This document shows, one piece after another, positions 1 through 64,000 of a DNA stretch of 64,000 nucleotides (position 1 is the first letter of the stretch; the number at the start of each line of letters is the position of its first letter). The DNA lies in assembly GCF_039522665.1 (NCBI RefSeq), contig NZ_BAAADV010000001.1, positions 930,001-994,000 on the forward strand, read 5' to 3'. Below the pieces are notes generated by a model. The model was given only the letters and a program-made list of their open reading frames with translations. It made no database searches and was not told the origin of the DNA. A program made the position numbers and the translations under genes. The stretch is from Natronoarchaeum mannanilyticum. GTDB lineage: Archaea; Halobacteriota; Halobacteria; Halobacteriales; Natronoarchaeaceae.

Positions 1-882
1 GTCGGCAACATCGAGTCACAGGAGGGCGGCGACGGCTACCAGTTCTCCGTGACGCTCACCCAGGAGGCCGCGCCCGGGTACTCGGACCTGATGGTCGAGT
101 CCGGGATCGCGAGCAATCCCCAGTGCGCGTACTCCGAGGACACCGATCCCAGTCAGTGGGGCTACTGTCAGCTGATCGTCTACGACAACGAGACGATCAC
201 CGGACTGACGATGAACCCCGGGCTCGGCGACTTGATGGAAAACGACCAGTTCGCGCTGGATCCGACGTTCGTCGTCTCGACGCCGGACCGCCAGAGCGCC
301 CAGGAGATCCGCACCAGCATGCAGCAGGGTAGCCTGCCCGCGACGCTGGACCTGGGCGAGGACTCCAGCAGCTACGAAATCCAGCCCGATCAGGCCCAGC
401 AGTTCCGGACCAGCTCGGCGCTGACCGGCCTCATCGCGGTGCTAACGGTCGTGCTCGTGGTGTTCCTGCGGTACGGTAACCCGCGGGTCGCGGCGCCGAT
501 GTCGGTCACCGCGCTCTCGGAGGTGGTGATACTGCTCGGCTTCGCTGCGGCGATCAAGATGCCGATCGACCTCTCGCACGTCGCCGGGTTCATCGCGGTC
601 GTCGGGACCGGGGTGGACGACCTGATCATCATCGCCGACGAGGTGTTAGACGAGGGCGACGTCAGCTCCGGCCGGGTGTTCGACAGTCGGTTCCGGAAGG
701 CGTTCTGGGTGATCGGCGCCGCGGCGGCGACGACGATCATCGCGATGAGCCCGCTGGCGGTGCTCTCGCTCGGCGAGCTGCGCGGGTTCGCCATCATCAC
801 GATCCTCGGCGTGCTGATCGGCGTGTTCATCACCCGACCCGCCTACGGGAACATCCTCCGGCGGCTGAAGACGGACAAGTAG
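1..882 (+). CDS. secD: Protein-export membrane protein SecD, C-terminal part (5' end outside window)
   Basis: The reading frame is open from the first base, so the gene is cut by the window edge; 293 residues are visible. SecD is a membrane subunit of the SecDF complex that uses the ion gradient to help translocated proteins leave the Sec channel on the outer face. The visible part starts in the external domain and has five hydrophobic segments, from about residue 138 (TGLIAVLTVVLVVF) to the end. The stretch GTGVDDLIIIADE in the middle of the bundle is the RND/SecD-type transmembrane motif with paired Asp. A related RND transporter is possible, but the short cytoplasmic tail and the motif fit archaeal SecD. 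SecF would be expected just upstream, outside the window. Confidence 0.85.
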   Translation, partial: VGNIESQEGGDGYQFSVTLTQEAAPGYSDLMVESGIASNPQCAYSEDTDPSQWGYCQLIVYDNETITGLTMNPGLGDLMENDQFALDPTFVVSTPDRQSAQEIRTSMQQGSLPATLDLGEDSSSYEIQPDQAQQFRTSSALTGLIAVLTVVLVVFLRYGNPRVAAPMSVTALSEVVILLGFAAAIKMPIDLSHVAGFIAVVGTGVDDLIIIADEVLDEGDVSSGRVFDSRFRKAFWVIGAAAATTIIAMSPLAVLSLGELRGFAIITILGVLIGVFITRPAYGNILRRLKTDK

Positions 883-938
883 AGCGTTCGCTTTCGCTGG
901 CCGGATTCTCGTTTTGCGTCGTCGTTTCGCCGATTAGC

Positions 939-1586
939 TTAGAACTGATCCAACGCCGACTGCTCGGCGGCCGCCAGCGCGTCCTCGCAGGTGCCCCAGC
1001 TCTCGCGGGCGCAGTCCGGTAGCTCGCCGTACTCCTCGACGTACGACCGGATGAACTCGCGAGTGGTCGAGTCGCTCGGGTAGCCGCTGCCCACGTCGCC
1101 GTACGTCTCGGCGAGCGCGTCGACATGGCGATCCCGTGCGACCTTCGCGAGCACGCTCGCCGCGCTGACGACCGGGTACGTCTCGTCGGCGCCGTGTTCG
1201 GCGCATACCTCGACGTCGGCGTCGACGCCGTCGCCGACGCGTCGGGCGAACCGTTCGGCGTCGGTGTGGCAGGCGTCGACGATTCCCGCGGTTCCAGGCT
1301 CGACGACGGCGTCGAGCGCCCGCGCCTGGGCGTCGACGGTCAGCTCGTTCATCCCGGATTCGGGGGCGTCGATGCGCTCGGTCGGGATCTCCACGACGGA
1401 CGCCTGAACGCGGTCGTCGCCGCGCAGCTCGGCCGCGAGCTCCTCGCGGCGCTCCCGGGAGAGTTGCTTCGAGTCGTCGACGCCGGCCGGGATCGCCGCC
1501 GCGGCGTCGACCGCGACCGCCGCGACGAACATCGAGCCGAGCGCCGGGCCGCGGCCGGCCTCGTCGGCGCCGAAGGCGTACTCCAT
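939..1586 (-). CDS. rnhB: Ribonuclease HII
   Basis: This 215-aa protein cleaves RNA in RNA-DNA hybrids, removing primers and misincorporated ribonucleotides. The N-terminus has the RNase HII motif GADEAGRG with catalytic Asp8 and Glu9, followed by VDDSKQL near residue 40, a third acidic site in GIVDACHTD and the VSAASVLAKVARDR block in the middle. The size is normal for the archaeal enzyme. The frame is open further upstream to 1841, but that extension is Ser/Thr/Arg-rich and unlike a real haloarchaeal protein, and it overlaps the small gene at 1645-1809; the ATG at 1586 directly before EYAFGADEAG is the right start. It converges on secD and is separated from it by 56 nt. Confidence 0.95.
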   Translation of the reverse strand: MEYAFGADEAGRGPALGSMFVAAVAVDAAAAIPAGVDDSKQLSRERREELAAELRGDDRVQASVVEIPTERIDAPESGMNELTVDAQARALDAVVEPGTAGIVDACHTDAERFARRVGDGVDADVEVCAEHGADETYPVVSAASVLAKVARDRHVDALAETYGDVGSGYPSDSTTREFIRSYVEEYGELPDCARESWGTCEDALAAAEQSALDQF

Positions 1587-1644
1587 CGAGCGATAGCAGC
1601 CGCTGGGCGCGCAAAGTCGTTTCGCAAAAACATGGCGGGTGTGC

Positions 1645-1809
1645 TCAGTCGTCGGCCGCCGGCTCGGGCGCCGTCGGTTCGACGGGCTCGTCCTCGTCGT
1701 GCGGATCGTCATCGACGTGCAGGTCGTCCTCGACGCGCTCGTCGTCGGCGTCCGCTTCGAGCAGCTCCTCTTCGAGGGCCAGTTCGTCGTCGACGTAGTG
1801 ATGGCACAT
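1645..1809 (-). CDS. Small acidic MCHHY-type haloarchaeal protein (54 aa)
   Basis: This is a short frame of 54 codons beginning MCHHYVDDELALEEE and ending in PEPAADD before TGA at 1645-1647. More than 40 percent of the residues are Asp or Glu, which is the codon and amino acid signature of a genuine haloarchaeal protein, whereas the longer frames over the same DNA are Arg/Ser-rich. The Cys2-His3-His4 start could bind a metal. I recall short haloarchaeal proteins that begin the same way, but the function is unknown to me. It is transcribed toward rnhB, whose start lies 58 nt further on, so the two may share a transcript. Confidence 0.6.
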   Translation of the reverse strand: MCHHYVDDELALEEELLEADADDERVEDDLHVDDDPHDEDEPVEPTAPEPAADD

Positions 1810-1962
1810 ACTGTCTCCCCCTCCGTGGTACTATCTGGCACGAACGGGAATAAGCGTCACGCCGGCAGGAGACGGCCGTCGGTCGCGAGCCCGTCGGGAC
1901 GCCGAAGCTCCCTCGAATCGTCTGTAAACAGTTATCCGACTCGGCCCACAAGGACCCGGTAA

Positions 1963-2652
1963 ATGGCCAAAGACGTCAAGCCCACTCGGAAGAACCTGAT
2001 GGCGATCGAGGATCGCATCGAGCTCTCCGAGCGGGGCCACGACACGCTGGAGAAGAAGCGCGACGGCCTGATCATGGAGTTCATGGACATCCTCGACCAG
2101 GCCCAGGACGTCCGGGCGAACCTCGAGGCCGACTACGAGCACGCCCAGACGACGATCGACAAGGCCCGCGCGATGGAGGGCGACGTCGCGGTGCGGGGCG
2201 CGGCCGCCGCGCTCAAGGAGCACCCCGAGATCACGACCGAGTCCAAGAACATCATGGGCGTCGTCGTCCCCCAGATCGAGTCCACGCGCGTCAAGAAGAG
2301 CCTCGACCAGCGGGGCTACGGCGTGCTCGGCACCTCCGCGCGGATCGACGAGGCCGCCGAAGCCTACGAGGATCTGCTGGAGTCGATCATCCTCGCCGCC
2401 GAGGTCGAGACGGCGATGAAGAAGATGCTCGAGGAGATCGAGACGACCAAGCGGCGCGTCAACGCCCTGGAGTTCAAGCTCCTGCCCGACCTCAAGGAGA
2501 ACCAGGAGTACATCGAGCAGAAGCTCGAGGAGCAGGAGCGCGAGGAGATCTTCCGCATGAAGAAGATCAAGGAGAAAAAGGAGGAAGCCGAGGAAGAGGA
2601 GGAGCGCGCCGAGGCCGAGCGCGAGGCCGAGCCCCTGCAGGCCGACGACTGA
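1963..2652 (+). CDS. atpD: A-type ATP synthase subunit D
   Basis: The 229-aa product is the central-shaft subunit D of the archaeal A-type ATP synthase. It sits inside the A3B3 head and transmits rotation between the catalytic head and the membrane rotor. The start [13 protein letters not shown] followed by long heptad-like helices, the central segment GVVVPQIES and the C-terminal coiled coil (about residues 140-215) match subunit D throughout. The tail is very rich in Glu, a halophilic adaptation. The other atp genes are not in the window, so the subunit is either at the end of the atp cluster with secD/rnhB inserted, or detached from it. The ATG at 1963 gives the family's normal N-terminus. 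Confidence 0.95.
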
Positions 2653-2712
2653 CAGACGCGTCTCGTTTCGTTCTCCCGATGACTTTTCTCGCTTCGCGCC
2701 GTTCCAACCAGC

Positions 2713-3123
2713 ATGCGCTGTGACGCCTGCGGCGACGAGAGCGTGGTCGCGTTCGACGTGCCCGACGAGCTGCGCGAGTACGCGCCTGACGAGGCGGGCG
2801 TGGCCGCGATCTGCCCGACCTGTCTCGACGTCCGGTCCGCGTCCGACGCCGACGTGCAGGGTGGCGACGCCGCGGACGCCGCTGCGTCAGCCCACGACGC
2901 CTTCCCGGCCGATCCGGACGCCGCCGCGGGGGTCGCGCTGCTGCTCGGATTGCTGGAGTCGCTGGTGCTGAACAAGTCCGAAATCCAGTCGCTGGTCGAC
3001 CACCTCGAAGCGAGCGGTACGGACGTGTTCCTCGTGCTGGATCGGTTAGAGGCCGATCCGGACGTCGACCCGCAGGTGGATCTGGAGCGGCGGCGACCGC
3101 AGCTCCAGCAGCTGATCGAGTAA
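2713..3123 (+). CDS. Haloarchaeal zinc-ribbon protein (possibly DUF6276)
   Basis: This 136-aa protein begins with two CxxC pairs (Cys3/Cys6 and Cys34/Cys37), which form a likely zinc ribbon. An acidic, Ala-rich linker and a helical C-terminal half follow, with the segment ALLLGLLESLVLNKSEI and an acidic/Gln-rich end. I believe it belongs to the haloarchaeal DUF6276 family, but I am not certain of the number. No enzymatic motif is visible. It lies 60 nt after atpD on the same strand and ends 1 nt before the convergent E1-alpha gene. The ATG at 2713 directly precedes the first CxxC. Confidence 0.8.
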   Translation: MRCDACGDESVVAFDVPDELREYAPDEAGVAAICPTCLDVRSASDADVQGGDAADAAASAHDAFPADPDAAAGVALLLGLLESLVLNKSEIQSLVDHLEASGTDVFLVLDRLEADPDVDPQVDLERRRPQLQQLIE

Positions 3124-3124
3124 C

Positions 3125-4222
3125 CTACTCTTCGTCCGCAGTCGTCTCGCCATCGCCGTCGGTGCCGGTCGCGCCGTCGCTGCTCGGCCGCGCCTCTCCT
3201 TCGCCGTCAGTCTGCGTCAGCAGCTCTCGCTTTTGTCGTTCCAGTTCCGGCGGCAGGGTGTCGTAGACATGGTCGAACACCTCGCCGGCGGATGGGTCGG
3301 ACACCGCTTCTGCGCGCCCGACCGCCCGATCGACGGCGTCGCCGGCGCCCGCGCGGATCGCCTCGCAGGTTTCGGCGTCGAGCAGCCCCTGCTCGATCAG
3401 GTACGCCTCGTAGCGCTCGACCGGGTCGGCGGTGCGCCACTCGGGGAACTCGGGGGCGTCCTCGCGGTACCGGGAGGGGTCGTCGCTCGTGGTGTGGGCG
3501 CCCTGCCGGTAGGTCAGGCTCTCGACGAGCACCGGCTCGCCCGCTCGCGCCTGCTCCAGAGCGGCGGCGACGACGTCCCGGACCGCCAGCGGATCGTTGC
3601 CGTCGACGCGCTCGCCGTCGATGCCGTAGGCGTCGGCTTTCTCGGCAATGGTGGGGCTGGCAGTCTGGCGCTCGGCCGGCATCGAGATGGCCCAGCCGTT
3701 GTTCTCGCAGAGGAAGACGACCGGGGCGTCGAACACGCCCGCGAAGTTGACGGCCTCGTGGAAGTCGCCCTCGCTGGTCGCGCCGTCGCCGAACAGGCAC
3801 AGCACGGCGTTGTCGTCGTCCCGGTAGTCCGCGGCCATCCCCACCCCGACGGCGTGGGGGAGCTGTGTCGCGATGGGCACCGCCTGCGGGAACACGGGGC
3901 GGTCATGGTTCGAGCGGAACTCGGCGTGCCCTCGCCGGAACAGGAGGAGGTCGCTCATCGGGACGCCGCGGGCGATCTGGGCGGCGTTCGAGCGGTACGT
4001 CGGGACGAGCCAGTCGTCGCCCGCCATCGCGCGAACGGCGCCGACCTGCGTCGCCTCCTGGCCCCTGAACGGCGGGTAGCCGCTCATCCAGCCGCGGCGC
4101 TGGAGCGCGAGCGCGCGCTCGTCGAAGCGCCGCGCCCGGACCATCTCGCGGTAGATCGCGAGCGCGGCGTCCGCCGAGACACCTGTTTCGTCGAGATCGC
4201 GCTCGTCGATAACCCTGTACAC
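3125..4222 (-). CDS. Thiamine-diphosphate-dependent dehydrogenase, E1 component alpha subunit
   Basis: The 365-aa product resembles the alpha subunit of pyruvate or branched-chain 2-oxoacid dehydrogenase E1, which decarboxylates a 2-oxoacid on thiamine diphosphate. The ThDP/metal motif GDG (about residue 145) ends in ENNGWAIS, the usual spacing of GDG-x(24-27)-NN, and the phosphorylation-loop region YRQGAHTTSDDPSRYR is present. I chose the GTG at 4222 (VYRVIDERDL): it gives the family length, and a TTAA box lies about 25 nt upstream, as expected for a leaderless transcript. The frame extends to 4963 but then runs antisense into the beta-galactosidase. No E1-beta, E2 or E3 gene is nearby, so its partner and substrate are unknown. 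Confidence 0.85.
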   Translation of the reverse strand: MYRVIDERDLDETGVSADAALAIYREMVRARRFDERALALQRRGWMSGYPPFRGQEATQVGAVRAMAGDDWLVPTYRSNAAQIARGVPMSDLLLFRRGHAEFRSNHDRPVFPQAVPIATQLPHAVGVGMAADYRDDDNAVLCLFGDGATSEGDFHEAVNFAGVFDAPVVFLCENNGWAISMPAERQTASPTIAEKADAYGIDGERVDGNDPLAVRDVVAAALEQARAGEPVLVESLTYRQGAHTTSDDPSRYREDAPEFPEWRTADPVERYEAYLIEQGLLDAETCEAIRAGAGDAVDRAVGRAEAVSDPSAGEVFDHVYDTLPPELERQKRELLTQTDGEGEARPSSDGATGTDGDGETTADEE

Positions 4223-4308
4223 GCACTGTGCGACGTGCGGCCGCGGCTTAACCGTTCGGCCGGCGCGAAAGAATAGAGCGAACGGGGCGTCGCGACGCCA
4301 GCGCCGAC

Positions 4309-7300
4309 TTACTCGTCGGCGTCGGGCAGCGTCCGATTGGCGAGCGCCATCGGATCGGCGTCGTCGGGATCGAACGGCCGGAGCACGACGCTGAACGCGG
4401 TCGAGTCGACCGGGACCTGGTAGCGGTCGATCGGGTCGGTCGGCGTCCCGCCGACGCCGGTCACGCGGTGGTCGAGGTTGAACCCGACCGAGCCGCGCTC
4501 CTCCAGTTCGTACTGGTGCTCGGCCTCGTCGAGGTTCGCCCACTGTTCGAGGCTGACGTTGGCGTCCTCGTCGCCGGGCATCCCGAGCAGCGAGACGTCG
4601 CCGTCCGAGAGCGTCGCCCAGCGCGTCTGGGCCTTGTTCCCGTTGTCCGTCGGCGGCAGGTAGGGGACGTACTGCTCGTCGACCGAGCCAGCGTGGCGCC
4701 CGATCGGGACGCCCCACTTGCGGTCGGGGTAAGTCTCCAGCTCGCCGCGGCCGTACCACTCGAACTCCTCGAACCGCTCGGGCAGTTCGAGCTGGACGCC
4801 GACCTTCGGGAGCCATCCCGTCACCGCGTCGCGCAGCGGCGCGTTCGGATCGGCTTCGACGTCCATTCGCACGTCGCCACTCCCGTAGATCCGGTAGCGG
4901 TACTGCATCTCGAAGCCCATCTCCGTCGACTCGCCCTCCTCGAACTCGTCCAGTTCGTACCACAGCACCGTGCTCTCGGGCGGTTCGTCGAAGCCCGAGG
5001 AGATTTCGCTCGCCGACAGCGCCCGGTCGTAGATCCGCACCTCGTCGATCGTCGTCGCCGTGTACCGGTCGGTGTTCTCGGCGTTGTGCCCGACGTGGAC
5101 CGGGAACGACGACCGGTTGACGCTCGTCGCACCGTGACTACTGCTTCCCAGCAGCTCCCCGTCCAGGTACATCCGCAGTTCCCCGTCGGTCGCGACGCCG
5201 GTCAGCGTGTGCCACTCGTCCTCTGCGAGGTCAGCGGGCACCGGCTCGTTGAGCGTGATCCAGGTGTCCTGGTAGATGAAGAACTGGAGTTCGTTGCTGT
5301 CGGAGACCTTCAGCGCGTACTGGTGGTCGCCCTTGCTGACGAACGGGTTGTTCTGGCCGTTCGCGGGGAGCCCCTTGAATCGCACCTGGATCGTGAACTC
5401 CGGCGCGCCGAAGTCGAGGCTGGCGTCGTTGCCGGCGTCGATGTACTGGGACTCGCCGTCGAGCGCGACGGCCTGGCCGCTCTGGCCCGAGACGATCTCG
5501 GGGTCGCCGACGACCTCGCCGCCGTTCCCCTCGCCCGAGGCGTCCGGCGTAACCAGCGGCGGCGGGAGCTCGGTCCCCGCCGCGAAGCCGTCGACCGACA
5601 CCTCCACCAGCGAGTCGTCGAGCGCGTTCGTCTCGACGGACTCGACGGTGTGGGTCAGGTCGTCGAGGCCGGCGTCGTACCACGAGAGCGCGGGCGCCGA
5701 CCCCCACTGCTGGATCTCGTTCATGATCGGCGCGCGCCACGAGCTAAACAGCGGGCCGCGGTCGAGCAGCTCGCTGCCGTCGTACGCCATCGAGGATAGC
5801 GTCCCCGCGTCGGCGTCGACGACGTACTCGAACTCGTCGCCGGAAACTGTGATGTCGGCATCGCTCTCATCGACCGAGAGCGACGGCATGGCGTCGAGCG
5901 ATTCCGGCTCCGGCTCGGGCGCGTCGACGGGCATCTCCAACTGTTCGAAGGCGACCTCGTGGCCGGCGTCGGCGTAGTCGGTGTCTTCTGCGAGGGCGAA
6001 CCGCACCGTCAGCCGGTACTCGACGCCCGGCTCGGGGTCGGCGGGCACCTCGACGCCGAGGCCGACGCGGCGCGTCTCGCCCGGTTCGACGTCGACGTCG
6101 ATCTCGCCCGTCTCGATCGTCTCGTCGTCCGCGATCAGCTCCCACGACCCCTCCAGGGCGTCGAGGTCGGTGAAGTTGTAGCGGTTCGAGACGTAGATCT
6201 CGCCGTCCTCAACGGCGGCGTCGGCGACGCCGACCGGCTGGTGGGCGTGCTTGAGCTGCCACAGCTCGGGCTGGGGATCGCGATCGGACCAGACCAGCCC
6301 GTTGAGGCAGAACGCCCCGTCCGGGCCGTCGCTGTGGTAGAACTGGAACTTCTCGCCGTCCTCGGTGACGTCGTCGAGATCCTGGTTAACCCAGTCCCAG
6401 ATGAACCCGCCGACGAGGCTCTTGTCCCGCAGCAGGTCCGCGAAGTCGTAGGCCGCGACAGCGCCGTCGTCGAGCTCGCCGTCGGCGTCGCCCGCTTCGT
6501 CGGCGCTCACGGCGCGATCGTAGATGCCGACGCCGTCGACGGTGAGAGCCGCGTCGGCGTGGCGGCCCTCGCGACCGCGATCGGCGTCGCCGCCAATCCG
6601 AACCGGCCCATCGCCGGCCGGCAGGTCCGAGATGGAGTGGCCCACCGCGGCGACGCGTTCGCCGTCGACGTGGATCGCGAGTTCGCTCGCGTCCGCGACG
6701 CCGACCACCGTCGTCCAGTCGTCGAGCGCGCCGACAGGGAGCGACGCCGAAGCCGACGCCTCGCCGCCCGCGAGCGAGAACTCGATCTCGCCGTCCGAGA
6801 GCGTCAAGGCGTAGCGGTCGTCATCCACGACGACTGGCGCGTCGGCGCTCGCGTCGAGATCGTCGCCGCGGATCGTCGCGCCGACCGTGAGCCCGACGCC
6901 GACGTCGAGGCTCGCGTCGCGCCGGATCTCGATCGCGTCGCCGGCACCGAGGGCGACGGCGCCGTCGGTGTTCCCGCCCGGCGCGGCGTCCGGCCCGGGG
7001 ACGACCTCGGGCGAGCCGACGAGCGCGCCCGGATTGTCCGAGCCGCTCCGATCGGTCGCCTCTCGGACGGGCGGCTTGATGTGCTCGTTCCACATCTCGT
7101 GGACGAGCCCTAAGCTGTTGCCCATCGCGTGGTTGTACTCGCCCATCACGACCGGGCGGAGCCCGTCGCCGATGTAGGAGCCGTCGGCGACCGACAGGAT
7201 GGTGCCGACGTCGGGGTACCGCGGCCCGAGCATGTCGCCGTACTCGACGTTCCAGCCGCCGCCGTTGGGCTGGTGGTAGAGCAGTCGATCGGGCGCGAGC

Positions 7301-9231
7301 CCCTCCACCGCCCCGTCGAAGGACTCGACGTTGCTGACGCCGGCGACGTCCGAGGTGTCCGCGGGGATGTACTCGTCGGAGTCGGCCGCCATCGACGCCA
7401 TCTCCAGGTGCTCGGCGCCGGTGCCGGCCTCATTCCCGGTCGACCAGCTGAAGATCGACGCGTGGTTGCGATCACGGAGCACCATCCGGCGGAACTGCGA
7501 GACGGCCTGGTCGTGGTAGACCTCGGTGTTCGCGAGCAGACCGCCCCACCAGTGGGTCTCGACGCAGACCTCGTCCTGCACGTAGACGCCGTACTCGTCG
7601 GCGAGCCGGTACAGCGACGGGTCGTTCGGGTAGTGGGAGGTCCGGATCGAGTTGACGTTGAACCGCTTCATCGTCTCGATGTCTTCCCGTACCCGGTCGA
7701 TCGGGACCGTCCGGCCGAAGTCGGGGTCGGTCTCGTGGCGGTTCACGCCCTGGATGTCGACCGGCTCCCCGTTGACCAGCACCTCTGCGCCCTGCTGGCC
7801 GCGGGTCGTCTCGAAGGTGCGGAAGCCGACCTTCTCCAGCATCGCCTCGGTCGTCCGGCCGTCGGCGTCGACGAGCTCCAGCGCGAGCTGGTAGAGGTTC
7901 GGATGCTCGGCCGACCACTTGTCGGGATCCTCGACGTCGGCGTCGAGCGAGACGACGGCGCCGTCCTCGTCGACGGTCGCGGTCGCCTCGATCGTCGTGA
8001 CCTTGCGCCCGCGCGGCGGGTTGTCGCCCGGACCGCGCCCGTGCGGCGGGCCGCCTCGTTCGCCGGGACCGCGGCCGTCGGGCGGGCCGCGTTCCCTCGA
8101 CTTGTCGTGTCCCTTCTTCTTGCCGTTGCCACGCTTTGCCGCGTTCGCTCTTCCCTTCCCGCGCGGCGGGCCGCGCCCCGGCTTCGTCCGGTCGGTCTCG
8201 TAGAGGTGCGCGCGCACCTCGTACTCCCCCGCGGGCGCGTCGCCGTAGTTGGCGATCTCGGCGTCGATCCGGAGTTGGCCGTCCTCGTAGTCGTCGTCGA
8301 GGTCGGTCCGCGCGTAGAAGTCCCGGAGGTGGACCGTCGGCGTCGCGAACAGGTAGACGCTCCGGAAGATGCCGGCGTACCGGAACATGTCGATCGTCTC
8401 CAGGGCCTCGCTGTCGGCCCAGCGGTACACCTGTACCGTCACCTGGTGGTCGCCGCCGGCTTCGACGTGGTCGCCGACGCCGAACTCGGCGGGCGTCATC
8501 GAGCCGGTGCGGAAGCCGACGTACTCGCCGTCGACCCACACGAAGAAGGCCTGCTTGACCCCCTCGAAGTGCAGGAACGTCTCCCGGCCGTCCCACTCGG
8601 CGGGCACCGAGAACTCTCGTCGGTAGGTTCCAACGGGGTCGAGGCCGTCGTCGTCGACGCCGGGGACGTCGACGGTGCCGTCGTCGCCGGGGACGAGCTC
8701 GCCGTCCTGTCCCGGCTCGTAGACGTCCCACGTGATCGAGTTGTTCGTGTAGATCCGCTGGTCGTACCCCTGCGTCTGCCAGACGCCGGGGACGTCGATC
8801 GATCCCCAGTCGTCGGCCCCGAGGTCGTCGTACGAGTCGGGGAGGTCGTCGGGATTCTCGTGGAACGCGAACTGCCACTCTCCGTTGAGCAGCCGGACGT
8901 ACTCGGACTCGGCGAACCGCGCTTCGAGTTCGGTGAACGGCTCGTCGGCCTGCCGGGCCGCCCGTACGGATCCGTAGGGGACCGCGGTGGTGACGTGTGT
9001 CGGTTCGACGTTCTCCGCGACCGTCTCGGGATCCTCGAGATACGCCGCGAGGTTCGAGATCCGGCCGGGGTCGCCCGGCCCGTCCGACGGCGCCGCGGCG
9101 CCGGACTGGGCGCCGACGCCCGCCGCCAGCGCCGCCATCCCGGTCGCCTGCAGGAACTTCCGTCGCGTCGGCGAGAGCCGATCGCGAGGTGACTGTTCGG
9201 TCTCCGCCTCCCGTCGCTGTGAGTCGCTCAT
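4309..9231 (-). CDS. Secreted GH2 beta-galactosidase with two nested LamG-like domains
   Basis: The 1640-aa protein is a LacZ-like glycoside hydrolase family 2 enzyme exported by the Tat route: TRRKFLQAT precedes a hydrophobic Ala/Gly stretch (residues about 23-48), with no lipobox Cys. The sugar-binding, Ig-like and TIM-barrel domains follow in order. Glu601 in STGNEAGTG is the expected acid/base, Glu698 in MGEYNHAMGNSLG the nucleophile, and the metal-site region reads DEVCVETHW. About 200 residues with LamG features (about 738-930) interrupt the barrel before GGFIWDWVNQ, and a second LamG-like domain (about 1230-1415) interrupts the C-terminal Bgal_small region. A basic Gly/Pro/Arg-rich insert occupies residues 349-408. 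The start at 9231 sits just before the Tat signal; the upstream 9300-9380 stretch is AT-rich and may hold the promoter. The substrate (beta-galactosides of algal or plant origin) is inferred. Confidence 0.9.
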   Translation of the reverse strand: MSDSQRREAETEQSPRDRLSPTRRKFLQATGMAALAAGVGAQSGAAAPSDGPGDPGRISNLAAYLEDPETVAENVEPTHVTTAVPYGSVRAARQADEPFTELEARFAESEYVRLLNGEWQFAFHENPDDLPDSYDDLGADDWGSIDVPGVWQTQGYDQRIYTNNSITWDVYEPGQDGELVPGDDGTVDVPGVDDDGLDPVGTYRREFSVPAEWDGRETFLHFEGVKQAFFVWVDGEYVGFRTGSMTPAEFGVGDHVEAGGDHQVTVQVYRWADSEALETIDMFRYAGIFRSVYLFATPTVHLRDFYARTDLDDDYEDGQLRIDAEIANYGDAPAGEYEVRAHLYETDRTKPGRGPPRGKGRANAAKRGNGKKKGHDKSRERGPPDGRGPGERGGPPHGRGPGDNPPRGRKVTTIEATATVDEDGAVVSLDADVEDPDKWSAEHPNLYQLALELVDADGRTTEAMLEKVGFRTFETTRGQQGAEVLVNGEPVDIQGVNRHETDPDFGRTVPIDRVREDIETMKRFNVNSIRTSHYPNDPSLYRLADEYGVYVQDEVCVETHWWGGLLANTEVYHDQAVSQFRRMVLRDRNHASIFSWSTGNEAGTGAEHLEMASMAADSDEYIPADTSDVAGVSNVESFDGAVEGLAPDRLLYHQPNGGGWNVEYGDMLGPRYPDVGTILSVADGSYIGDGLRPVVMGEYNHAMGNSLGLVHEMWNEHIKPPVREATDRSGSDNPGALVGSPEVVPGPDAAPGGNTDGAVALGAGDAIEIRRDASLDVGVGLTVGATIRGDDLDASADAPVVVDDDRYALTLSDGEIEFSLAGGEASASASLPVGALDDWTTVVGVADASELAIHVDGERVAAVGHSISDLPAGDGPVRIGGDADRGREGRHADAALTVDGVGIYDRAVSADEAGDADGELDDGAVAAYDFADLLRDKSLVGGFIWDWVNQDLDDVTEDGEKFQFYHSDGPDGAFCLNGLVWSDRDPQPELWQLKHAHQPVGVADAAVEDGEIYVSNRYNFTDLDALEGSWELIADDETIETGEIDVDVEPGETRRVGLGVEVPADPEPGVEYRLTVRFALAEDTDYADAGHEVAFEQLEMPVDAPEPEPESLDAMPSLSVDESDADITVSGDEFEYVVDADAGTLSSMAYDGSELLDRGPLFSSWRAPIMNEIQQWGSAPALSWYDAGLDDLTHTVESVETNALDDSLVEVSVDGFAAGTELPPPLVTPDASGEGNGGEVVGDPEIVSGQSGQAVALDGESQYIDAGNDASLDFGAPEFTIQVRFKGLPANGQNNPFVSKGDHQYALKVSDSNELQFFIYQDTWITLNEPVPADLAEDEWHTLTGVATDGELRMYLDGELLGSSSHGATSVNRSSFPVHVGHNAENTDRYTATTIDEVRIYDRALSASEISSGFDEPPESTVLWYELDEFEEGESTEMGFEMQYRYRIYGSGDVRMDVEADPNAPLRDAVTGWLPKVGVQLELPERFEEFEWYGRGELETYPDRKWGVPIGRHAGSVDEQYVPYLPPTDNGNKAQTRWATLSDGDVSLLGMPGDEDANVSLEQWANLDEAEHQYELEERGSVGFNLDHRVTGVGGTPTDPIDRYQVPVDSTAFSVVLRPFDPDDADPMALANRTLPDADE

Positions 9232-9476
9232 GGTGGTAGTATCGTTCGGTCGGCGAGGCGACCCGCGATGGCTATTAGCCTTCCCCCTGGAGTGCACGGT
9301 CGCGGAGTCGCGCTCGGCCTGTTACGATTATTTGCAATTACTTACTTAATACTAACAATCACTAGAAATTCCATCATGTATGGGTGTAAGCCATCACCGA
9401 AAACAAGTGCGAATGGCAATCGAACCGGTGGCCGGGTTCCGACAGCGAAAAGGCCGGGCGGATCGAACGGGCACGC

Positions 9477-9794
9477 ATGGCTTCCATCGGCGCGGTCGCG
9501 GGACTGCTGTTCGTCGTCGCCCTGCACACGGTGATCGCGGCGGTCGCGACGCGGTTTTTCCGGATCAGTCTCGACACCGTCTGGGGTTCGGCGGTGTACG
9601 CCGTCCTGTTCGTCCCGATGCTGCTGATCGCGAGCACGCTCGTCCTGACCGGCGCGCTGGGGCTCGGCGGGAACCTCGGCAGCAAGACGACGGCGGTGTT
9701 GCTGGTCATCGCGATCCCGCTGACGCTCGGGTTCGCCATCGACCTGCTGTGGATGCCCGACCCCGAGACCGTCGAACTGCCGAAGAAGACCTGA
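9477..9794 (+). CDS. Small membrane protein, unknown function
   Basis: The 105-aa product has three hydrophobic segments (about residues 3-25, 38-62 and 70-92) and ends in a short charged tail, PDPETVELPKKT. Nothing links it to a known family. The ATG at 9477 gives a hydrophobic N-terminus with no extension. It is separated from the beta-galactosidase by a 245-nt divergent intergenic region that is notably AT-rich between 9320 and 9375, so both genes may be driven from it. Confidence 0.7.
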   Translation: MASIGAVAGLLFVVALHTVIAAVATRFFRISLDTVWGSAVYAVLFVPMLLIASTLVLTGALGLGGNLGSKTTAVLLVIAIPLTLGFAIDLLWMPDPETVELPKKT

Positions 9795-9951
9795 GAGGCG
9801 GGCGATCCGGCGGCGTCGTCGGGCGTCGAGACGCCGACGACGAGCTGGCGCCGTATTTTAAACTATCGCCGGCGTTCGGGCGCAATCACCCGACGCGAGC
9901 GCGACGTAGACGCCACAACCCCTAAATAGAGCGAATTACTTACGTACGGGT

Positions 9952-10932
9952 ATGTCCCGGTCTGCGCTGGTCGGCAACGTCGTCGCCATGCTCGAGGACG
10001 CGGGTTTCGCGGTGAGCGACCGCTGTGCGATCCGTCCGCGGAGCTTCGACGTCGCCGCCCGCCGGGGAGAAGACCTGGTGTTGCTGAAGATCCTGCGGAA
10101 CGTCGACGCGTTCGACGCCGAGACGGGCCAGGAGATGCGCCGCATCGGCGCGTACCTCGACGCGACGCCGCTGGTCGTCGGCCTGCGGACGCGCGACGAG
10201 GAGCTCAAGCCCGAGGTCGTGTACTTCCGCCACGGCGTCCCGGCGCTGAGCCCCGACACCGCGATGGACCTGTTCGTCGAGGAGCTCCCGCCGCTGATCT
10301 ACGCCGCCCCCGGCGGCCTGTACGTCAGCATCGACAGCGAGATCCTCGAAGACAAGCGCGAGGAACGCGGTTGGAGCCTCGGCCAACTGGCCTCGGAGCT
10401 GGGGGTTTCGCGACGCACCGTCTCGAAGTACGAGGACGGGATGAACGCCTCCATCGAGGTCGCGATGCAGTTAGAGGAGATGTTCGGCTCCGGGCTGACC
10501 AGCCCGGTCGACGTGCTCGACGGCGCCGAGGAGGTCCGCGACGAGGACCCGACGCCGAACGAACCCGACGCCGACCCCGACGACGAGCGCATCGTCACGG
10601 TGATGACCCAGGCGGGCTACGACGTCCACCCGACGCTGCGCGCGCCGTTCAAAGCCGTCAGCGAGGAAGCCGAGGACGCCGACCCCGCCGAGGGGACGGT
10701 GCTGACGGGCCACTCGGAGTTCACCCGCGCCGCCGAGAAACGCGCCAAGATCATGGGCTCGCTGGGCCGAGTGGTGGGGACGCGCTCTGTGTACTTCGTC
10801 GACAGCACCAAGCGCGACTCCGTCGAGGGCACCGCGCTCATCGAGCGCGAGGAGGCCGAGTCGATCGACGACCCCGACGAGTTCCGCGACCTGCTCCGCG
10901 AGCGGACGGACTACGAAGAAGAACCGGCCTAG
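9952..10932 (+). CDS. Archaeal HTH-type transcriptional regulator (Xre-like)
   Basis: This 326-aa protein matches the archaeal family annotated as putative HTH-type transcriptional regulatory protein. The N-terminal third resembles a nuclease-like fold ([19 protein letters not shown]). The Xre-type helix-turn-helix follows at about residues 130-185, with [20 protein letters not shown] as its core, and then an acidic linker and a conserved C-terminal domain. The target genes are unknown. The start is supported by an AT-rich stretch (TAAATAGAG at about 9922) roughly 28 nt upstream. It lies before the hairpin-rich block and is not in an obvious operon. Confidence 0.85.
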
Positions 10933-11755
10933 GATCTGGTTTCGAGGTTTTGTCGTGAAGAGTCGTTCGTATCACGAGCGGTGCGACTGCTTCGGACGCC
11001 CTCGACTCATTTCTAGGAACCGCAGTGATCGATACGGAATGGATCAGCTCGAAAGCCCTCGGCCCGCTCCTAGCAGTGACTGTCGGTTCAACCAACGAAA
11101 ACACCTCGAAAGCCCTCGGCCCGCTCGCGTGTTCTCAAGCGGATATCCTCGCTCCGCTCGGATAGAGCCGCTTGAGAACACGCGACCGCGCCTCGCCCTT
11201 TCAGTCCACCGGAAGACTCGCTCCGCTCGTCTTCCGAGCCCTGCCTCGCTTCGCTCGGCAGGACACCAGGCCCCGCGACCGCTTGCGCGGGTCGCTCACA
11301 GCGACCACGCGCAGTCCGGCCCTCCCCCGCGGGCGCAGCACGGTGGCTGCGCCCGGCCGTGCGGCTGCGGTGGCGCGCGCTGTCGAGCCTTTATGCCGAG
11401 ACAGCGTCGCGCGAGGGGCGAGTAGCGCAGGAGCGGAGCGACGAGCAACGCAGCCGGTTGGGGAGGACGAGGCTACGGGTGGGGGGAATGAAAGGGGCCG
11501 TCGTCTGTGCGAGCGAAGCGAGCACAGGCTCGAAAGAGCGTGCTCTTTCGGCGCGCTCGATCCAGTGAGGCGAAGCAAGCACCGCAGCGACCGACGGGAG
11601 CGAGGAGCACAGCGAGCCGCAACCGGTCGAGCGCGGCGGAGGCTTTCGGAGAGTTGTGAGCAGTCAGTGCTGTTCCAGAGAGTGCACCGAGGGCTTTCAG
11701 GGCGTTCGATACGATCACCACGACGCCAAAGCGCACCCCCCAAACCGGTGCTAGT
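10933..11755. repeat. Non-coding block rich in direct and inverted repeats
   Basis: About 0.8 kb between the HTH regulator and the EamA transporter has no believable gene: the open frames are Arg/Ser-rich and lack the acidic bias of all neighbours. A 22-bp direct repeat (CTCGAAAGCCCTCGGCCCGCTC) occurs at 11048-11069 and 11105-11126, and its 12-bp core recurs inverted at 11687-11698. At least five hairpins are present: a perfect 16-bp stem (11127-11142 with 11168-11183), 11211-11235, 11242-11260, 11505-11527 and a 9-bp stem with a 2-nt loop at 11531-11550. Several loops carry TCGCTCCGCTC or GAGCGAAGCGA. Blocks of this kind are familiar from haloarchaeal intergenic DNA, but I do not know a function. 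Confidence 0.75.
11127..11183. repeat. Perfect 16-bp inverted repeat
   Basis: GCGTGTTCTCAAGCGG at 11127-11142 is exactly complementary to 11168-11183. The 25-nt interior has its own short stem around CTCGCTCCGCTC. It directly follows the second copy of the 22-bp direct repeat. Confidence 0.8.
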
Positions 11756-12631
11756 TCAGACCGCGATCAGCGTCACGCCGCCCACAGCCAACACCGCCGC
11801 GGCGACGCGCACGCGGAAGTGCTCCTCGCCGAGCACGACGCCGCCGAGCAGGACGACCAGGATCGCCTGCGTGTTGATGATCGGCGAGGCGACGCTGGCG
11901 GGCACCAGCGAGAACGCCAGCGAGGTGACGTGCTCGCCCGTCGCGACGAACGCGCCCGCGACGGCGAACTTCGGCAGGTCGGCCCGCATCGCGTCCGGGC
12001 GCTCCCTGACGGCCGGCACCAGCAACACGAGGAGGATGCCGCTCAGCAGCACCGGCACCCACAGTGCCGTCGGAATGGCGAGCTCCTGTAAGGCGACCCG
12101 CTTCCCGACGTCGCTGACGGCGTACAGCGCGGCCGACAGCAGCGCGAGCTGGGCCGGCCGCGAGCGGGCGATCCGCCGGAACGGATCGAGCAGCCCGCCG
12201 GCGCGGTAGTTCGCCACGTAGATCGCGGAAGTGGCGACGACCACACCCAGGAGTTGCAGCGGCGTCAGCACCTCGCCGAGGGCGAGCACTTCGATCGGGA
12301 CGACCAGCGCGGGGACGATCTTGTTGATCGGCGTGACGTAGGAGACGTCGCCCTCCGCGATCGCGTACAGAAAGAGGACGAACGCGCCCGCCGTCGCACA
12401 GACCGTCAGCGCGACGACGCCGACGTCGAGCGCGCCCAGACCTGCGAGCGCCGATCCGGCGCCGTTCGAGAGCGCCCGCAGGGTCACCGGGAGGTAGAAC
12501 GCGATCGCGAAGGCGTTGACACAGACCGTCAGCGTCGTCGCGGGGTAGCCCTCGAAGTACTGCTTGAGGCCGAACAGGTAGCCGCCCCAGACGAACGCCG
12601 CGAGCACCGCGTAGCCGAGCCCGAGTTCCAT
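11756..12631 (-). CDS. EamA/DMT family transporter
   Basis: The 291-aa product has about ten hydrophobic segments arranged as two five-helix halves, the layout of EamA (drug/metabolite transporter) proteins. The first half begins YAVLAAFVWGGYLFGLKQY and contains the typical SYVTPINKIVPALVVPIEVLAL region before helix 4-5; the second half repeats the pattern around ASPIINTQAILVVLLGGVVLGE. The substrate cannot be told from sequence. The start at 12631 (MELGLGYAVL) is chosen because the upstream frame is not hydrophobic or acidic and overlaps the divergent HtrA promoter region. It is bounded downstream by the repeat block and upstream by the divergent protease gene. Confidence 0.85.
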   Translation of the reverse strand: MELGLGYAVLAAFVWGGYLFGLKQYFEGYPATTLTVCVNAFAIAFYLPVTLRALSNGAGSALAGLGALDVGVVALTVCATAGAFVLFLYAIAEGDVSYVTPINKIVPALVVPIEVLALGEVLTPLQLLGVVVATSAIYVANYRAGGLLDPFRRIARSRPAQLALLSAALYAVSDVGKRVALQELAIPTALWVPVLLSGILLVLLVPAVRERPDAMRADLPKFAVAGAFVATGEHVTSLAFSLVPASVASPIINTQAILVVLLGGVVLGEEHFRVRVAAAVLAVGGVTLIAV

Positions 12632-12779
12632 CCGCTCTGTGGGTTCCGCGGGATACCCTTGAACCCGCTGGTTCGGCCCGCAAGGTGGTCCGACCGGCAA
12701 CCGATCGACGGATGGCCGAGACAACCGGCAACGGTCCGGCAGCATCCCCTTTCCGACAGTCCGTGGTAGCCCGACGCGC

Positions 12780-14012
12780 ATGGGGCAGGGACGCTTCGCG
12801 CTCGGCGTCGCGCTGCTCGTCGTCATCGGAACGGTGGCGGCGGGCGCGGTCGCGGCGCCGACGAACGGCGGCGCATCGAGCGGTAACCAGGCGAGCGAGA
12901 TCGACGGAGCGGCGCTGCAGGCGGACGCGACGGACGATAGCGGAACCGCGACAAACGAGAACGGATCGGGAACGAACGACGGCCCGAACGGGACGACGAC
13001 CGCGACCCGGTCGCCCGGCGTCTGTGACTACGCGGGCCTGTACGACCGGACGATAGACTCGGTCGTCGCGATCCAGACCGGCACCGGGATCGGCTCGGGA
13101 TTCGTCTACCGCGTCGCGGACGACGGGACGGGGTACGTCGTCACGAACGCCCACGTCGTCGGCGATTCCGAGGAGGTCGTCGTCCAGCTGGCCGACGGCG
13201 AGTCCCGGACCGGCGAGGTGGTCGGGCGGGACGTGCTCTCCGATCTAGCGGTGATCGAGATACCGGAGACGCCCGACGACGCCGAGGCGCTGCCGGTCGC
13301 CGACGGGACGGCCGATCCCGGCAACGCCGTCGCGGCGCTGGGCAACCCCTTCGGCCTCGACGAGACGATCACCCACGGGATCGTCAGCGGCGTCAACCGG
13401 TCGATGCCGACGACGCGGGGATACTCGGTCCCCAACGTCGTCCAGACCGACGCGCCGATCAGCCCGGGGAACAGCGGCGGTCCGCTGGTGACCTGCGACG
13501 GTACCGTCGTCGGCGTCAACACCGCCGGCATCGCCGCCCGGGGCGCCGAGAACATCGGCTTCGCGGTCTCGGCGACCCTGATCGACCGGGTCGTCCCCGC
13601 GCTGATCGAGGACGGCGAGTACGAGTACTCGTACCTCGGCGTCGCGGCGACGCCGGTCACGCCGCCGATCGCGGAGGCCAACGATCTGAACGTCACCGAG
13701 GGGCTGTACGTCGTCAGGACCGCGGAAGATAGCCCGGCGGCCGACGCGCTGGATGGCGCGACCGAGAACGAGACCGCCGCGGGCTTTTCCGTGCCGGTCG
13801 GCGGTGACGTGATCGTCGCGATCGACGGCCAGCCGGTGTCCTCGGGCGAGGAACTCTCCTCGTATCTCGTCACCGAGACCAGCCCCGGCGACGAGGTGAC
13901 GCTGACGGTGCTGCGCGACGGCGAACGGCAGGAGATCGAGGTGACGCTCGCCGAACGGCCCGAACCCCAGACCGGGCCGACCGGACAACCGCCCGGCGGT
14001 CCTCCGGGATGA
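12780..14012 (+). CDS. HtrA/DegP-like serine protease with PDZ domain, exported
   Basis: The 410-aa product is a trypsin-like protease of the HtrA type that degrades or refolds damaged extracytoplasmic proteins. A Sec-type signal (GRFALGVALLVVIGTVAAGAV, residues about 4-25) precedes a Ser/Thr/Asn-rich linker. The catalytic triad is visible as His125 in NAHVVGD, Asp155 in SDLAVIEI and Ser232 in SPGNSGGPL. A PDZ domain follows (about residues 285-395) with VIVAIDGQPVSSGEELSSYL. The protein ends in a Pro/Gly-rich tail. The single PDZ domain is typical for archaeal and Gram-positive members. It is divergent from the EamA gene. Confidence 0.9.
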   Translation: MGQGRFALGVALLVVIGTVAAGAVAAPTNGGASSGNQASEIDGAALQADATDDSGTATNENGSGTNDGPNGTTTATRSPGVCDYAGLYDRTIDSVVAIQTGTGIGSGFVYRVADDGTGYVVTNAHVVGDSEEVVVQLADGESRTGEVVGRDVLSDLAVIEIPETPDDAEALPVADGTADPGNAVAALGNPFGLDETITHGIVSGVNRSMPTTRGYSVPNVVQTDAPISPGNSGGPLVTCDGTVVGVNTAGIAARGAENIGFAVSATLIDRVVPALIEDGEYEYSYLGVAATPVTPPIAEANDLNVTEGLYVVRTAEDSPAADALDGATENETAAGFSVPVGGDVIVAIDGQPVSSGEELSSYLVTETSPGDEVTLTVLRDGERQEIEVTLAERPEPQTGPTGQPPGGPPG

Positions 14013-14147
14013 CCTCCGCCGTCCCAGCGAAGTGACGCCGCCGCGCGGCCGCGGGATCGGCACGACCGCCGTGGCGCCCGCAGCGGGCCGGCGACGGCGG
14101 CCCAACCAGTCGCAAGCGTTTACTTCGGGGGTCGAATACCCCATAGC

Positions 14148-14633
14148 ATGGCCGACTGTCCACTGGCGGACGACTGCCCGAGTTTCTCGGAGCGCATCGA
14201 AGGCATGGGGTGCCAGCACTACGGCGACCGGGGCGGCAAGGAGTGGTGCAAGCACTACAGCCAGCCGATCAGCGACCTGAAGACCCAGCCCGTCAAGCCC
14301 AAAGAGGAGGTCGTCGTCGACGTGACCGACATCCACGAGAGCGGCGCCGGCGTCGGCCGGACCGAGGACGGCTTCATCGTGATGGTCGACGGCGTGCTGC
14401 CCGACGCTCGCGCACGAGTCGAGATCACGGAGGTTCGCTCGAATCACGCCCGCGCGGAGGAGTTAGAGCGCCTCCCGATGGACGAGGACCTCGAAGACGC
14501 CGACACCGAGAGCGATGACGAAGACGGCGCGGACGCCGAGGACGACGCCGACGCCGAGGACGACGACAGCGGCGGCGGCCGCGGCCCCGACCGCGAGCGG
14601 CTCGGCAGCCGCGACAACTTCTGGGGCTCGTAG
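14148..14633 (+). CDS. TRAM-domain protein with N-terminal Cys cluster
   Basis: This 161-aa protein combines four Cys residues in its first 35 positions (MADCPLADDC, GMGCQHY, WCKHY), a likely metal site, with a TRAM domain at about residues 50-105 (KPKEEVVVDVTDIHESGAGVG and GVLPDARARVEITEV). TRAM is a small beta-barrel RNA-binding module, and in archaea single-TRAM proteins are thought to act like cold-shock RNA chaperones. The C-terminal 60 residues are almost entirely acidic and probably disordered. A TTTACTTC box at about 14120 lies 27 nt before the ATG, supporting the start and a leaderless mRNA. Confidence 0.85.
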   Translation: MADCPLADDCPSFSERIEGMGCQHYGDRGGKEWCKHYSQPISDLKTQPVKPKEEVVVDVTDIHESGAGVGRTEDGFIVMVDGVLPDARARVEITEVRSNHARAEELERLPMDEDLEDADTESDDEDGADAEDDADAEDDDSGGGRGPDRERLGSRDNFWGS

Positions 14634-14742
14634 GGCCGATCCGGCCCGTCCCGCCAGCCTGGACAGCTATCGCTTTCTTCCGTTTCGCAGTCTCGCTCGT
14701 TCGACGCCACTGAAAAATCAGTTCGGAAGCCTAGCGACCGCG

Positions 14743-16650
14743 TTACGCCAGAAACACGTGTCGCGGACGCCCGTCGAGCACGTCGCGGCCCCAGTCGACG
14801 GTGTCGACGAACGCGTCGCTGCGGAAAAACTCCATGCAGTCCTCGCGGGACTCCCAGCGGCTCGCGATGAACATGTCGTTCTCGTCCTCGCGGTTGGCGT
14901 AGAGATCGGTCCGGCGGTGGCCGTCCATGTCCGCGAGCAGGCCGCCGACGGTGCCGAACTTCTCGACGAAGTCGTCGCGGTACTCCGGCTTGACCGTGTA
15001 GAACATCCCCATCGTCCCGAACTGGGACTCGTCTTCGGGCTCGTCGCCCGCTTGCCGGACGATTCCCGGCAGGTCTTCGAGGTAGCCGCCGGCGGTGCCG
15101 GCCGCGTCCTCGTTCTCCCAGATGCTGACGACCGCAGGGTGAGCGTCCTCGGGTGCGGCCTCGTACACCGCGGTCTTGACGTGGGAGTCGTACCGGTCGA
15201 ACCCGTCGCTCAAGCTCTCGACTTCCTCGGAGAGCTCGTCGGGGTCGGCCTCGGAGTACAGCACGAGCGCGTACACGTCCTCGCCGCGGGGCTGACCGCC
15301 GTAGATGCCCCGTTCCTCCAGCTCATCGCGGATGTCGGCCTCGCCGTCGCTCCCGTGGGACGGGGCTGCGCGCTCGGTTTCGGCTTCGTGCGCGGCCGCG
15401 TCGTCGCCGTGGGGGTGGCCGCCCGAATCTGCATCGTCGCCGCCGTGCGGGTGGCCGCCCGCGTCGGCGTCGCTTCCGGGGTGACCGGCGTCGTTCTCTG
15501 CAGCCCCGCCTTCGGCGTCGCCCGCGCCGCCCAACGAGCCCTGTCGGTAGTCGGTGACGCCCGGCAGCTCTTCGAGGAAGCCGGCGGCGGTGTCGGCGGC
15601 GCTCTCGGTTTCCCAGACGCTGACGATCGCCGCGCCGTCTCCGTCCTCGTACACCTCGGTCAGCACGTGCGTGTCGTAGTGCTCGAAGTTCCCGCGCAGG
15701 CCATCGACCTCCTCGCGGACGGTTTCGACGTCGGCCTCGGAGTCGAAGACCAGTCCGTTCGCGCCGGCGGGCGCGGCGTCGACGTCGACGCCGAGCCGCT
15801 CCAGTTCCGCGAGCAGGTCCTCGTCGGCGCCGGCGGCGTCGGCGTCGCCGAAGGCGTCCTCGTCGGTCGGGATCGACTCGCCGGCCAGCAGCGCGCCGAG
15901 ATCGCTCGGCGGGAAGCGCCGGCCGGAGAAGAACGGCCCGAACTCGGCGTACTTCGAGGAGGAGGGGTCGAAGCGCATCTCGTAGAGCAGATCCTTGACG
16001 TCGGTCGGATCGTCGGCAAAGAGGGTGACGCCCCACTCGAAGTCGTCGAGGCCGACGCTGCCGGAGATGATCTGGCTGACCTTGCCGGCGTACTCGCGGC
16101 CGATGTCGCCGTGGCCCGACATCAGCTCGGCGCGGTCCTCGAACGACAGGTCGTACCAGTTCTGCTCGGGCTGGCGGCGCTTGTCCATCGGGTAGAAGCT
16201 GACGAACTCGGCGTCGGGCAAGTCGGGGTAGAGTCGCGACTCGATGTAGTTCTTGATGCCCGGGTCGGCTTCCTGCTCGGGGTCGAAGTACGCCTCTGCG
16301 CCGGTGTAGCCCGACGCCTCGGTCACCGAGAGATAGGAGTTCGTGCGCTCGGTGAACTCGGCGAACGCGGTCTGCTCGAACCGGCGCTCCAGCGTGTCGA
16401 GTTCGCGGATCGTCGGCCGGAGGTGCAGGATCAGGAGGTCGGCCTCGTGGCCGAAGACGCTGAACACCGCGGAGGCGCCCGCCTCGGCGTCGTCGAGGTT
16501 CTCTGCAGCTTCCAGAAACTCGACGCCGTCGTCGATCGCCAGTTCGCGATCGCGCTCGGACGCTCCGCGCCAGGCGTCCCAGTCGATCGTCCGCAGGTCG
16601 TGGAGGACGTACCAGCCCTCGTCGGTCTGTGGCGGCTCCCGTCGTTCCAT
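14743..16650 (-). CDS. Chlorite dismutase-like/antibiotic-monooxygenase fusion protein (PitA-like heme protein)
   Basis: The 635-aa product fuses a chlorite dismutase-family (HemQ-like) domain (residues about 8-245) to Abm-type ferredoxin-like domains, the arrangement known from haloarchaeal PitA. The heme-binding helix GHGDIGREYAGK carries the proximal His (His180), followed by SVGLDDFEWGVTLFADD. Two homologous Abm-like repeats follow, one ending SVWETESAADTAAGF and one ending SIWENEDAAGTAGGY, separated by a His/Gly/Asp linker with two GGHPHG boxes. A final Abm domain occupies residues about 540-635. Heme binding follows from the family; the enzymatic role in Archaea is unsettled. The ATG at 16650 is preferred over the basic upstream extension. 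Confidence 0.85.
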   Translation of the reverse strand: MERREPPQTDEGWYVLHDLRTIDWDAWRGASERDRELAIDDGVEFLEAAENLDDAEAGASAVFSVFGHEADLLILHLRPTIRELDTLERRFEQTAFAEFTERTNSYLSVTEASGYTGAEAYFDPEQEADPGIKNYIESRLYPDLPDAEFVSFYPMDKRRQPEQNWYDLSFEDRAELMSGHGDIGREYAGKVSQIISGSVGLDDFEWGVTLFADDPTDVKDLLYEMRFDPSSSKYAEFGPFFSGRRFPPSDLGALLAGESIPTDEDAFGDADAAGADEDLLAELERLGVDVDAAPAGANGLVFDSEADVETVREEVDGLRGNFEHYDTHVLTEVYEDGDGAAIVSVWETESAADTAAGFLEELPGVTDYRQGSLGGAGDAEGGAAENDAGHPGSDADAGGHPHGGDDADSGGHPHGDDAAAHEAETERAAPSHGSDGEADIRDELEERGIYGGQPRGEDVYALVLYSEADPDELSEEVESLSDGFDRYDSHVKTAVYEAAPEDAHPAVVSIWENEDAAGTAGGYLEDLPGIVRQAGDEPEDESQFGTMGMFYTVKPEYRDDFVEKFGTVGGLLADMDGHRRTDLYANREDENDMFIASRWESREDCMEFFRSDAFVDTVDWGRDVLDGRPRHVFLA

Positions 16651-16742
16651 GCGGGCGGGTTGGAACGGACCGGGTAAGTGAGTTGCCGTTCGGCGGCGGT
16701 CCGAGGGGGCTGCAGTCGCCCGAGGCGTCACGCCCGGACGGC

Positions 16743-18101
16743 TCAGTCGGCCGAGTCTCCGGCGTCAAGGTACGGGATCTCCCGCTCGATCACCGTCCGC
16801 TCGAAGTACAGCAGTTCGACGGCGAACACCGCCGCGGCGATGAGCGCGACGGCGTAGAACGTCCCGCGCTCGGCGGTGTAGAGGTGATAGAGCATCAGGA
16901 GGAAAAACAGCGACGCGCCGACGGCGCCGACGGCCGGCCAGGTCGCGGCGATCCGGTCGGTGTCGCGTTTGGCGAACGCGAGCGCGCTCATCGCGCCGAA
17001 GACGAGGATGAAGGACAGCGACGCGAAGGAGGTGATCGCCGAGAGGCTCCCGTACGCGGTGAACGCCGCCGTGACGACGCCGAGGAGCAACAGCGTCTGC
17101 GTCGGCAGGCCGCTGGCGCTGGAGTCGCCGGCGCGATCGGGCAACAGGTCGTCGGTGAGCATCCCCTTCGCGAAGTAGCCCGCCGAGAACAGCGTCGCGT
17201 TGATCGCGCTGCCGGTCGAGAACAGCGCCGACAGGGAGATGACGATCGCGCCCGCGTTCGAGAGGCCGACGACGCCCGCGATCGTCGACGCCGCGTCCGC
17301 AAGTGCGGTGTGGGGGTTGCTCTGGACGGCCTGTGGGGCGATGTTGTACGTCACCACCGCGACGATCGCGTAGATCGCCACCGCGACCGGGATCGCGACG
17401 GACACCGCCGTCGGGATCACCTCGAGGGGGTCCCGCACGCTCTCCTGGTCGTAGAACAGCAGCTGCCACCCCTGGAACGCCACGAAGGAAACCGCCGCGG
17501 CCATGATCGGCCCGAACGACGCGATCTCCGCGGCGCCCAGCGCGACCTGTTCCGACGAGACGGTCGTCGCGTACAGCAGGCCGGCGACGCCGAACGCGAC
17601 GAGCACGAGCACTTTCGCCGCCGTGAGGACGTTCTCGGCCGACCCCGTGGCCTGCGCGCCGAGCAGGTTCAGGCCGACGAACCCCGCTACGACGAGCACC
17701 GAGACGACCGGGCGCAGCGGCAGGCCCGCGAGCCGGCTCGGAACGCCGGGGAGCGCGATCGAGAACTCCGCGAACGCGAACGCGTACATCGCCATCGACC
17801 CGACGTAGCCGACCAGCAGCGTCCACCCGACCATCCCGGCGAGCGTCGAGTTGCCGGTGAACGACTGGACGAACGTCACCGAGCCGCCGCCGTCGGCGCC
17901 GTCGTCGGCGACGAGCCGGTTCAGCCCGACGTAGGAGTACCCCGTACACGCGGCGACGACGCCGGCCAGAACGAAGGCGAGCCACGTCGCGGGGCCCGCG
18001 ATCTGCGTGACGATCCCCAGCACGGCGTAGATGCCGCCGCCGACCATCCCGCCGAGCGCCATCGAGACAGCCTCCGTCAAGCCGAGACTGTTCTCTCCCA
18101 T
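16743..18101 (-). CDS. APC family amino acid/polyamine permease
   Basis: The 452-aa integral membrane protein has about twelve hydrophobic segments. The first carries the APC substrate-site motif GGMVGGGIYAVLG (residues about 17-29), and the later region SFVAFQGWQLLFYDQESVRDP is typical of the family's helix 6 and following loop. It probably imports an amino acid or related amine by proton or sodium symport, but the substrate is not deducible. The ATG at 18101 (MGENSLGLTEAVSMALG) fixes the family N-terminus; the longer frame to 18503 lies antisense to the next gene. It lies 92 nt upstream of the PitA-like gene and may be cotranscribed. Confidence 0.88.
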   Translation of the reverse strand: MGENSLGLTEAVSMALGGMVGGGIYAVLGIVTQIAGPATWLAFVLAGVVAACTGYSYVGLNRLVADDGADGGGSVTFVQSFTGNSTLAGMVGWTLLVGYVGSMAMYAFAFAEFSIALPGVPSRLAGLPLRPVVSVLVVAGFVGLNLLGAQATGSAENVLTAAKVLVLVAFGVAGLLYATTVSSEQVALGAAEIASFGPIMAAAVSFVAFQGWQLLFYDQESVRDPLEVIPTAVSVAIPVAVAIYAIVAVVTYNIAPQAVQSNPHTALADAASTIAGVVGLSNAGAIVISLSALFSTGSAINATLFSAGYFAKGMLTDDLLPDRAGDSSASGLPTQTLLLLGVVTAAFTAYGSLSAITSFASLSFILVFGAMSALAFAKRDTDRIAATWPAVGAVGASLFFLLMLYHLYTAERGTFYAVALIAAAVFAVELLYFERTVIEREIPYLDAGDSAD

Positions 18102-18195
18102 ACACCGTTGCCGTTCGGGCTCGAGCGTGGTATAACCGATGCTCGACCGGCCGCGAGACGCGGAGTTTATTCGGCCCGACCGCCAACCGACGACC

Positions 18196-18729
18196 ATGCC
18201 TGAGCCGCGCGTCCCGGGCGGAGCGAGCGACGAACTGTCGCTGCCCTGCGGCGAGTCGGTCGACCCCCGGTCGCTGGATCTCGGCGTGCGGGAGTACGAC
18301 TGCGACTGCGGGTCGGCCCACGCGGTCGTGATGGACGTCCACCCGCCGTCGCGGTTCGTCCCCGAGTCGCTCGTCGAGATGCTGCGCCAGACGATCGAGA
18401 CCGACGACGAGTTCGAGGAGTTCGGGACGCCCCACGTCATGGGCGTGGTGATGGAGGAGTTCCCCGAACAGATCGTCAGCGAGGACAGGAGCGACGACGG
18501 CAACGTCGGCTACGGACTGCTGTGGGTGACCGACTTCGACTCCCGACGCCTCCACGAGATCGTCGTCGAGCTGCTCGTCGAGCTGATGGACCACGCGATC
18601 AGCCACGCCGACAGCGACGCCGCGGCCTCGGAGTTCGAAGAGCAGATGCTGGAGTTCGACGTCACCGAGTTCGTCGACCAGTACCGGGCACAGCGCGACT
18701 TCGAGAGCGAGCACGACGCCGCCCTGTAA
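18196..18729 (+). CDS. Conserved haloarchaeal protein (possibly DUF5815)
   Basis: The 177-aa product starts MPEPRVPGGASDELSLPCG and has a further Cys pair in YDCDCGSAHAVVMDVHPPSRFVP, which with the first Cys may bind zinc. The rest is acidic and helical (LLVELMDHAISHADSDAAASEFEEQML). I associate it with a haloarchaeal family of about 180 residues (DUF5815), without certainty. The ATG at 18196 is supported by a TTTATT box at 18166-18171, about 27 nt upstream. It is divergent from the APC permease, with 94 nt between the starts. Confidence 0.75.
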   Translation: MPEPRVPGGASDELSLPCGESVDPRSLDLGVREYDCDCGSAHAVVMDVHPPSRFVPESLVEMLRQTIETDDEFEEFGTPHVMGVVMEEFPEQIVSEDRSDDGNVGYGLLWVTDFDSRRLHEIVVELLVELMDHAISHADSDAAASEFEEQMLEFDVTEFVDQYRAQRDFESEHDAAL

Positions 18730-18804
18730 GCGCGCGACGGCGACGCGTCTGACACACGCACGACGCAAGTTTATGAGCGTTCGGCAATAATATCCGGTAC
18801 ACCC

Positions 18805-19017
18805 ATGCACGCTCGGGGGGAGTACGAGCGCATCAAGGACGCACTCGACGACGCGGACGTCGACGAGCCGCTGACGGCCAAGGAGATACTACAACTGCTC
18901 GAGGAGCGGGGCGTGGAGTTCGAGAGCGCCCACCGCATCGCGACGGTGCTCGGCCGGGAAGCCCAGCGCGGCGACGTGAAGGTCCACCGCGACCAGCCCT
19001 ACCGGTACGAGATGTAG
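18805..19017 (+). CDS. Small winged-helix-like protein (70 aa)
   Basis: The 70-residue product is compact and mostly helical. LTAKEILQLLEERGVEFESAHRIATVLGREAQRGDVKVHR reads as a helix-turn-helix followed by a short beta wing, ending in PYRYEM. A role in DNA binding or as a small modulator is inferred from that pattern only. A box at about 18779-18790 (GTTCGGCAATAATA) precedes the ATG by about 20-25 nt, consistent with a leaderless transcript. Confidence 0.7.
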   Translation: MHARGEYERIKDALDDADVDEPLTAKEILQLLEERGVEFESAHRIATVLGREAQRGDVKVHRDQPYRYEM

Positions 19018-19048
19018 AGGATGCCCCGGATCCGGATCGACGCCGTCG

Positions 19049-19603
19049 CTACGCCGTCGCGACGACGAGCAACGTTTCCGGTCGCTCCTCGACCCGTTCT
19101 AGCGCGAATCCGGCGTCCTCCAGCATCGACGCCGCGGCGGCCGCGTCGTACCGTTCCGCGACCGGCGGGCCCGCCTCGCCGTCGCCCGACGCCGACCAGT
19201 CGACCGTCACGAGTCGACCGCCGGACGCCAGCGCGCGCCGGATCTCGACCAGCGCGTCCGCGCTCGCGAACTCGTGGAACGTCATCGTCGAGAACGCGGC
19301 GTCCAGTTCGGCGTCCTCGAACGGAAGCTCCTCGACGTTCGCGGTGACGAGTTCGACGGCCTCGGGGACGCCGTTCTCCCGATAGCGAGCGTGCATCTCC
19401 TCTTGGACGTCGACGCCGTACAGCCGGCCGACGAACGGCGCGACCTCGTCGGTGTAGAAGCCGGTACCGCTGCCGAGGTCGGCGACCGTCGCCGACGGGT
19501 CGGGATCGAGCGCCGCGAGCAGTTCCTCGCGCGAGCAGAAACGAAAACGGGTGGGGTCCTCGAGACGGTCGGCGCCCGCCGGATCGAACGTGTGAAAGCC
19601 CAT
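19049..19603 (-). CDS. Class I SAM-dependent methyltransferase
   Basis: The 184-aa protein has the Rossmann-type methyltransferase motifs: motif I ATVADLGSGTGFYTDEVAPF (residues about 38-57), the acidic end of beta 2 in YGVDVQEEMHARY, motif II ELPFEDAELDAAFSTMTFHEF and the post-motif ALASGGRLVTVDW. The ligand is S-adenosylmethionine; the methyl acceptor is unknown. It is short for the fold and lacks an extra substrate domain, like many UbiE/SmtA-type haloarchaeal proteins. It converges on the small HTH gene. Confidence 0.85.
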   Translation of the reverse strand: MGFHTFDPAGADRLEDPTRFRFCSREELLAALDPDPSATVADLGSGTGFYTDEVAPFVGRLYGVDVQEEMHARYRENGVPEAVELVTANVEELPFEDAELDAAFSTMTFHEFASADALVEIRRALASGGRLVTVDWSASGDGEAGPPVAERYDAAAAASMLEDAGFALERVEERPETLLVVATA

Positions 19604-19652
19604 CGCGCGGACGTACGATCCGGAGCCGCTTCATCCCTCGCGAACGGGTCGA

Positions 19653-20150
19653 TCAGGCGACGAGCAGGTAGACGATCGCGCTCGCGATCAGGAGCTTTTT
19701 GACGACGATCACCGCGATGAGGAGTTTGTTGGTCGAGAGATCGCCGACGCGGCCCGTCGCAGCCCGGTAGGCTCTCGAGAGAGGGTCGAACCGACCCGTC
19801 GACGCGTCCCCGAGGACGTCCGGCCCGGCGTCGGGGAGCGTGGCCGCGGGCACCCACTCGCCGTCGAGGTAGACCGCGGTGACCGTCTCGCCCTCCAGAT
19901 AGGGGAGATGGTCGTAGTCGTAGCCGAGGCCGCGGGCCAGCGTCTTCAGTTCCATCACGTCGCGCTCGCTGTCGAGATCGAACTCGGCGATCTCGCCGCC
20001 GTCCGTCCAGTCGAACTCGAGTGTCAGGCGAGCGGTGCTGTCGCCGACGCGGACGTCGGCGATCCGGGCGGGCTCCTCGTTGCCGGCGATCTCTCGCTTG
20101 CTGGTCTGGAGGGTCTCGTACTCGTCGTCCGTGTACTCGGACGCGCCCAT
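19653..20150 (-). CDS. Haloarchaeal protein with C-terminal membrane anchor
   Basis: The 165-aa product has an acidic soluble N-terminal part (ARIADVRVGDSTARLTLEFDW and a following charged region) and a single hydrophobic segment at the end (LLIAVIVVKKLLIASAIVYLLVA) interrupted by two Lys, so it is probably tail-anchored with the bulk in the cytoplasm. I do not recognise the family. The start at 20150 (MGASEYTDDEYETLQTSKRE) is supported by an AT-rich stretch at 20172-20182. The methyltransferase gene lies 49 nt downstream on the same strand. Confidence 0.7.
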   Translation of the reverse strand: MGASEYTDDEYETLQTSKREIAGNEEPARIADVRVGDSTARLTLEFDWTDGGEIAEFDLDSERDVMELKTLARGLGYDYDHLPYLEGETVTAVYLDGEWVPAATLPDAGPDVLGDASTGRFDPLSRAYRAATGRVGDLSTNKLLIAVIVVKKLLIASAIVYLLVA

Positions 20151-20277
20151 GCGAGTAAAGTTCGGTCCGCAAGATCAAAAATGTAGCAGCCTCGACGCGT
20201 ACTCGTCGCGTGAAACGCGCCCGTACGCGTGTGTGACGACTCGAGAGCCGGACTTCTCCCGACCGCGGCCGCCGAGA

Positions 20278-20330
20278 TACGAATTTCGAAATTCCATTTC
20301 GCTCTTCGTAATCTATCGCCGGGCTTATTA
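20278..20330 (+). promoter_or_regulatory. carB upstream region: palindrome sharing an 11-mer with carA, plus TATA box
   Basis: TACGAATTTCG occurs at 20278-20288, overlapping a perfect 14-bp palindrome GAATTTCGAAATTC at 20281-20294. The TATA-like CTTATTA is at 20324-20330, 28 nt before the carB ATG. The same 11-mer lies upstream of carA at 34581-34591. I infer an operator used at both car promoters. Confidence 0.55.
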
Positions 20331-20357
20331 CGATGTGCGGATTCTGGGTAGATAGAA

Positions 20358-23612
<3,255 letters not shown>

Positions 23613-23728
23613 AACGGCCGCGGTAGCGATTCGGTTTCGGCGTCGCAGTCTCTTTGCGGAGCGGGATAGCGGTATTCGGCTCTCGTTCCGCAACATATTT
23701 TTATGCGATGACGGGAGCAAACTTCTCC

Positions 23729-24142
23729 GTGACCCGAGAGAAGTACACGCGTCGTCGCGCCGTCCTCGCTACCGGAACGACTCTTGCTGCCGTCGGTCTC
23801 TCCGGCTGTGCGGGCGTTCTCGGCGGCGGTGCCGACGGAGTGGTGACGGAAAACGAGTTAGAGGGCGACCTCGAGGTGCTGGATCACGAGATCGAGAACA
23901 CCCGACTGAGCGGGACCAAATCAGTGAAGGTCGACGTCACTGTCACGAACAACTCGGAGGACGCGCTCACGGCGGCGGCGATCGCGGAGTTCTTCGACGG
24001 CAACGGCGTGTCGATCGACGAGTCTGCAGCCACGACACCGAAGTCTGTACCCCGAAGTCAGGACGTCCAGTTGCATCCGGCAGCGCGAGGCCGCGTCGAG
24101 GACGTGTCTCGGTACGAACTGCGGCTCGTCGAGAGATTCTAG
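23729..24142 (+). CDS. Tat-type lipoprotein, unknown function
   Basis: The product has a Tat signal with three arginines (YTRRRAVLATGTTLAAVGL) and a lipobox LSGC, so it should be lipid-anchored on the outer face. The mature part is a small beta-rich domain (LEVLDHEIENTRLSGTKSV, VDVTVTNNSEDALTAAAIAEF) resembling FxLYD-type extracellular domains. The start is uncertain: ATG at 23708 is in frame, but the strong AT box ATATTTTTA (23695-23703) is too close to it for a leaderless message, whereas the in-frame GTG at 23729 lies about 30 nt downstream of that box. I therefore prefer GTG. Confidence 0.75.
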   Translation: MTREKYTRRRAVLATGTTLAAVGLSGCAGVLGGGADGVVTENELEGDLEVLDHEIENTRLSGTKSVKVDVTVTNNSEDALTAAAIAEFFDGNGVSIDESAATTPKSVPRSQDVQLHPAARGRVEDVSRYELRLVERF

Positions 24143-24403
24143 TGGTACGGGAGCCCCTACCGGCGGCGGCCACAGGCGCCCGAAATATCGGAACTCGTCT
24201 ACCCAACGGGTCGCGTCCGAACGTCGACGCCAGACGTTCGACGCGAGATCCGACGATTCAAGTGTCGACTTCGTCCCGCTGACGCCGGCCGGCGGAAATT
24301 CGGCTGAATCCGGGACAAAACTCGAATGAACGGCGTTGAACTGTCGTTGAATCGGCTTGACGAACTGCCGACTATTAGGCCGGTCCCCCACTGGGTGCGA
24401 CCG

Positions 24404-25306
24404 ATGACACGACACCGATCCGACGCCGACGATCGCGCCGACGAGCACAGCATCCAGCGCCGCGCACTGCTGGCGGCCGGCGGCGCGGCGGGCGCCGCGC
24501 TGGTCGCCGGCTGCACGGGAGCGACCGGTGACGCGGGCGACGACGGCGACACCGGGACGTTCCGGCTGCTCGTGACGGACCTCCCGGCGGACATCGGCGA
24601 CTTCGACTCGCTCGAAGTCACCCTCGACAGGGCGCGCGTGTTCAGGGGGTCCGACGAAGAGGGAGAGGAGAGCGAAGAGAGCGAAACGGATGGTACCAAC
24701 GCTAACGAGAGTGAAACGGACGACGCCGACGCTAACGAGAGCGAGGACGACGCGGATTCGACGAGCGAGGACGACGACGGCGCCGACAACGACTCGGACG
24801 GGGAGTCGGACGATCGGGAGTTCTTCTGGCTCGATCTGGACGGTGCGACCGTCGACCTGACTCAGGTCGTCGGCGACAAGGCGGTCTCCGTGTTCGAGGG
24901 CGAACTGGAGGCCGGCGCCTACTCGAAGGTCGAACTCCACGCGGCCGGGATCGAGGGGATCGTCGACGGCGAGCGAGTCGACGTGAAGATCCCCAGCGGG
25001 AAGCTCCAGATCGTTCACGGATTCGAGATCCGCCCCGACGAGCCCGTCGAGTTCGTGTTCGACATCCACGTCGTCGAGAAAGGAAACGGCGGCTACAACC
25101 TCCGTCCCGTGGTATCGGGGAGCGGCGTCAACGGCAAAGACGTCGACGTCGAGGAGATCGACGCGGACGAAGACGACGACGAAGCGTCGGGCGGTCAAGA
25201 CGACGGCGACGCCGAAGCGACAGGCGATGGAGACGGCGGCGCGGACAACGAGAGCGCGGACGGCGCGGACAACGAGAGCGCGAGCGGTGAAACCGGGTCG
25301 GAGTAG
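24404..25306 (+). CDS. DUF4382 domain lipoprotein
   Basis: The 300-aa protein has a signal with HSIQRRALLAAGGAAGAALVAGC, a twin-Arg-type signal ending in a lipobox Cys, so it is probably lipid-anchored outside. The mature part starts FRLLVTDLPADIGDFDSLEV, the hallmark of DUF4382, and resumes with FFWLDLDGATVDLTQVVGDK and FEGELEAGAYSKVELHAAG. Between these blocks is an insertion of about 60 residues of Asp, Glu, Ser and Asn, and the C-terminal 55 residues are again acidic and low in complexity. Both are probably disordered. The ATG at 24404 follows an ACTATTAGG box by about 28 nt. The function of the domain is unknown. Confidence 0.85.
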   Translation: MTRHRSDADDRADEHSIQRRALLAAGGAAGAALVAGCTGATGDAGDDGDTGTFRLLVTDLPADIGDFDSLEVTLDRARVFRGSDEEGEESEESETDGTNANESETDDADANESEDDADSTSEDDDGADNDSDGESDDREFFWLDLDGATVDLTQVVGDKAVSVFEGELEAGAYSKVELHAAGIEGIVDGERVDVKIPSGKLQIVHGFEIRPDEPVEFVFDIHVVEKGNGGYNLRPVVSGSGVNGKDVDVEEIDADEDDDEASGGQDDGDAEATGDGDGGADNESADGADNESASGETGSE

Positions 25307-25486
25307 ACGGCCCGCGCGACTGCCGGCCAGCCGCTGCTTCGGTGCCGCCGTTCTCCCGGGAGTGACGTGCGCGCAGCGAACCGATCAACGCGGGCGTCGC
25401 AAACCGGGCCGTCCGCAACTAAACAGTGGTAAACGTACGGAAGTGGATCCAGAGAGCCTATAAACTGGACGGCGAGTCACGAGGGT

Positions 25487-25591
25487 ATGTTCCCTATCGG
25501 TCACCACGCCGTCGCTCGTCGCCCGCCGATCGAGGCGGACGCCGCCGCCGGCATCGCGCGCTGGTCGCCTGCGGCCCCGCGGAGGTGCTGA
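25487..25591 (+). CDS. Possible 34-aa leader ORF before the siderophore-binding protein gene
   Basis: An ATG at 25487 lies 21-29 nt after a clear TATA box (CCTATAAAC, 25458-25466) and opens a frame of 34 codons, MFPIGHHAVARRPPIEADAAAG and onward to Cys, ending with TGA at 25589-25591. The GTG start of the next gene follows 4 nt later and is in another frame. The TATA position fits translation of this short frame from a leaderless mRNA. The peptide has no acidic bias, so it may be a leader or just an open frame in a 5' UTR. Confidence 0.35.
   Translation: MFPIGHHAVARRPPIEADAAAGIARWSPAAPRRC
25581..25587 (+). promoter_or_regulatory. Shine-Dalgarno site for the GTG start at 25596
   Basis: GGAGGTG lies 8 nt before GTG 25596 and is complementary to the archaeal 16S rRNA 3' end. 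It supports the GTG start and shows that this gene, unlike most neighbours, is translated from an internal ribosome-binding site, in keeping with the short leader frame upstream. Confidence 0.6.
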
Positions 25592-25595
25592 CGCC

Positions 25596-26735
25596 GTGGC
25601 GAACGAGCGAGTCGTGAGCCGGCGGGACTTCCTGCGGGCGAGCGCGGTCGTCTCAGTCGCGGGCGCGCTGGCCAGCGGGACGGGATCGATCGAGCGGTCG
25701 GGACCGCCCAAGGACACCAAAACCGACCGAGAGCCCTACGAAGTGACGATGGAGCCGGTCGGGACGGTGGAGTTCGACGCGGTGCCAGAACGGTGGGTCG
25801 CCTACGCGCCGGGGTACGCCGACATGGGCGTCGCGCTCGGTCTCGCGGACGATCTGGCGGCCGTCGGCGACTGGGGCCGGTACGGCGCCGACCGGTACGA
25901 CGAGCTGGACGGCGTCGGGTTCGACGACCGGCCCGCGACGCTGGACGGGGACGACCCGGCCGACCGCAGGACGTTTCGCGAGCTCGGCGCTGACGTCCAT
26001 CTGGCCGATCCCAACCAGCTGGTGTACGCGTCGGCGTTCGATCTCAACGCTGCCGACGTCGGGGAGATCGCCGAAAATATCGGGCCGATCGTCGGGAACG
26101 CGAACCGCCGGCGGAGCCAGCCCTGGCACAGCTATCGGTACTACGCGCTGTACGAGGCGTTCGAGAAGGTCGCCGCGGTGTTTCGCCGGCGGGAACGGTA
26201 CGAGGCGTTCGCAGCGTTCCACGAGGAGTGGCTCGCCGAGCTACAGGCCGAGCTCCCGCCGGCCAGCGAGCGGCCCGACGCGCTGCTCGTCCGGCCCAAG
26301 GAGACCGGCAGGTTCGCGCCGCTGCGGATCGCCGACCGCGGGACGAGCACGAAGCAGTGGCGGGATCTGGGCGTCGGCGACGCGCTCGCGGACCTCAGCG
26401 CCGACGAGTTGCCGACCGCGCCGGACGGGACCGTCGGTTACGCGACGATCCGGAGCGTCGATCCGGACGTGCTCCTCGTCCGCGGGCACGAGGATCTCGA
26501 CCGCGCGGCGTTCGAGGAGGCCGTCGTCGCGCCCATGCGCGACCACGACGTCGGCGGGACGATCGACGCGGTGCGAGAGCGCCGAGTGTTCAGCGGCGGC
26601 CCGAGACACCAGGGGCCGATCCTGAACCTGTTCGCCACCGAGCGCGCGGCCCGAGCGATCTACCCGGACGTCTTCGACGGTCGGTCGCTGTTCGACCGCG
26701 ACCGCGTCGCGCGCATCGTCGCCGGCGAGGAGTGA
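25596..26735 (+). CDS. Siderophore/iron ABC transporter substrate-binding protein, Tat-exported, no lipobox
   Basis: The 379-aa product belongs to the periplasmic-binding family of iron-siderophore transporters. It shares with the two paralogues at 29278 and 30506 the start of the mature domain (VTMEPVGTVEF), the block YADMGVALG, a long helix YALYEAFEKVAAVFRRRERYEAF and the C-terminal HQGPILNLFATERAA. The signal SRRDFLRASAVVSVAGALASG has the twin Arg, but no Cys follows, unlike the paralogues, so it would be cleaved and released or kept as an uncleaved anchor. The GTG start has a strong Shine-Dalgarno site. It lies upstream of the permease genes with DUF3006 between, and no iron box is visible before it. 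Confidence 0.88.
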   Translation: MANERVVSRRDFLRASAVVSVAGALASGTGSIERSGPPKDTKTDREPYEVTMEPVGTVEFDAVPERWVAYAPGYADMGVALGLADDLAAVGDWGRYGADRYDELDGVGFDDRPATLDGDDPADRRTFRELGADVHLADPNQLVYASAFDLNAADVGEIAENIGPIVGNANRRRSQPWHSYRYYALYEAFEKVAAVFRRRERYEAFAAFHEEWLAELQAELPPASERPDALLVRPKETGRFAPLRIADRGTSTKQWRDLGVGDALADLSADELPTAPDGTVGYATIRSVDPDVLLVRGHEDLDRAAFEEAVVAPMRDHDVGGTIDAVRERRVFSGGPRHQGPILNLFATERAARAIYPDVFDGRSLFDRDRVARIVAGEE

Positions 26736-26802
26736 GCGGCTGCGGAACAGGACACCCCCGGCCGCCCAAAGACCGAAGCGGCTGCGACGCGGGACTTCGA
26801 AC

Positions 26803-27084
26803 GTGATCGAGGACGGTCGGTACGCTGCGACGATCGACGAGATCGAGGACGAGCGAGCGACGGTGCTGCTCGAAGCCGACGGCGAGCAGCTCGCCGAGCT
26901 GGTCGTCCGGACGGCCGACCTGCCGACCGACGAGGAAGGCGCCGTGCTCCGCGTCGAGATCAAGGACGGCGAACTCGTGGACGCCAGCGAGGACGCCGAG
27001 ACGACCGCGGCGCGGCGCCGCCGTCGCCGCGCGCGGTTCGACGAGCTGGCCGAGCGGCCGCCGGGACGCGACGAGGACGCCTGA
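26803..27084 (+). CDS. DUF3006 family protein
   Basis: The 93-aa protein begins VIEDGRYAATIDEIEDERATVLLEADG, the small beta-barrel pattern of DUF3006, and ends with an Arg-rich helix (AARRRRRRARFDELAERPPGRDEDA), which is unusual in this acidic proteome and could bind nucleic acid or membrane. The start is GTG at 26803. It sits 67 nt after the first binding-protein gene and before the first iron box, so it belongs to the first transcription unit of the cluster. Its role is unknown. Confidence 0.7.
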   Translation: MIEDGRYAATIDEIEDERATVLLEADGEQLAELVVRTADLPTDEEGAVLRVEIKDGELVDASEDAETTAARRRRRRARFDELAERPPGRDEDA

Positions 27085-27209
27085 TATTTAGAATTCTACG
27101 ACGGAGAACGGCTATACTCTCGATGAGCGTGGTCGAGGTCCCCCGGCCGTCTACGTCCGTGCGCCGGAGAGCCCCGCACCGGTTTCGGATCGAAACGCCT
27201 AACTCCCTG

Positions 27210-27225
27210 TTTAGGCAAACCTAAA
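27210..27225 (+). promoter_or_regulatory. DtxR-type iron-repressor operator before the permease gene
   Basis: The palindrome TTTAGG-CAAA-CCTAAA ends 5 nt before the ATG at 27231. It matches the half-site of the classical DtxR/IdeR box (TTAGG...CCTAA) and the two other sites at 29255 and 30485. Its position over the start of a leaderless transcript would block transcription initiation. Confidence 0.65.
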
Positions 27226-27230
27226 TCCAC

Positions 27231-28355
27231 ATGGGAGAATCGCACGCGTCGACCGCTCGCGCGGCGACCCGGGAGCGGCAAGGATGGTTCACGCCGACGC
27301 TCGTCGCGTTCTGTCTGGCGTGTACGGCGCTCACCGTGCTCGGCGGGCTCGTGCAGGTGACCTTCGGCTCGTACGAGATGACGATCGTGCAGGCCTGGAA
27401 GACGGTGTTCGACCCGCACGTCGTGTTCAACCTCCACGCCTGGAACGCGTTCCTGTTCGGCGCCGAGCTACCCGAGATGAGCACCGCGAGCGTCGTCGTC
27501 TGGAACCTCCGCCTGCCGCGGGTGTTCGTCGGGATCATCGCCGGCGCCGTGCTGGCGATCTCGGGGGCGATCTTCCAGGCCGTGACGCGCAACGAGCTGG
27601 CGAGCCCGTTCGTGCTCGGCGTGAGCTCGGGCGCCGGCTTCGCGGTGCTGCTGACGCTCGTGATCTTCAGCGGTCTGGCGCCGTTCCTGCCGTTTCTCGC
27701 GGCGGCGGGCGGGGCGATCGCCTTCCTGATCGTGTACGCCATCGCCTGGAAGGGCGGGACGAGCCCCGTGCGGCTCGTGCTGGCTGGCGTGATCGTCAAC
27801 ATGGTGTTCCAGTCGCTGCAGAACGCGCTGTTCTTTTTCGCCGACGATCTCGGCGTCGTCCAGACGGCGATCGCCTGGACGACCGGCTCGCTCACCGGCA
27901 CGGGCTGGGAGGAGGTGCGGATCGCGATCCTGCCGGCCGTCTTCGCGATCGCCGTGGCGCTGGCGGGCGCCCGCCAGCTCAACGTCTTGCTGCTGGGCGA
28001 GCGCACCGCCCAGTCGCTGGGGATGCGCGTCGAGCGCGTCCGGTTCCTGCTGTCGGGCGTCGCCATTCTGGCGGCCAGCGCCGCGATCGCGGTGGCGGGC
28101 ATCGTCGGCTTCTTCGGCCTCGTGGTGCCCCACATCGTCCGGAACGTCGTGGGAAGCGACTACCGCCGGCTGATGGTCGGCTGCCTGTTCGCCGGCCCGG
28201 CGCTGATGGTCGTCGCCGACGTCGGCGCGCGGCTGTTCTTCCCCGTCGTGATGAACTCGCCCAAGCAGATGCCGGTCGGCGTCGTCACGGGGCTGGTCGG
28301 CGGGCCGTACTTCCTGTACCTGATGCGGAAACAGCAATCCATGGGTGAACTCTGA
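27231..28355 (+). CDS. FecCD-type iron-siderophore ABC transporter permease
   Basis: The 374-aa integral membrane protein is the channel subunit of an iron(III)-siderophore or cobalamin importer. It shows the FecCD hallmarks: WNLRLPRVFVGIIAGAVLAISG, the segment NELASPFVLGVSSGAGF and, near the end, AGIVGFFGLVVPHIVRNVVGSDYR, the coupling helix region that contacts the ATPase, then LPVG-like motif QMPVGVVTGLVGGPYFLYLM. About nine or ten transmembrane segments are visible. It overlaps the ATPase start by one base (TGATG), so the two are translationally coupled. The adjacent iron box points to repression when iron is plentiful. Confidence 0.95.
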   Translation: MGESHASTARAATRERQGWFTPTLVAFCLACTALTVLGGLVQVTFGSYEMTIVQAWKTVFDPHVVFNLHAWNAFLFGAELPEMSTASVVVWNLRLPRVFVGIIAGAVLAISGAIFQAVTRNELASPFVLGVSSGAGFAVLLTLVIFSGLAPFLPFLAAAGGAIAFLIVYAIAWKGGTSPVRLVLAGVIVNMVFQSLQNALFFFADDLGVVQTAIAWTTGSLTGTGWEEVRIAILPAVFAIAVALAGARQLNVLLLGERTAQSLGMRVERVRFLLSGVAILAASAAIAVAGIVGFFGLVVPHIVRNVVGSDYRRLMVGCLFAGPALMVVADVGARLFFPVVMNSPKQMPVGVVTGLVGGPYFLYLMRKQQSMGEL

Positions 28356-29224
28356 TGACGCGAACCGACGCCGACGCGAAGTCCGAGGACGTCGAGCGCG
28401 ACCGGATCACCGACGGCGACGGCGCGGTCGTCGACAGCGCGCTCGTCGGCGACGGGCTCGAACTGAGCTACCCGACCAGCGACGGCACGGTCGTCGACTG
28501 CGCCCGCCTGGACATCCCCGAGGGCGCGGTGACGGCGCTGGTCGGCCCGAACGGCAGCGGCAAGAGCACGCTGCTGAAGGCGCTCTCGGACCACCTCGCG
28601 CCGGACGCGGGCGACGTGCTGATCCGCGGGAAGGACATCGACTCGTTCGACAAGAAGGAACTGGCACGCGAGCTCGGCGTGCTCTCCCAGGAGAACGACT
28701 CGCTGGAGAGCATCACCGTCGAGGACCTGACCTACCACGGCCGGTACCCGCACCGCGGCTTCTTCGACGAGACCGACGCGGAGGATCGCGAGGCCGTCGA
28801 GCGCGCCCTGGAGATGGCGGGCGTCGAGCACCTCCGGGACGCCGAGCTCGGGCAGCTCTCGGGCGGCCAGAAGCAACTCGCCTGGATCGCGATGGTGCTG
28901 GCCCAGGACACCGACGTCCTCCTGCTCGACGAGCCGACGACGTTCCTCGACCTGTACCACCAGTTCCGGGTGCTGGAGACGGTGCGCCAGCTCAACGAGC
29001 AACAGGACGTCACCGTCGCGGTCGTGCTCCACGACATCGCGCAGGCCGCCCGGTTCGCGGACTACCTCGTCGCCATGCACGACGGCGAGCTGTACGACTG
29101 GGGGCCGCCGGAGGACGTCGTGACCGAGCAGCTGCTCGCGGACGTGTTCGGCGTCGAAGCTACGGTGAAGCACGAGCCCGAGCTGCAGGTGCTGCCCCAC
29201 CGCGCGCTACCCGACGAGCAGTAG
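28355..29224 (+). CDS. Iron-siderophore ABC transporter ATP-binding protein
   Basis: The 289-aa protein is the ATPase that powers the FecCD permease. Walker A is GPNGSGKST (residues 64-72), the signature is LSGGQKQ (about 168), Walker B is VLLLDEPTTFLDL, and the switch His is in VLHDIAQAARFADY. The N-terminal 30 residues before the domain form an acidic extension not present in most FecE/FhuC proteins. Start and stop positions show it is the second gene of the operon with the permease. The cytoplasmic location follows from the family. Confidence 0.96.
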   Translation: MTRTDADAKSEDVERDRITDGDGAVVDSALVGDGLELSYPTSDGTVVDCARLDIPEGAVTALVGPNGSGKSTLLKALSDHLAPDAGDVLIRGKDIDSFDKKELARELGVLSQENDSLESITVEDLTYHGRYPHRGFFDETDAEDREAVERALEMAGVEHLRDAELGQLSGGQKQLAWIAMVLAQDTDVLLLDEPTTFLDLYHQFRVLETVRQLNEQQDVTVAVVLHDIAQAARFADYLVAMHDGELYDWGPPEDVVTEQLLADVFGVEATVKHEPELQVLPHRALPDEQ

Positions 29225-29254
29225 CGAGGCTTCGCGTTTCGGAACATTTTTGCT

Positions 29255-29274
29255 TTTTTAGGCTAACCTAAAAA
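29255..29274 (+). promoter_or_regulatory. DtxR-type iron-repressor operator before second binding protein
   Basis: TTTTTAGG-CTAA-CCTAAAAA is a palindrome with 8-bp arms, ending 3 nt before the ATG at 29278. A T-rich TATA-like stretch (ACATTTTTGC, 29244-29253) lies 25-34 nt before the start. It is the best-matched of the three iron boxes. Confidence 0.7.
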
Positions 29275-29277
29275 CCG

Positions 29278-30387
29278 ATGACCGATCGAAGCGGATCGAC
29301 GAGGCGGAACGTACTGAAAGCGAGCGCCGTCGGCGGCGTCGGCGCCCTCGCAGGCTGTCTGGCCTCGCCGGAGTCCGGCGACGACGAGGTAACCCACACC
29401 GTGACGATGGAGCCGGTCGGCGAGGTCGAGTTCACCGGCGTCCCCGAGGTCTGGGCCGCGAACAACGGGAGCTGGGCCGACATGGGGATCGCGCTGGGCC
29501 AGGATCCCCCGGCGTCAGCGTGGCTCCCCAGCCGATACCACACTCACTACTACGACGAGATCCCCGGGCTCAGCGTCGACAAGAGCGACATGGTCCGGCT
29601 GTCCGACGACGGCGTCGACGCCGAGAAGTTCTACGAGATCGACGCCGACGTCCACGTCATCGACCCGAACTTCCTGACGGGCCGGTGGTCCGACAGCTGG
29701 AGCGAGGAGGACATCGAGGAGGTCGAGGAGACGACCGGCGGCCCCTTCTTCGGCAACAGCATCTTCTCGACGGGGTACACCTGGCACGAGGACTACCCGT
29801 ACCTCTCGCTGTACGAGGCGTTCGAGAAGCTCTCCGAGGTGTTCCAGGAGCAGGAGCGCTACGAGGCGTTCGCCGAGCACCACGAGCAGTTCCAGTCGAA
29901 CGTCGAGGACGCCGTCCCGCCGGAGGGCGAGCGGCCCGCCGTCGCGGTCATGTGGGCCGCGGGGAACGACCCCGACGCGTTCTCGCCGTACCTGATCGGC
30001 GAGGGGACGAGCTTCAAGCAGTGGCGCGATCTGAAGGTCCGCGACGCGTTCGCCGAAACGAACGTTCGGGACTTCCACGACACCCGCGGTCAGGTCGACT
30101 ACGAGACGCTGCTGGAGATCGACCCCGACGTCCTGCTGTTCCGCGGCCACGAGACCCAGACCGAAGCGGAGTTCCGGAACACGCTGGTCGCGAACATGGA
30201 GGCCAACGACACCGCTCAGGAGCTGACGGCCGTCCAGAACGGCGACGTCTACCGCGGCGGCCCGCTGTACCAGGGCCCGATCACGAACATGGTCGTGACC
30301 GAACGCGCGGCCGGGCAGCTCTACGGCGTCGAGGAGGAGCTGTACGATCGCGAGCGCGTCGCCGAGATCGTCGAGGGCGACTTCTAA
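29278..30387 (+). CDS. Siderophore/iron ABC transporter substrate-binding lipoprotein
   Basis: The 369-aa lipoprotein captures ferric siderophore outside the cell. The signal contains TRRNVLKAS and ends in lipobox LAGC at about residue 26. The mature domain shows the family blocks VTMEPVGEVEF, WADMGIALGQD, the YEAFEKLSEVFQEQERYEAF helix and YQGPITNMVVTERAA. It is followed by a second lipoprotein paralogue, so one permease is served by more than one receptor. The iron box overlaps its promoter, so it has its own iron-regulated transcript even though it lies 53 nt downstream of the ATPase gene. Confidence 0.92.
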   Translation: MTDRSGSTRRNVLKASAVGGVGALAGCLASPESGDDEVTHTVTMEPVGEVEFTGVPEVWAANNGSWADMGIALGQDPPASAWLPSRYHTHYYDEIPGLSVDKSDMVRLSDDGVDAEKFYEIDADVHVIDPNFLTGRWSDSWSEEDIEEVEETTGGPFFGNSIFSTGYTWHEDYPYLSLYEAFEKLSEVFQEQERYEAFAEHHEQFQSNVEDAVPPEGERPAVAVMWAAGNDPDAFSPYLIGEGTSFKQWRDLKVRDAFAETNVRDFHDTRGQVDYETLLEIDPDVLLFRGHETQTEAEFRNTLVANMEANDTAQELTAVQNGDVYRGGPLYQGPITNMVVTERAAGQLYGVEEELYDRERVAEIVEGDF

Positions 30388-30484
30388 CTCGGCGTCCGCG
30401 GTCGGTCGGCGGCCGCGGCGTTCCCGCCGACCGACGGGATCGGACCGCCGGTCGACGGCGGATCGCATCGGAACGCTTTTTAAT

Positions 30485-30502
30485 TTTTAGGTTAGCCTAA
30501 AA
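30485..30502 (+). promoter_or_regulatory. DtxR-type iron-repressor operator before third binding protein
   Basis: TTTTAGG-TTAG-CCTAAAA is a palindrome with 7-bp arms ending 3 nt before ATG 30506. The spacer is the reverse complement of the one at 29255, as expected for the same site read from the other strand. A T-rich stretch (CTTTTTAATT, 30476-30485) acts as the TATA box. Confidence 0.7.
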
Positions 30503-30505
30503 CCC

Positions 30506-31618
30506 ATGGCTAGAGAAAGCACCACGACCAGACGCGCGATACTCGGAACGGGCGCGGCGCTCGCGGCCGGAGCGACGGCGGGTTGCACGACGTACGGCGG
30601 GCCGAGCGCCGACGACGGCGGCGACGATAGCTACTCGGTGACGATGGAACCGGTCGGCACGGTCGAGTTCGACGCGGTGCCCGAGACGTGGTTCCCCTAC
30701 ACGGGCGACTACGCCGACATGGGCGTCGCGCTGGGCCAGGCAGACGGACTCGCGGCCATCGGCGTCGCCGCGCGGTACGGCGCACACCTCTACGACGAGC
30801 TCCCCGGCGTCGGCGTCGACACGTCGGCGCTCACCGAACTGTACCAGGACGGCACCGACCCGGAGATCTTCCACGAACTCGGCGCCGACGTCCACCTGAT
30901 CGATCCGAACTTCATGCAGAACCGGCTCCAGTGGGACCGGAGCGACGTCGAGGAGGTCGAGAACACGACCGGACCGTTCGTCGGCAACACGATCTTCTCC
31001 CGGGTGTACGACTGGCACGACTACGCCGACTACTCGCTGTACGAGGCGTTCGAGAAGGTCGCGCAGGTGTTCCAGGAGCAGGCACGCTACGAGGCGTTCA
31101 AAGCGTACCACGACGAGGTGATCGGAGACGTCCGCTCGCGACTCCCCGAAGACCGACCGGACGTCGCGGTGCTGTACCCGGCGGAGGTGCCCCCTGAGTC
31201 GTTCTACCCCTACCTGATCGGCGACGGTACTCAGTCGAAGCACTGGAACGATCTGGGCGTCGGCGACGCGCTGGCCGCCCACGACGTCACGGACGCCCAG
31301 GCCGGCGGCGGCACGATCGACTACGAGACGCTGCTGGAGGTCGATCCGGACGTGCTGGCTGTCAGGCTCCAGGGCGAGATCACGCCCGAGTACTTCGAGG
31401 AGAACGTCGCCGCGCCGATCCGCGACCACGACGTCGCGAGCGAGCTGCGGGCGGTCCGGAACGATCGGATCGTCTACGGCGGCCTGACCTACCAGGGGCC
31501 GATCATCAACCTGTTCCAGACCGAACGAGCGGCACAGGGACTCTATCCCGACGAGTTCGGCGGCGAACGGCTGTTCGACCGCGAGCGCGTCGCCGAAATC
31601 GTCAACGGAAACCTATGA
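30506..31618 (+). CDS. Siderophore/iron ABC transporter substrate-binding lipoprotein
   Basis: The 370-aa lipoprotein is the third paralogue. The signal has TRRAILGTGAALAAGATAGC with a lipobox Cys near residue 28. The shared blocks VTMEPVGTVEF, YADMGVALGQADGL and YEAFEKVAQVFQEQARYEAF are all present, and the C-terminus has YQGPIINLFQTERAA. Sequence differences in the central region (its lobe-joining helices) suggest a different siderophore specificity than its neighbours. The stop overlaps the ATG of the FAD reductase by 4 nt (ATGA), so the two are coupled. Confidence 0.92.
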   Translation: MARESTTTRRAILGTGAALAAGATAGCTTYGGPSADDGGDDSYSVTMEPVGTVEFDAVPETWFPYTGDYADMGVALGQADGLAAIGVAARYGAHLYDELPGVGVDTSALTELYQDGTDPEIFHELGADVHLIDPNFMQNRLQWDRSDVEEVENTTGPFVGNTIFSRVYDWHDYADYSLYEAFEKVAQVFQEQARYEAFKAYHDEVIGDVRSRLPEDRPDVAVLYPAEVPPESFYPYLIGDGTQSKHWNDLGVGDALAAHDVTDAQAGGGTIDYETLLEVDPDVLAVRLQGEITPEYFEENVAAPIRDHDVASELRAVRNDRIVYGGLTYQGPIINLFQTERAAQGLYPDEFGGERLFDRERVAEIVNGNL

Positions 31619-32640
31619 GCGAGGGGCGCGACGACGAGGTCGATGCGGGCACCGACGTCGACGCCGACGCGACCGGCGGGACAGACGTCGAGACGGCGAA
31701 CAACGTCGAGGCGGCGATCGACGCCACTCGCGACGTCGTCGTGATCGGCGGCGGCCCGGCGGGCTGCTCGGCCGCGGTGTTCGTCGCCCGGTACGGCCTC
31801 GACGCGGTCGTGTTCGACCGCGGGCCGGCGGCGCTGCGCCGGTGCGCGTACCTCGAAAACTACCTCGGCTTCCCCGCGGGGATCGACGTGGACACGTTCC
31901 ACGAGCTGATACACGAGCACGTCGAGCGGGCGGGCTGTGCGCTCCGCTCGGAGCTGGTCGAGGCCGTCGAGCGAGTCGAGGACGACGGCCCGACACCGGA
32001 CGACGCCCGGTTCGTCGTCGAGACCGACGAGGGGCGCCGCGTCGCCGCGGCGTACGTGATCGCCGCGGCGTGGTACGACGGGTCGTACCTCCGCACGCTG
32101 GACGACGACGCGATGTTCGAGGAGCACGAACACCACGGCGAACTCGAGGAGCGGTTCGATCCCGAGTACCCCGACGAGGACGGCCGGACGCCGTTCGAGG
32201 GGCTGTACGTGGCCTCGCCCGCAGGCCAGCGCAGCGCCCAGGCGATCGTCGCGGCGGGCAACGGCGCCCACGTCGCGCGCTGTCTGCTCGAGGACCACCG
32301 CATCGCGCGGGGGTATCCCGAGGGCGTCGCGACGGAGTACGACTGGCTGCGACGGGACGGCGAGTTCTCCGGCGAGTGGGCCGAGCGGGACCGCTGGCGC
32401 GAGTGGTTCGAGAACGAGGCCGGCGAGGACCACGATCTCGACGACGATCGCCTAGAAGAGTTGCGGGAGCGCTACATCGACCGCGCGTTCGAGACGCGCC
32501 TCACGGACGCCGAGGCCGAGTCGCGAGCGGACGGCGGCGTCGAGCGGCTGGTCGACGTTCTCGGGCCCGAACGCGTGCTCGACGCCATCGACGACGCGAC
32601 GATCGAGAAGTACGCCGAGGGAAGTCGGGACGCGCGGTGA
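31615..32640 (+). CDS. NAD(P)/FAD-dependent oxidoreductase, probable ferric-siderophore reductase
   Basis: The 341-aa flavoprotein starts with an acidic tail and then the FAD-binding VVVIGGGPAGCSAAVFVARYG (residues about 43-63), and a later GLYVASPAGQRSAQAIVAAGNGA segment binds the flavin's other side. It resembles thioredoxin reductase in fold, but no CxxC redox pair is present (only Cys in LRRCAYLENYLGF). The C-terminal 90 residues are helical and charged, not typical of thioredoxin reductases. Because it overlaps a siderophore-binding protein gene by 4 nt, release of iron from siderophore by reduction in the cytoplasm is a reasonable inference. Confidence 0.82.
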   Translation: MSEGRDDEVDAGTDVDADATGGTDVETANNVEAAIDATRDVVVIGGGPAGCSAAVFVARYGLDAVVFDRGPAALRRCAYLENYLGFPAGIDVDTFHELIHEHVERAGCALRSELVEAVERVEDDGPTPDDARFVVETDEGRRVAAAYVIAAAWYDGSYLRTLDDDAMFEEHEHHGELEERFDPEYPDEDGRTPFEGLYVASPAGQRSAQAIVAAGNGAHVARCLLEDHRIARGYPEGVATEYDWLRRDGEFSGEWAERDRWREWFENEAGEDHDLDDDRLEELRERYIDRAFETRLTDAEAESRADGGVERLVDVLGPERVLDAIDDATIEKYAEGSRDAR

Positions 32641-32663
32641 AACGTCGGGATGGCCGGCCGCAG

Positions 32664-32981
32664 TTACAGGCCGTCCGCGGAGCCCCGCCAGCCGTCTGAG
32701 CGCTCGAACGCTTCGATCTCCCGTTCGAGGTCGATCCTCGCGATGCCGTAGTACCGCTCCCGGCCCGCCGGCGTCTTGCAGCGCAGGATCGCCGTGTCGG
32801 GTGTCGCCTCGAAGATCGTAACGACGCGCCCGCTGGCGTGTTCCCACTCGCCCAGCGTTGCCGCGTCGTCGGTGTTCCGTTCGCCGAGTCGCCAGCTCAT
32901 CGGGTTGGCCGTGTCCAGCGAGACCGGGAGGGGTCGACCGAGAGTGCAGCGTCCGGTCGGGGCCGGTGCGCGTTGCGACAT
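32664..32981 (-). CDS. Hypothetical haloarchaeal protein (105 aa)
   Basis: The acidic C-terminal part (about residues 28-105) begins MSWRLGERNTDDAATLGEW and continues through VVTIFEATPDTAILRCKTPAG to a helical end. The first 27 residues are less typical. I chose ATG 32981 because an ATATAA box at 33004-33010 lies about 27 nt upstream, as in neighbouring leaderless genes; a shorter start at 32900 is possible. No family is recognised. It converges on the reductase gene, 23 nt away. Confidence 0.65.
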   Translation of the reverse strand: MSQRAPAPTGRCTLGRPLPVSLDTANPMSWRLGERNTDDAATLGEWEHASGRVVTIFEATPDTAILRCKTPAGRERYYGIARIDLEREIEAFERSDGWRGSADGL

Positions 32982-33114
32982 ACGTTCACGTACCGTTCCA
33001 CCCATTATATTCGTGATGGTTCGGCGCCGCGCCGGGCGCGGGTCGTCGTGCTGGCGTCTACTGCGCCGACTCGACTGCGCTCGTCGACGCCGCTGCGAAC
33101 GTCACGCCGCGGCT

Positions 33115-33348
33115 CTACGCGGTCGCGTTGCCCGCACCGAGATCGCTCGCGCTGTGGAGGAACACGTCGAGGTCGACGTGGGACTCTCGGCCGGCGCGCC
33201 GGGCGGTCTCCGGATCCGAACAGACGCGGACGTAGTCGGTCAGGAAGCTCCGGGGCGTGGCGCCGAACGCGCCCTCGTACCGGTCGCCCATCTCGACGGT
33301 GGTCGTCGCGCTGTAGGGCGCGCCGCAGTTGGGGCAGGCGTCGGTCAT
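33115..33348 (-). CDS. Small Cys-containing haloarchaeal protein (77 aa)
   Basis: The 77-aa product starts MTDACPNCGAPYSATTTVEMGD with a CxxC pair (Cys5/Cys8) and has a single further Cys43 in DYVRVCSDPETA. A half zinc-ribbon or a site completed by His is possible. The remaining sequence is acidic and ends in an Ala/Asn-rich tail. I do not recognise it. It lies downstream of carA on the same strand, 94 nt away. Confidence 0.65.
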   Translation of the reverse strand: MTDACPNCGAPYSATTTVEMGDRYEGAFGATPRSFLTDYVRVCSDPETARRAGRESHVDLDVFLHSASDLGAGNATA

Positions 33349-33442
33349 AGCACGACGGACTAGCCGCTCGGGACACTTCTGGATGACGGCGAGATGTCGG
33401 TCGGCGGGAAAACTGCGAAAATCGAACGGACGCCGACGGCGC

Positions 33443-34525
33443 TCAGTCGTCGGCCGTGACGGTCGTCTGGGTCGCGGCGGAGTCGGTCATCGCGAGCACG
33501 TCGTCGAAGAAGTCGAGCGAGTCGTTCGGGCCGGGGTTGGCCTCGGGGTGGTACTGGCGCGTGATGATGTCCAGCTCGTCGTTGTCGAGCCCTTCGGGCG
33601 TGTCGTCGTTGACGTTAAACTGAGTGACCTCCAGCGTCTCGCCGGGCTCGTCGACGGTGTAGCCGTGGTTCTGGGTCGTCATGACGACCTGGTTGGTGCG
33701 GACGTCCATGACGGGCTGGTTGACGCCGCGGTGGCCGAAGTCCATCTTCTCGGTGGTGCCGCCCAGCGCCTCGGCGACGATCTGCTGGCCGAGACAGATG
33801 CCCGCGAGGGGAACCTCACCGGCGAAGTGGTCGACCAGCTCGATCGTCGCCTCGAAGTTCGCGGGGTCGCCGGGGCCGTTCGAGATAAAGAGGACGTCGG
33901 TGTCGTAGCTCTCGACGTCCTCGACCGACGCGTCGTGGGGCAGCACGTCGACGTCGGCGCCGCGCTCGTTGAGCGAGTCGACGATCGAGCCCTTCGCGCC
34001 GCAGTCGATCAGCGTGACCGAGGCGTCGACGCCGCCCTCGGCGCCCTCGTGGTGTTCGGGCTCGTCGACGCTGACCTGCTCGCCGATCTCGGTGTGCTCG
34101 CTCATCCCCTTGCAGGCGTCGAGTTCGTCGAGCGCGTCCTGCTCGGTGACGTCCTCGCCGACGGCGATGCCACATTTCATGGCGCCGCCCTCGCGGATGT
34201 CGGTCACGAGGTCGCGGGTGTCGAGATGGTCGACCGCGGGGGTGTCTTCCTCGTCGAGCCACTCGACGACCTCGTCGGTGAGCTCGCGGGCGACGACGGC
34301 GTTGGGGTGGACCCGATCGGACTCGAAGCGGTCCTCCCGGACGCCGTAGTTGCCGATCAGCGGGTACGAGAACGTCAGGACCTGCTCCTCGTAGGAGGGG
34401 TCGGTCAGGCTCTCCTCGTAGCCCGTGTACGCTGTGGTGAAAACGAGTTCGCCGCGTGTACTTCCCGGAACGCGACCACGGGCTTCGACCACGTGACCGC
34501 CCTCGAGCGCTACGTAGGCATCCAT
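33443..34525 (-). CDS. carA: Carbamoyl-phosphate synthase small subunit (glutaminase)
   Basis: The 360-aa protein hydrolyses glutamine and channels ammonia to CarB. The N-terminal CPSase small domain begins AYVALEGGHVVEARG, and the class I glutaminase has its nucleophile Cys244 in LAGICLGQQIVAEALGG with the catalytic His/Glu in QYHPEANPGPND. The length is typical. It is divergent from an Lrp regulator, and its TATA box (TTTATGC on the minus strand, 34555-34560) lies 30-35 nt before the ATG. The partner carB is about 10 kb away and has the same 11-mer in its upstream region. Confidence 0.96.
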   Translation of the reverse strand: MDAYVALEGGHVVEARGRVPGSTRGELVFTTAYTGYEESLTDPSYEEQVLTFSYPLIGNYGVREDRFESDRVHPNAVVARELTDEVVEWLDEEDTPAVDHLDTRDLVTDIREGGAMKCGIAVGEDVTEQDALDELDACKGMSEHTEIGEQVSVDEPEHHEGAEGGVDASVTLIDCGAKGSIVDSLNERGADVDVLPHDASVEDVESYDTDVLFISNGPGDPANFEATIELVDHFAGEVPLAGICLGQQIVAEALGGTTEKMDFGHRGVNQPVMDVRTNQVVMTTQNHGYTVDEPGETLEVTQFNVNDDTPEGLDNDELDIITRQYHPEANPGPNDSLDFFDDVLAMTDSAATQTTVTADD

Positions 34526-34578
34526 CGTTACGATATGCGTATGCCCTTCCGGTGCATAAAGCTTGCTTTCGAAGTGAA

Positions 34579-34595
34579 GTTACGAATTTCGTAAC
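34579..34595. promoter_or_regulatory. Palindrome between carA and lrp, candidate operator
   Basis: GTTACGA-ATT-TCGTAAC has 7-bp arms and lies in the 106-nt divergent space, 54 nt from the carA ATG and 37 nt from the lrp ATG. Its core TACGAATTTCG is repeated exactly upstream of carB (20278-20288). Lrp/AsnC proteins bind short AT-rich palindromes of this size, so autoregulation by the adjacent regulator is a reasonable guess. Confidence 0.55.
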
Positions 34596-34631
34596 GGGTA
34601 AGTGGCCCCCCGGCGTAGCACCGGCCATCCG

Positions 34632-35042
34632 ATGGACGACCTCGATCAGCAGATCCTGAACGTGCTGCGGCGGGACGCCCGGACGCCGTACACCGAAATC
34701 GCCGAGCAGGTCGGGACCTCCGAGGGCACGGTCAGGAACCGCGTCGAGCGGATGACCGAGGAGGGCGTCATCGACCGCTTTACCGTCTCGACGCGGACGG
34801 GCAACGTCAAGGCGATGGTCGAGGTCAGCGTCGCGGTCGACGTCGACACGACCGCGGTGTCCGAGCAGATGGCCGAGTGGCAGCTCGTCGACTTCGTCTG
34901 GCAGGTCAGCGGCGAGGAGGACGTCGTGCTGATCGTCGACGCCGCGGACACGCAGGCGCTCAACGAGCTGATCACGAAGGCCCGCGAGCTCGAGGACGTC
35001 GTGAGCACGAAGACGCGGCTGATTCTGGACGAGCAGCGCTGA
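34632..35042 (+). CDS. Lrp/AsnC family transcriptional regulator
   Basis: The 136-aa protein has an N-terminal winged HTH (MDDLDQQILNVLRRDAR through TSEGTVRNRVERMTEEG, residues 1-50) and a C-terminal RAM ligand domain (about 62-136) with VEVSVAVDVD and SGEEDVVLIVDAAD. These proteins regulate amino acid metabolism by binding an amino acid or related ligand as dimers or octamers. The gene is divergent from carA over the palindrome at 34579. ATG 34632 is chosen over the longer start at 34602, because the first ten residues of the longer form lie outside the HTH. Confidence 0.92.
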   Translation: MDDLDQQILNVLRRDARTPYTEIAEQVGTSEGTVRNRVERMTEEGVIDRFTVSTRTGNVKAMVEVSVAVDVDTTAVSEQMAEWQLVDFVWQVSGEEDVVLIVDAADTQALNELITKARELEDVVSTKTRLILDEQR

Positions 35043-35074
35043 TCGCGGTCCGGACCCCGCTCTCCCGGCGAGCC

Positions 35075-35776
35075 TCACTCCTCGGGCGGGACGCCGAAGC
35101 CCGGCGTCGTCACCTCCGGGCGCTCGAAGTGGCCCTTCTGCCCGTGGACGAACCGGTACCCCTTGCGGATCGCCCGATGGGGGAGCCAGTCGTCGACCCG
35201 GGCCTCGACGCGGCCGTCCCGGATCGCCGCGACGACGCTCTCGGGCGTCAGCTCCTCGGCGTCGATCGCGGTGTGGGCCCGCCCGACCTCGATCGGGTAG
35301 TGGGCGTCGCTGCCGCCCACGAGCGGCAAGTCGAGGTCGTCGGCCAGCTCGCGCACCCAGTCGCTGGTCCGGGGGTGCTTGCCGTTGATCTCGACGGCGT
35401 CGAACCCGGCGTCGGCTTCGCGCAGGCTGCTGTCCCGGAACGGGTGGGCCAGGATCGCCGCGCAGTTCCGATCGTGAGCCAACTCGACGGTCTCGGTCGG
35501 CGTCAGTTCTCCCTGCTCGGTCTCGACGGGCGGGTCGGGGCCGACGATCAGCACGTGGCCGTCGCTGGTCGTCACCTCGATGCCCGGCAACACCGACACC
35601 GAGTTTCGATCCTCGAAGGGCGTGTAGTAGTCGTGGTTCGTCGTCGCGAGGCCGTCGAGCCCTCGCGCGGCGGCCGTCCGGGTGAGCAACTCGACGCCGA
35701 CCGGGTCGAACAGGTCGCCGAGGCGACGCCGGCCGTGGAAAAAGCGCGTGTGCGAGTGGAGGTCGACCGCGAGCAT
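35075..35776 (-). CDS. PHP-domain metal-dependent phosphoesterase
   Basis: The 233-aa protein has the PHP metal-binding motifs in order: VDLHSHTRFFHG (residues about 4-15), TNHDYYTPFE, GIEVTT, ILAHPFRD and GGSDAHYPIEVGRAH. These His and Asp residues coordinate a trinuclear metal site. Related proteins hydrolyse nucleotide or histidinol phosphates, or act as tRNA/DNA phosphatases; the actual substrate is not clear. ATG 35776 is directly before the first motif; the frame goes on to 35827, but the extra 17 residues are not in the family. It converges on the lrp gene. Confidence 0.87.
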   Translation of the reverse strand: MLAVDLHSHTRFFHGRRRLGDLFDPVGVELLTRTAAARGLDGLATTNHDYYTPFEDRNSVSVLPGIEVTTSDGHVLIVGPDPPVETEQGELTPTETVELAHDRNCAAILAHPFRDSSLREADAGFDAVEINGKHPRTSDWVRELADDLDLPLVGGSDAHYPIEVGRAHTAIDAEELTPESVVAAIRDGRVEARVDDWLPHRAIRKGYRFVHGQKGHFERPEVTTPGFGVPPEE

Positions 35777-35909
35777 GCGTCCGTATACGACCGCGAGGGG
35801 GTTGTGAGTTGGGCCTAAACAGCGCATCGCGGCGGCGAGGGGACGCCGCTTCGCGGTCAGCCGTCGGCGCTGGGGCGCCCCACGCTCGGCCGCGAGCGCC
35901 GCCCCCTCG

Positions 35910-36998
35910 TCACCGATGCAGGTACTCGCCGGCCAGCCACGGAAAGACCTGCTCGCCGAAGTGGACAGCCGCGACGACGACGATCGGGCCGAAGAACAAC
36001 CCCCACCAGCCGAACGTCAGCGCCCCGAGGAAGTAGCCCAGCATCACGAGACCGATGTGGAGCGTGTTGCGTCCGGAGAGGTACGGCCGGATCACGACGT
36101 CGGGGATCGTGTCGACGATGACGGCCGAAACCGCCAGGAATGCGACCGGGTGCCAGATCGGCGTCGCCGTCGTCACGGCGAGGACGCCGAGGTAGGCGGC
36201 GTAGGGCAGGTAGACGATCTTCATGCCGACGACCGGGATGAGTGTCCCGATCCCGATGAGCGCGCCGAGCAACACCGGCGTCCCGACGACGGCTCTGCGC
36301 GGCGCGACCAGGTTGAACGCGAAGTAGATGATCGACGCCTGGATCGCCGTGAACACGATGAAGGCGAGGTTGTTGAAAAAGACCGTCTCGAGGTCGTCGT
36401 CCACGCTCTCGACGAACGAGACGATCCGCTCGTCGCGATCGACGGCGTCGACGAACCAGTTCCGGAGCTTGTGGCCGTCTCGGAGCAGGTAAAACAGGAA
36501 GATGAGCATCAGGACGACTCTGGTGAGCACGCCGAACAACACTCCCAGAACGCTCGCGAACCGGGTGAACAGGTCCCGGAGCGCGGCACTGACCGTCGAT
36601 CCTTGCAAGCGGCCCTGGCCGGTGAGCGCGTCTCTGATCTGCTGGACCTCGCCCTGCCGGGCGTACTCGATGTACGGCTGGAAGTACGGGCGGAACGCGG
36701 AGAGAACGCCGCCAGAGAGGAGTCGATCGACCTCGTTGACCAGCAGAAATCCGGCGTACCCGATCACCAGCAGCATCGGCACCACAAGCACGAGCAGCGT
36801 GAGCGTAACGGCGACGTTCGGGTAGTCCGTGCGCGCCTCGATCCGCCGGTAGATCGGTCGAACCGCGTAGTAGATGAATATCGCCGAGACGAGCGCGCCG
36901 ATGTAACTGTACAGCGCGAGGCCGACCAGCGCCGCCAGCGCGAGGCCGATCACCAGCCAGAGAACTCTTTCGGCGCCGGTGTCGCCGATGACGCCCAT
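35910..36998 (-). CDS. AI-2E family transporter (membrane protein)
   Basis: The 362-aa membrane protein has about eight hydrophobic segments in the AI-2E pattern: three close ones at the start (VLWLVIGLALAALVGLALYS and following), a soluble helical region around residues 90-190, and the C-terminal group with PVLLGALIGIGTLIPVVGMKIVYLPYA and a final FGWWGLFFGPIVVVAAVHF. Members export signalling molecules or act as sodium/proton antiporters; in a halophile ion movement seems as likely as autoinducer export. The ATG at 36998 is well placed before the first helix. Confidence 0.85.
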   Translation of the reverse strand: MGVIGDTGAERVLWLVIGLALAALVGLALYSYIGALVSAIFIYYAVRPIYRRIEARTDYPNVAVTLTLLVLVVPMLLVIGYAGFLLVNEVDRLLSGGVLSAFRPYFQPYIEYARQGEVQQIRDALTGQGRLQGSTVSAALRDLFTRFASVLGVLFGVLTRVVLMLIFLFYLLRDGHKLRNWFVDAVDRDERIVSFVESVDDDLETVFFNNLAFIVFTAIQASIIYFAFNLVAPRRAVVGTPVLLGALIGIGTLIPVVGMKIVYLPYAAYLGVLAVTTATPIWHPVAFLAVSAVIVDTIPDVVIRPYLSGRNTLHIGLVMLGYFLGALTFGWWGLFFGPIVVVAAVHFGEQVFPWLAGEYLHR

Positions 36999-37133
36999 AC
37001 GTCACGTTCGACGACCGACGGGAAAACCGCTGGCCTGATTCGGCGTCGTGACGCAGGGGCGTCTAGGTTCCGAAGGCGGCCGACAGCAGACGTCGGAGGG
37101 GTGTTTTCACGGCGGAGCGCGAAGTACGACGCG

Positions 37134-37364
37134 ATGGTCAGGGCGTACGCGATGATCGACACCGGGGAGGGCACGTCGCCGGCACTGTGCGAGCGGATCC
37201 GAACGTTCGACGGCGTCACCGAGGCCCACGTCGTCGCGGGCGATTTCGACATCGTCGTCGAACTCGAAGGAGATCGTCCCTACGACCTCCAGCGGATCCT
37301 GACGAGGGAGATACGAGCGCTGGACGGCGTCGGCACGACGCGGACGTACGTCGTCCTGGAGTGA
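37134..37364 (+). CDS. Stand-alone RAM (Lrp ligand-binding) domain protein
   Basis: The 76-aa product is only the ligand-binding half of an Lrp/AsnC regulator: AYAMIDTGEGTSPALCERI, then VVAGDFDIVVELEG and YVVLE at the end. It lacks the DNA-binding domain. Such proteins form decamers and modulate full-length Lrp proteins or sense amino acids. The frame is open further upstream, but the upstream part is antisense to the AI-2E gene, and ATG 37134 begins exactly where the domain begins. The closest full-length Lrp gene in the window is at 34632. Confidence 0.85.
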   Translation: MVRAYAMIDTGEGTSPALCERIRTFDGVTEAHVVAGDFDIVVELEGDRPYDLQRILTREIRALDGVGTTRTYVVLE

Positions 37365-37448
37365 TCCGCGCCGCCTCGACGGGTGACGACAGCGCCGCGC
37401 GTTGTCGCGACGGTGACCTTCAAGAGTGCGGAGCCCATCCGTTCGGAT

Positions 37449-37802
37449 ATGGAACTGCAGACCGTCGTCGACGATCGCAGCCGACTCGCTCGCATAGTCG
37501 CCGCCGGCGCGCTGGCGGTCGCGGCGATCGGCTCGCTCAGAAACGGAAAGCGGCTGCGCGGCGCGCTGGCGGGCGCCGGCGCGGTCGTGCTCGGCTACAA
37601 GGCGGTCGACAGCGGCGACGAGCTAACCGAACTCGACGTCGACGCGATCGGCGCGACCGACGAGGAGGAATCGACCGAATCCGAGACGACCGACGAGACG
37701 GCGAAGCTCCACTGTGCGGCCTGCGGCGAGCCGATCGTCGTCGGACAGGCGCGCGGCCCGAACGCGAACGACGAGATCGTCCACGAAGCCTGCGAGAACT
37801 GA
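37449..37802 (+). CDS. Membrane-associated protein with C-terminal CxxC
   Basis: The 117-aa product has two weak hydrophobic stretches (IVAAGALAVAAIGSL and GALAGAGAVVLGYKAV, residues about 16-50), an acidic Glu/Thr linker and a C-terminal half zinc ribbon (LHCAACGEPIVV with Cys pair, His and Cys near the end in EIVHEACEN). The first part resembles small DUF2892-type membrane proteins. The function is unknown. The next gene converges, ending 9 nt away. Confidence 0.7.
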   Translation: MELQTVVDDRSRLARIVAAGALAVAAIGSLRNGKRLRGALAGAGAVVLGYKAVDSGDELTELDVDAIGATDEEESTESETTDETAKLHCAACGEPIVVGQARGPNANDEIVHEACEN

Positions 37803-37811
37803 CCGAGCGAG

Positions 37812-40046
37812 TTAGCCCACCTGGCGCTCTACCTCGGCGTCGGTGATCTCGAAGCGGGCGCCGCCATCACTTCCGTCGGTCGCGGTGATGTCCCACCCGT
37901 GAGCGACCGCGAGCTGTTTCACGCTCGCCAATCCGAACCCGTGGCTGCCCTCGCGCGTCGAGTACCCCGCCTCGAACACGCGGTTTCGGTCGTCGATAGG
38001 AATCCCCGGGCCGTCGTCCTCGACGTAGAACCCGTCCGCGAGCGCGCCGGCCGTCACCGTCACCTCGGCCCCGGCGTGCTCGAGCGCGTTCGCGAACAGG
38101 TTCTCGACCAGTCGCTTGAGCGCCTCGGCGTCGGCGCGGATCGAGCCGTCGGTCTCGATCCGCAAGGTCGCGTCGCCCGTCTCCAGGGTCTCCCAGACCG
38201 ACCGCAGACAGTCCCCGAGCCCGACCGCCGTCGGCTCGTCGACGAGCTCCCCTTTCCGCATCGCGCTCGAGAGGTTGTCGACGAGCTCTTCGAGGCGATC
38301 GAGCGCTGCCGTCGCCTGGTCGAGATGGTCCGTGTCGCCCGTTTCCCGGGCCAGTTGGAGCCGCCCGCGAACCGTGGTCAGCGGCGTCCGGAAGTCGTGG
38401 GACAGCACGCCGCCGAAGTGCTCGAACTGCGCCAGCTGCCGGTCGAGCTGGCGCTCCAGGCGTTTCCGGTCGGTGACGTCCTGCTGGAACCCCACGTAGT
38501 TAGTCACGTCGCCGGCGTCGTCCCGGATCGGCGTGATCGACACGCGGTTCCAGAACTCGGTGCCGTCCTTCCGGTAGTTCCGTAGTTCGACGGTCGTCCC
38601 CGCCCCGGCCTCGATGGCGGCGGCCAGTTCGCGGACCGGTTCCGGTCGGGTCGCCTCGCCCTGCAGAAACCGACAGTTGTGCCCGAGGATCTCCTCCCGC
38701 GAGTAGCCGGTCAGCCTGACGAACGCCTCGTTGGCGTAGACGAGCGGGACGTCATCCGACGGCGGCCCGCTGATCGTTATCCCGACGGGCACCTCGTCGA
38801 TCGCCCGTTCGAGGAGCCGATCGTCGATACCGTCGTCCGCAGCGAGGACGTCGCCATCGTCGGCGCCTCGGCGGCGCCGGTCGGTCAGGTCGCGCGTGAC
38901 TTTCAGGAACCCCTGATGGCAGCCGTTGTCGTCGCAAACGGCGGTAATCACGACGTTCGCCCAGAACGTCGAGCCGTCCTTGCGGACCCGCCAGCCTTCG
39001 TCCTCGACCGATCCCTCTTCGCGCGCGGTCGCCAGGAGCTCCTCGGGATACCCCTGTTCGGCCTTCGCGTCGGGATAGAACGTCGAGAGGTGTTCGCCGA
39101 CTATTTCGTCCGCACTGTACCCCTTCAGCCGTTCGGCGCCGCGGTTCCAGCTGGTGACTCGGCCCTCCGTGTCGAGCGCGAAGATGGCGTACTCCTCGAC
39201 CGCGTCGACGAACTGCTCGAAGTGTCGACGCTGGCGTTCGAGCGTCCGCTCCATCGCCTTCGCCTCGCTGACGTCCTGGATGAAACACAGCAGCGTCCCC
39301 TCGCTGCAGTACGCGAGCGCGTGACTGACGATTAACTCGGTGCCGTCCTTTCGGCGGTGGACGCTCTCGCCGGTCCACTTGCCGTCGGCGGGGACCGACG
39401 GCAGGATCTCGTCGTACACCTGCTCGACGCCGTCGTCGGGGTACAGCACCTTCCAGTGTTCGCCGATCAGCTCCTCGCGGTCGTAGCCGTACGCGTCGGC
39501 GTACGCCGGGTTGACGTAGAGGAATTTCCCGTCCTCGTCCAGAAACGAGATGCCCTCCCGCGCCGTCTCGATCGCCTGGAATCCCCGCTCGACTTCTCTG
39601 GTGGCGCGATGCTGCTCGACGGCGTTGCGGACCCGGTTCGCCAGCACCGCGTACTGGTCAGTGCCGCCGCCCTTCTGCAGGTAGTCGGTGACGCCCGCCG
39701 AGATCGCCTCGCTGGCGATCTCCTCGCTTCCCTTGCCGGTGTAGAGGATGAAGGGGAGCTCCGGGTGCTCCTCGCGAACGGCGTCGAGAAACTCTAGGCC
39801 GTCCGTGCGAGGCAGGTCGTAGTCGCTGACGACGCAGTCGACGTCGGCGCGCCCGAGCCGCTCGATCCCGTCCACCGCGCTGGTCTCGGTGAGCACCTCC
39901 ATCGAATCGCTCTCCCGCTCGAGATAGGTCGCAACGAGGTCGGCGAACCCGGGATCGTCGTCGACGTGGAGGACGGTGAGCGCGTCCGGAGCGGTCAGGC
40001 GCTCTATACTGGCCTGAGGCGAGTGATCGGCCGAAAACGACGCCAT
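37812..40046 (-). CDS. REC-PAS-PAS-LOV-histidine kinase
   Basis: The 744-aa cytoplasmic sensor kinase has a receiver domain (residues about 23-140; phospho-acceptor Asp75 in VVSDYDLP, Lys in YLQKGG), two PAS domains (about 150-265 and 275-390) and a third PAS (about 405-520) that is a LOV domain: GHNCRFLQG contains the flavin-binding Cys458, and VELRNYRKDGTEFWNRVSITPI is typical. The dimerisation helix LSHDFRTPLTTVRG carries the phospho-His550, and the ATPase has ENLFANALEHAG, DDGPGIP and GFGLASVK. It should therefore respond to blue light. The ATG at 40046 lies about 24 nt after the ATTATTATT box; the longer frame uses TTG. It is not next to a separate response regulator. Confidence 0.9.
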   Translation of the reverse strand: MASFSADHSPQASIERLTAPDALTVLHVDDDPGFADLVATYLERESDSMEVLTETSAVDGIERLGRADVDCVVSDYDLPRTDGLEFLDAVREEHPELPFILYTGKGSEEIASEAISAGVTDYLQKGGGTDQYAVLANRVRNAVEQHRATREVERGFQAIETAREGISFLDEDGKFLYVNPAYADAYGYDREELIGEHWKVLYPDDGVEQVYDEILPSVPADGKWTGESVHRRKDGTELIVSHALAYCSEGTLLCFIQDVSEAKAMERTLERQRRHFEQFVDAVEEYAIFALDTEGRVTSWNRGAERLKGYSADEIVGEHLSTFYPDAKAEQGYPEELLATAREEGSVEDEGWRVRKDGSTFWANVVITAVCDDNGCHQGFLKVTRDLTDRRRRGADDGDVLAADDGIDDRLLERAIDEVPVGITISGPPSDDVPLVYANEAFVRLTGYSREEILGHNCRFLQGEATRPEPVRELAAAIEAGAGTTVELRNYRKDGTEFWNRVSITPIRDDAGDVTNYVGFQQDVTDRKRLERQLDRQLAQFEHFGGVLSHDFRTPLTTVRGRLQLARETGDTDHLDQATAALDRLEELVDNLSSAMRKGELVDEPTAVGLGDCLRSVWETLETGDATLRIETDGSIRADAEALKRLVENLFANALEHAGAEVTVTAGALADGFYVEDDGPGIPIDDRNRVFEAGYSTREGSHGFGLASVKQLAVAHGWDITATDGSDGGARFEITDAEVERQVG

Positions 40047-40387
40047 AGCCAATTCCTAGGAACTTCACAATAATAATTATTTATAATGCGTCACGGTTGT
40101 GAGGACATGGAAACAAGATCATGACGGCCGTTCGCCGCACGGCGACGACACCGCTCGACCCCGCCTCGACCCGGCGATGAAACGCCTCGCTAGGCGGGGG
40201 TGCTCAGAGGAGTGCCGCCTCCCGGTCACGAGGAGGCGAGCAGATGAACTGCTCGCTGAGTTCGCCGCAAAAGTATGCCGCCTCCCGGATTTGAACCGGA
40301 GGAAGACTCACTTCGTTCGTCTTCCAGGGCTCAGATCCAGTCGGCGTCGTTTCTTCGGCTACTCACTTCGTTCGTAGCCTCAGAATA
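40047..40387. other. Gene-free region between sensor kinase and tRNA-Phe
   Basis: About 340 nt contain no credible gene. The first part (40055-40090) is very AT-rich and holds the promoter of the kinase. The remainder has partial copies of the tRNA-Phe 3' end (40213-40225 and 40274-40299) and two hairpins with the loop TCACTTCGTTC (40301-40325 and 40357-40379), of the same kind as those at 11211-11235. Confidence 0.7.
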
Positions 40388-40411
40388 TGCCGCCTCCCGG
40401 ATTTGAACCGG
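40213..40411. repeat. Partial copies of tRNA-Phe 3' end
   Basis: The 26 bp of the tRNA-Phe 3' end (acceptor and T arm, 40386-40411) are repeated exactly at 40274-40299, and the first 13 bp again at 40213-40225. Direct repeats of a tRNA 3' end next to the gene are typical remnants of tyrosine-integrase insertion, but no integrase is in the window. Confidence 0.6.
40301..40325. repeat. Hairpin GGAAGAC-TCACTTCGTTC-GTCTTCC
   Basis: A 7-bp stem with an 11-nt loop. The stem is identical to the hairpin at 11211-11235, and the loop differs only in a few bases. A second, related hairpin (GGCTAC/GTAGCC) lies at 40357-40379. Confidence 0.6.
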
Positions 40412-40461
40412 GGACAGCTCGATCTTCAGTCGAGTGCTCTCCCAGTCTGAGCTAAGGCGGC
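40388..40461 (-). tRNA. tRNA-Phe (GAA)
   Basis: The 74-nt sequence on the minus strand folds as a complete cloverleaf: acceptor GCCGCCT paired with AGGCGGC, D stem GCTC/GAGC, anticodon stem CTCGA/TCGAG with loop CTGAAGA (anticodon GAA), and T stem CCCGG/CCGGG with loop TTCAAAT. The discriminator is A at 40388, and no CCA is encoded. No intron is present. The partial copies of its 3' end lie downstream of the gene. Confidence 0.97.
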
Positions 40462-40598
40462 GCGCCGCGTGGCGTACTCCCTACTCGGTCGATGGGAGAA
40501 AAAAGGATTTCGATACGGAGCCGACGCCGTACCGTGGTACGGCGCCGCATCCGACCCGGCAGTCAGGCTTTTGACGCCAAAGCTCGTCAGCACAGCAC

Positions 40599-40706
40599 AT
40601 GGGCGATCCCGCCTGTCATCTCGTGATCTGCGAGGAGTGCGACGCGACGGCACACAGGCAGGACGACCAGTGCCCCGAGTGCGGCGCGGACCTCGACGAG
40701 CAGTAG
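40599..40706 (+). CDS. 35-aa zinc-ribbon micro-protein
   Basis: This short frame encodes 35 residues with the pattern MGDPACHLVICEECDATAH, then QCPECGADLDEQ. The two CxxC pairs (Cys11/Cys14 and Cys25/Cys28) spaced by ten residues form a plausible complete zinc ribbon. The acidic end fits the proteome. Its TAG stop directly abuts the stop of the convergent HTH_10 gene. A T-rich box (CTTTTGAC, about 40569) lies about 25-30 nt upstream of the ATG. Short zinc-finger micro-proteins are common in haloarchaea; the role is unknown. Confidence 0.65.
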   Translation: MGDPACHLVICEECDATAHRQDDQCPECGADLDEQ

Positions 40707-42389
40707 TCAGTCGTCGCCCGCGCCCTCGGGCGCTTCGTCGTCGCGCGCCTCGTCGAGCAGGACGTCGCCGATCTTGCGCTCGGCGTTGCGGATGTGCTGG
40801 GAGAACGTCGCCGGCGCGACGCCGAGCGTCTCGGCGATCTCCTCGCCGCTGTTCTCGCGGGGCCACTCGAAAAAGCCCGAGAAGTACGCGGCTTCCAGCG
40901 CGGTGCGTTGCTTCTCGGTGAGTTCCTCGAACACGCGGCTGCGGAACTCGCCGGTCGTCACGGCGTCCTGCTCGGTCGTGCGCTGGGCGACGAGTTCGGC
41001 GTCGGCGTACCGCTCCCGGACGGCCTCGAGGATCGACCGGACGTCGGCGTCCGGCGGCAGCTCGACCGTCGCGCGGAACTCGCCGTCCCGGACGGTCCCG
41101 GATCGGACGCGGCCGCCGAACGCCGCGACCGTGCTCGTCAGCGGCGGATCGGACTGGGCGACCTCGAACTGGTGTTCGGTCTCCGTTTCCTCGGCGCCGA
41201 GGTGCGAGACGCGCTCGACGCTGTCGACCTGCGCTGCGAGGTCGCGGACCGCGTCGGGGGGGATCCCCTCGACCGTGAGATACTGGACGTACTCGTCCTC
41301 GCCGGCGGGCAGCGTGCGATCGACGCGGATCGAGCAGTCCCGCTCCTCGGTCGCGGCGACCAGCGGCGACTCGAGTTCGGGAATCCGGAACTCCAGTTCC
41401 GTCAGCACGTCGCCCATCAGCGTCTTCTTGCGCTGGACGGCGTTGAACGCGTGGCCCAGCACGTCGCCGAGGGCGTCGAGAATCTCGCTCTCGCGGCCGC
41501 CGAACGCGTTCGTTCGCTCGGAGTAGACGGTCAGCACGCCGTACACAGACCCGCGGTGGGTGATCGGGATCGACGCCGCCGACCGGAAGCCCCGTTCGAG
41601 GGTGGTTTCGCGCCACGGCTCGAAGGACTCGGCGGTCGCGATATCGCCGACGATCTGGGGCTCGCTGGTGCGAACGGCCGTCCCCGCCGGCCCTTTCCCG
41701 GTGTCGGACTCGTCGGCAGTGATCGTCACGTCCTCGAGATATCCCTCCTCGCCGCCGGCCGAAGCCGACGGCGTGATCGCACGCGTACCCCGATCGACGT
41801 CGCCGATCCACGCGAACGCGTAGGAGTCCGACTCGACGAGCCGCTCGCAGACCCGGCGTTCCATCTCCTCGCGCGTCGGCGTCTCGATCACCGACACCGC
41901 GACGTCCTCGAGCACGCGGTGGAGCCGGTTGATCGCCGCGAGCCGCTCGCGCTGGCGCTCCAGCGCCGTCTCGGTCCGGTGTTTCTCGACGCCGTTTATG
42001 ACTCGGTTCGCGAGTACGGCCGGCTGTTCCTCGCCCAGCGACACCGGGACGTAGTCGGTGACGCCCGCCGAGATCGCCTCGCTGGCGAGCTCCTCGCTGC
42101 CCTCGCTCGCGTAGAGGAACACCGGGATCGACGGGTGAGAGTCCCGGATCGCGTACAGCACGGAGACCCCGTCGGTGTCCGGCAGCGCCTCCGCGCAGAC
42201 GACGCAGTCGACGTCGCGCTCGCCGACGATCGATCGGGCGCGTTCGCCGCTGGTCGCCGTCGTCACCGCGAACGCGGGCTGGGCGCCCCGGAGCTCGTCC
42301 GCCGTCGACTCGACGTGCTCGGCGGGTCCGACGAGCAACACCCGCGGCCGCTCGCCGTCGGTGACGGACTGAACCGTGACGGTGTCCAT
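40707..42389 (-). CDS. Bat-like transcriptional regulator with pseudo-receiver, GAF and HTH_10 domains
   Basis: The 560-aa regulator has an N-terminal receiver-like domain (residues about 15-135) in which the phospho-acceptor site reads DCVVCAEALP, so Asp is replaced by Ala66, and the acidic pocket is VLLVGPAEH. A GAF domain (about 155-300), a Bat-type linker domain (about 335-490) and the C-terminal HTH_10 DNA-binding domain (about 495-545, LTEKQRTALEAAYFSGFFEWPRENS) follow. Proteins of this type control gas vesicle, bacteriorhodopsin and other stress genes. It may sense through GAF instead of phosphorylation. It is on the same strand as the LOV kinase but separated by the tRNA gene. Confidence 0.88.
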   Translation of the reverse strand: MDTVTVQSVTDGERPRVLLVGPAEHVESTADELRGAQPAFAVTTATSGERARSIVGERDVDCVVCAEALPDTDGVSVLYAIRDSHPSIPVFLYASEGSEELASEAISAGVTDYVPVSLGEEQPAVLANRVINGVEKHRTETALERQRERLAAINRLHRVLEDVAVSVIETPTREEMERRVCERLVESDSYAFAWIGDVDRGTRAITPSASAGGEEGYLEDVTITADESDTGKGPAGTAVRTSEPQIVGDIATAESFEPWRETTLERGFRSAASIPITHRGSVYGVLTVYSERTNAFGGRESEILDALGDVLGHAFNAVQRKKTLMGDVLTELEFRIPELESPLVAATEERDCSIRVDRTLPAGEDEYVQYLTVEGIPPDAVRDLAAQVDSVERVSHLGAEETETEHQFEVAQSDPPLTSTVAAFGGRVRSGTVRDGEFRATVELPPDADVRSILEAVRERYADAELVAQRTTEQDAVTTGEFRSRVFEELTEKQRTALEAAYFSGFFEWPRENSGEEIAETLGVAPATFSQHIRNAERKIGDVLLDEARDDEAPEGAGDD

Positions 42390-42512
42390 TACGATCCGTT
42401 ACGAGAACCGAAACAAAAGGCGTTACCTACCACTCGAATTCACCGAGATTTCTGCATAGTTGCGTGACAGCTTGAGTGTCTGTAACGTCGTCTCGAACGG
42501 CGCCGGACCGGC

Positions 42513-43370
42513 TCAGCGATCGATCGCTCGAAGTCCGAGGATCTCGCGCGCCTGCGCCGGAGTGGCGACCTCCCGGCCGAGCGTCTCGGCGACGCGGACG
42601 ACCCGCTCGACGAGCTGGGCGTTGCTCTCGGCGAGCTCGCCCCGCTCGTAGTAGACGTTGTCCTCCAGCCCGACGCGGACGTGCCCGCCCAGCAAGATCC
42701 CGAGCGTCGCGAAGGGTAGCTGGTGGCGGCCGAATCCGAGCGTGTTGAACAGCGCTCCCTCGGGGAGGTCCTCGACGGCGTTCAGCAGGTTTCGGGGGCG
42801 CGGCCGCGTCAGCGTCCCGCCGCCGAAGATCAGCGTCGCGTACACCGGATCGGCGAGGTCGCGCCGTTCGAGCAGGCCGTGGACCTCGTTGCGGTGGCCG
42901 TCGTTGAACACCTCCAGTTCTGGCTTGATGCCCCGCGCCCGCATCTCCTCGTGGAGCGCGTCGACCGTCGCCCGCGTGTTCTCGCTGGTCAGGCGGTCGT
43001 ACCGGTTCAGCGGCCCCATGTCGAGCGACGCCATCTCGGGCGGCGGATCGGTCCGGAGGGGCTGGTGGCGCTCGGCGGCCGGCGCGCCGGTCCCGCCGGT
43101 CGAGTGCTGGATCACCACGTCGTCGGCGTGGCGCCGCACCGCGTCGTCGATCTCCTGAAAGCGCTCGGCGGCAAAGGAGCGCTCGCCGTTGGGCCGCCGC
43201 GCGTGGAGGTGGACGACCGCGGCGCCGGCGTCCTCGGCGGCCGCGGCGGCCCGGCCGATCTCCTCGGGCGTCTCGGGAAGGTTGGGATTCGCCTCCTTCC
43301 CGTGGACGCCGCCGGTCAGCGCCGCGGTGACGATCAGGGGCTCGCCCGCGAGAAAGTCCTCGTAGCTCAC
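42513..43370 (-). CDS. BKACE family enzyme (3-keto-5-aminohexanoate cleavage-type)
   Basis: The 285-aa enzyme belongs to the beta-keto acid cleavage enzyme family, which condenses a beta-keto acid with acetyl-CoA and cleaves it to acetoacetate and a CoA ester. The family start IVTAALTGGVHGK, the zinc-binding pair in VVHLHARRPNGE, and GRHQLPFATLGILLGGHVRVGLEDNVYYERG near the C-terminus are all visible. Its real substrate varies within the family. The start is GTG 43370 (VSYEDFLAGEPLIV), which overlaps the stop of the gene upstream by 4 nt, so the two are coupled. Confidence 0.88.
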   Translation of the reverse strand: MSYEDFLAGEPLIVTAALTGGVHGKEANPNLPETPEEIGRAAAAAEDAGAAVVHLHARRPNGERSFAAERFQEIDDAVRRHADDVVIQHSTGGTGAPAAERHQPLRTDPPPEMASLDMGPLNRYDRLTSENTRATVDALHEEMRARGIKPELEVFNDGHRNEVHGLLERRDLADPVYATLIFGGGTLTRPRPRNLLNAVEDLPEGALFNTLGFGRHQLPFATLGILLGGHVRVGLEDNVYYERGELAESNAQLVERVVRVAETLGREVATPAQAREILGLRAIDR

Positions 43371-43627
43371 TGGTCGGACACCTCGTTTCCGGTGGTGTCT
43401 TCGGTATCTCGTGCGCCGGCCGCATCGGCATCGCCGCCGTCTCCGACCTCGTCGGCGTGCTCGCGGTAGATCTCGCAGTGCTCGGCGTGCTCGAGGTCGT
43501 ACCGGTCGTTGCAGATGTCGGCGCGCATCGGCTGGACGAACCGCTCGACGGCGCCGCAGTACGCGCGAGCCTCGTCGAACTGCAGGTCGCCCGACTCGCG
43601 GCGGTACTCCAGAAACGGGCAGGTCAT
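43367..43627 (-). CDS. Small Cys-containing protein coupled to BKACE gene
   Basis: The 86-aa product starts MTCPFLEYRRESGDL and has Cys3, Cys24, Cys39 and Cys50 in a helical, acidic N-terminal half (ARAYCGAVERF, DICNDRYDLEHAEHCEIY), a likely Fe-S or zinc site, followed by a low-complexity tail of Asp, Ala and Thr. The GTGA overlap (43367-43370) links its translation to the BKACE gene. I do not know its function; an electron-transfer or metal-supply role for the partner enzyme is a guess. Confidence 0.75.
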   Translation of the reverse strand: MTCPFLEYRRESGDLQFDEARAYCGAVERFVQPMRADICNDRYDLEHAEHCEIYREHADEVGDGGDADAAGARDTEDTTGNEVSDQ

Positions 43628-43755
43628 ACCGAACCGTGGTCGTGTGCGTAGTTAACGATTGGCCGACGTCGCCGTCGGCCGGTGACGTCGGCGTAACCTG
43701 GTTGCGCCCCCGTCCGCAAAGCCATACCAACGTGGAGGCCCTACGGTGTGGCACT

Positions 43756-44721
43756 ATGGCACCGCCGACTTCGGGACTCCACCACGTGACCGCGATCGCG
43801 GGCGACCCCCAGCGCAACGCCGACTTCTACGTCGGCACGCTCGGCCTGCGCTTTATCAAGCGCACGGTCAACCACGACGACACCGGCACCTACCACTTCT
43901 ACTTCGGCGACGAGCGCGGGTCGCCGGGGACGAACATCACCTTCTTCCCCTGGACCGAAGGGGGCCGGCCCGGCGAGTTCGGCGCCGGACAGACCCGGGA
44001 CACCGCGTACGCGATCCCGCCCGAGTCGGTCGACTTCTGGGTCGATCGGCTCGAATCGCGGGACGTCGACGTCGAGCGGGGCGAGCGCTTCGGCGAGACG
44101 GTGCTCCGCTTCGAGGACCCCGACGGGATCGGTCTCGAACTCGTCGCAACCGACCTGGCCGACGAGGCCGACGTCGACCTGTGGGACGACGGCCCCGTTC
44201 CGGTCGACCACCAGCTCCGCGGATTCCACGCCGTGACGCTCGCCGTCGAGGAGTTCGACCCCACCGCGTCGGTGCTGACCGACGTGCTGGGCTACGAACT
44301 GGAGGAAGAATCCGACGGCCGCCGCCGCTACCGCGCCGCGGAGGGCGGCCCCGGATCAGCTGTCGACCTCGTCGAGACCGACGCCGGGCGGGGCCGGATG
44401 GGCGTCGGGACGGTCCACCACGTCGCCTTCATGGCGGAAGACGAGGACGAACAGCAGCGCTACCGCGAGGCGTTCGCCGATCAAGGACTGCGCGCGACCG
44501 ATATCGTCGACCGCAAGTACTTCCGGTCGATCTACTGCCGCGAGCCCGGCGGCATCCTCTTCGAGGTCGCGACGAACGGGCCCGGGTTCGCGGTCGACGA
44601 GGACGTGGAAGACCTTGGCTCCTCGCTGGTGCTCCCCGAGTGGCTCGAAGACGAGCGCGAGTCGATCGAGGCCCAGCTGCCCGAGTTCGATACCCCCTCG
44701 TTCGAGAGCGGGAGCGAGTGA
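43756..44721 (+). CDS. Ring-cleaving dioxygenase of the VOC superfamily
   Basis: The 321-aa protein has two vicinal-oxygen-chelate modules: the first starts GLHHVTAIAGDPQRNADFY and the second HQLRGFHAVTLAVEEFDP, with later VHHVAFMAEDEDEQQR and GGILFEVATNGPGF. His and Glu from these segments should form the metal site of a dioxygenase that opens hydroquinone-like rings. It resembles MhqO/PcpA-type enzymes. The ATG at 43756 starts the domain; the longer frame before it is Arg-rich shadow. It is followed within 1-2 nt by the alcohol dehydrogenase gene. Confidence 0.85.
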   Translation: MAPPTSGLHHVTAIAGDPQRNADFYVGTLGLRFIKRTVNHDDTGTYHFYFGDERGSPGTNITFFPWTEGGRPGEFGAGQTRDTAYAIPPESVDFWVDRLESRDVDVERGERFGETVLRFEDPDGIGLELVATDLADEADVDLWDDGPVPVDHQLRGFHAVTLAVEEFDPTASVLTDVLGYELEEESDGRRRYRAAEGGPGSAVDLVETDAGRGRMGVGTVHHVAFMAEDEDEQQRYREAFADQGLRATDIVDRKYFRSIYCREPGGILFEVATNGPGFAVDEDVEDLGSSLVLPEWLEDERESIEAQLPEFDTPSFESGSE

Positions 44722-44722
44722 T

Positions 44723-45973
44723 ATGAGCCCGCACGACGCCAACCCAAACTCCCGAGACGGCGTCCGGTTCGAGTACGATCCCGGCGTCGTCAGGTTCCGC
44801 ACGGGCGCCGCCGCCGACCTCGCGGACGAACTCCAGAAACACGGACTGGAGCGGGCGCTCGTGGTCTGTGGATCGACCGTCGGAAGCACCTCCGCGGTGA
44901 TCGACCCAGTCACCGAGGGACTCGGCGACCGGCTCGCCGGCGTGTTCGACGAGACGACGCCCGAGAAACGCCTCGACACCGCGTACGACGGCCTCGACGC
45001 CGCCCGAAAGCACGACGCCGACGCGCTGGTCGCGCTGGGCGGCGGGAGCAGCCTCGACGTGGCGAAAATGATCAGCGTGCTCTCGGCGGACGACCGCGAC
45101 CCAGAGGCGGTGGGAGCCGAACTCGCCGACACCGGCTCGATCTCCGTGCCGGAGGGCTCGCTGCTGCCCGTCGTCGCCGTTCCGACGACGCTCGCGGGCG
45201 CCGACCTCTCCGCGGTGGCCGGCGTGACGGCGTCGCCTGGCTCCGATCTCGTCGACGAGAGCGCGGTTCCGGCCGGCACCGACGCCGTGGGCGGGGGCGT
45301 CTCCGACCCGCGTCTGATGCCGACCGCGACCGTCTACGATCCCGAGCTGTTCGCCACGACGCCCGAACGGATCCTCGCGGCCTCGGCGATGAACGGGTTC
45401 GACAAGGGGATCGAGACGCTGTACGCCCGGAACGCGACGCCGGTCACCGACGCCACGGCGGCCCGCGGGCTGGGGCTGCTCGCGGACGGGCTCCGGAAGT
45501 TCGGCGCGGAGGAGGAGGCGACTGCGGAGACGCTGGAGCCGGTCGTCGAAGGGATCTGGCTCGTCCAGTACGGCATCTCGCGGCCCGACGGGACGACGCT
45601 CTCGATGATCCACGCGTTCGGCCACGGGCTGACCCGCACCTACGACGTCCAGCAGGGCGCGGCCCACGCCGTCGTCGCGCCCCACGTCCTCCGGTACCTG
45701 TTCGAGCGCGTCGACGCCCGGCGCGACCTGCTCGCCGAGGCCCTGGGCGAACCGGGGGCGGCCGATCCCGCCGAGGCGGTGATCGACGCCGTCGCCGAGG
45801 TGCGCGACGCGCTGGGGCTGCCGTCGCGACTCCGCGACGTCGACGGCCCCGACCCCGAGGCGTTCCCGCAGGTCGCCGAGGCGATCGTCGGGGACTCGTT
45901 CGTCGCGAACGCGCCGCAAGGGCTCGACGTTCGGGCAGAAGAGATCGAAGCCGTGCTGCGCGACGCGTACTGA
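44723..45973 (+). CDS. Iron-containing alcohol dehydrogenase family protein
   Basis: The 416-aa protein has the family's nucleotide-binding GGGSSLDVAKMISVL (about residues 110-125), the metal-site stretch SMIHAFGHGLTRTYDVQQGAAHAVVAPH near residue 300 and NGFDKGIETLYARNA. Metal ligands should be an Asp and three His. Reduction of maleylacetate-like ring-fission products is possible because the gene directly follows a ring-cleaving dioxygenase by 1 nt, but a general alcohol dehydrogenase cannot be excluded. ATG 44723 begins the acidic N-terminus MSPHDANPN. Confidence 0.85.
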   Translation: MSPHDANPNSRDGVRFEYDPGVVRFRTGAAADLADELQKHGLERALVVCGSTVGSTSAVIDPVTEGLGDRLAGVFDETTPEKRLDTAYDGLDAARKHDADALVALGGGSSLDVAKMISVLSADDRDPEAVGAELADTGSISVPEGSLLPVVAVPTTLAGADLSAVAGVTASPGSDLVDESAVPAGTDAVGGGVSDPRLMPTATVYDPELFATTPERILAASAMNGFDKGIETLYARNATPVTDATAARGLGLLADGLRKFGAEEEATAETLEPVVEGIWLVQYGISRPDGTTLSMIHAFGHGLTRTYDVQQGAAHAVVAPHVLRYLFERVDARRDLLAEALGEPGAADPAEAVIDAVAEVRDALGLPSRLRDVDGPDPEAFPQVAEAIVGDSFVANAPQGLDVRAEEIEAVLRDAY

Positions 45974-46008
45974 GCGGCGTCCGCGCAGCTGCGCCGCGGC
46001 GCCGCGTC

Positions 46009-46650
46009 CTACTCCTCGACGAGATCCGCGAGCAGATCCGAGACGTACTCGACCTCGTCCTCGTTGACGCCGTGGCCCATCCCCTCGTAGAGGCGCTTCT
46101 CGACGGCCGCGTTCAGGTTCTCGAACACCGACGCCGACTCGTGAACGCGCTCCTCGGGGATGTGGGGGTCGACGTCGCTGCAGCCGAAGAAGGCGGGCGT
46201 GCCCTCCAGGTCACCCTCGTAGTCGCCTTCGTCGACCGACTCGCCGATGAGGCCGCCGCTCAGCGCCACCAGCCCGCCGTAGCGCGTCGGGTTCCTGGCG
46301 ACGAACTCGCTGGCGAGGCAGGCGCCCTGCGAGAACCCCAGCACGACGACGCGCTCGGTCGGGATTCCCGCGTCGTTGGCCTTGTCGACGGCGTCGGCGA
46401 CCGCCTGTAGACCGGAGCTCCGGCCGGGCTCGTTCTGCTCGACCGGCGCGAGGAACGAGTTGGGATACCACGTGTTCCTGGCGGCCTGGGGCGCGAGGAA
46501 CGCCACGCCGTGTTGGTAGAAGTCGTCGGCCATCTGGACGATGCTGCCCGCGCTGGCGCCGCGGCCGTGGACGAGCACCGCGGCGGCGTCCGCCGCGTCG
46601 AGCGGCGCGCCGGCGGTCACGAGTTCCTGGTCCTGGTGGGGTCCGCTCAT
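46009..46650 (-). CDS. Phospholipase/carboxylesterase (alpha/beta hydrolase, MhqD-like)
   Basis: The 213-aa hydrolase has the nucleophile elbow GFSQGACLA (catalytic Ser), an N-terminal VLVHGRGASAGSIVQMADDF with the oxyanion-forming HGRG, and the C-terminal catalytic His in GMGHGVNED. The Asp is in CSDVDPHIP. The family includes acylprotein thioesterases and MhqD-type esterases that protect from quinones in Bacillus. It faces the dioxygenase/dehydrogenase pair from the other strand, 35 nt away, which fits a common detoxification theme without proving it. Confidence 0.88.
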   Translation of the reverse strand: MSGPHQDQELVTAGAPLDAADAAAVLVHGRGASAGSIVQMADDFYQHGVAFLAPQAARNTWYPNSFLAPVEQNEPGRSSGLQAVADAVDKANDAGIPTERVVVLGFSQGACLASEFVARNPTRYGGLVALSGGLIGESVDEGDYEGDLEGTPAFFGCSDVDPHIPEERVHESASVFENLNAAVEKRLYEGMGHGVNEDEVEYVSDLLADLVEE

Positions 46651-46709
46651 GATCTACTGCACGTACCCGCTGCGGAGCCTTTAGTGTCCTCCCACCGGAA
46701 ACGAACGCC

Positions 46710-47039
46710 ATGGACTCGCCCGAGGAGCTCGTCCGCGCGTTCTACGACGCGCTCGACGAGCACGCTTACGACGACCTGCGCGGGCTGCTCGACCCCGAGT
46801 TCGTCCAGGAACGCCCCGACCGGACGTTCGAGGACCGCGAGGCGTTCGTCGCGTTCATGCGCGAGGACCGCCCGCAGACCGACACGACCCACGAGATCGA
46901 GCGCGTGTTCGTCGACGAGGACCGGGCGGCCGTTCAGGGGCGGCTGCTCGACTCGTCGGGCGAGGAACTGTTCCGGTTCGCTGACGTCCACGACGTCGAG
47001 GACGACCGGATCGTCCACCTGCGTACGTACACGCACTGA
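46710..47039 (+). CDS. Nuclear transport factor 2-like (SnoaL-like) protein
   Basis: The 109-aa product has the NTF2 fold pattern: long N-terminal helix SPEELVRAFYDALDEHAYDDLRGLLDPEFV, then beta strands EIERVFVDEDRAAVQG and ELFRFADVHDVEDDRIVHLRTYT. The fold is used for binding small hydrophobic compounds; there is no catalytic signature to name a reaction. It is divergent from the carboxylesterase gene by 59 nt. Confidence 0.82.
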   Translation: MDSPEELVRAFYDALDEHAYDDLRGLLDPEFVQERPDRTFEDREAFVAFMREDRPQTDTTHEIERVFVDEDRAAVQGRLLDSSGEELFRFADVHDVEDDRIVHLRTYTH

Positions 47040-47098
47040 CCATATCTTCGCCGAGATCAGACGGAAACAAAGATGGAGCCGGAGTCGGAAGCCGAACC

Positions 47099-47305
47099 AT
47101 GGACCCGATACGAGTCCTCGCGATCGTCCTGACCGCCGCGATCGGCGGCCTCCTCGTGTTCTACGGCAGCCTGTTCACGATCATCGCGATCGGCCCGATC
47201 GGCCTCGCGGGCGTCGCGCTCGCGGGCGTGTTCGGACTGCTCGCGGCGTTCAACGTCGGGTCGTACGTCCGCGCCGTGACCGGAGACAGCGCCGAACGGC
47301 GCTGA
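47099..47305 (+). CDS. Small two-helix membrane protein
   Basis: The 68-aa product is almost entirely two hydrophobic segments (VLAIVLTAAIGGLLVFYGSL and IAIGPIGLAGVALAGVFGLLAAF) with a short charged tail, AVTGDSAERR. The function is unknown. The gene lies 59 nt after the NTF2-like gene on the same strand and ends 7 nt before the convergent serS gene. Confidence 0.7.
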   Translation: MDPIRVLAIVLTAAIGGLLVFYGSLFTIIAIGPIGLAGVALAGVFGLLAAFNVGSYVRAVTGDSAERR

Positions 47306-47312
47306 GAAGGTA

Positions 47313-48695
47313 CTACTCCCGCTCGCCGGCGCCGACGGCGGACTCGCCGACCGGTTCGTGGCCTTCGATGACCTCCTGACCGCCCATGTAGGGGCGGAGC
47401 GCCTCGGGCACCGTCACGGTGCCGTCGTCGTTCTGGTAGTACTCCAGAATCGCGACCAGCACCCGCGGGATCGCGACGCCGGAGGCGTTGAGCGTGTGGA
47501 GGTAGTCGGCCGATTCGTGGCGCTCGGGCCGGTAGCGGAGGCCGGCGCGCCGGGCCTGGAACTCCTCGAAGTTCGACGCCGAGGAGACTTCGAGCCAGCG
47601 CCCGCCCTCCTCGGGGCCCTCGTCCATGTCGTCGCCGGGCGCCCAGACCTCGATGTCGTACTTCTTGGCCTGCGTGAAGCCCATATCTCCCGTGCACATC
47701 TCCAGCACGCGGTAGGGAAGGTCGAGGCGTTCGAGCACCTCGGCGGCCTCCTCTACCAGTTCGTCGAGGCGGTCGTAGCTCTCGTCGGGGCGGACGAAGT
47801 TGACGAGTTCGACCTTGTGGAACTGGTGGACGCGAACGTATCCTCGGGTTTCGGTGCCGTGCTCGCCGGCCTCGCGCCGGAAGTTCGGCGAGAACGCCTG
47901 GTGCTTGATCGGGAGATCGTCGTCGAGCAGGATCTCGTCGCGGTACATGTTGGTGACCGGCACCTCCGCGGTCGGCAGGAGCCAGAGGTCGTCGTCCTCG
48001 ATCTCGTCGTCCTGCCGCGCGCCGACGCGGTAGGCGTCCTCGGCGAACTTCGGGAGCTGGCCGGTCCCCTCCATCGATCGGGAGTTGACGGGGATCGGCG
48101 GCAGCACGTCGACGTACTCCTGCTCGCGGTGGACGTCGAGCATGAACTGGATCAGCGCGTGCTCTAAGCGTGCGCCCTCGCCCTTGACGAACTGGAACCC
48201 GCCGCCCGAGACTTTCGCGCCGCGCTCGAAGTCGAGCACGTCGAGTTCCTCGCCCAGATCGTAGTGCGGGACGACCTCGTCGGGCAGGTCGCGCAGCTCG
48301 TCGAATCCCCAGCGGTCGACCTCGACGTTGTCCGATTCGTCGTCGCCGACCGGCGCGTCCTCGTGGGGAATGTTCGGGAGCTCGAGCATCCGCTCGTCGA
48401 TCTCGTCTTTCAGCTCGTCGGCGCGATCCTCGACCTCCTCGAGTTCCTCTTTGAGCTCCTGGGAGCGGTCGATCGCCTCCTGGGCCTTCTCCTCCTCGCC
48501 GGACTGCTTGTACTCGCCGATCTGCCGGCTGACCTCGTTGCGCTCGTGGCGCAGCTCGTCCCCGCGAGCCTTCAGGTCGCGCCACTCCTCGTCGAGGGCG
48601 ACGATCTCGTCGACGTCGACGCCGTCGACGCCTTTCACCTCGACGGCGCGGCGCACCTGCTCGGGGTCCTCGCGGAGCAACGTTCTGTCGAGCAT
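47313..48695 (-). CDS. serS: Serine--tRNA ligase
   Basis: The 460-aa class II synthetase charges tRNA-Ser. The N-terminal coiled-coil arm that grips the long variable arm occupies residues about 1-110 ([21 protein letters not shown] and onward). Class II motifs are visible: motif 2 around [25 protein letters not shown], the serine site [13 protein letters not shown] and motif 3 near [21 protein letters not shown]. The protein is the standard (bacterial-like) SerRS, not the methanogen type. The start [17 protein letters not shown] is the normal one. Confidence 0.97.
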
Positions 48696-48761
48696 TCTTG
48701 CTCGGGAGTTCCGGGGCGCGTGGCAAAACCGTGTCGATGCGCCGGACCGGCCGGCCGGCGC

Positions 48762-49157
48762 CTACCGGAACAGGCCCTTGATCTTCGCGACGAACCCCTG
48801 GTCGTCGTCCGACGCGTCGGCGGTGGATTCGTCGGACGAGAACAGGGAGTCCACCCGACCGTGACCCTCATCGCCGTCGTCGCCCGCTGCAGCGTCCGCC
48901 TCGTCGTCGGCGTCGCCTTCCGATACAGTGTCAGCCCCGTCGGCGGCCGCCGCGTCGACGTCCGGTTCGCTATCCTCGACATCGGCGACCTCCGGGTCGG
49001 CCTCCTCAGCGGCGTCGTCCTCGGCGTCGTCCGCGTCGGCGACCTCTTCGAGGTCGGCGCGGAGGTCCTCCGGCGGCTCGAACAGATCCCCGTCGCACTC
49101 GTCGCAGACCTCGGCCTGGGGCCCGACCTCGGCCCCGCAGTGGTGGCAGTATCTCAT
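48762..49157 (-). CDS. Zinc-ribbon protein with acidic linker
   Basis: The 131-aa product starts MRYCHHCGAEVGPQAEVCDEC with a complete four-Cys ribbon (Cys4, Cys7, Cys18, Cys21). About 90 residues of Asp, Glu and Ala follow, and the last segment GFVAKIKGLFR is amphipathic and basic, so it may contact membrane or a partner. The ATG at 49157 precedes the ribbon; the longer frame upstream is not acidic. No function is known for such haloarchaeal proteins. Confidence 0.8.
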   Translation of the reverse strand: MRYCHHCGAEVGPQAEVCDECDGDLFEPPEDLRADLEEVADADDAEDDAAEEADPEVADVEDSEPDVDAAAADGADTVSEGDADDEADAAAGDDGDEGHGRVDSLFSSDESTADASDDDQGFVAKIKGLFR

Positions 49158-49309
49158 TGCCCGGTTGTTTCCGGGCGGTTCCCATAAGGTTGCGGGGCTG
49201 AGAACTCGGGCGTCGGCTGCCGCGTCGGCGGGACGTGGAGCGGCGCCGAGCGACGCCGACGGGTTCCGGCGCGCCAAGTTCTTTGAGGCCGGGGGACGCG
49301 CGTCAAGGT

Positions 49310-50221
49310 ATGGCAGCAGGCGACGTCTTCGAGGTGACGACCGGGAACTGCGAGGACTTGCACTACGTCGACACCGGGATGTACGACTCGCCCGAGTACG
49401 GCTCGGTGTACGTGCTCGACGCCGAGCGCCCCGCGGTGATCGATACGGGGCTCGGCACGAACTACGAGCGCGTCGTCGACGCGATCGAGGCGGTCGGGCT
49501 CGCGCTCGCCGACATCGAGGTGATCGCGGTCACGCACGTCCACCTCGACCACGCGGGCGGCGCGGGCTTTCTCGCGCGGGACTGCCCGAACGCCGACGTG
49601 TACGTCCACGAGATCGGCGCGCGCCACCTCGTCGACCCCGAGCGCCTCGTCGAGGGAACGAAGCGCGCAGTCGGCGACCAATGGCAGTACTACGTCGAAC
49701 CGCGCCCGATCGCCGAGGATCGGATCGTCGAACTCTCGGACGGCGACGCGATCGATCTGGGCGATCACGAACTGGTCGCCCACCACGCGCCGGGCCACGC
49801 GCCCCATCAGGTCGTCTTCGAGGACCCCGCGAACGACGCGGCGTTCACCGCGGACGCCGCGGGCATCTGGGTGCCCTCGCTCGACCGGATCGAGCCGACG
49901 TCGCCGCCCTCGAACTTCGATCTGGAGGCGGCGATCGACGACGTCGAGATGCTGCAGGAACTCGGCGTCGAGACGCTGCTGTTCGGCCACTTCGGGCCGT
50001 GTCCGGCCGACGGCGTGCTCGACGAGTACGCCGACGTGATCGCGGAGTGGGTCGGCGCCGTCGAGGACGAGCGCGAAGAGCGGGGCGACGACGAGGCCGT
50101 CGTCGAGCACTTCGCCGAGACCGTCGACCCGGAACTGATCGAGATCTGGGGCGAGCACAAGACGCGAGCGGAGGCGGCGATGAACGTCCGGGGCGTGCTG
50201 GGATACCTCGACTCGTCGTAA
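49310..50221 (+). CDS. MBL-fold metallo-hydrolase
   Basis: The 303-aa protein has the metallo-beta-lactamase motif THVHLDHAGG (His76, His78, Asp80, His81), an earlier PAVIDTGLG, and later HHAPGHAPHQVVF and LLFGHFGPCP that supply the other metal ligands. The fold is used by glyoxalase II, lactonases and others. The C-terminal helical extension (AVEDEREERGDDEAVVEHF) resembles the haloarchaeal hydrolase subfamily. The substrate is not predictable. ATG 49310 is chosen because the preceding residues of the longer frame are Arg/Ser-rich. Confidence 0.88.
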   Translation: MAAGDVFEVTTGNCEDLHYVDTGMYDSPEYGSVYVLDAERPAVIDTGLGTNYERVVDAIEAVGLALADIEVIAVTHVHLDHAGGAGFLARDCPNADVYVHEIGARHLVDPERLVEGTKRAVGDQWQYYVEPRPIAEDRIVELSDGDAIDLGDHELVAHHAPGHAPHQVVFEDPANDAAFTADAAGIWVPSLDRIEPTSPPSNFDLEAAIDDVEMLQELGVETLLFGHFGPCPADGVLDEYADVIAEWVGAVEDEREERGDDEAVVEHFAETVDPELIEIWGEHKTRAEAAMNVRGVLGYLDSS

Positions 50222-50232
50222 CGGTTCGCGTT

Positions 50233-50496
50233 TCAACGCACATCGCTCGCGCTTCGGCGCACGTCGCGATAGTACGCGTATCCGCCGACGTTGACGAGTA
50301 CGAAGCCGAGCGTCGCCGCGGCGATGCGAAAATCGCTCGGGAAGTCCCCGGCAAACAGGCCGACACCTAATCCGACGCCGAGCAGCGCGGTGCCCGCCTG
50401 GCGCTGCAGTGACTCGCCTCGAAAGCGGTCGAGAACCGCGAGTCCCAGAAGCGTCAGAACCGACATCGCCACGAGGAGATCTACGACGCCAGCCAT
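50233..50496 (-). CDS. Small membrane protein, three hydrophobic segments
   Basis: The 87-aa product begins MAGVVDLLVAMSVLTLLGLAVLDRF and has two more hydrophobic stretches (AGTALLGVGLGVGLFAG and IAAATLGFVLVNVGGYAYY), then a basic end. The ATG at 50496 is supported by a strong TATATA box at 50521-50528, about 28 nt upstream; an in-frame ATG at 50514 is too close to the box. The function is unknown. It converges on the MBL gene. Confidence 0.65.
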   Translation of the reverse strand: MAGVVDLLVAMSVLTLLGLAVLDRFRGESLQRQAGTALLGVGLGVGLFAGDFPSDFRIAAATLGFVLVNVGGYAYYRDVRRSASDVR

Positions 50497-50647
50497 CGAT
50501 ATATTCACATCCATCTCGGAAGTATATAAACGTCGGTCGCGTAGCCTGCGTCCACCGCCATGAGCGATCGATATGCACGGCCGCGATTCCACAACTATAC
50601 ACGCCCTGCCAGTTCAGGACCTTTTATCATGAACGGGGGACGTTGAC

Positions 50648-52708
50648 ATGCACATGAACTGGCGAGAGGCGGAACGGGACTTTTCGGACGAGGTAGTCGG
50701 GATGACGACGCTCCCCCGGATGTTCGAGGCGAGCGCCGAGCGCAACGAGAACCGGCCCGCCCAGCGCTACAAGGGCGGGATCTACGACCGATCGCTGACC
50801 GAGACGGTGCTCCCGGCGGCGCCCGACGGCGAGTTCCGGTCGATCCCCTACGCAGAGATGCGCGATATCGTCCACCACCTCGCGGCCGGATTCCGCGATC
50901 TGGGCGTCGAAGCCGGAACGCGCGTCGGCATCTTCGCCGACACGCGCATGGAGTGGGCACAGTCCGACTTCGCGCTGCTGGCGGCGGGCGGCGTCGTCAC
51001 GACGGTCTACACCGGCTCGTCGCCCCGGCAGGTCCAGTACCTGCTCGACGACCCCGGCGCGGAGGGCGTCGTCGTCGAGAACGAGGAGCTGTTGGATCGC
51101 GTGCTGGCCGTCGAGGACGAACTCGATCTGGAGTTCATCGTCGTGATGGACGAGGTCGACAGGCGCGACGAGGCGTTCGACCGCGACGACGTCCTGACGC
51201 TGGCGGACGTCCACGATCGGGGCGCCGAGCTGTTCGATCCCGACGAGTACGAGGGCTGGCTCGACGAGCGCGACCCCGAGGATCTGGCGAGCCTGATCTA
51301 CACGTCGGGGACGACCGGCCAGCCCAAGGGCGTCGAGCTCACCCACGCCAACTTCCGGTCGAACGTCAATCAGGTGTACACCCGGTACGGCCCGCGCCCG
51401 GACAAGGGCGACGTGCCCGCAATCGACCAGGAGACCCGCACCGTCTCCTTTCTCCCGCTCGCGCACGTGTTCGAGCGCCTCGCGGGACACTTCCTGATGT
51501 TCGCGGCCGGCGCCTGCGTGGGCTACGCCGAGAGTTCCGACACGGTACAGGAGGACTTCCAGGCCGTCGGGCCGACGACCGCCACGAGCGTGCCGCGCGT
51601 GTACGAGAAGATGTACGACGCGATCCGCGAGCAGGCCCGCGAGTCGGATCTCAAGGCCCGAATCTTCGAGTGGGCGACCGACGTCGGCCGGGCGTACCAC
51701 GAGGCCGACTCGCCGGGCATCGCGCTGGAAGCTAAGCGCAAAGTCGCCGACAAGCTCGTGTTCGGCCAGGTCAAGGAGGCGCTGGGCGGCGAGGTCGAGT
51801 TCTTCATCAGCGGCGGCGGCAGCCTCTCGGCGGAACTCTGCGCGCTGTACCACGGGATGGGCCTGCCGATCTACGAGGGGTACGGGCTCACCGAGACCGC
51901 GCCCGTCGTCGCCGTCAACCCGCCGGAGGAGCCCAAGGTAGGAACGATCGGCCCGCCGGTCGTCGACGTCGACGTGCGGATCGACCGGTCGATCGTCTCC
52001 CAGGAGAAGTACGAGGATCGACCGGGAGAAGTCGGCGAGCTACTCGTCAGGGGGCCGAACGTCACCGCGGGCTACTGGAACAAGCCCGAGGAAACCGAAT
52101 CGGCGTTCGTCTCGGACGCGGCGCTCGCCGACGCCGCCGACGCCGCGGCGACCGCCGAGGACGGCGGGCCCGGTTCCGAACCGACCGAGGCCGACGGGGG
52201 AACGGCGGGAACCGACGCCGACGACCGCTGGTTCCGCACCGGCGACGTGGTCCACCGCCGCCCGGACGACTACATCGAGTTCGAGGAGCGCGCCAAGCAG
52301 ATCCTGGTGCTCTCGACGGGCAAGAACGTCGCCCCGGCGCCGATCGAGGACGCGTTCGCTTCCAGCGAGGTCGTCGAGCAGTGCATGGTCGTCGGCGACG
52401 GCCGCAAGTTCGTCTCCGCGATCGTCGTTCCGAATCTCGACGGGCTGCGCAAGTGGGCCGACCGCGAGGGGATCGACCTGCCCGACGACGAGGACGAGCT
52501 GGCCGACGACGAGCGCGTCCGCGAGCGCATCCAGCGGGAGGTCGACGAGGTCAACGAGAACTTCGAGAGCTACGAGACGATCAAGAAGTTCCGGCTGGTC
52601 GGCCAGGAGTTCACCGAGAACAACGACCTGATGACGCCGACGATGAAGAAGAAACGCCGGAACATCATCGACCGATTCGAGGCCGAGATCGACTCGATGT
52701 ACGAGTAA
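50648..52708 (+). CDS. AMP-dependent acyl-CoA synthetase (long-chain type), copy 1
   Basis: The 686-aa enzyme activates a carboxylic acid to acyl-AMP and then acyl-CoA. The AMP-binding signature YTSGTTGQPKGVELTH lies near residue 220, the second motif IYEGYGLTETAPVVAVNPP near 410, and the C-terminal lysine region TGKNVAPAPIEDAF near 555. It is a FadD15-like long-chain type. Compared with its tandem neighbour it has an extra acidic/Ala-rich insertion of about 25 residues around residue 500. A TTTTATC box at 50622-50628 fits a leaderless start at 50648 (or Met3 at 50654). Confidence 0.93.
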   Translation: MHMNWREAERDFSDEVVGMTTLPRMFEASAERNENRPAQRYKGGIYDRSLTETVLPAAPDGEFRSIPYAEMRDIVHHLAAGFRDLGVEAGTRVGIFADTRMEWAQSDFALLAAGGVVTTVYTGSSPRQVQYLLDDPGAEGVVVENEELLDRVLAVEDELDLEFIVVMDEVDRRDEAFDRDDVLTLADVHDRGAELFDPDEYEGWLDERDPEDLASLIYTSGTTGQPKGVELTHANFRSNVNQVYTRYGPRPDKGDVPAIDQETRTVSFLPLAHVFERLAGHFLMFAAGACVGYAESSDTVQEDFQAVGPTTATSVPRVYEKMYDAIREQARESDLKARIFEWATDVGRAYHEADSPGIALEAKRKVADKLVFGQVKEALGGEVEFFISGGGSLSAELCALYHGMGLPIYEGYGLTETAPVVAVNPPEEPKVGTIGPPVVDVDVRIDRSIVSQEKYEDRPGEVGELLVRGPNVTAGYWNKPEETESAFVSDAALADAADAAATAEDGGPGSEPTEADGGTAGTDADDRWFRTGDVVHRRPDDYIEFEERAKQILVLSTGKNVAPAPIEDAFASSEVVEQCMVVGDGRKFVSAIVVPNLDGLRKWADREGIDLPDDEDELADDERVRERIQREVDEVNENFESYETIKKFRLVGQEFTENNDLMTPTMKKKRRNIIDRFEAEIDSMYE

Positions 52709-52849
52709 TCGAGGCGGTGCGACGCGCGCCGTCGCCGCCGCCGTTCTCTTACTCGGTCTGACGTATCCACTGGCGGCCATCGCCAGGCGCGCTACCGGCG
52801 GAAACATCCCACTGATTTATTATTATAGAGTGAGACTGACACGCAAGGT

Positions 52850-54838
52850 ATGAGCTGGCGTGACGCGGAACGGGAGTACGAGGACGAGGTAACGGAACTG
52901 ACCACGCTCCCGCGGACGTTCGAGGCGGCCGCGGATCGCCACAGCGACCGGACGGCCCAGCAGTACAAGGGCGGCATCTACGACCGGTCGCTCGCCGGCG
53001 TCGCGGTCGACCCGGCGCCCGACGGCGAGTACGCCGCCATCTCCTACGACGAGATGCGCGACGTGGTCCGGAATCTCGCGGCGGGCTTTCGCGATCTGGG
53101 CGTCGAGGCCGGCGATCGCATCGGCATCTTCGCCGACACGCGCATGGAGTGGGCCCAGTCCGACTTCGCGCTGCTGGCGGCGGGCGGCGTCGTCACGACG
53201 ATCTACGAGGGCTCCTCGGCCGACCAGGTCGAGTACCTGCTCGACGATCCGGGCGCGACCGGCGTCGTCGTCGAATCCCAGGACCACCTCGAACGCGTGC
53301 TGCGAGTGGCCGACGATCTCGACGTCGAGTTCGCGGTCTCGATGGACGAGCTCGACCCCGAGTACCGCGAGGAAGAGGGCGTGTACACGCTCGCCGAGGT
53401 GTACGAGCGGGGCGCCGACCGGTTCGACGCCGACGCCTACGAGTCGTGGCTCGACGAGCGAGAGCTGGCGGATCTGGCGACGCTGATCTACACGTCGGGG
53501 ACGACCGGCCAGCCCAAAGGCGTCGAGCTCACCCACCGGAACCTGCGGGCGAACGTCACCCAGATCTACCGGCGGGTCGCTCCCCGCCCGGATCGGGACG
53601 CCTCGCTGCCCTCGATCGACCACGAGACCCGAGCGGTCTCGTATCTCCCGCTGGCGCACGTGTACGAGCGCACAGTCGGTCACTTCCTGATGTTCGCGGT
53701 CGGCGCGAGCGTCGCGTACGCCGAGAGCCCGGACACGCTGCGCGACGACTTCCAGGCGATCCGGCCGACCGCGGCGACGAGCGTCCCGCGCGTGTACGAG
53801 AAGATGTACGACGCGATCCGCGAGCAGGCCCAGGAGTCGGATCTCAAGGCCCGGATCTTCGAGTGGGCGACCGACGTCAGCCAGGCCTACCAGCGCGAGG
53901 AGCGTCCCGGCCTCGGGCTGAAGCTCAAGATAAAAGTCGCCGACAGGCTGGTGTTCTCGGACGTCCGCGACGCGCTGGGCGGCCAGCTGGAGCTGATGAA
54001 CAGCGGCGGCGGGACGCTCTCGCCGGAGCTGTGCCAGCTCTACCACGGGATGGGCCTGCCGATCTACGAGGGGTACGGACTCACCGAGACCGCGCCCGTC
54101 GTCTCGACGAACCCGCCGGAGGACGTCAAGGTCGGGACGATCGGCCCGCCGCTGCCCGGCGTCGACGTGCGGATCGACACGTCGGTCGTGCCGGAGGGGG
54201 AGTTCACCGACGCGATCGGCGAGGTCGGCGAGCTGCTCGTCAAGGGGCCGAACGTCACCGCGGGGTACTGGAACAAGCCCGACAAGACCGAGGCGGCCTT
54301 TACCGAAATCGACGGCGAGCGCTGGTTCCGCACCGGCGACATCGTCCAGCAGCGCCCCGACGACTATCTGGTGTTCCGCGAGCGCGTCAAGCAGATCCTC
54401 GTGCTGTCGACGGGCAAGAACGTCGCGCCGGCGCCGATCGAGGACGCCTTCGCCTCCAGCGAGGTCGTCGAGCAGTGTCTCGTCGTCGGCGACGGCCGCA
54501 AGTTCGTCGGCGCGCTGATCGTCCCGAACGTCGAGGGGCTGCGCAAGTGGGCCGACCGCGAGGGGTTCGACCTGCCCGCGACCGACCAGCTGATCGACGA
54601 CGAGCGCGTCCGCGAGCGCATCCAGCGGGAGGTCGACAAGATCAACGAGCAGTTCGAGGCCCACGAGCGGATCAAGCAGTTCCGGCTGGTCGGCCAGGAG
54701 TTCACCGAGGACAACGACCTCATGACGCCCACGATGAAAAAGAAGCGCCGAAACATTCTGGAGCGGTTCGACGAGCAGGTCGAAGACATCTACGAGAGCG
54801 CGGAGGAGTCCGACTCCGAACCCGCGCCCGCGGAGTGA
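52850..54838 (+). CDS. AMP-dependent acyl-CoA synthetase (long-chain type), copy 2
   Basis: The 662-aa paralogue of the preceding gene has the same motifs: YTSGTTGQPKGVELTH, IYEGYGLTETAPVVSTNPP and TGKNVAPAPIEDAF, and both start WRDAERE- or WREAERD-like and end in long charged helices. It lacks the acidic insertion. Its own TATA box (TTATTATAG, 52817-52825) about 27 nt before the ATG shows it is transcribed separately from copy 1. Together they point to a duplication with different regulation and perhaps chain-length preference. Confidence 0.93.
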   Translation: MSWRDAEREYEDEVTELTTLPRTFEAAADRHSDRTAQQYKGGIYDRSLAGVAVDPAPDGEYAAISYDEMRDVVRNLAAGFRDLGVEAGDRIGIFADTRMEWAQSDFALLAAGGVVTTIYEGSSADQVEYLLDDPGATGVVVESQDHLERVLRVADDLDVEFAVSMDELDPEYREEEGVYTLAEVYERGADRFDADAYESWLDERELADLATLIYTSGTTGQPKGVELTHRNLRANVTQIYRRVAPRPDRDASLPSIDHETRAVSYLPLAHVYERTVGHFLMFAVGASVAYAESPDTLRDDFQAIRPTAATSVPRVYEKMYDAIREQAQESDLKARIFEWATDVSQAYQREERPGLGLKLKIKVADRLVFSDVRDALGGQLELMNSGGGTLSPELCQLYHGMGLPIYEGYGLTETAPVVSTNPPEDVKVGTIGPPLPGVDVRIDTSVVPEGEFTDAIGEVGELLVKGPNVTAGYWNKPDKTEAAFTEIDGERWFRTGDIVQQRPDDYLVFRERVKQILVLSTGKNVAPAPIEDAFASSEVVEQCLVVGDGRKFVGALIVPNVEGLRKWADREGFDLPATDQLIDDERVRERIQREVDKINEQFEAHERIKQFRLVGQEFTEDNDLMTPTMKKKRRNILERFDEQVEDIYESAEESDSEPAPAE

Positions 54839-54988
54839 TCCCGCGGCCGTATCGCTCCGCCGGCTGTCGGTCCCGGAATCGACTGTCGAATGGGAAACCG
54901 GTTTGAGAGTGGCTCTCCTTGCTACCCGTGTGGGCCGCATCAACAGCTACGAGTCGATCCTGACGCCCCGGAGCGGCGGTGATCGGCG

Positions 54989-56896
54989 GTGATCGGGACG
55001 CTGGTCCCGCTACAGGAGGCCGGCGGCCAGTCGAACGTCGTCATCGTCGTCGCCGCGATCATCGCCGTCGGCATCGGGGCGCAGGTGATCGCCGACCGGT
55101 TCCAGGTGCCCAGCGTGCTGTTTCTGATCCTGGCGGGCGTCGCCATGGGGCCGGAGGGGTTCGACGTCATCCACTTCGCGCCCGACACGCTCTCGGCGAT
55201 CGTCGGCATCAGCGTCGCGATCATCGTGTTCGAGGGGGCCTTCCACCTCAAGCTCGACAAGGTCCGGACGGCGCCGAACGCGGCGCTCAAACTGGTCACG
55301 ATCGGCGCCGCGATCGCCTTTCTGGCCACCAGCGCCGCCGTCCACTTCCTGCTTGACGCCGCGTGGGACATCTCGCTGCTCATCGGCGCCCTGCTGGTCG
55401 CGACCGGGCCGACCGTCATCACGCCGATCCTCGAAGTCGTCCCCGTCCGGGATCGAGTGGCCGCCGCCATGGAGGTCGAGGGGATCGTCAACGACGTGAC
55501 GGCGGCGATCCTCGCGATCGTCGTGTTCAAGGGCGTCACCGCCGAGCGCCTGGAGAACGTCCAGTTCCTCTCGCTGTTCTTCGAGCGGCTGGGCGCCGGG
55601 CTGATCGTCGGCGGCGTCGTCGCGCTCGTGCTGTGGTACCTCTTCGAGCACGTCGACCTCTCGCGAGGGAGCGCCCCCCAGAGCGCCCGCTTACTGACGC
55701 TGGCGGGCGCGATCGTCGCCTACGCCGCGGCCAACACCATCGCCAAGGAGGCCGGCGTCGCCGCCGCGGCGACGGCCGGCATCCTGCTGGGCAACGCCGA
55801 CGTTCCCTACGAGGAGCAGATCGAGGAGTTCAAGGGCGACATGACGCTGATCGTGCTGTCGTTCGTGTTCATCGCGCTGGCCGCCCAGATCGAGTTCTCC
55901 ACGCTCGCGGAGGTCGGCTGGCGCGGGCTGGTGGTGGTCGTCCTCGTCGGGCTGGTGATCCGCCCGGCGCTGGCGTGGATCTCGACCGCGGGCGATCGGT
56001 TCACCAGGAACGAGCGGCTGTTCGTGGGGCTGGTCGGGCCGCGCGGGATCATCCCGGCGTCGGTCGCGACCCTGTTCGCGCTCGAACTGCAGACGCTGGC
56101 GGCCGACACCAACAACCCGGTGTACGCCGCGGAGGCCGACCTGCTGCTGGGCACAGTTTTCCTGACAATCCTGCTGACGGTCGTCTTCCAGGGCGGCCTC
56201 GCCAGGCGGATCGCGGAAGCACTTGACGTACTACCAATGCGCGTACTCATCGTCGGAGGCGGTCGCGTGGGCCTCGCGCTCGCCGAGCGCCTCGAAGATC
56301 GCGGAGAGAACGTCGTCATCGTCGACGACAGGAAGGAGAGCATCGAAAACGCCCGCGAACTCGGGTACACCGTCCACCAGGGCGACGGGACCAACTCGGA
56401 GGTCCTCGCGGACGCCGGCGCCGACCACGCCAAATCGGTCATCGCCGCGACCGGCAACGACGACGCCAACCTGCTGATCGCCCAGCTCGCCGAGTCGAAG
56501 TTCGGCGTCGACCGGGTGATCGCCCGCGTCAACGAACCGACGAACGTCGACGCGTTCGAGGATCTCGGCGTCGAGACCGTCTCCTCGTCGCTGGCGACCG
56601 CGTGGGCGATCGACAACCGGATCGAGCGACCCGCGCTGTCGAACTGGATGACAGAACTCGGTCGCAGCGGCGACGTCCAGGAGATCGAAGTGACCGCGGA
56701 GGATCTGACGGGCCAGACGATCGACGATCTCGACGACGAGATCCCCAACGGCGCCATCATCGCGCTGGTGAGTCGGAACGGCGACAGCCACATTCCCGAC
56801 CCCGAGTTCACGCTGGAGTACGGCGACCACCTCACGGTGATCGGTCGGAACGAGGCCGTCGAGACGGCGCTCGAACGCTGGCATCCCCACGACTAA
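54989..56896 (+). CDS. Na+/H+ (cation:proton) antiporter with TrkA-N and TrkA-C domains
   Basis: The 635-aa protein has a CPA1/NhaP-type membrane part of about twelve helices (residues about 15-410), with the segment EVEGIVNDVTAAILAIVVF containing the paired acidic/Asn residues of the transport site. A cytoplasmic TrkA-N (NAD-binding) domain follows at about residue 413 with VLIVGGGRVGLALAERL, and then a TrkA-C domain at about 565-635. This pairing allows nucleotide-gated ion antiport, useful for salt or pH balance. The start is GTG 54989 (VIGTLVPLQEAGG). Confidence 0.9.
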   Translation: MIGTLVPLQEAGGQSNVVIVVAAIIAVGIGAQVIADRFQVPSVLFLILAGVAMGPEGFDVIHFAPDTLSAIVGISVAIIVFEGAFHLKLDKVRTAPNAALKLVTIGAAIAFLATSAAVHFLLDAAWDISLLIGALLVATGPTVITPILEVVPVRDRVAAAMEVEGIVNDVTAAILAIVVFKGVTAERLENVQFLSLFFERLGAGLIVGGVVALVLWYLFEHVDLSRGSAPQSARLLTLAGAIVAYAAANTIAKEAGVAAAATAGILLGNADVPYEEQIEEFKGDMTLIVLSFVFIALAAQIEFSTLAEVGWRGLVVVVLVGLVIRPALAWISTAGDRFTRNERLFVGLVGPRGIIPASVATLFALELQTLAADTNNPVYAAEADLLLGTVFLTILLTVVFQGGLARRIAEALDVLPMRVLIVGGGRVGLALAERLEDRGENVVIVDDRKESIENARELGYTVHQGDGTNSEVLADAGADHAKSVIAATGNDDANLLIAQLAESKFGVDRVIARVNEPTNVDAFEDLGVETVSSSLATAWAIDNRIERPALSNWMTELGRSGDVQEIEVTAEDLTGQTIDDLDDEIPNGAIIALVSRNGDSHIPDPEFTLEYGDHLTVIGRNEAVETALERWHPHD

Positions 56897-56968
56897 ACCG
56901 CAGTTCGCGGTCCCGTTCTCGCGGCGCCGTCCGAACGCTTAGCACGCCGGCCGCCGTACGCCGCTCCA

Positions 56969-57631
56969 GTGACGACGTACGATCTCTCCCAGCCCCTCGA
57001 CGGCGAGGGAACGGTCTACCCCGGCGATCCGGCGGTGTCCGTGACGCCACACGCCACCCACGAACGCGACGGCTACCGCGTCAGCGAACTCGCGCTGGGC
57101 AGCCACGGCGGCACGCACGTCGACGCGCCGAGCCACATCCTCCCGGACGGCCGCGACCTCGACGAGTTCGACCTCGCGACGTTCGCGTTCGACGCCGCCC
57201 GGATCGACTGCACCGACGCCGCCGCCCGCGAGCCGATCAACCGCGACGCGGTCGCGGCGGCGCCGACCGACGCCGATCTGCTGGTCGTCCGGACCGGCTG
57301 GAGCGAGCACTGGGGAACCGATCGCTACCTCGATCATCCGTACCTCTCGCCGGATGCCGCGGCGTGGCTCGCGGAGCGGGGATTTCACGTCGGCGTCGAT
57401 ACGCCGAACGTCGATCCGACGCCGCGACAGGAGTCGACTGCGGAACGAACGGACGAAGCGGAGGGGTTCCCCGCCCACCGCGCGCTGCTCGGGAACGATC
57501 GCGTCCTCGTGGAAAATCTCACAGGTCTCGGGGCGCCGCCCGAGCGCTTCGAACTGTGTGCCTATCCCCTGCCGATTCCGGACGCCGACGGCGCGCCGGC
57601 GCGGGCGGTAGCGCGAGTCGACGACCCGTAA
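56969..57631 (+). CDS. Cyclase family protein (kynurenine formamidase-like)
   Basis: The 220-aa metal-dependent hydrolase has the family motif SHGGTHVDAPSHIL (residues about 47-60), where His and Asp bind the metal pair, an N-terminal DLSQPLDGEGTVYPGD, and later VGVDTPNVDP and HRALLGNDRVLVENL. Members hydrolyse N-formyl-kynurenine or similar amides/lactones; the substrate here is unknown. The start is GTG 56969. It follows the antiporter by 72 nt. Confidence 0.88.
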   Translation: MTTYDLSQPLDGEGTVYPGDPAVSVTPHATHERDGYRVSELALGSHGGTHVDAPSHILPDGRDLDEFDLATFAFDAARIDCTDAAAREPINRDAVAAAPTDADLLVVRTGWSEHWGTDRYLDHPYLSPDAAAWLAERGFHVGVDTPNVDPTPRQESTAERTDEAEGFPAHRALLGNDRVLVENLTGLGAPPERFELCAYPLPIPDADGAPARAVARVDDP

Positions 57632-57659
57632 TTCGATCGGGGACTCGCGACCCGTTCGC

Positions 57660-58106
57660 TCAGTCGCCGGCCGCCGACTTCTGGACGATCGCGAGCCAGA
57701 AGTCCTCGATCGTCCGCACGAAGTCGATGAACTCCTCGGTCTCGACCGGCTTGCGGATGAAGTGATCGGCGTCGAGCCCGTGTGATTTGACGATCTCCTC
57801 TTCGGCGTCCGAACTCGTCAGCACCACGACGGGGATCTCGCTCAGTTCCGGATCGCCGTTCAGTTCGGAGAGCACGTCTCTGCCGCTCTTTCCGGGCAGG
57901 TTCGGTTCGAGCAGTACGAGATCGGGCCGAGGCGTCTCAGAGTAGTCGCCGCGCTGGCGGACGAACTCGAGCGCGGCCTCGCCGTCGGAGACGGCGTGGA
58001 GGTTGTTGGTGAGTTTGGCGTCCTTGAACTGCTCCGTGAACAGGCGGGTGTCGGCGGCGTTCGGCTCGATCAGGAGGATGTCGATCTGGTCGTCGTCCGA
58101 GGCCAT
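57660..58106 (-). CDS. Atypical response-regulator receiver (Asp replaced by Glu)
   Basis: The 148-aa single-domain receiver (Rcp1-like) has the switch Thr in VVVLTSSDAEE and the conserved Lys in FIRKPVE. The acidic pocket, normally an acidic pair such as EDN, is LIEPN (Glu14, Pro15), and the phospho-accepting Asp is replaced: DLVLLEPNLPG has Glu67. Glu at that position mimics the phosphorylated state, so this protein could be permanently active or act as a binding partner. ATG 58106 begins the family N-terminus. It converges on the cyclase gene. Confidence 0.88.
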   Translation of the reverse strand: MASDDDQIDILLIEPNAADTRLFTEQFKDAKLTNNLHAVSDGEAALEFVRQRGDYSETPRPDLVLLEPNLPGKSGRDVLSELNGDPELSEIPVVVLTSSDAEEEIVKSHGLDADHFIRKPVETEEFIDFVRTIEDFWLAIVQKSAAGD

Positions 58107-58228
58107 TGTAGCGAGTAGCGAACGAAAAGTGATAACGCCGCCGGTTGTGGGTACTGCCCGATTGGGTCGCTGTACGTGGCGTTTTGTTCCGCTAACTCGC
58201 GAAGGGTGCGGCGGTGCTCGGCCGCGAT

Positions 58229-59878
58229 CTACTGGTAGCGCCCGCGGGACTCGATCTCGCGCAGCTGCTCGATCACGGCGTCGTCGCCGACGTCGGCGTA
58301 GCCGTCCTCGACAGCCGCCCGCATCGCGGCGGGGTCCTCGGCGGTGCCGTCGAGGCTCTGGGCGAACACGTGCAGGTCCATCGCGTAGTCCTCGACGGCG
58401 TCGGTGTAGAACCCGAGCCCGAAATCGATGAGGTAGACGCGATCGGCGTCGCCGCTCGGCCGGTCGGGCCGACCCTCCGCACCGCCCTCCAGATCGACCC
58501 GGACGTTCCGGGTCGTCGGGTCGCCGTGGACCATCCCGGCGCCGTGAAGCGCCGCGAGGTGACGCCCGACCGCCCGCGCCCGGTCGGCGGTCAGGTCGGC
58601 CTGCAGGTCGGCGTCGCCCACGCGCTCGAAGACGATGGTGGCCTCCCGCGGATCGACGTCGCGCACCAGCGGCGTCGGGACGCCGTGGCGTCGCGCTTCG
58701 CTGGTGAGCCGCGCCTCCAGCGTCGTGCGCTGGCGGCGCAGGCGCTCGTCGAGGTCGGGGTGGCGGTAGCGCTTGGGCACCCGACGCTTGACGACCCGAT
58801 CGGCCTCGATTGTGACCGTGGCTTCGGCGCCGCGCAGTTCGTCGCCGACGGCACCGTCGCTCGTCGGCACGCGAGCGACGCTCTCGCCCTCGCGCCACGT
58901 CACGGGCACCTGATCGGGCCGGAAGTCCGAGTCGATCCGCGAGTCCTCGATCTCGATGGTGTCGCCGGCTTCGTACATCGTCGCGCCCAGCACCGCGATC
59001 ATCCCGGCGTTGTCCCGCAGGAATCGCGGCTCGGGCGCGAAGAAGTCCGCGCCGCGCTGCTCGCACATCGCGTCGAGCATTTCCCGCAGGCGCTCGTTCT
59101 GCGCGACGCCGCCGCCGAGCACGAGCTCGTCGCTGCCGGTCAGCGAGAGCGCGCGCTCGGCGACCTCGGTCAGCATCGCGAAGATCGTCTCCTGGAGCGA
59201 GTAGCAGACGTCCTCGACCGGCACGCCCCGGTCGTACGCCTGCTTGGCGGCGCTCATGATCCCCGAGAAGGAGAAGTCCATCCCCTTGACGACGTACGGC
59301 AGGTCGGTGTACTCGCCGTCTTTCGCGGCGTCCTCGACCTTCGGGCCGCCGGGGTGGGACCAGCCGACGTGACGGGTGAACTTATCCAGGGAGTTGCCGA
59401 CGCCGGTGTCCATCGTCTCGCCGAGCACGCGGTAGCGGCCGTCGTGGAAGCCCAGCACGTGGGCGTTGGCGCCGCTGGCGTTCAGGCAGACCGGCGAGTC
59501 GAATCCGGACTGGTGGCGACCGATCTCCAGGTGGGCGACCATGTGGTTGACGCCGACGAGCGGCACGTCGAGCGTCATCGCCAGCGAGCGGGCCGCTGTG
59601 CCGACGATCCGCAGGCACGGACCGAGGCCGGGGCCCCGCGAAAACGCGACCGCATCGACGATCGGCTCGTGGTCAGCCGCGCGATCGGCGGCCTCCGCGA
59701 GCGCGGCGTCGATCACGCGGGGAATCGCGTCCCGCATGTGCTCGGCGGCCTCGCTCGGGTCGATGCCGCCGCTCTCGGGCTGGTAGGCGTCGGTCTCGAT
59801 AAAAACGTCGTCGGACTCGGAATCGTAGACTGCGGCACTGGCTGCCCAGGCCGTTCCTTCTATCCCGAGAATGCGCAT
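58229..59878 (-). CDS. Bifunctional Kae1-Bud32 (KEOPS tRNA threonylcarbamoyladenosine enzyme and kinase)
   Basis: The 549-aa fusion joins Kae1 (residues about 1-325), which attaches the threonylcarbamoyl group to A37 of ANN-decoding tRNAs, to the small kinase/ATPase Bud32 (about 340-549). Kae1 shows VNHMVAHLEIG with the metal-binding His pair and VLGGGVAQNERL; Bud32 shows MVHGDPTTRNVRV (catalytic loop) and LIDFGLGFYT (DFG). The fusion is normal in haloarchaea and methanogens. It follows S27ae by 19 nt in the S24e-S27ae-Kae1 order of archaeal genomes, so the three are one operon. Confidence 0.96.
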   Translation of the reverse strand: MRILGIEGTAWAASAAVYDSESDDVFIETDAYQPESGGIDPSEAAEHMRDAIPRVIDAALAEAADRAADHEPIVDAVAFSRGPGLGPCLRIVGTAARSLAMTLDVPLVGVNHMVAHLEIGRHQSGFDSPVCLNASGANAHVLGFHDGRYRVLGETMDTGVGNSLDKFTRHVGWSHPGGPKVEDAAKDGEYTDLPYVVKGMDFSFSGIMSAAKQAYDRGVPVEDVCYSLQETIFAMLTEVAERALSLTGSDELVLGGGVAQNERLREMLDAMCEQRGADFFAPEPRFLRDNAGMIAVLGATMYEAGDTIEIEDSRIDSDFRPDQVPVTWREGESVARVPTSDGAVGDELRGAEATVTIEADRVVKRRVPKRYRHPDLDERLRRQRTTLEARLTSEARRHGVPTPLVRDVDPREATIVFERVGDADLQADLTADRARAVGRHLAALHGAGMVHGDPTTRNVRVDLEGGAEGRPDRPSGDADRVYLIDFGLGFYTDAVEDYAMDLHVFAQSLDGTAEDPAAMRAAVEDGYADVGDDAVIEQLREIESRGRYQ

Positions 59879-59897
59879 TGTGGGAAGCTAGGAGCCG

Positions 59898-60032
59898 CTA
59901 TTCCCACTCGGTGTACCCGCACTTGCCGCAGTGCAGGCGGTCGCCGTGGTCCGCGAGGAACGAGTCGCCACAGCGCGGGCACTGCTCGCGGTCGGTCGTG
60001 CCGTCGTCGTCGTAGAGCTCGTGTCGGGGCAT
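59898..60032 (-). CDS. rps27ae: 30S ribosomal protein S27ae
   Basis: This 44-aa protein begins [21 protein letters not shown] and ends [10 protein letters not shown]. The four-Cys zinc ribbon (Cys18, Cys21, Cys35, Cys38) is the S27ae core; it lacks the ubiquitin part of the eukaryotic protein. It starts 1 nt after the stop of the S24e gene and lies 19 nt before the Kae1-Bud32 gene. Confidence 0.92.
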
Positions 60033-60033
60033 A

Positions 60034-60351
60034 TTAGGCCTCCTCCGCCTCTTCGGCGTCGGCGTCCTCGCCGGCGGTGATCTTGTTGCGCTCGAGCATG
60101 AAGTCCTGCTCGACGTCCTTGGCGTGGTCGGAGGTCTCGTAGACCTTCGCCTGGCCGATCGTCTTGCGCATCCCGAACTTCGTGTCGAGGCTGCGGACGA
60201 CGACCTCGCCGGCGTCCTTGTTGAGCTTCGCCGCGAGGCTGTCGCGGACCGAGAGGCGCTCGGGCGTGGCGTCGTCGTGGGTGATGCGGAAGGTCACGTC
60301 GGTGCGGTGCAACATCGGGTTCTCGTCCTCGTCGATGATTTCGACGTCCAT
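60034..60351 (-). CDS. rps24e: 30S ribosomal protein S24e
   Basis: The 105-aa protein begins [21 protein letters not shown] and contains [20 protein letters not shown] and [15 protein letters not shown], the S24e core, ending in a halophilic acidic tail. It is the first gene of the S24e-S27ae-Kae1/Bud32 unit. Its start is about 200 nt from the divergent IF-2 gene, which gives a shared regulatory region for translation genes. Confidence 0.95.
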
Positions 60352-60553
60352 GTGTACTCAGTTGTCTCTAGGTTGCCCCCGAAGCGCGTAAAAGGATTTC
60401 GAACGGAGGGGACGAGCACTCCGGCGACCGCGGCGCGAGGGCGGCGAAACCGCCGCGTTCGGTGCGTCACCGCCTGACGAAGGGCGGGGCGTGACGATGG
60501 AACTAAATGCCGCGCCGCAAAGTTCCACACAACAACCTTCTCTGGTGGTTACC

Positions 60554-62359
60554 ATGTCGGACACCGAACCTCCCGAATCCGCGGCATCCTCCCTCAGAAC
60601 GCCGATCGTCGCCGTCCTCGGTCACGTCGACCACGGCAAGACCAGCCTGCTCGACAAGGTCCGGGGCTCGGCGGTGATCGAGGGCGAGGCCGGGGCGATC
60701 ACCCAGCACATCGGCGCCACCGCCGTCCCGCTGGACGTCATCTCCGGGATCGCCGGCGATCTGGTCGACCCCGACGACTTCGACCTGCCCGGCCTGCTCT
60801 TCATCGACACGCCGGGGCACCACTCATTCACGACGCTGCGCTCGCGGGGCGGCGCGCTCGCGGACATCGCGATCCTCGTCGTCGACGTCAACGACGGGTT
60901 CCAGCCCCAGACCGAGGAGGCCATCGAGATCCTCGCGCAGTCCCAGACGCCCTTCATCGTCGCCGCGAACAAGGTCGACACCGTACCGGGCTGGAACGCC
61001 GAGGAGAACGCGCCGATCCAGAAATCCCTCGAGCGCCAGAGCGACCGCGTGCGCGGGGACGTCGACGAGAAGCTCTACGAGATCATCGGCCAGCTCTCGG
61101 ACAAGGGGTTCTCGGCGGACATGTACTGGCGCGTTCAGGACTTCCAGAACAACGTCGGCGTCGTCCCCGTCTCGGCGATGACCGGCGAGGGCGTGCCGGA
61201 CCTGCTAACGGTGATGATGGGCCTCTCCCAGCGCTACATGAAAGAGGAGATGGCGATCGACGTCTCGGGGCCGGGCGTCGGCACAGTCCTCGAGGTCAAA
61301 GAGGAGAAGGGCTTCGGATCGACGATCGACGTCGTGCTGTACGACGGCGTCGTCGAGGAGGACGACACCATCGTCGTCGGCAGCTCCGGCGACCCGATCG
61401 TCACCGACGTCCGCGCGCTGCTGAAACCCCGCCCGCTCGCCGAGATCCGCACCGAGAGCCGCTTCGAGAAGGTCGATCGGCTCAAGGCGGCCTCGGGGAT
61501 CAAGATCGCCGCGCCCGACCTCGACCGGGCGATGTCGGGCGCCCCCGTCCGCGTGGTCCGCGACCGCGAGATCGACGAGGTCGTCGAGGAGGTCCAGGCC
61601 GAACTGGCCGACATCGCCGTCGACGCCGAAGAGCAGGGCCTGGTCGTCAAGGCCGACACGCTCGGCAGCCTCGAAGCGATGGCCAACGCCCTGGGCGAGG
61701 CCGAGATCCCGATCGTCCGCGCGGAGGTCGGCGACGTCGCGCCCCGCGACGTCTCTGTCGCCAGCACCGCCGAGGACTCGCTCCACGAGGCGATCCTCGC
61801 CTTTAACGTCGACGTACTCTCGGACGCTCGCAAGCAGGCCGAGAGCGACGACGTCCGGATCTTCCAGAGCGACGTGATCTACCGACTGATCGAGGAGTAC
61901 GAGGAGTTCGTCGAGGAGCGCGAGCAGGCCCAGCAGGAAGCCGTCCTCGAGAACATCACGCGCCCGAGCCGGTTCCAGATCCTCCCCGATCACACGTTCC
62001 GCCAGAACGACCCGGCGGTCGTCGGCGTCGAGATCCTCGCGGGCACCCTCCAGAACAACACCAACGTCGTGGACTTCGAGGGCAAGGAGCCCGAGCGCAT
62101 CGGCCAGCTCAAGGGCATCCAGAAGGACGGCGACGACGTCGACGAGGCCCGCAAGGGCGACCGCGTCAGTATCGCCATCGATGGCCCCACCGTCGGGCGC
62201 CAGATCGAGGAGGGCGACGAGCTCTGGACCGAACTCCACGAGAAACACGCCAAGATCCTCGAACAGGAACTCGTCGACGACATCCCGCCGGACGAGCGCG
62301 ACGCGCTCCAGATGTACCTGGACAAACACCGGCGGCGCGACCCCTTCTGGGGGAAGTAG
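60554..62359 (+). CDS. infB: Translation initiation factor IF-2 (aIF5B)
   Basis: The 601-aa GTPase promotes subunit joining and initiator tRNA placement. G1 is [11 protein letters not shown] (about residues 23-33), G3 IDTPGHHSF and G4 NKVDTVPGW; domain II follows near residue 230, and the C-terminal part includes the domain III and IV segments. No intein interrupts the G1 site. The size is that of archaeal aIF5B, shorter than bacterial IF-2. ATG 60554 is preferred to the upstream ATG at 60491, because the added residues are not in the family. It is divergent from the S24e gene. Confidence 0.95.
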
Positions 62360-62423
62360 ACGACGAGCCGGACGGGCGACTTCTCGCTATCGCGGTTCGA
62401 TTCCTCGGAAGCGACAGCACTGC

Positions 62424-62473
62424 ACGGCGGCCTGACGCCGCTGCTCAGCGTTCGACGGCGGCCTGACGCCGCC
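62424..62473. repeat. Repeated GC hairpin between infB and the convergent gene
   Basis: A 17-bp unit (ACGGCGGCCTGACGCCG) occurs at 62424-62440 and 62455-62471. The second copy extends to a 6-bp stem with a 5-nt loop (62457-62473). It lies between the two convergent stops, which suits a transcription end, but no T-tract follows, so I do not call a terminator. Confidence 0.5.
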
Positions 62474-62516
62474 GCTCGGCGTCAAACGACGGTCGACAGA
62501 AACGAGACTCCGGTAG

Positions 62517-62912
62517 CTATCGCGCGGTCGGCATCACGTCGTCCTGCACGGCCTGCTTGACCTGCAGGGCGGCGCTGGCGGCGAGTCCGCGAGCGACCTC
62601 GCTGCGGTCCTCGTCGTCGATCAGCGAGTCGGACTCCAGATCCTCGTTCTCGGGCGAGAAGCCGGCGCTGACGGGGTGCCCGACCGGCGGCTGCACGGCG
62701 ACGGTCGCGCGGGGGCCGCCGGCGGCCTGGCTCACGTCGGAGTCGACGACGTACTCGTCGGGGAGGTACGCGCGGGTCTGGTCGGCGATCCGCGAGACGT
62801 CCCGGCGGAGCGCGCGCTTCTGCTCGCCCGTGAGTTCGGGGAGATCGGCGGTGGCGCGCTTGCCCGCCTGCGTGGTGCCGGGAGACCCTGCGTACGGCGT
62901 GTTTCCGTTCAT
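62517..62912 (-). CDS. Conserved haloarchaeal protein (possibly DUF5811)
   Basis: The 131-aa product starts MNGNTPYAGSPGTTQAGKRAT and has a helical first half (LTGEQKRALRRDVSRIADQ), a short beta-like middle (ATVAVQPPVGHPVSAGFSPEN) and a final helix with ALQVKQAVQDDVMP. It has no enzymatic motif. I associate it with the haloarchaeal DUF5811 family, without certainty. The ATG at 62912 follows an AT-rich CCTTATAGGG box on the minus strand (about 62927-62936) by about 20 nt. Confidence 0.75.
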   Translation of the reverse strand: MNGNTPYAGSPGTTQAGKRATADLPELTGEQKRALRRDVSRIADQTRAYLPDEYVVDSDVSQAAGGPRATVAVQPPVGHPVSAGFSPENEDLESDSLIDDEDRSEVARGLAASAALQVKQAVQDDVMPTAR

Positions 62913-63023
62913 GAACAGTTCTACCCCTTATAGGGAACGGGCGGGTAAAAAGATTCGGACGCCGACGGTTTTTCGAGGGATCGGCGCGCGGTGATCCCGC
63001 CGAAGCCGACGCGACCGAGGCGA

Positions 63024-64000
63024 TCACTCCCGGACGATCTGCCCGTCGAGGTAGCCGCGGATCTTGTCGTTGGTCGACTGGACGCGCTTGCAAAACGTGA
63101 CGACGCGCTCGCCGTCCGCCCGATCGTCGGCCTCCACGTCGATCGTCAGCCCCTGCTCTTCGAAGTGGTCGAGCAGGGCGTCGATGGCGTCGGGATCGCC
63201 CCGCACCGTGTGGCGCTCGCCGACGGCCTCGCCGTCCGCGACCCGCTCGATGGACTCGGTCATCGACAGGACGATCGCCTCGCCCACCGCTCGAGCGCGC
63301 TCGCGGGCGGCTTCGGGCGACTCGTCCCACTCGATCGACTGGAACGCCTCGCGGATGAGCCGGCGGAACATGAACGCCTGCCCGTAGTCGAACGGCAGCG
63401 AGAAGGCGTACGCGAGGTCGCCGCGGTTGGCCGCCGACGTGGTGTACTTGAGCTGGGTCGCGCCGTCGAGCGACTTCATCACCACGCCCTCCCGGTCGTC
63501 GGCGTCGAGCTCGTCGACGATCTCTCGCAGGTCCGCTGCCGCGTCGTCGGGATCGTAGACGCCAAACAGCCGGGTCTGGGGGACGCCGTACTCGCCGTAG
63601 CGCTCGCGGCGCTCGCGGACGTCCAGGGGCTCGCCGGACTCGCGGTCGCGCCAGTCGAACGCGCGGAACGCCAGCGAGTCGACGTCCGGGTAATCGTGGG
63701 CCGTGTAGGGGTTCTCGGGACCGACCATCTCGCCGCAGACCGCGGCGTCGGGGTAGTCGTCGAACAGCGGATCGAGGTCGAGTTCGCGCTCGACGAACCA
63801 CGTCGTGTACGGACAGACCAGCCCGCCCCGCGAGAACGCCAGCACGTCGCCGTCGATCCGGGCGACGCGGACGTTGTACCCGTCCAGTTTCTCCTCGACG
63901 GCGACGGGGCTGTCGAACTGCCGCGGGACGCCCTCGGCGAGCACGAGCGTCCGGGGCACCTTGGGGAACCCGCGGACGACCTCGCCGTCGAACAGGACCG
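63024..64000 (-). CDS. ATP-dependent RNA ligase, 5' end outside window
   Basis: The product joins RNA ends through a ligase-AMP intermediate. The visible 324 residues begin with the frame open to the edge (VLFDGEVVRGFPKVPRTLVLAE), so the start codon is beyond the window; an internal GTG at 63959 is not the start. The adenylation motif is EEKLDGYNVRVARI (Lys as nucleophile), and further nucleotidyltransferase motifs such as AVCGEMVGPENPY and GVVMKSLDGATQLKYTTS follow. The C-terminal domain is helical. It matches the Pab1020-type archaeal RNA ligase, which circularises or repairs RNA. Confidence 0.92.
   Translation of the reverse strand, partial: VLFDGEVVRGFPKVPRTLVLAEGVPRQFDSPVAVEEKLDGYNVRVARIDGDVLAFSRGGLVCPYTTWFVERELDLDPLFDDYPDAAVCGEMVGPENPYTAHDYPDVDSLAFRAFDWRDRESGEPLDVRERRERYGEYGVPQTRLFGVYDPDDAAADLREIVDELDADDREGVVMKSLDGATQLKYTTSAANRGDLAYAFSLPFDYGQAFMFRRLIREAFQSIEWDESPEAARERARAVGEAIVLSMTESIERVADGEAVGERHTVRGDPDAIDALLDHFEEQGLTIDVEADDRADGERVVTFCKRVQSTNDKIRGYLDGQIVRE

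Follow-up and report, generated by a model that had tools for sequence, protein, structure and literature searches.

The locus raises the question of how a beta-galactosidase comes to hold two whole LamG domains within its own folds, and what such domains might do there. The gene lies in a 64,000-nucleotide stretch of the Natronoarchaeum mannanilyticum genome, referred to below as the window. A minus-strand ORF, 4309-9297(-), with its ATG start at 9231, encodes a protein of 1640 amino acids. Pfam found the GH2_N, GH2, GH2_C, LacZ_4 and Bgal_small domains in it, all in that order, yet two of the matches are interrupted: Glyco_hydro_2_C was matched in two pieces (483-715 and a C-terminal piece) and the Bgal_small_N match is split, with its best piece at 1438-1617. 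The features of the gene, from the N terminus onwards, are as follows.

4309..9231, minus strand: entire gene, encoding a LacZ-type GH2 beta-galactosidase that carries two nested LamGs (ORF, translation, Pfam)
9082..9231, minus strand: N-terminal region with the twin-arginine motif SPTRRKFLQATG (RRKFL, residues 23-27), predicted Tat export (sequence)
8338..8895, minus strand: Glyco_hydro_2_N sugar-binding domain, residues 113-298 (Pfam)
8002..8190, minus strand: low-complexity loop of basic, RG/GP-rich composition within domain 2, residues about 348-410, K+R 26% (sequence)
7819..8010, minus strand: Glyco_hydro_2 (domain 2, Ig-like), residues 408-471 (Pfam)
7084..7818, minus strand: TIM barrel part 1, residues 472-716, with GNEAG (E601, presumed acid/base) and E698 (presumed nucleophile) (Pfam, alignment, motifs)
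6436..7083, minus strand: LamG1, nested at 'site B' (alpha7-beta8 loop), residues 717-932 (profile match, alignment, model)
6202..6435, minus strand: TIM barrel part 2, residues 933-1010, beta8 GGFIWDWV and FCLNG (sequence reading, alignment)
5917..6201, minus strand: LacZ_4 domain, residues 1011-1105 (Pfam match 1013-1100)
5566..5853, minus strand: domain 5 / Bgal_small part 1, residues 1127-1222 (Pfam, alignment)
4924..5565, minus strand: nested LamG2, residues about 1223-1436, in a domain-5 beta-hairpin, 'site C' (Pfam, alignment, model)
4357..4923, minus strand: domain 5 / Bgal_small part 2, residues about 1437-1625 (Pfam, alignment)

The enzyme around the inserts is of a familiar kind. 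E601 lies within GNEAG and E698 is the glutamate of GEY (GEYNH); by the roles of their LacZ counterparts we take E601 to be the acid/base and E698 the nucleophile, as the first-pass annotation of this DNA had already named it. The motifs NRHE, SHYP, ETH, WDW and FCLNG, presumably the metal- and galactose-site motifs of LacZ, were all located, and the catalytic residues appear to be intact. The tryptophan is missing from GVGGTPTDP, the segment we take to match LacZ Trp999, and the preferred substrate may accordingly be other than lactose. The matches to NCBIfam LacZ equivalog models fall under the full-length cut-offs of those models, and the best PDB matches of the core model in Foldseek were the LacZ-type enzymes 6sd0, 9m0e and E. 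coli LacZ. Tat export is deduced from the motif, since the Pfam TAT_signal match (E 0.034) falls under that model's cut-off. We therefore describe the protein as a LacZ-like GH2 enzyme, apparently of Tat type and predicted to hydrolyse beta-galactosides; the 1640-residue secreted enzyme proposed at first pass stands, with secretion predicted from the twin-arginine motif.

Alignment with insert-free GH2 homologues placed the extra residues at 717-932 and about 1222-1440. Laminin_G_3 (PF13385) matched two stretches of the protein (E 2.3e-37), and a search of its own genome located the two LamG matches at 934999-935460 and 936496-936948 of contig C1, both above the curated cut-off (86.6 and 55.4 bits against 27.6). 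Residues 446-1632 were modelled with AlphaFold2 from 33 sequences (mean pLDDT 80.1); in the result, LamG1 is bordered by helix alpha7 (710-718) and strand beta8 (939-944), and LamG2 sits between two long domain-5 strands (1208-1221 and 1437-1449). The strands of LamG1 are visible in this 1187-residue model at lower confidence; LamG2 modelled alone reached a pLDDT of 95.7 and a pTM of 0.92, with its end strands at residues 4-6 and 199-203. Both inserts are thus predicted to be autonomous beta-sandwich jelly rolls. Profile, alignment and model together bear out the first reading of two separate LamG-like domains nested in the barrel and Bgal_small, and the shared ending on which it drew is present as IYDRAVSADE and IYDRALSASE. 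The PDB neighbours of LamG2 are generic jelly rolls (TM 0.55-0.70), among them domain 4 of AbnA and the CBM40 of the R. gnavus IT-sialidase, and its structural matches also include viral LamG-like proteins. Both inserts are strongly acidic (D+E 18-20%), and LamG1 is divergent, with a weaker Pfam match and loss of the KGDHQYALK motif. The RG-rich loop forms a third insert, overlooked at first pass, within Ig-like domain 2, its basic composition contrasting with an otherwise very acidic enzyme; L087 and most of the double-nested relatives have it, and L072 and L073 lack it.

The active site of a TIM barrel lies at the beta-to-alpha loops. Because LamG1 is inserted at alpha7-beta8, the topology predicts that it stands on the far face of the barrel, away from the active site, and the earlier suggestion of binding modules close to the active site is not supported for this domain. 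Neither site B nor site C, the latter in domain 5, is in a beta-to-alpha barrel loop.

A search of the genome collection returned 26 loci. Locally built domain profiles and direct sequence reading showed three nesting sites in GH2 relatives. Site A is the beta8-alpha8 loop, after GGFIWDWVNQ and before FCxNG, on the active-site side; it holds a LamG in loci from KSB1, Bacteroidota, Planctomycetes and Paenibacillus and in haloarchaea of the Haladaptatus/Halocatena type. Only haloarchaea had a LamG at site B, which precedes GGFIWDWV, and a LamG at site C was always accompanied by one at site B, in the sequences collected. Barrel nesting is therefore not unique to the window gene, related bacteria carrying a LamG beside beta8, and the first-pass remark that a terminal position is the normal one for LamG domains of such enzymes was too strong, nested LamGs being common among LacZ relatives. 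Nor do the bacterial LamG and LamG1 of the window share one site: sequence reading puts them after and before GGFIWDWV, respectively. Site A and site B LamGs also fall in different clades of the LamG tree, which fits separate acquisitions and does not support a move from A to B. The idea that LamG2 arose simply by copying LamG1 within this protein is likewise unsupported: the B and C2 LamGs belong to one broad clade, but their sister relation is weak (64/32), and C1 lies elsewhere (C1 and C2, defined below, are groups of site-C LamGs).

The double-nested form is not universal in haloarchaeal GH2 enzymes. Among 293 genomes of the order, the C-terminal query matched in 39 and the double form was present in 12; most haloarchaeal LacZ paralogues there have neither nested LamG. 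In the family to which the window genome belongs, of which 9 genomes were sampled, no other genome showed the double form, the only congener giving a weak LamG-type match, whereas the genes of G254 and G239, from another family, are 80-92% identical to the window gene over most core segments; the distribution is therefore patchy. In a sample of 296 Bacteroidota genomes, no double form of about 1600 amino acids with a LamG directly before D5b was found.

Several further arrangements were observed. Site-A genes of the Haladaptatus/Halocatena type consist of two adjacent ORFs (L015:5944-8985 and 8981-10663; also L016, L023, L087, L088, L090, L091 and L099), the break falling between domain 4 and Bgal_small in an arrangement reminiscent of LacL/LacM, and some of the small subunits have about 230 additional C-terminal residues. 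Both nested-LamG GH2 copies of genome G155 (L079 on contig C2, L081 on contig C29) are frame-broken, through decay or assembly errors. The window organism's genome (3.57 Mb, 10 contigs) contains four LamG_3 matches, two of them in the window gene; the other two stand in tandem at the N terminus of a GH2-family protein, L108:11016-15245 (+), at about 283,000-287,200 of contig C8, a conventional placement also represented by the related proteins of L094 and L098. At 80000-90000 of contig C8 (L109) are two adjacent minus-strand GH2-like ORFs, one with an in-frame TAG that possibly marks a pseudogene or a gene end.

A tree of 58 LamGs separated the site-C domains into two non-sister groups: C1 (L007, L009, L012, L075, L080) and C2 (the window, L070-L073 and L076-L078), the latter weakly held together. 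The site-B LamGs of double forms broadly track the enzyme. In a core tree built without LamG columns, the window, L070 and L071 (all C2) form a clade with L075, L007 and L009 (all C1) at 100 SH-aLRT; L012 and L080 (C1) fall outside it. Within this clade, window and L075 are 87% identical in the N domain, 79% in Ig, 90% in barrel 1, 72% in LamG1, 91% in barrel 2, 80% in D4, 74% in D5a and 83% in D5b, so that core segments flanking both inserts range from 74 to 91%, against 41% in LamG2, a domain in which window and L070 are 86% identical. The DNA behaves in the same way, identity between window and L075 dropping over codons 1211-1450, from 70-82% to 55-65%, and returning to 90% by codon 1481; identity thus breaks near the borders of LamG2. 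Forcing the six site-C LamGs of the clade together cost 162 log-likelihood units (AU test, p 1.8e-50) and forcing all eight together cost 26 (p 0.013), p-values that are indicative because the groups were picked after the trees had been seen. Given the contrast between core flanks and LamG2 and the rejection of a single clade, the module was therefore either exchanged or, from a tandem arrangement, lost differentially. In either case the nested site-C module appears to have been replaced or differentially retained, leaving the surrounding enzyme undisturbed.

We consider the tandem alternative, in which an ancestor carried both site-C types side by side and its descendants lost one each without any exchange, rather unlikely. 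Identity within each type does look vertical (69% between L075 and L012 for C1, 57% between the window and L072 for C2, near the values of the D5 flanks), but no protein with two site-C LamGs occurs among the sequences collected, and the scenario calls for several separate losses, each of them cleanly bordered. A mosaic created by gene conversion or by mis-assembly of paralogues in some genomes might be suspected from the two frame-broken copies in G155. This is very improbable, and largely refuted by independent genomes: the C2-type pattern of the window is shared by three (G000, G254 and G239), and C1 is represented by five sequences, some of them Haloferax and Natrinema records drawn from a different collection. 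The broader proposition, that surface turns of LacZ-type GH2 enzymes serve as docking sites in evolution, related LamGs having entered at least three nested positions, and that in domain 5 haloarchaeal genes trade whole modules, breaking at the module borders and so retargeting an otherwise unchanged enzyme, we regard as evenly poised.

It is also conceivable, if doubtful, that the inserts are structural rather than sugar-binding, shaping an oligomer interface or stabilizing a halophilic enzyme. LacZ enzymes are oligomeric, LamG1 has diverged strongly, site B lies on the far side of the barrel from the active site, and the acidity of both inserts would suit such a role. However, haloarchaeal LacZ paralogues without inserts exist (L108_m1, L095-L097), so haloadaptation does not need them, and the complete replacement of the site-C module amid unaltered surroundings argues against a role in tight packing.

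The window gene lies outside any sugar cluster, its downstream neighbour encoding a dehydrogenase E1 component and the neighbour at its other end an HTH protein, which counts against a role in polysaccharide use. Near orthologues have other company: in G254 a GH115, an oligogalacturonate-lyase family protein, a DUF2264 protein, a beta-helix protein, UxuA and a second LacZ-like GH2, and in G116 an alpha-L-fucosidase, a sugar-binding protein and a GH5. The G254 gene, the closest relative, lies in a pectin/uronic-acid-type cluster (L110:1670-11130 on contig C2), where the LacZ paralogue has no inserts. Single-insert relatives neighbour GH3-CBM6, GH97, Gfo/Idh and MalK-type sugar ABC ATPases. As orthologues adjoin polysaccharide genes, we propose an exported exo-beta-galactosidase acting on polysaccharide side chains, in which the LamGs are putative carbohydrate-binding modules. 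LamG_3 is, on the other side, a generic fold family with many members that do not bind sugar.

Our preferred reading, to which we assign a probability of roughly 0.6, is that of an exported exo-beta-galactosidase with nested CBM-like LamGs and a swap between LamG types at site C. Working outside the cell, the enzyme would cleave galactosyl residues off fragments of plant or algal polysaccharides, the two jelly rolls serving as targeting modules of carbohydrate-binding type. The adjacent N and C ends of a LamG would fit surface turns without disturbing the catalytic fold, and the surface turns of this GH2 clade may have served as acceptor sites, one LamG lineage settling at site A, another at site B, and site C being filled later. 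At site C, one LamG type would have been swapped for another within a vertically inherited enzyme, and the modules would thus probably tune which polymer the enzyme adheres to, not its mode of cleavage. LamG1, being divergent, may be a spacer.

The window enzyme shares with LacZ-type GH2 enzymes (E. coli LacZ, T. maritima 6s6z/6sd0 and P. barengoltzii 9m0e) the five domains, the catalytic glutamates, the metal/galactose-site motifs and the predicted fold. It differs in its two nested LamGs, its RG-rich loop, its length (1640 against about 1000 residues), its predicted Tat export and the lack of a Trp999 equivalent at GVGGTPTDP. The site-A enzymes (among L013-L026) belong to the same GH2 clade and have a related LamG nested beside beta8, but theirs follows beta8 where that of the window precedes it, and they have none in domain 5. 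Nature therefore offers variants with no insert, with one insert on either side of beta8 and with two inserts of different types, a series suited to testing whether nested modules alter polymer targeting without altering catalysis, and to the study of whole-domain insertion and exchange inside other domains.

A search of the open-access literature found nothing on LamG nested in GH2, and a sequence search gave no LamG match in the GH2 PDB entries listed (about 570-1084 residues). Nested binding modules are already known in GH10 and GH13; the LamG-in-GH2 case appears, on this slender evidence, to be undescribed. In the GH10 xylanase Xyn10C/Pm25, CBM4 modules are nested in the TIM barrel at beta3-alpha3, on the active-site side; homologues differ in how many such modules they carry and from which family, and binding was shown experimentally (PMC7848910). 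That enzyme likewise has insertions in a barrel loop, but differs from the window enzyme in the side of the loop and in GH and CBM families. The alpha-amylase SusG has a CBM58 nested in its B domain that is needed for insoluble substrate (PMC5735674); there too an autonomous module is held on two short linkers, although in a GH13 enzyme, as a single module and with another fold.
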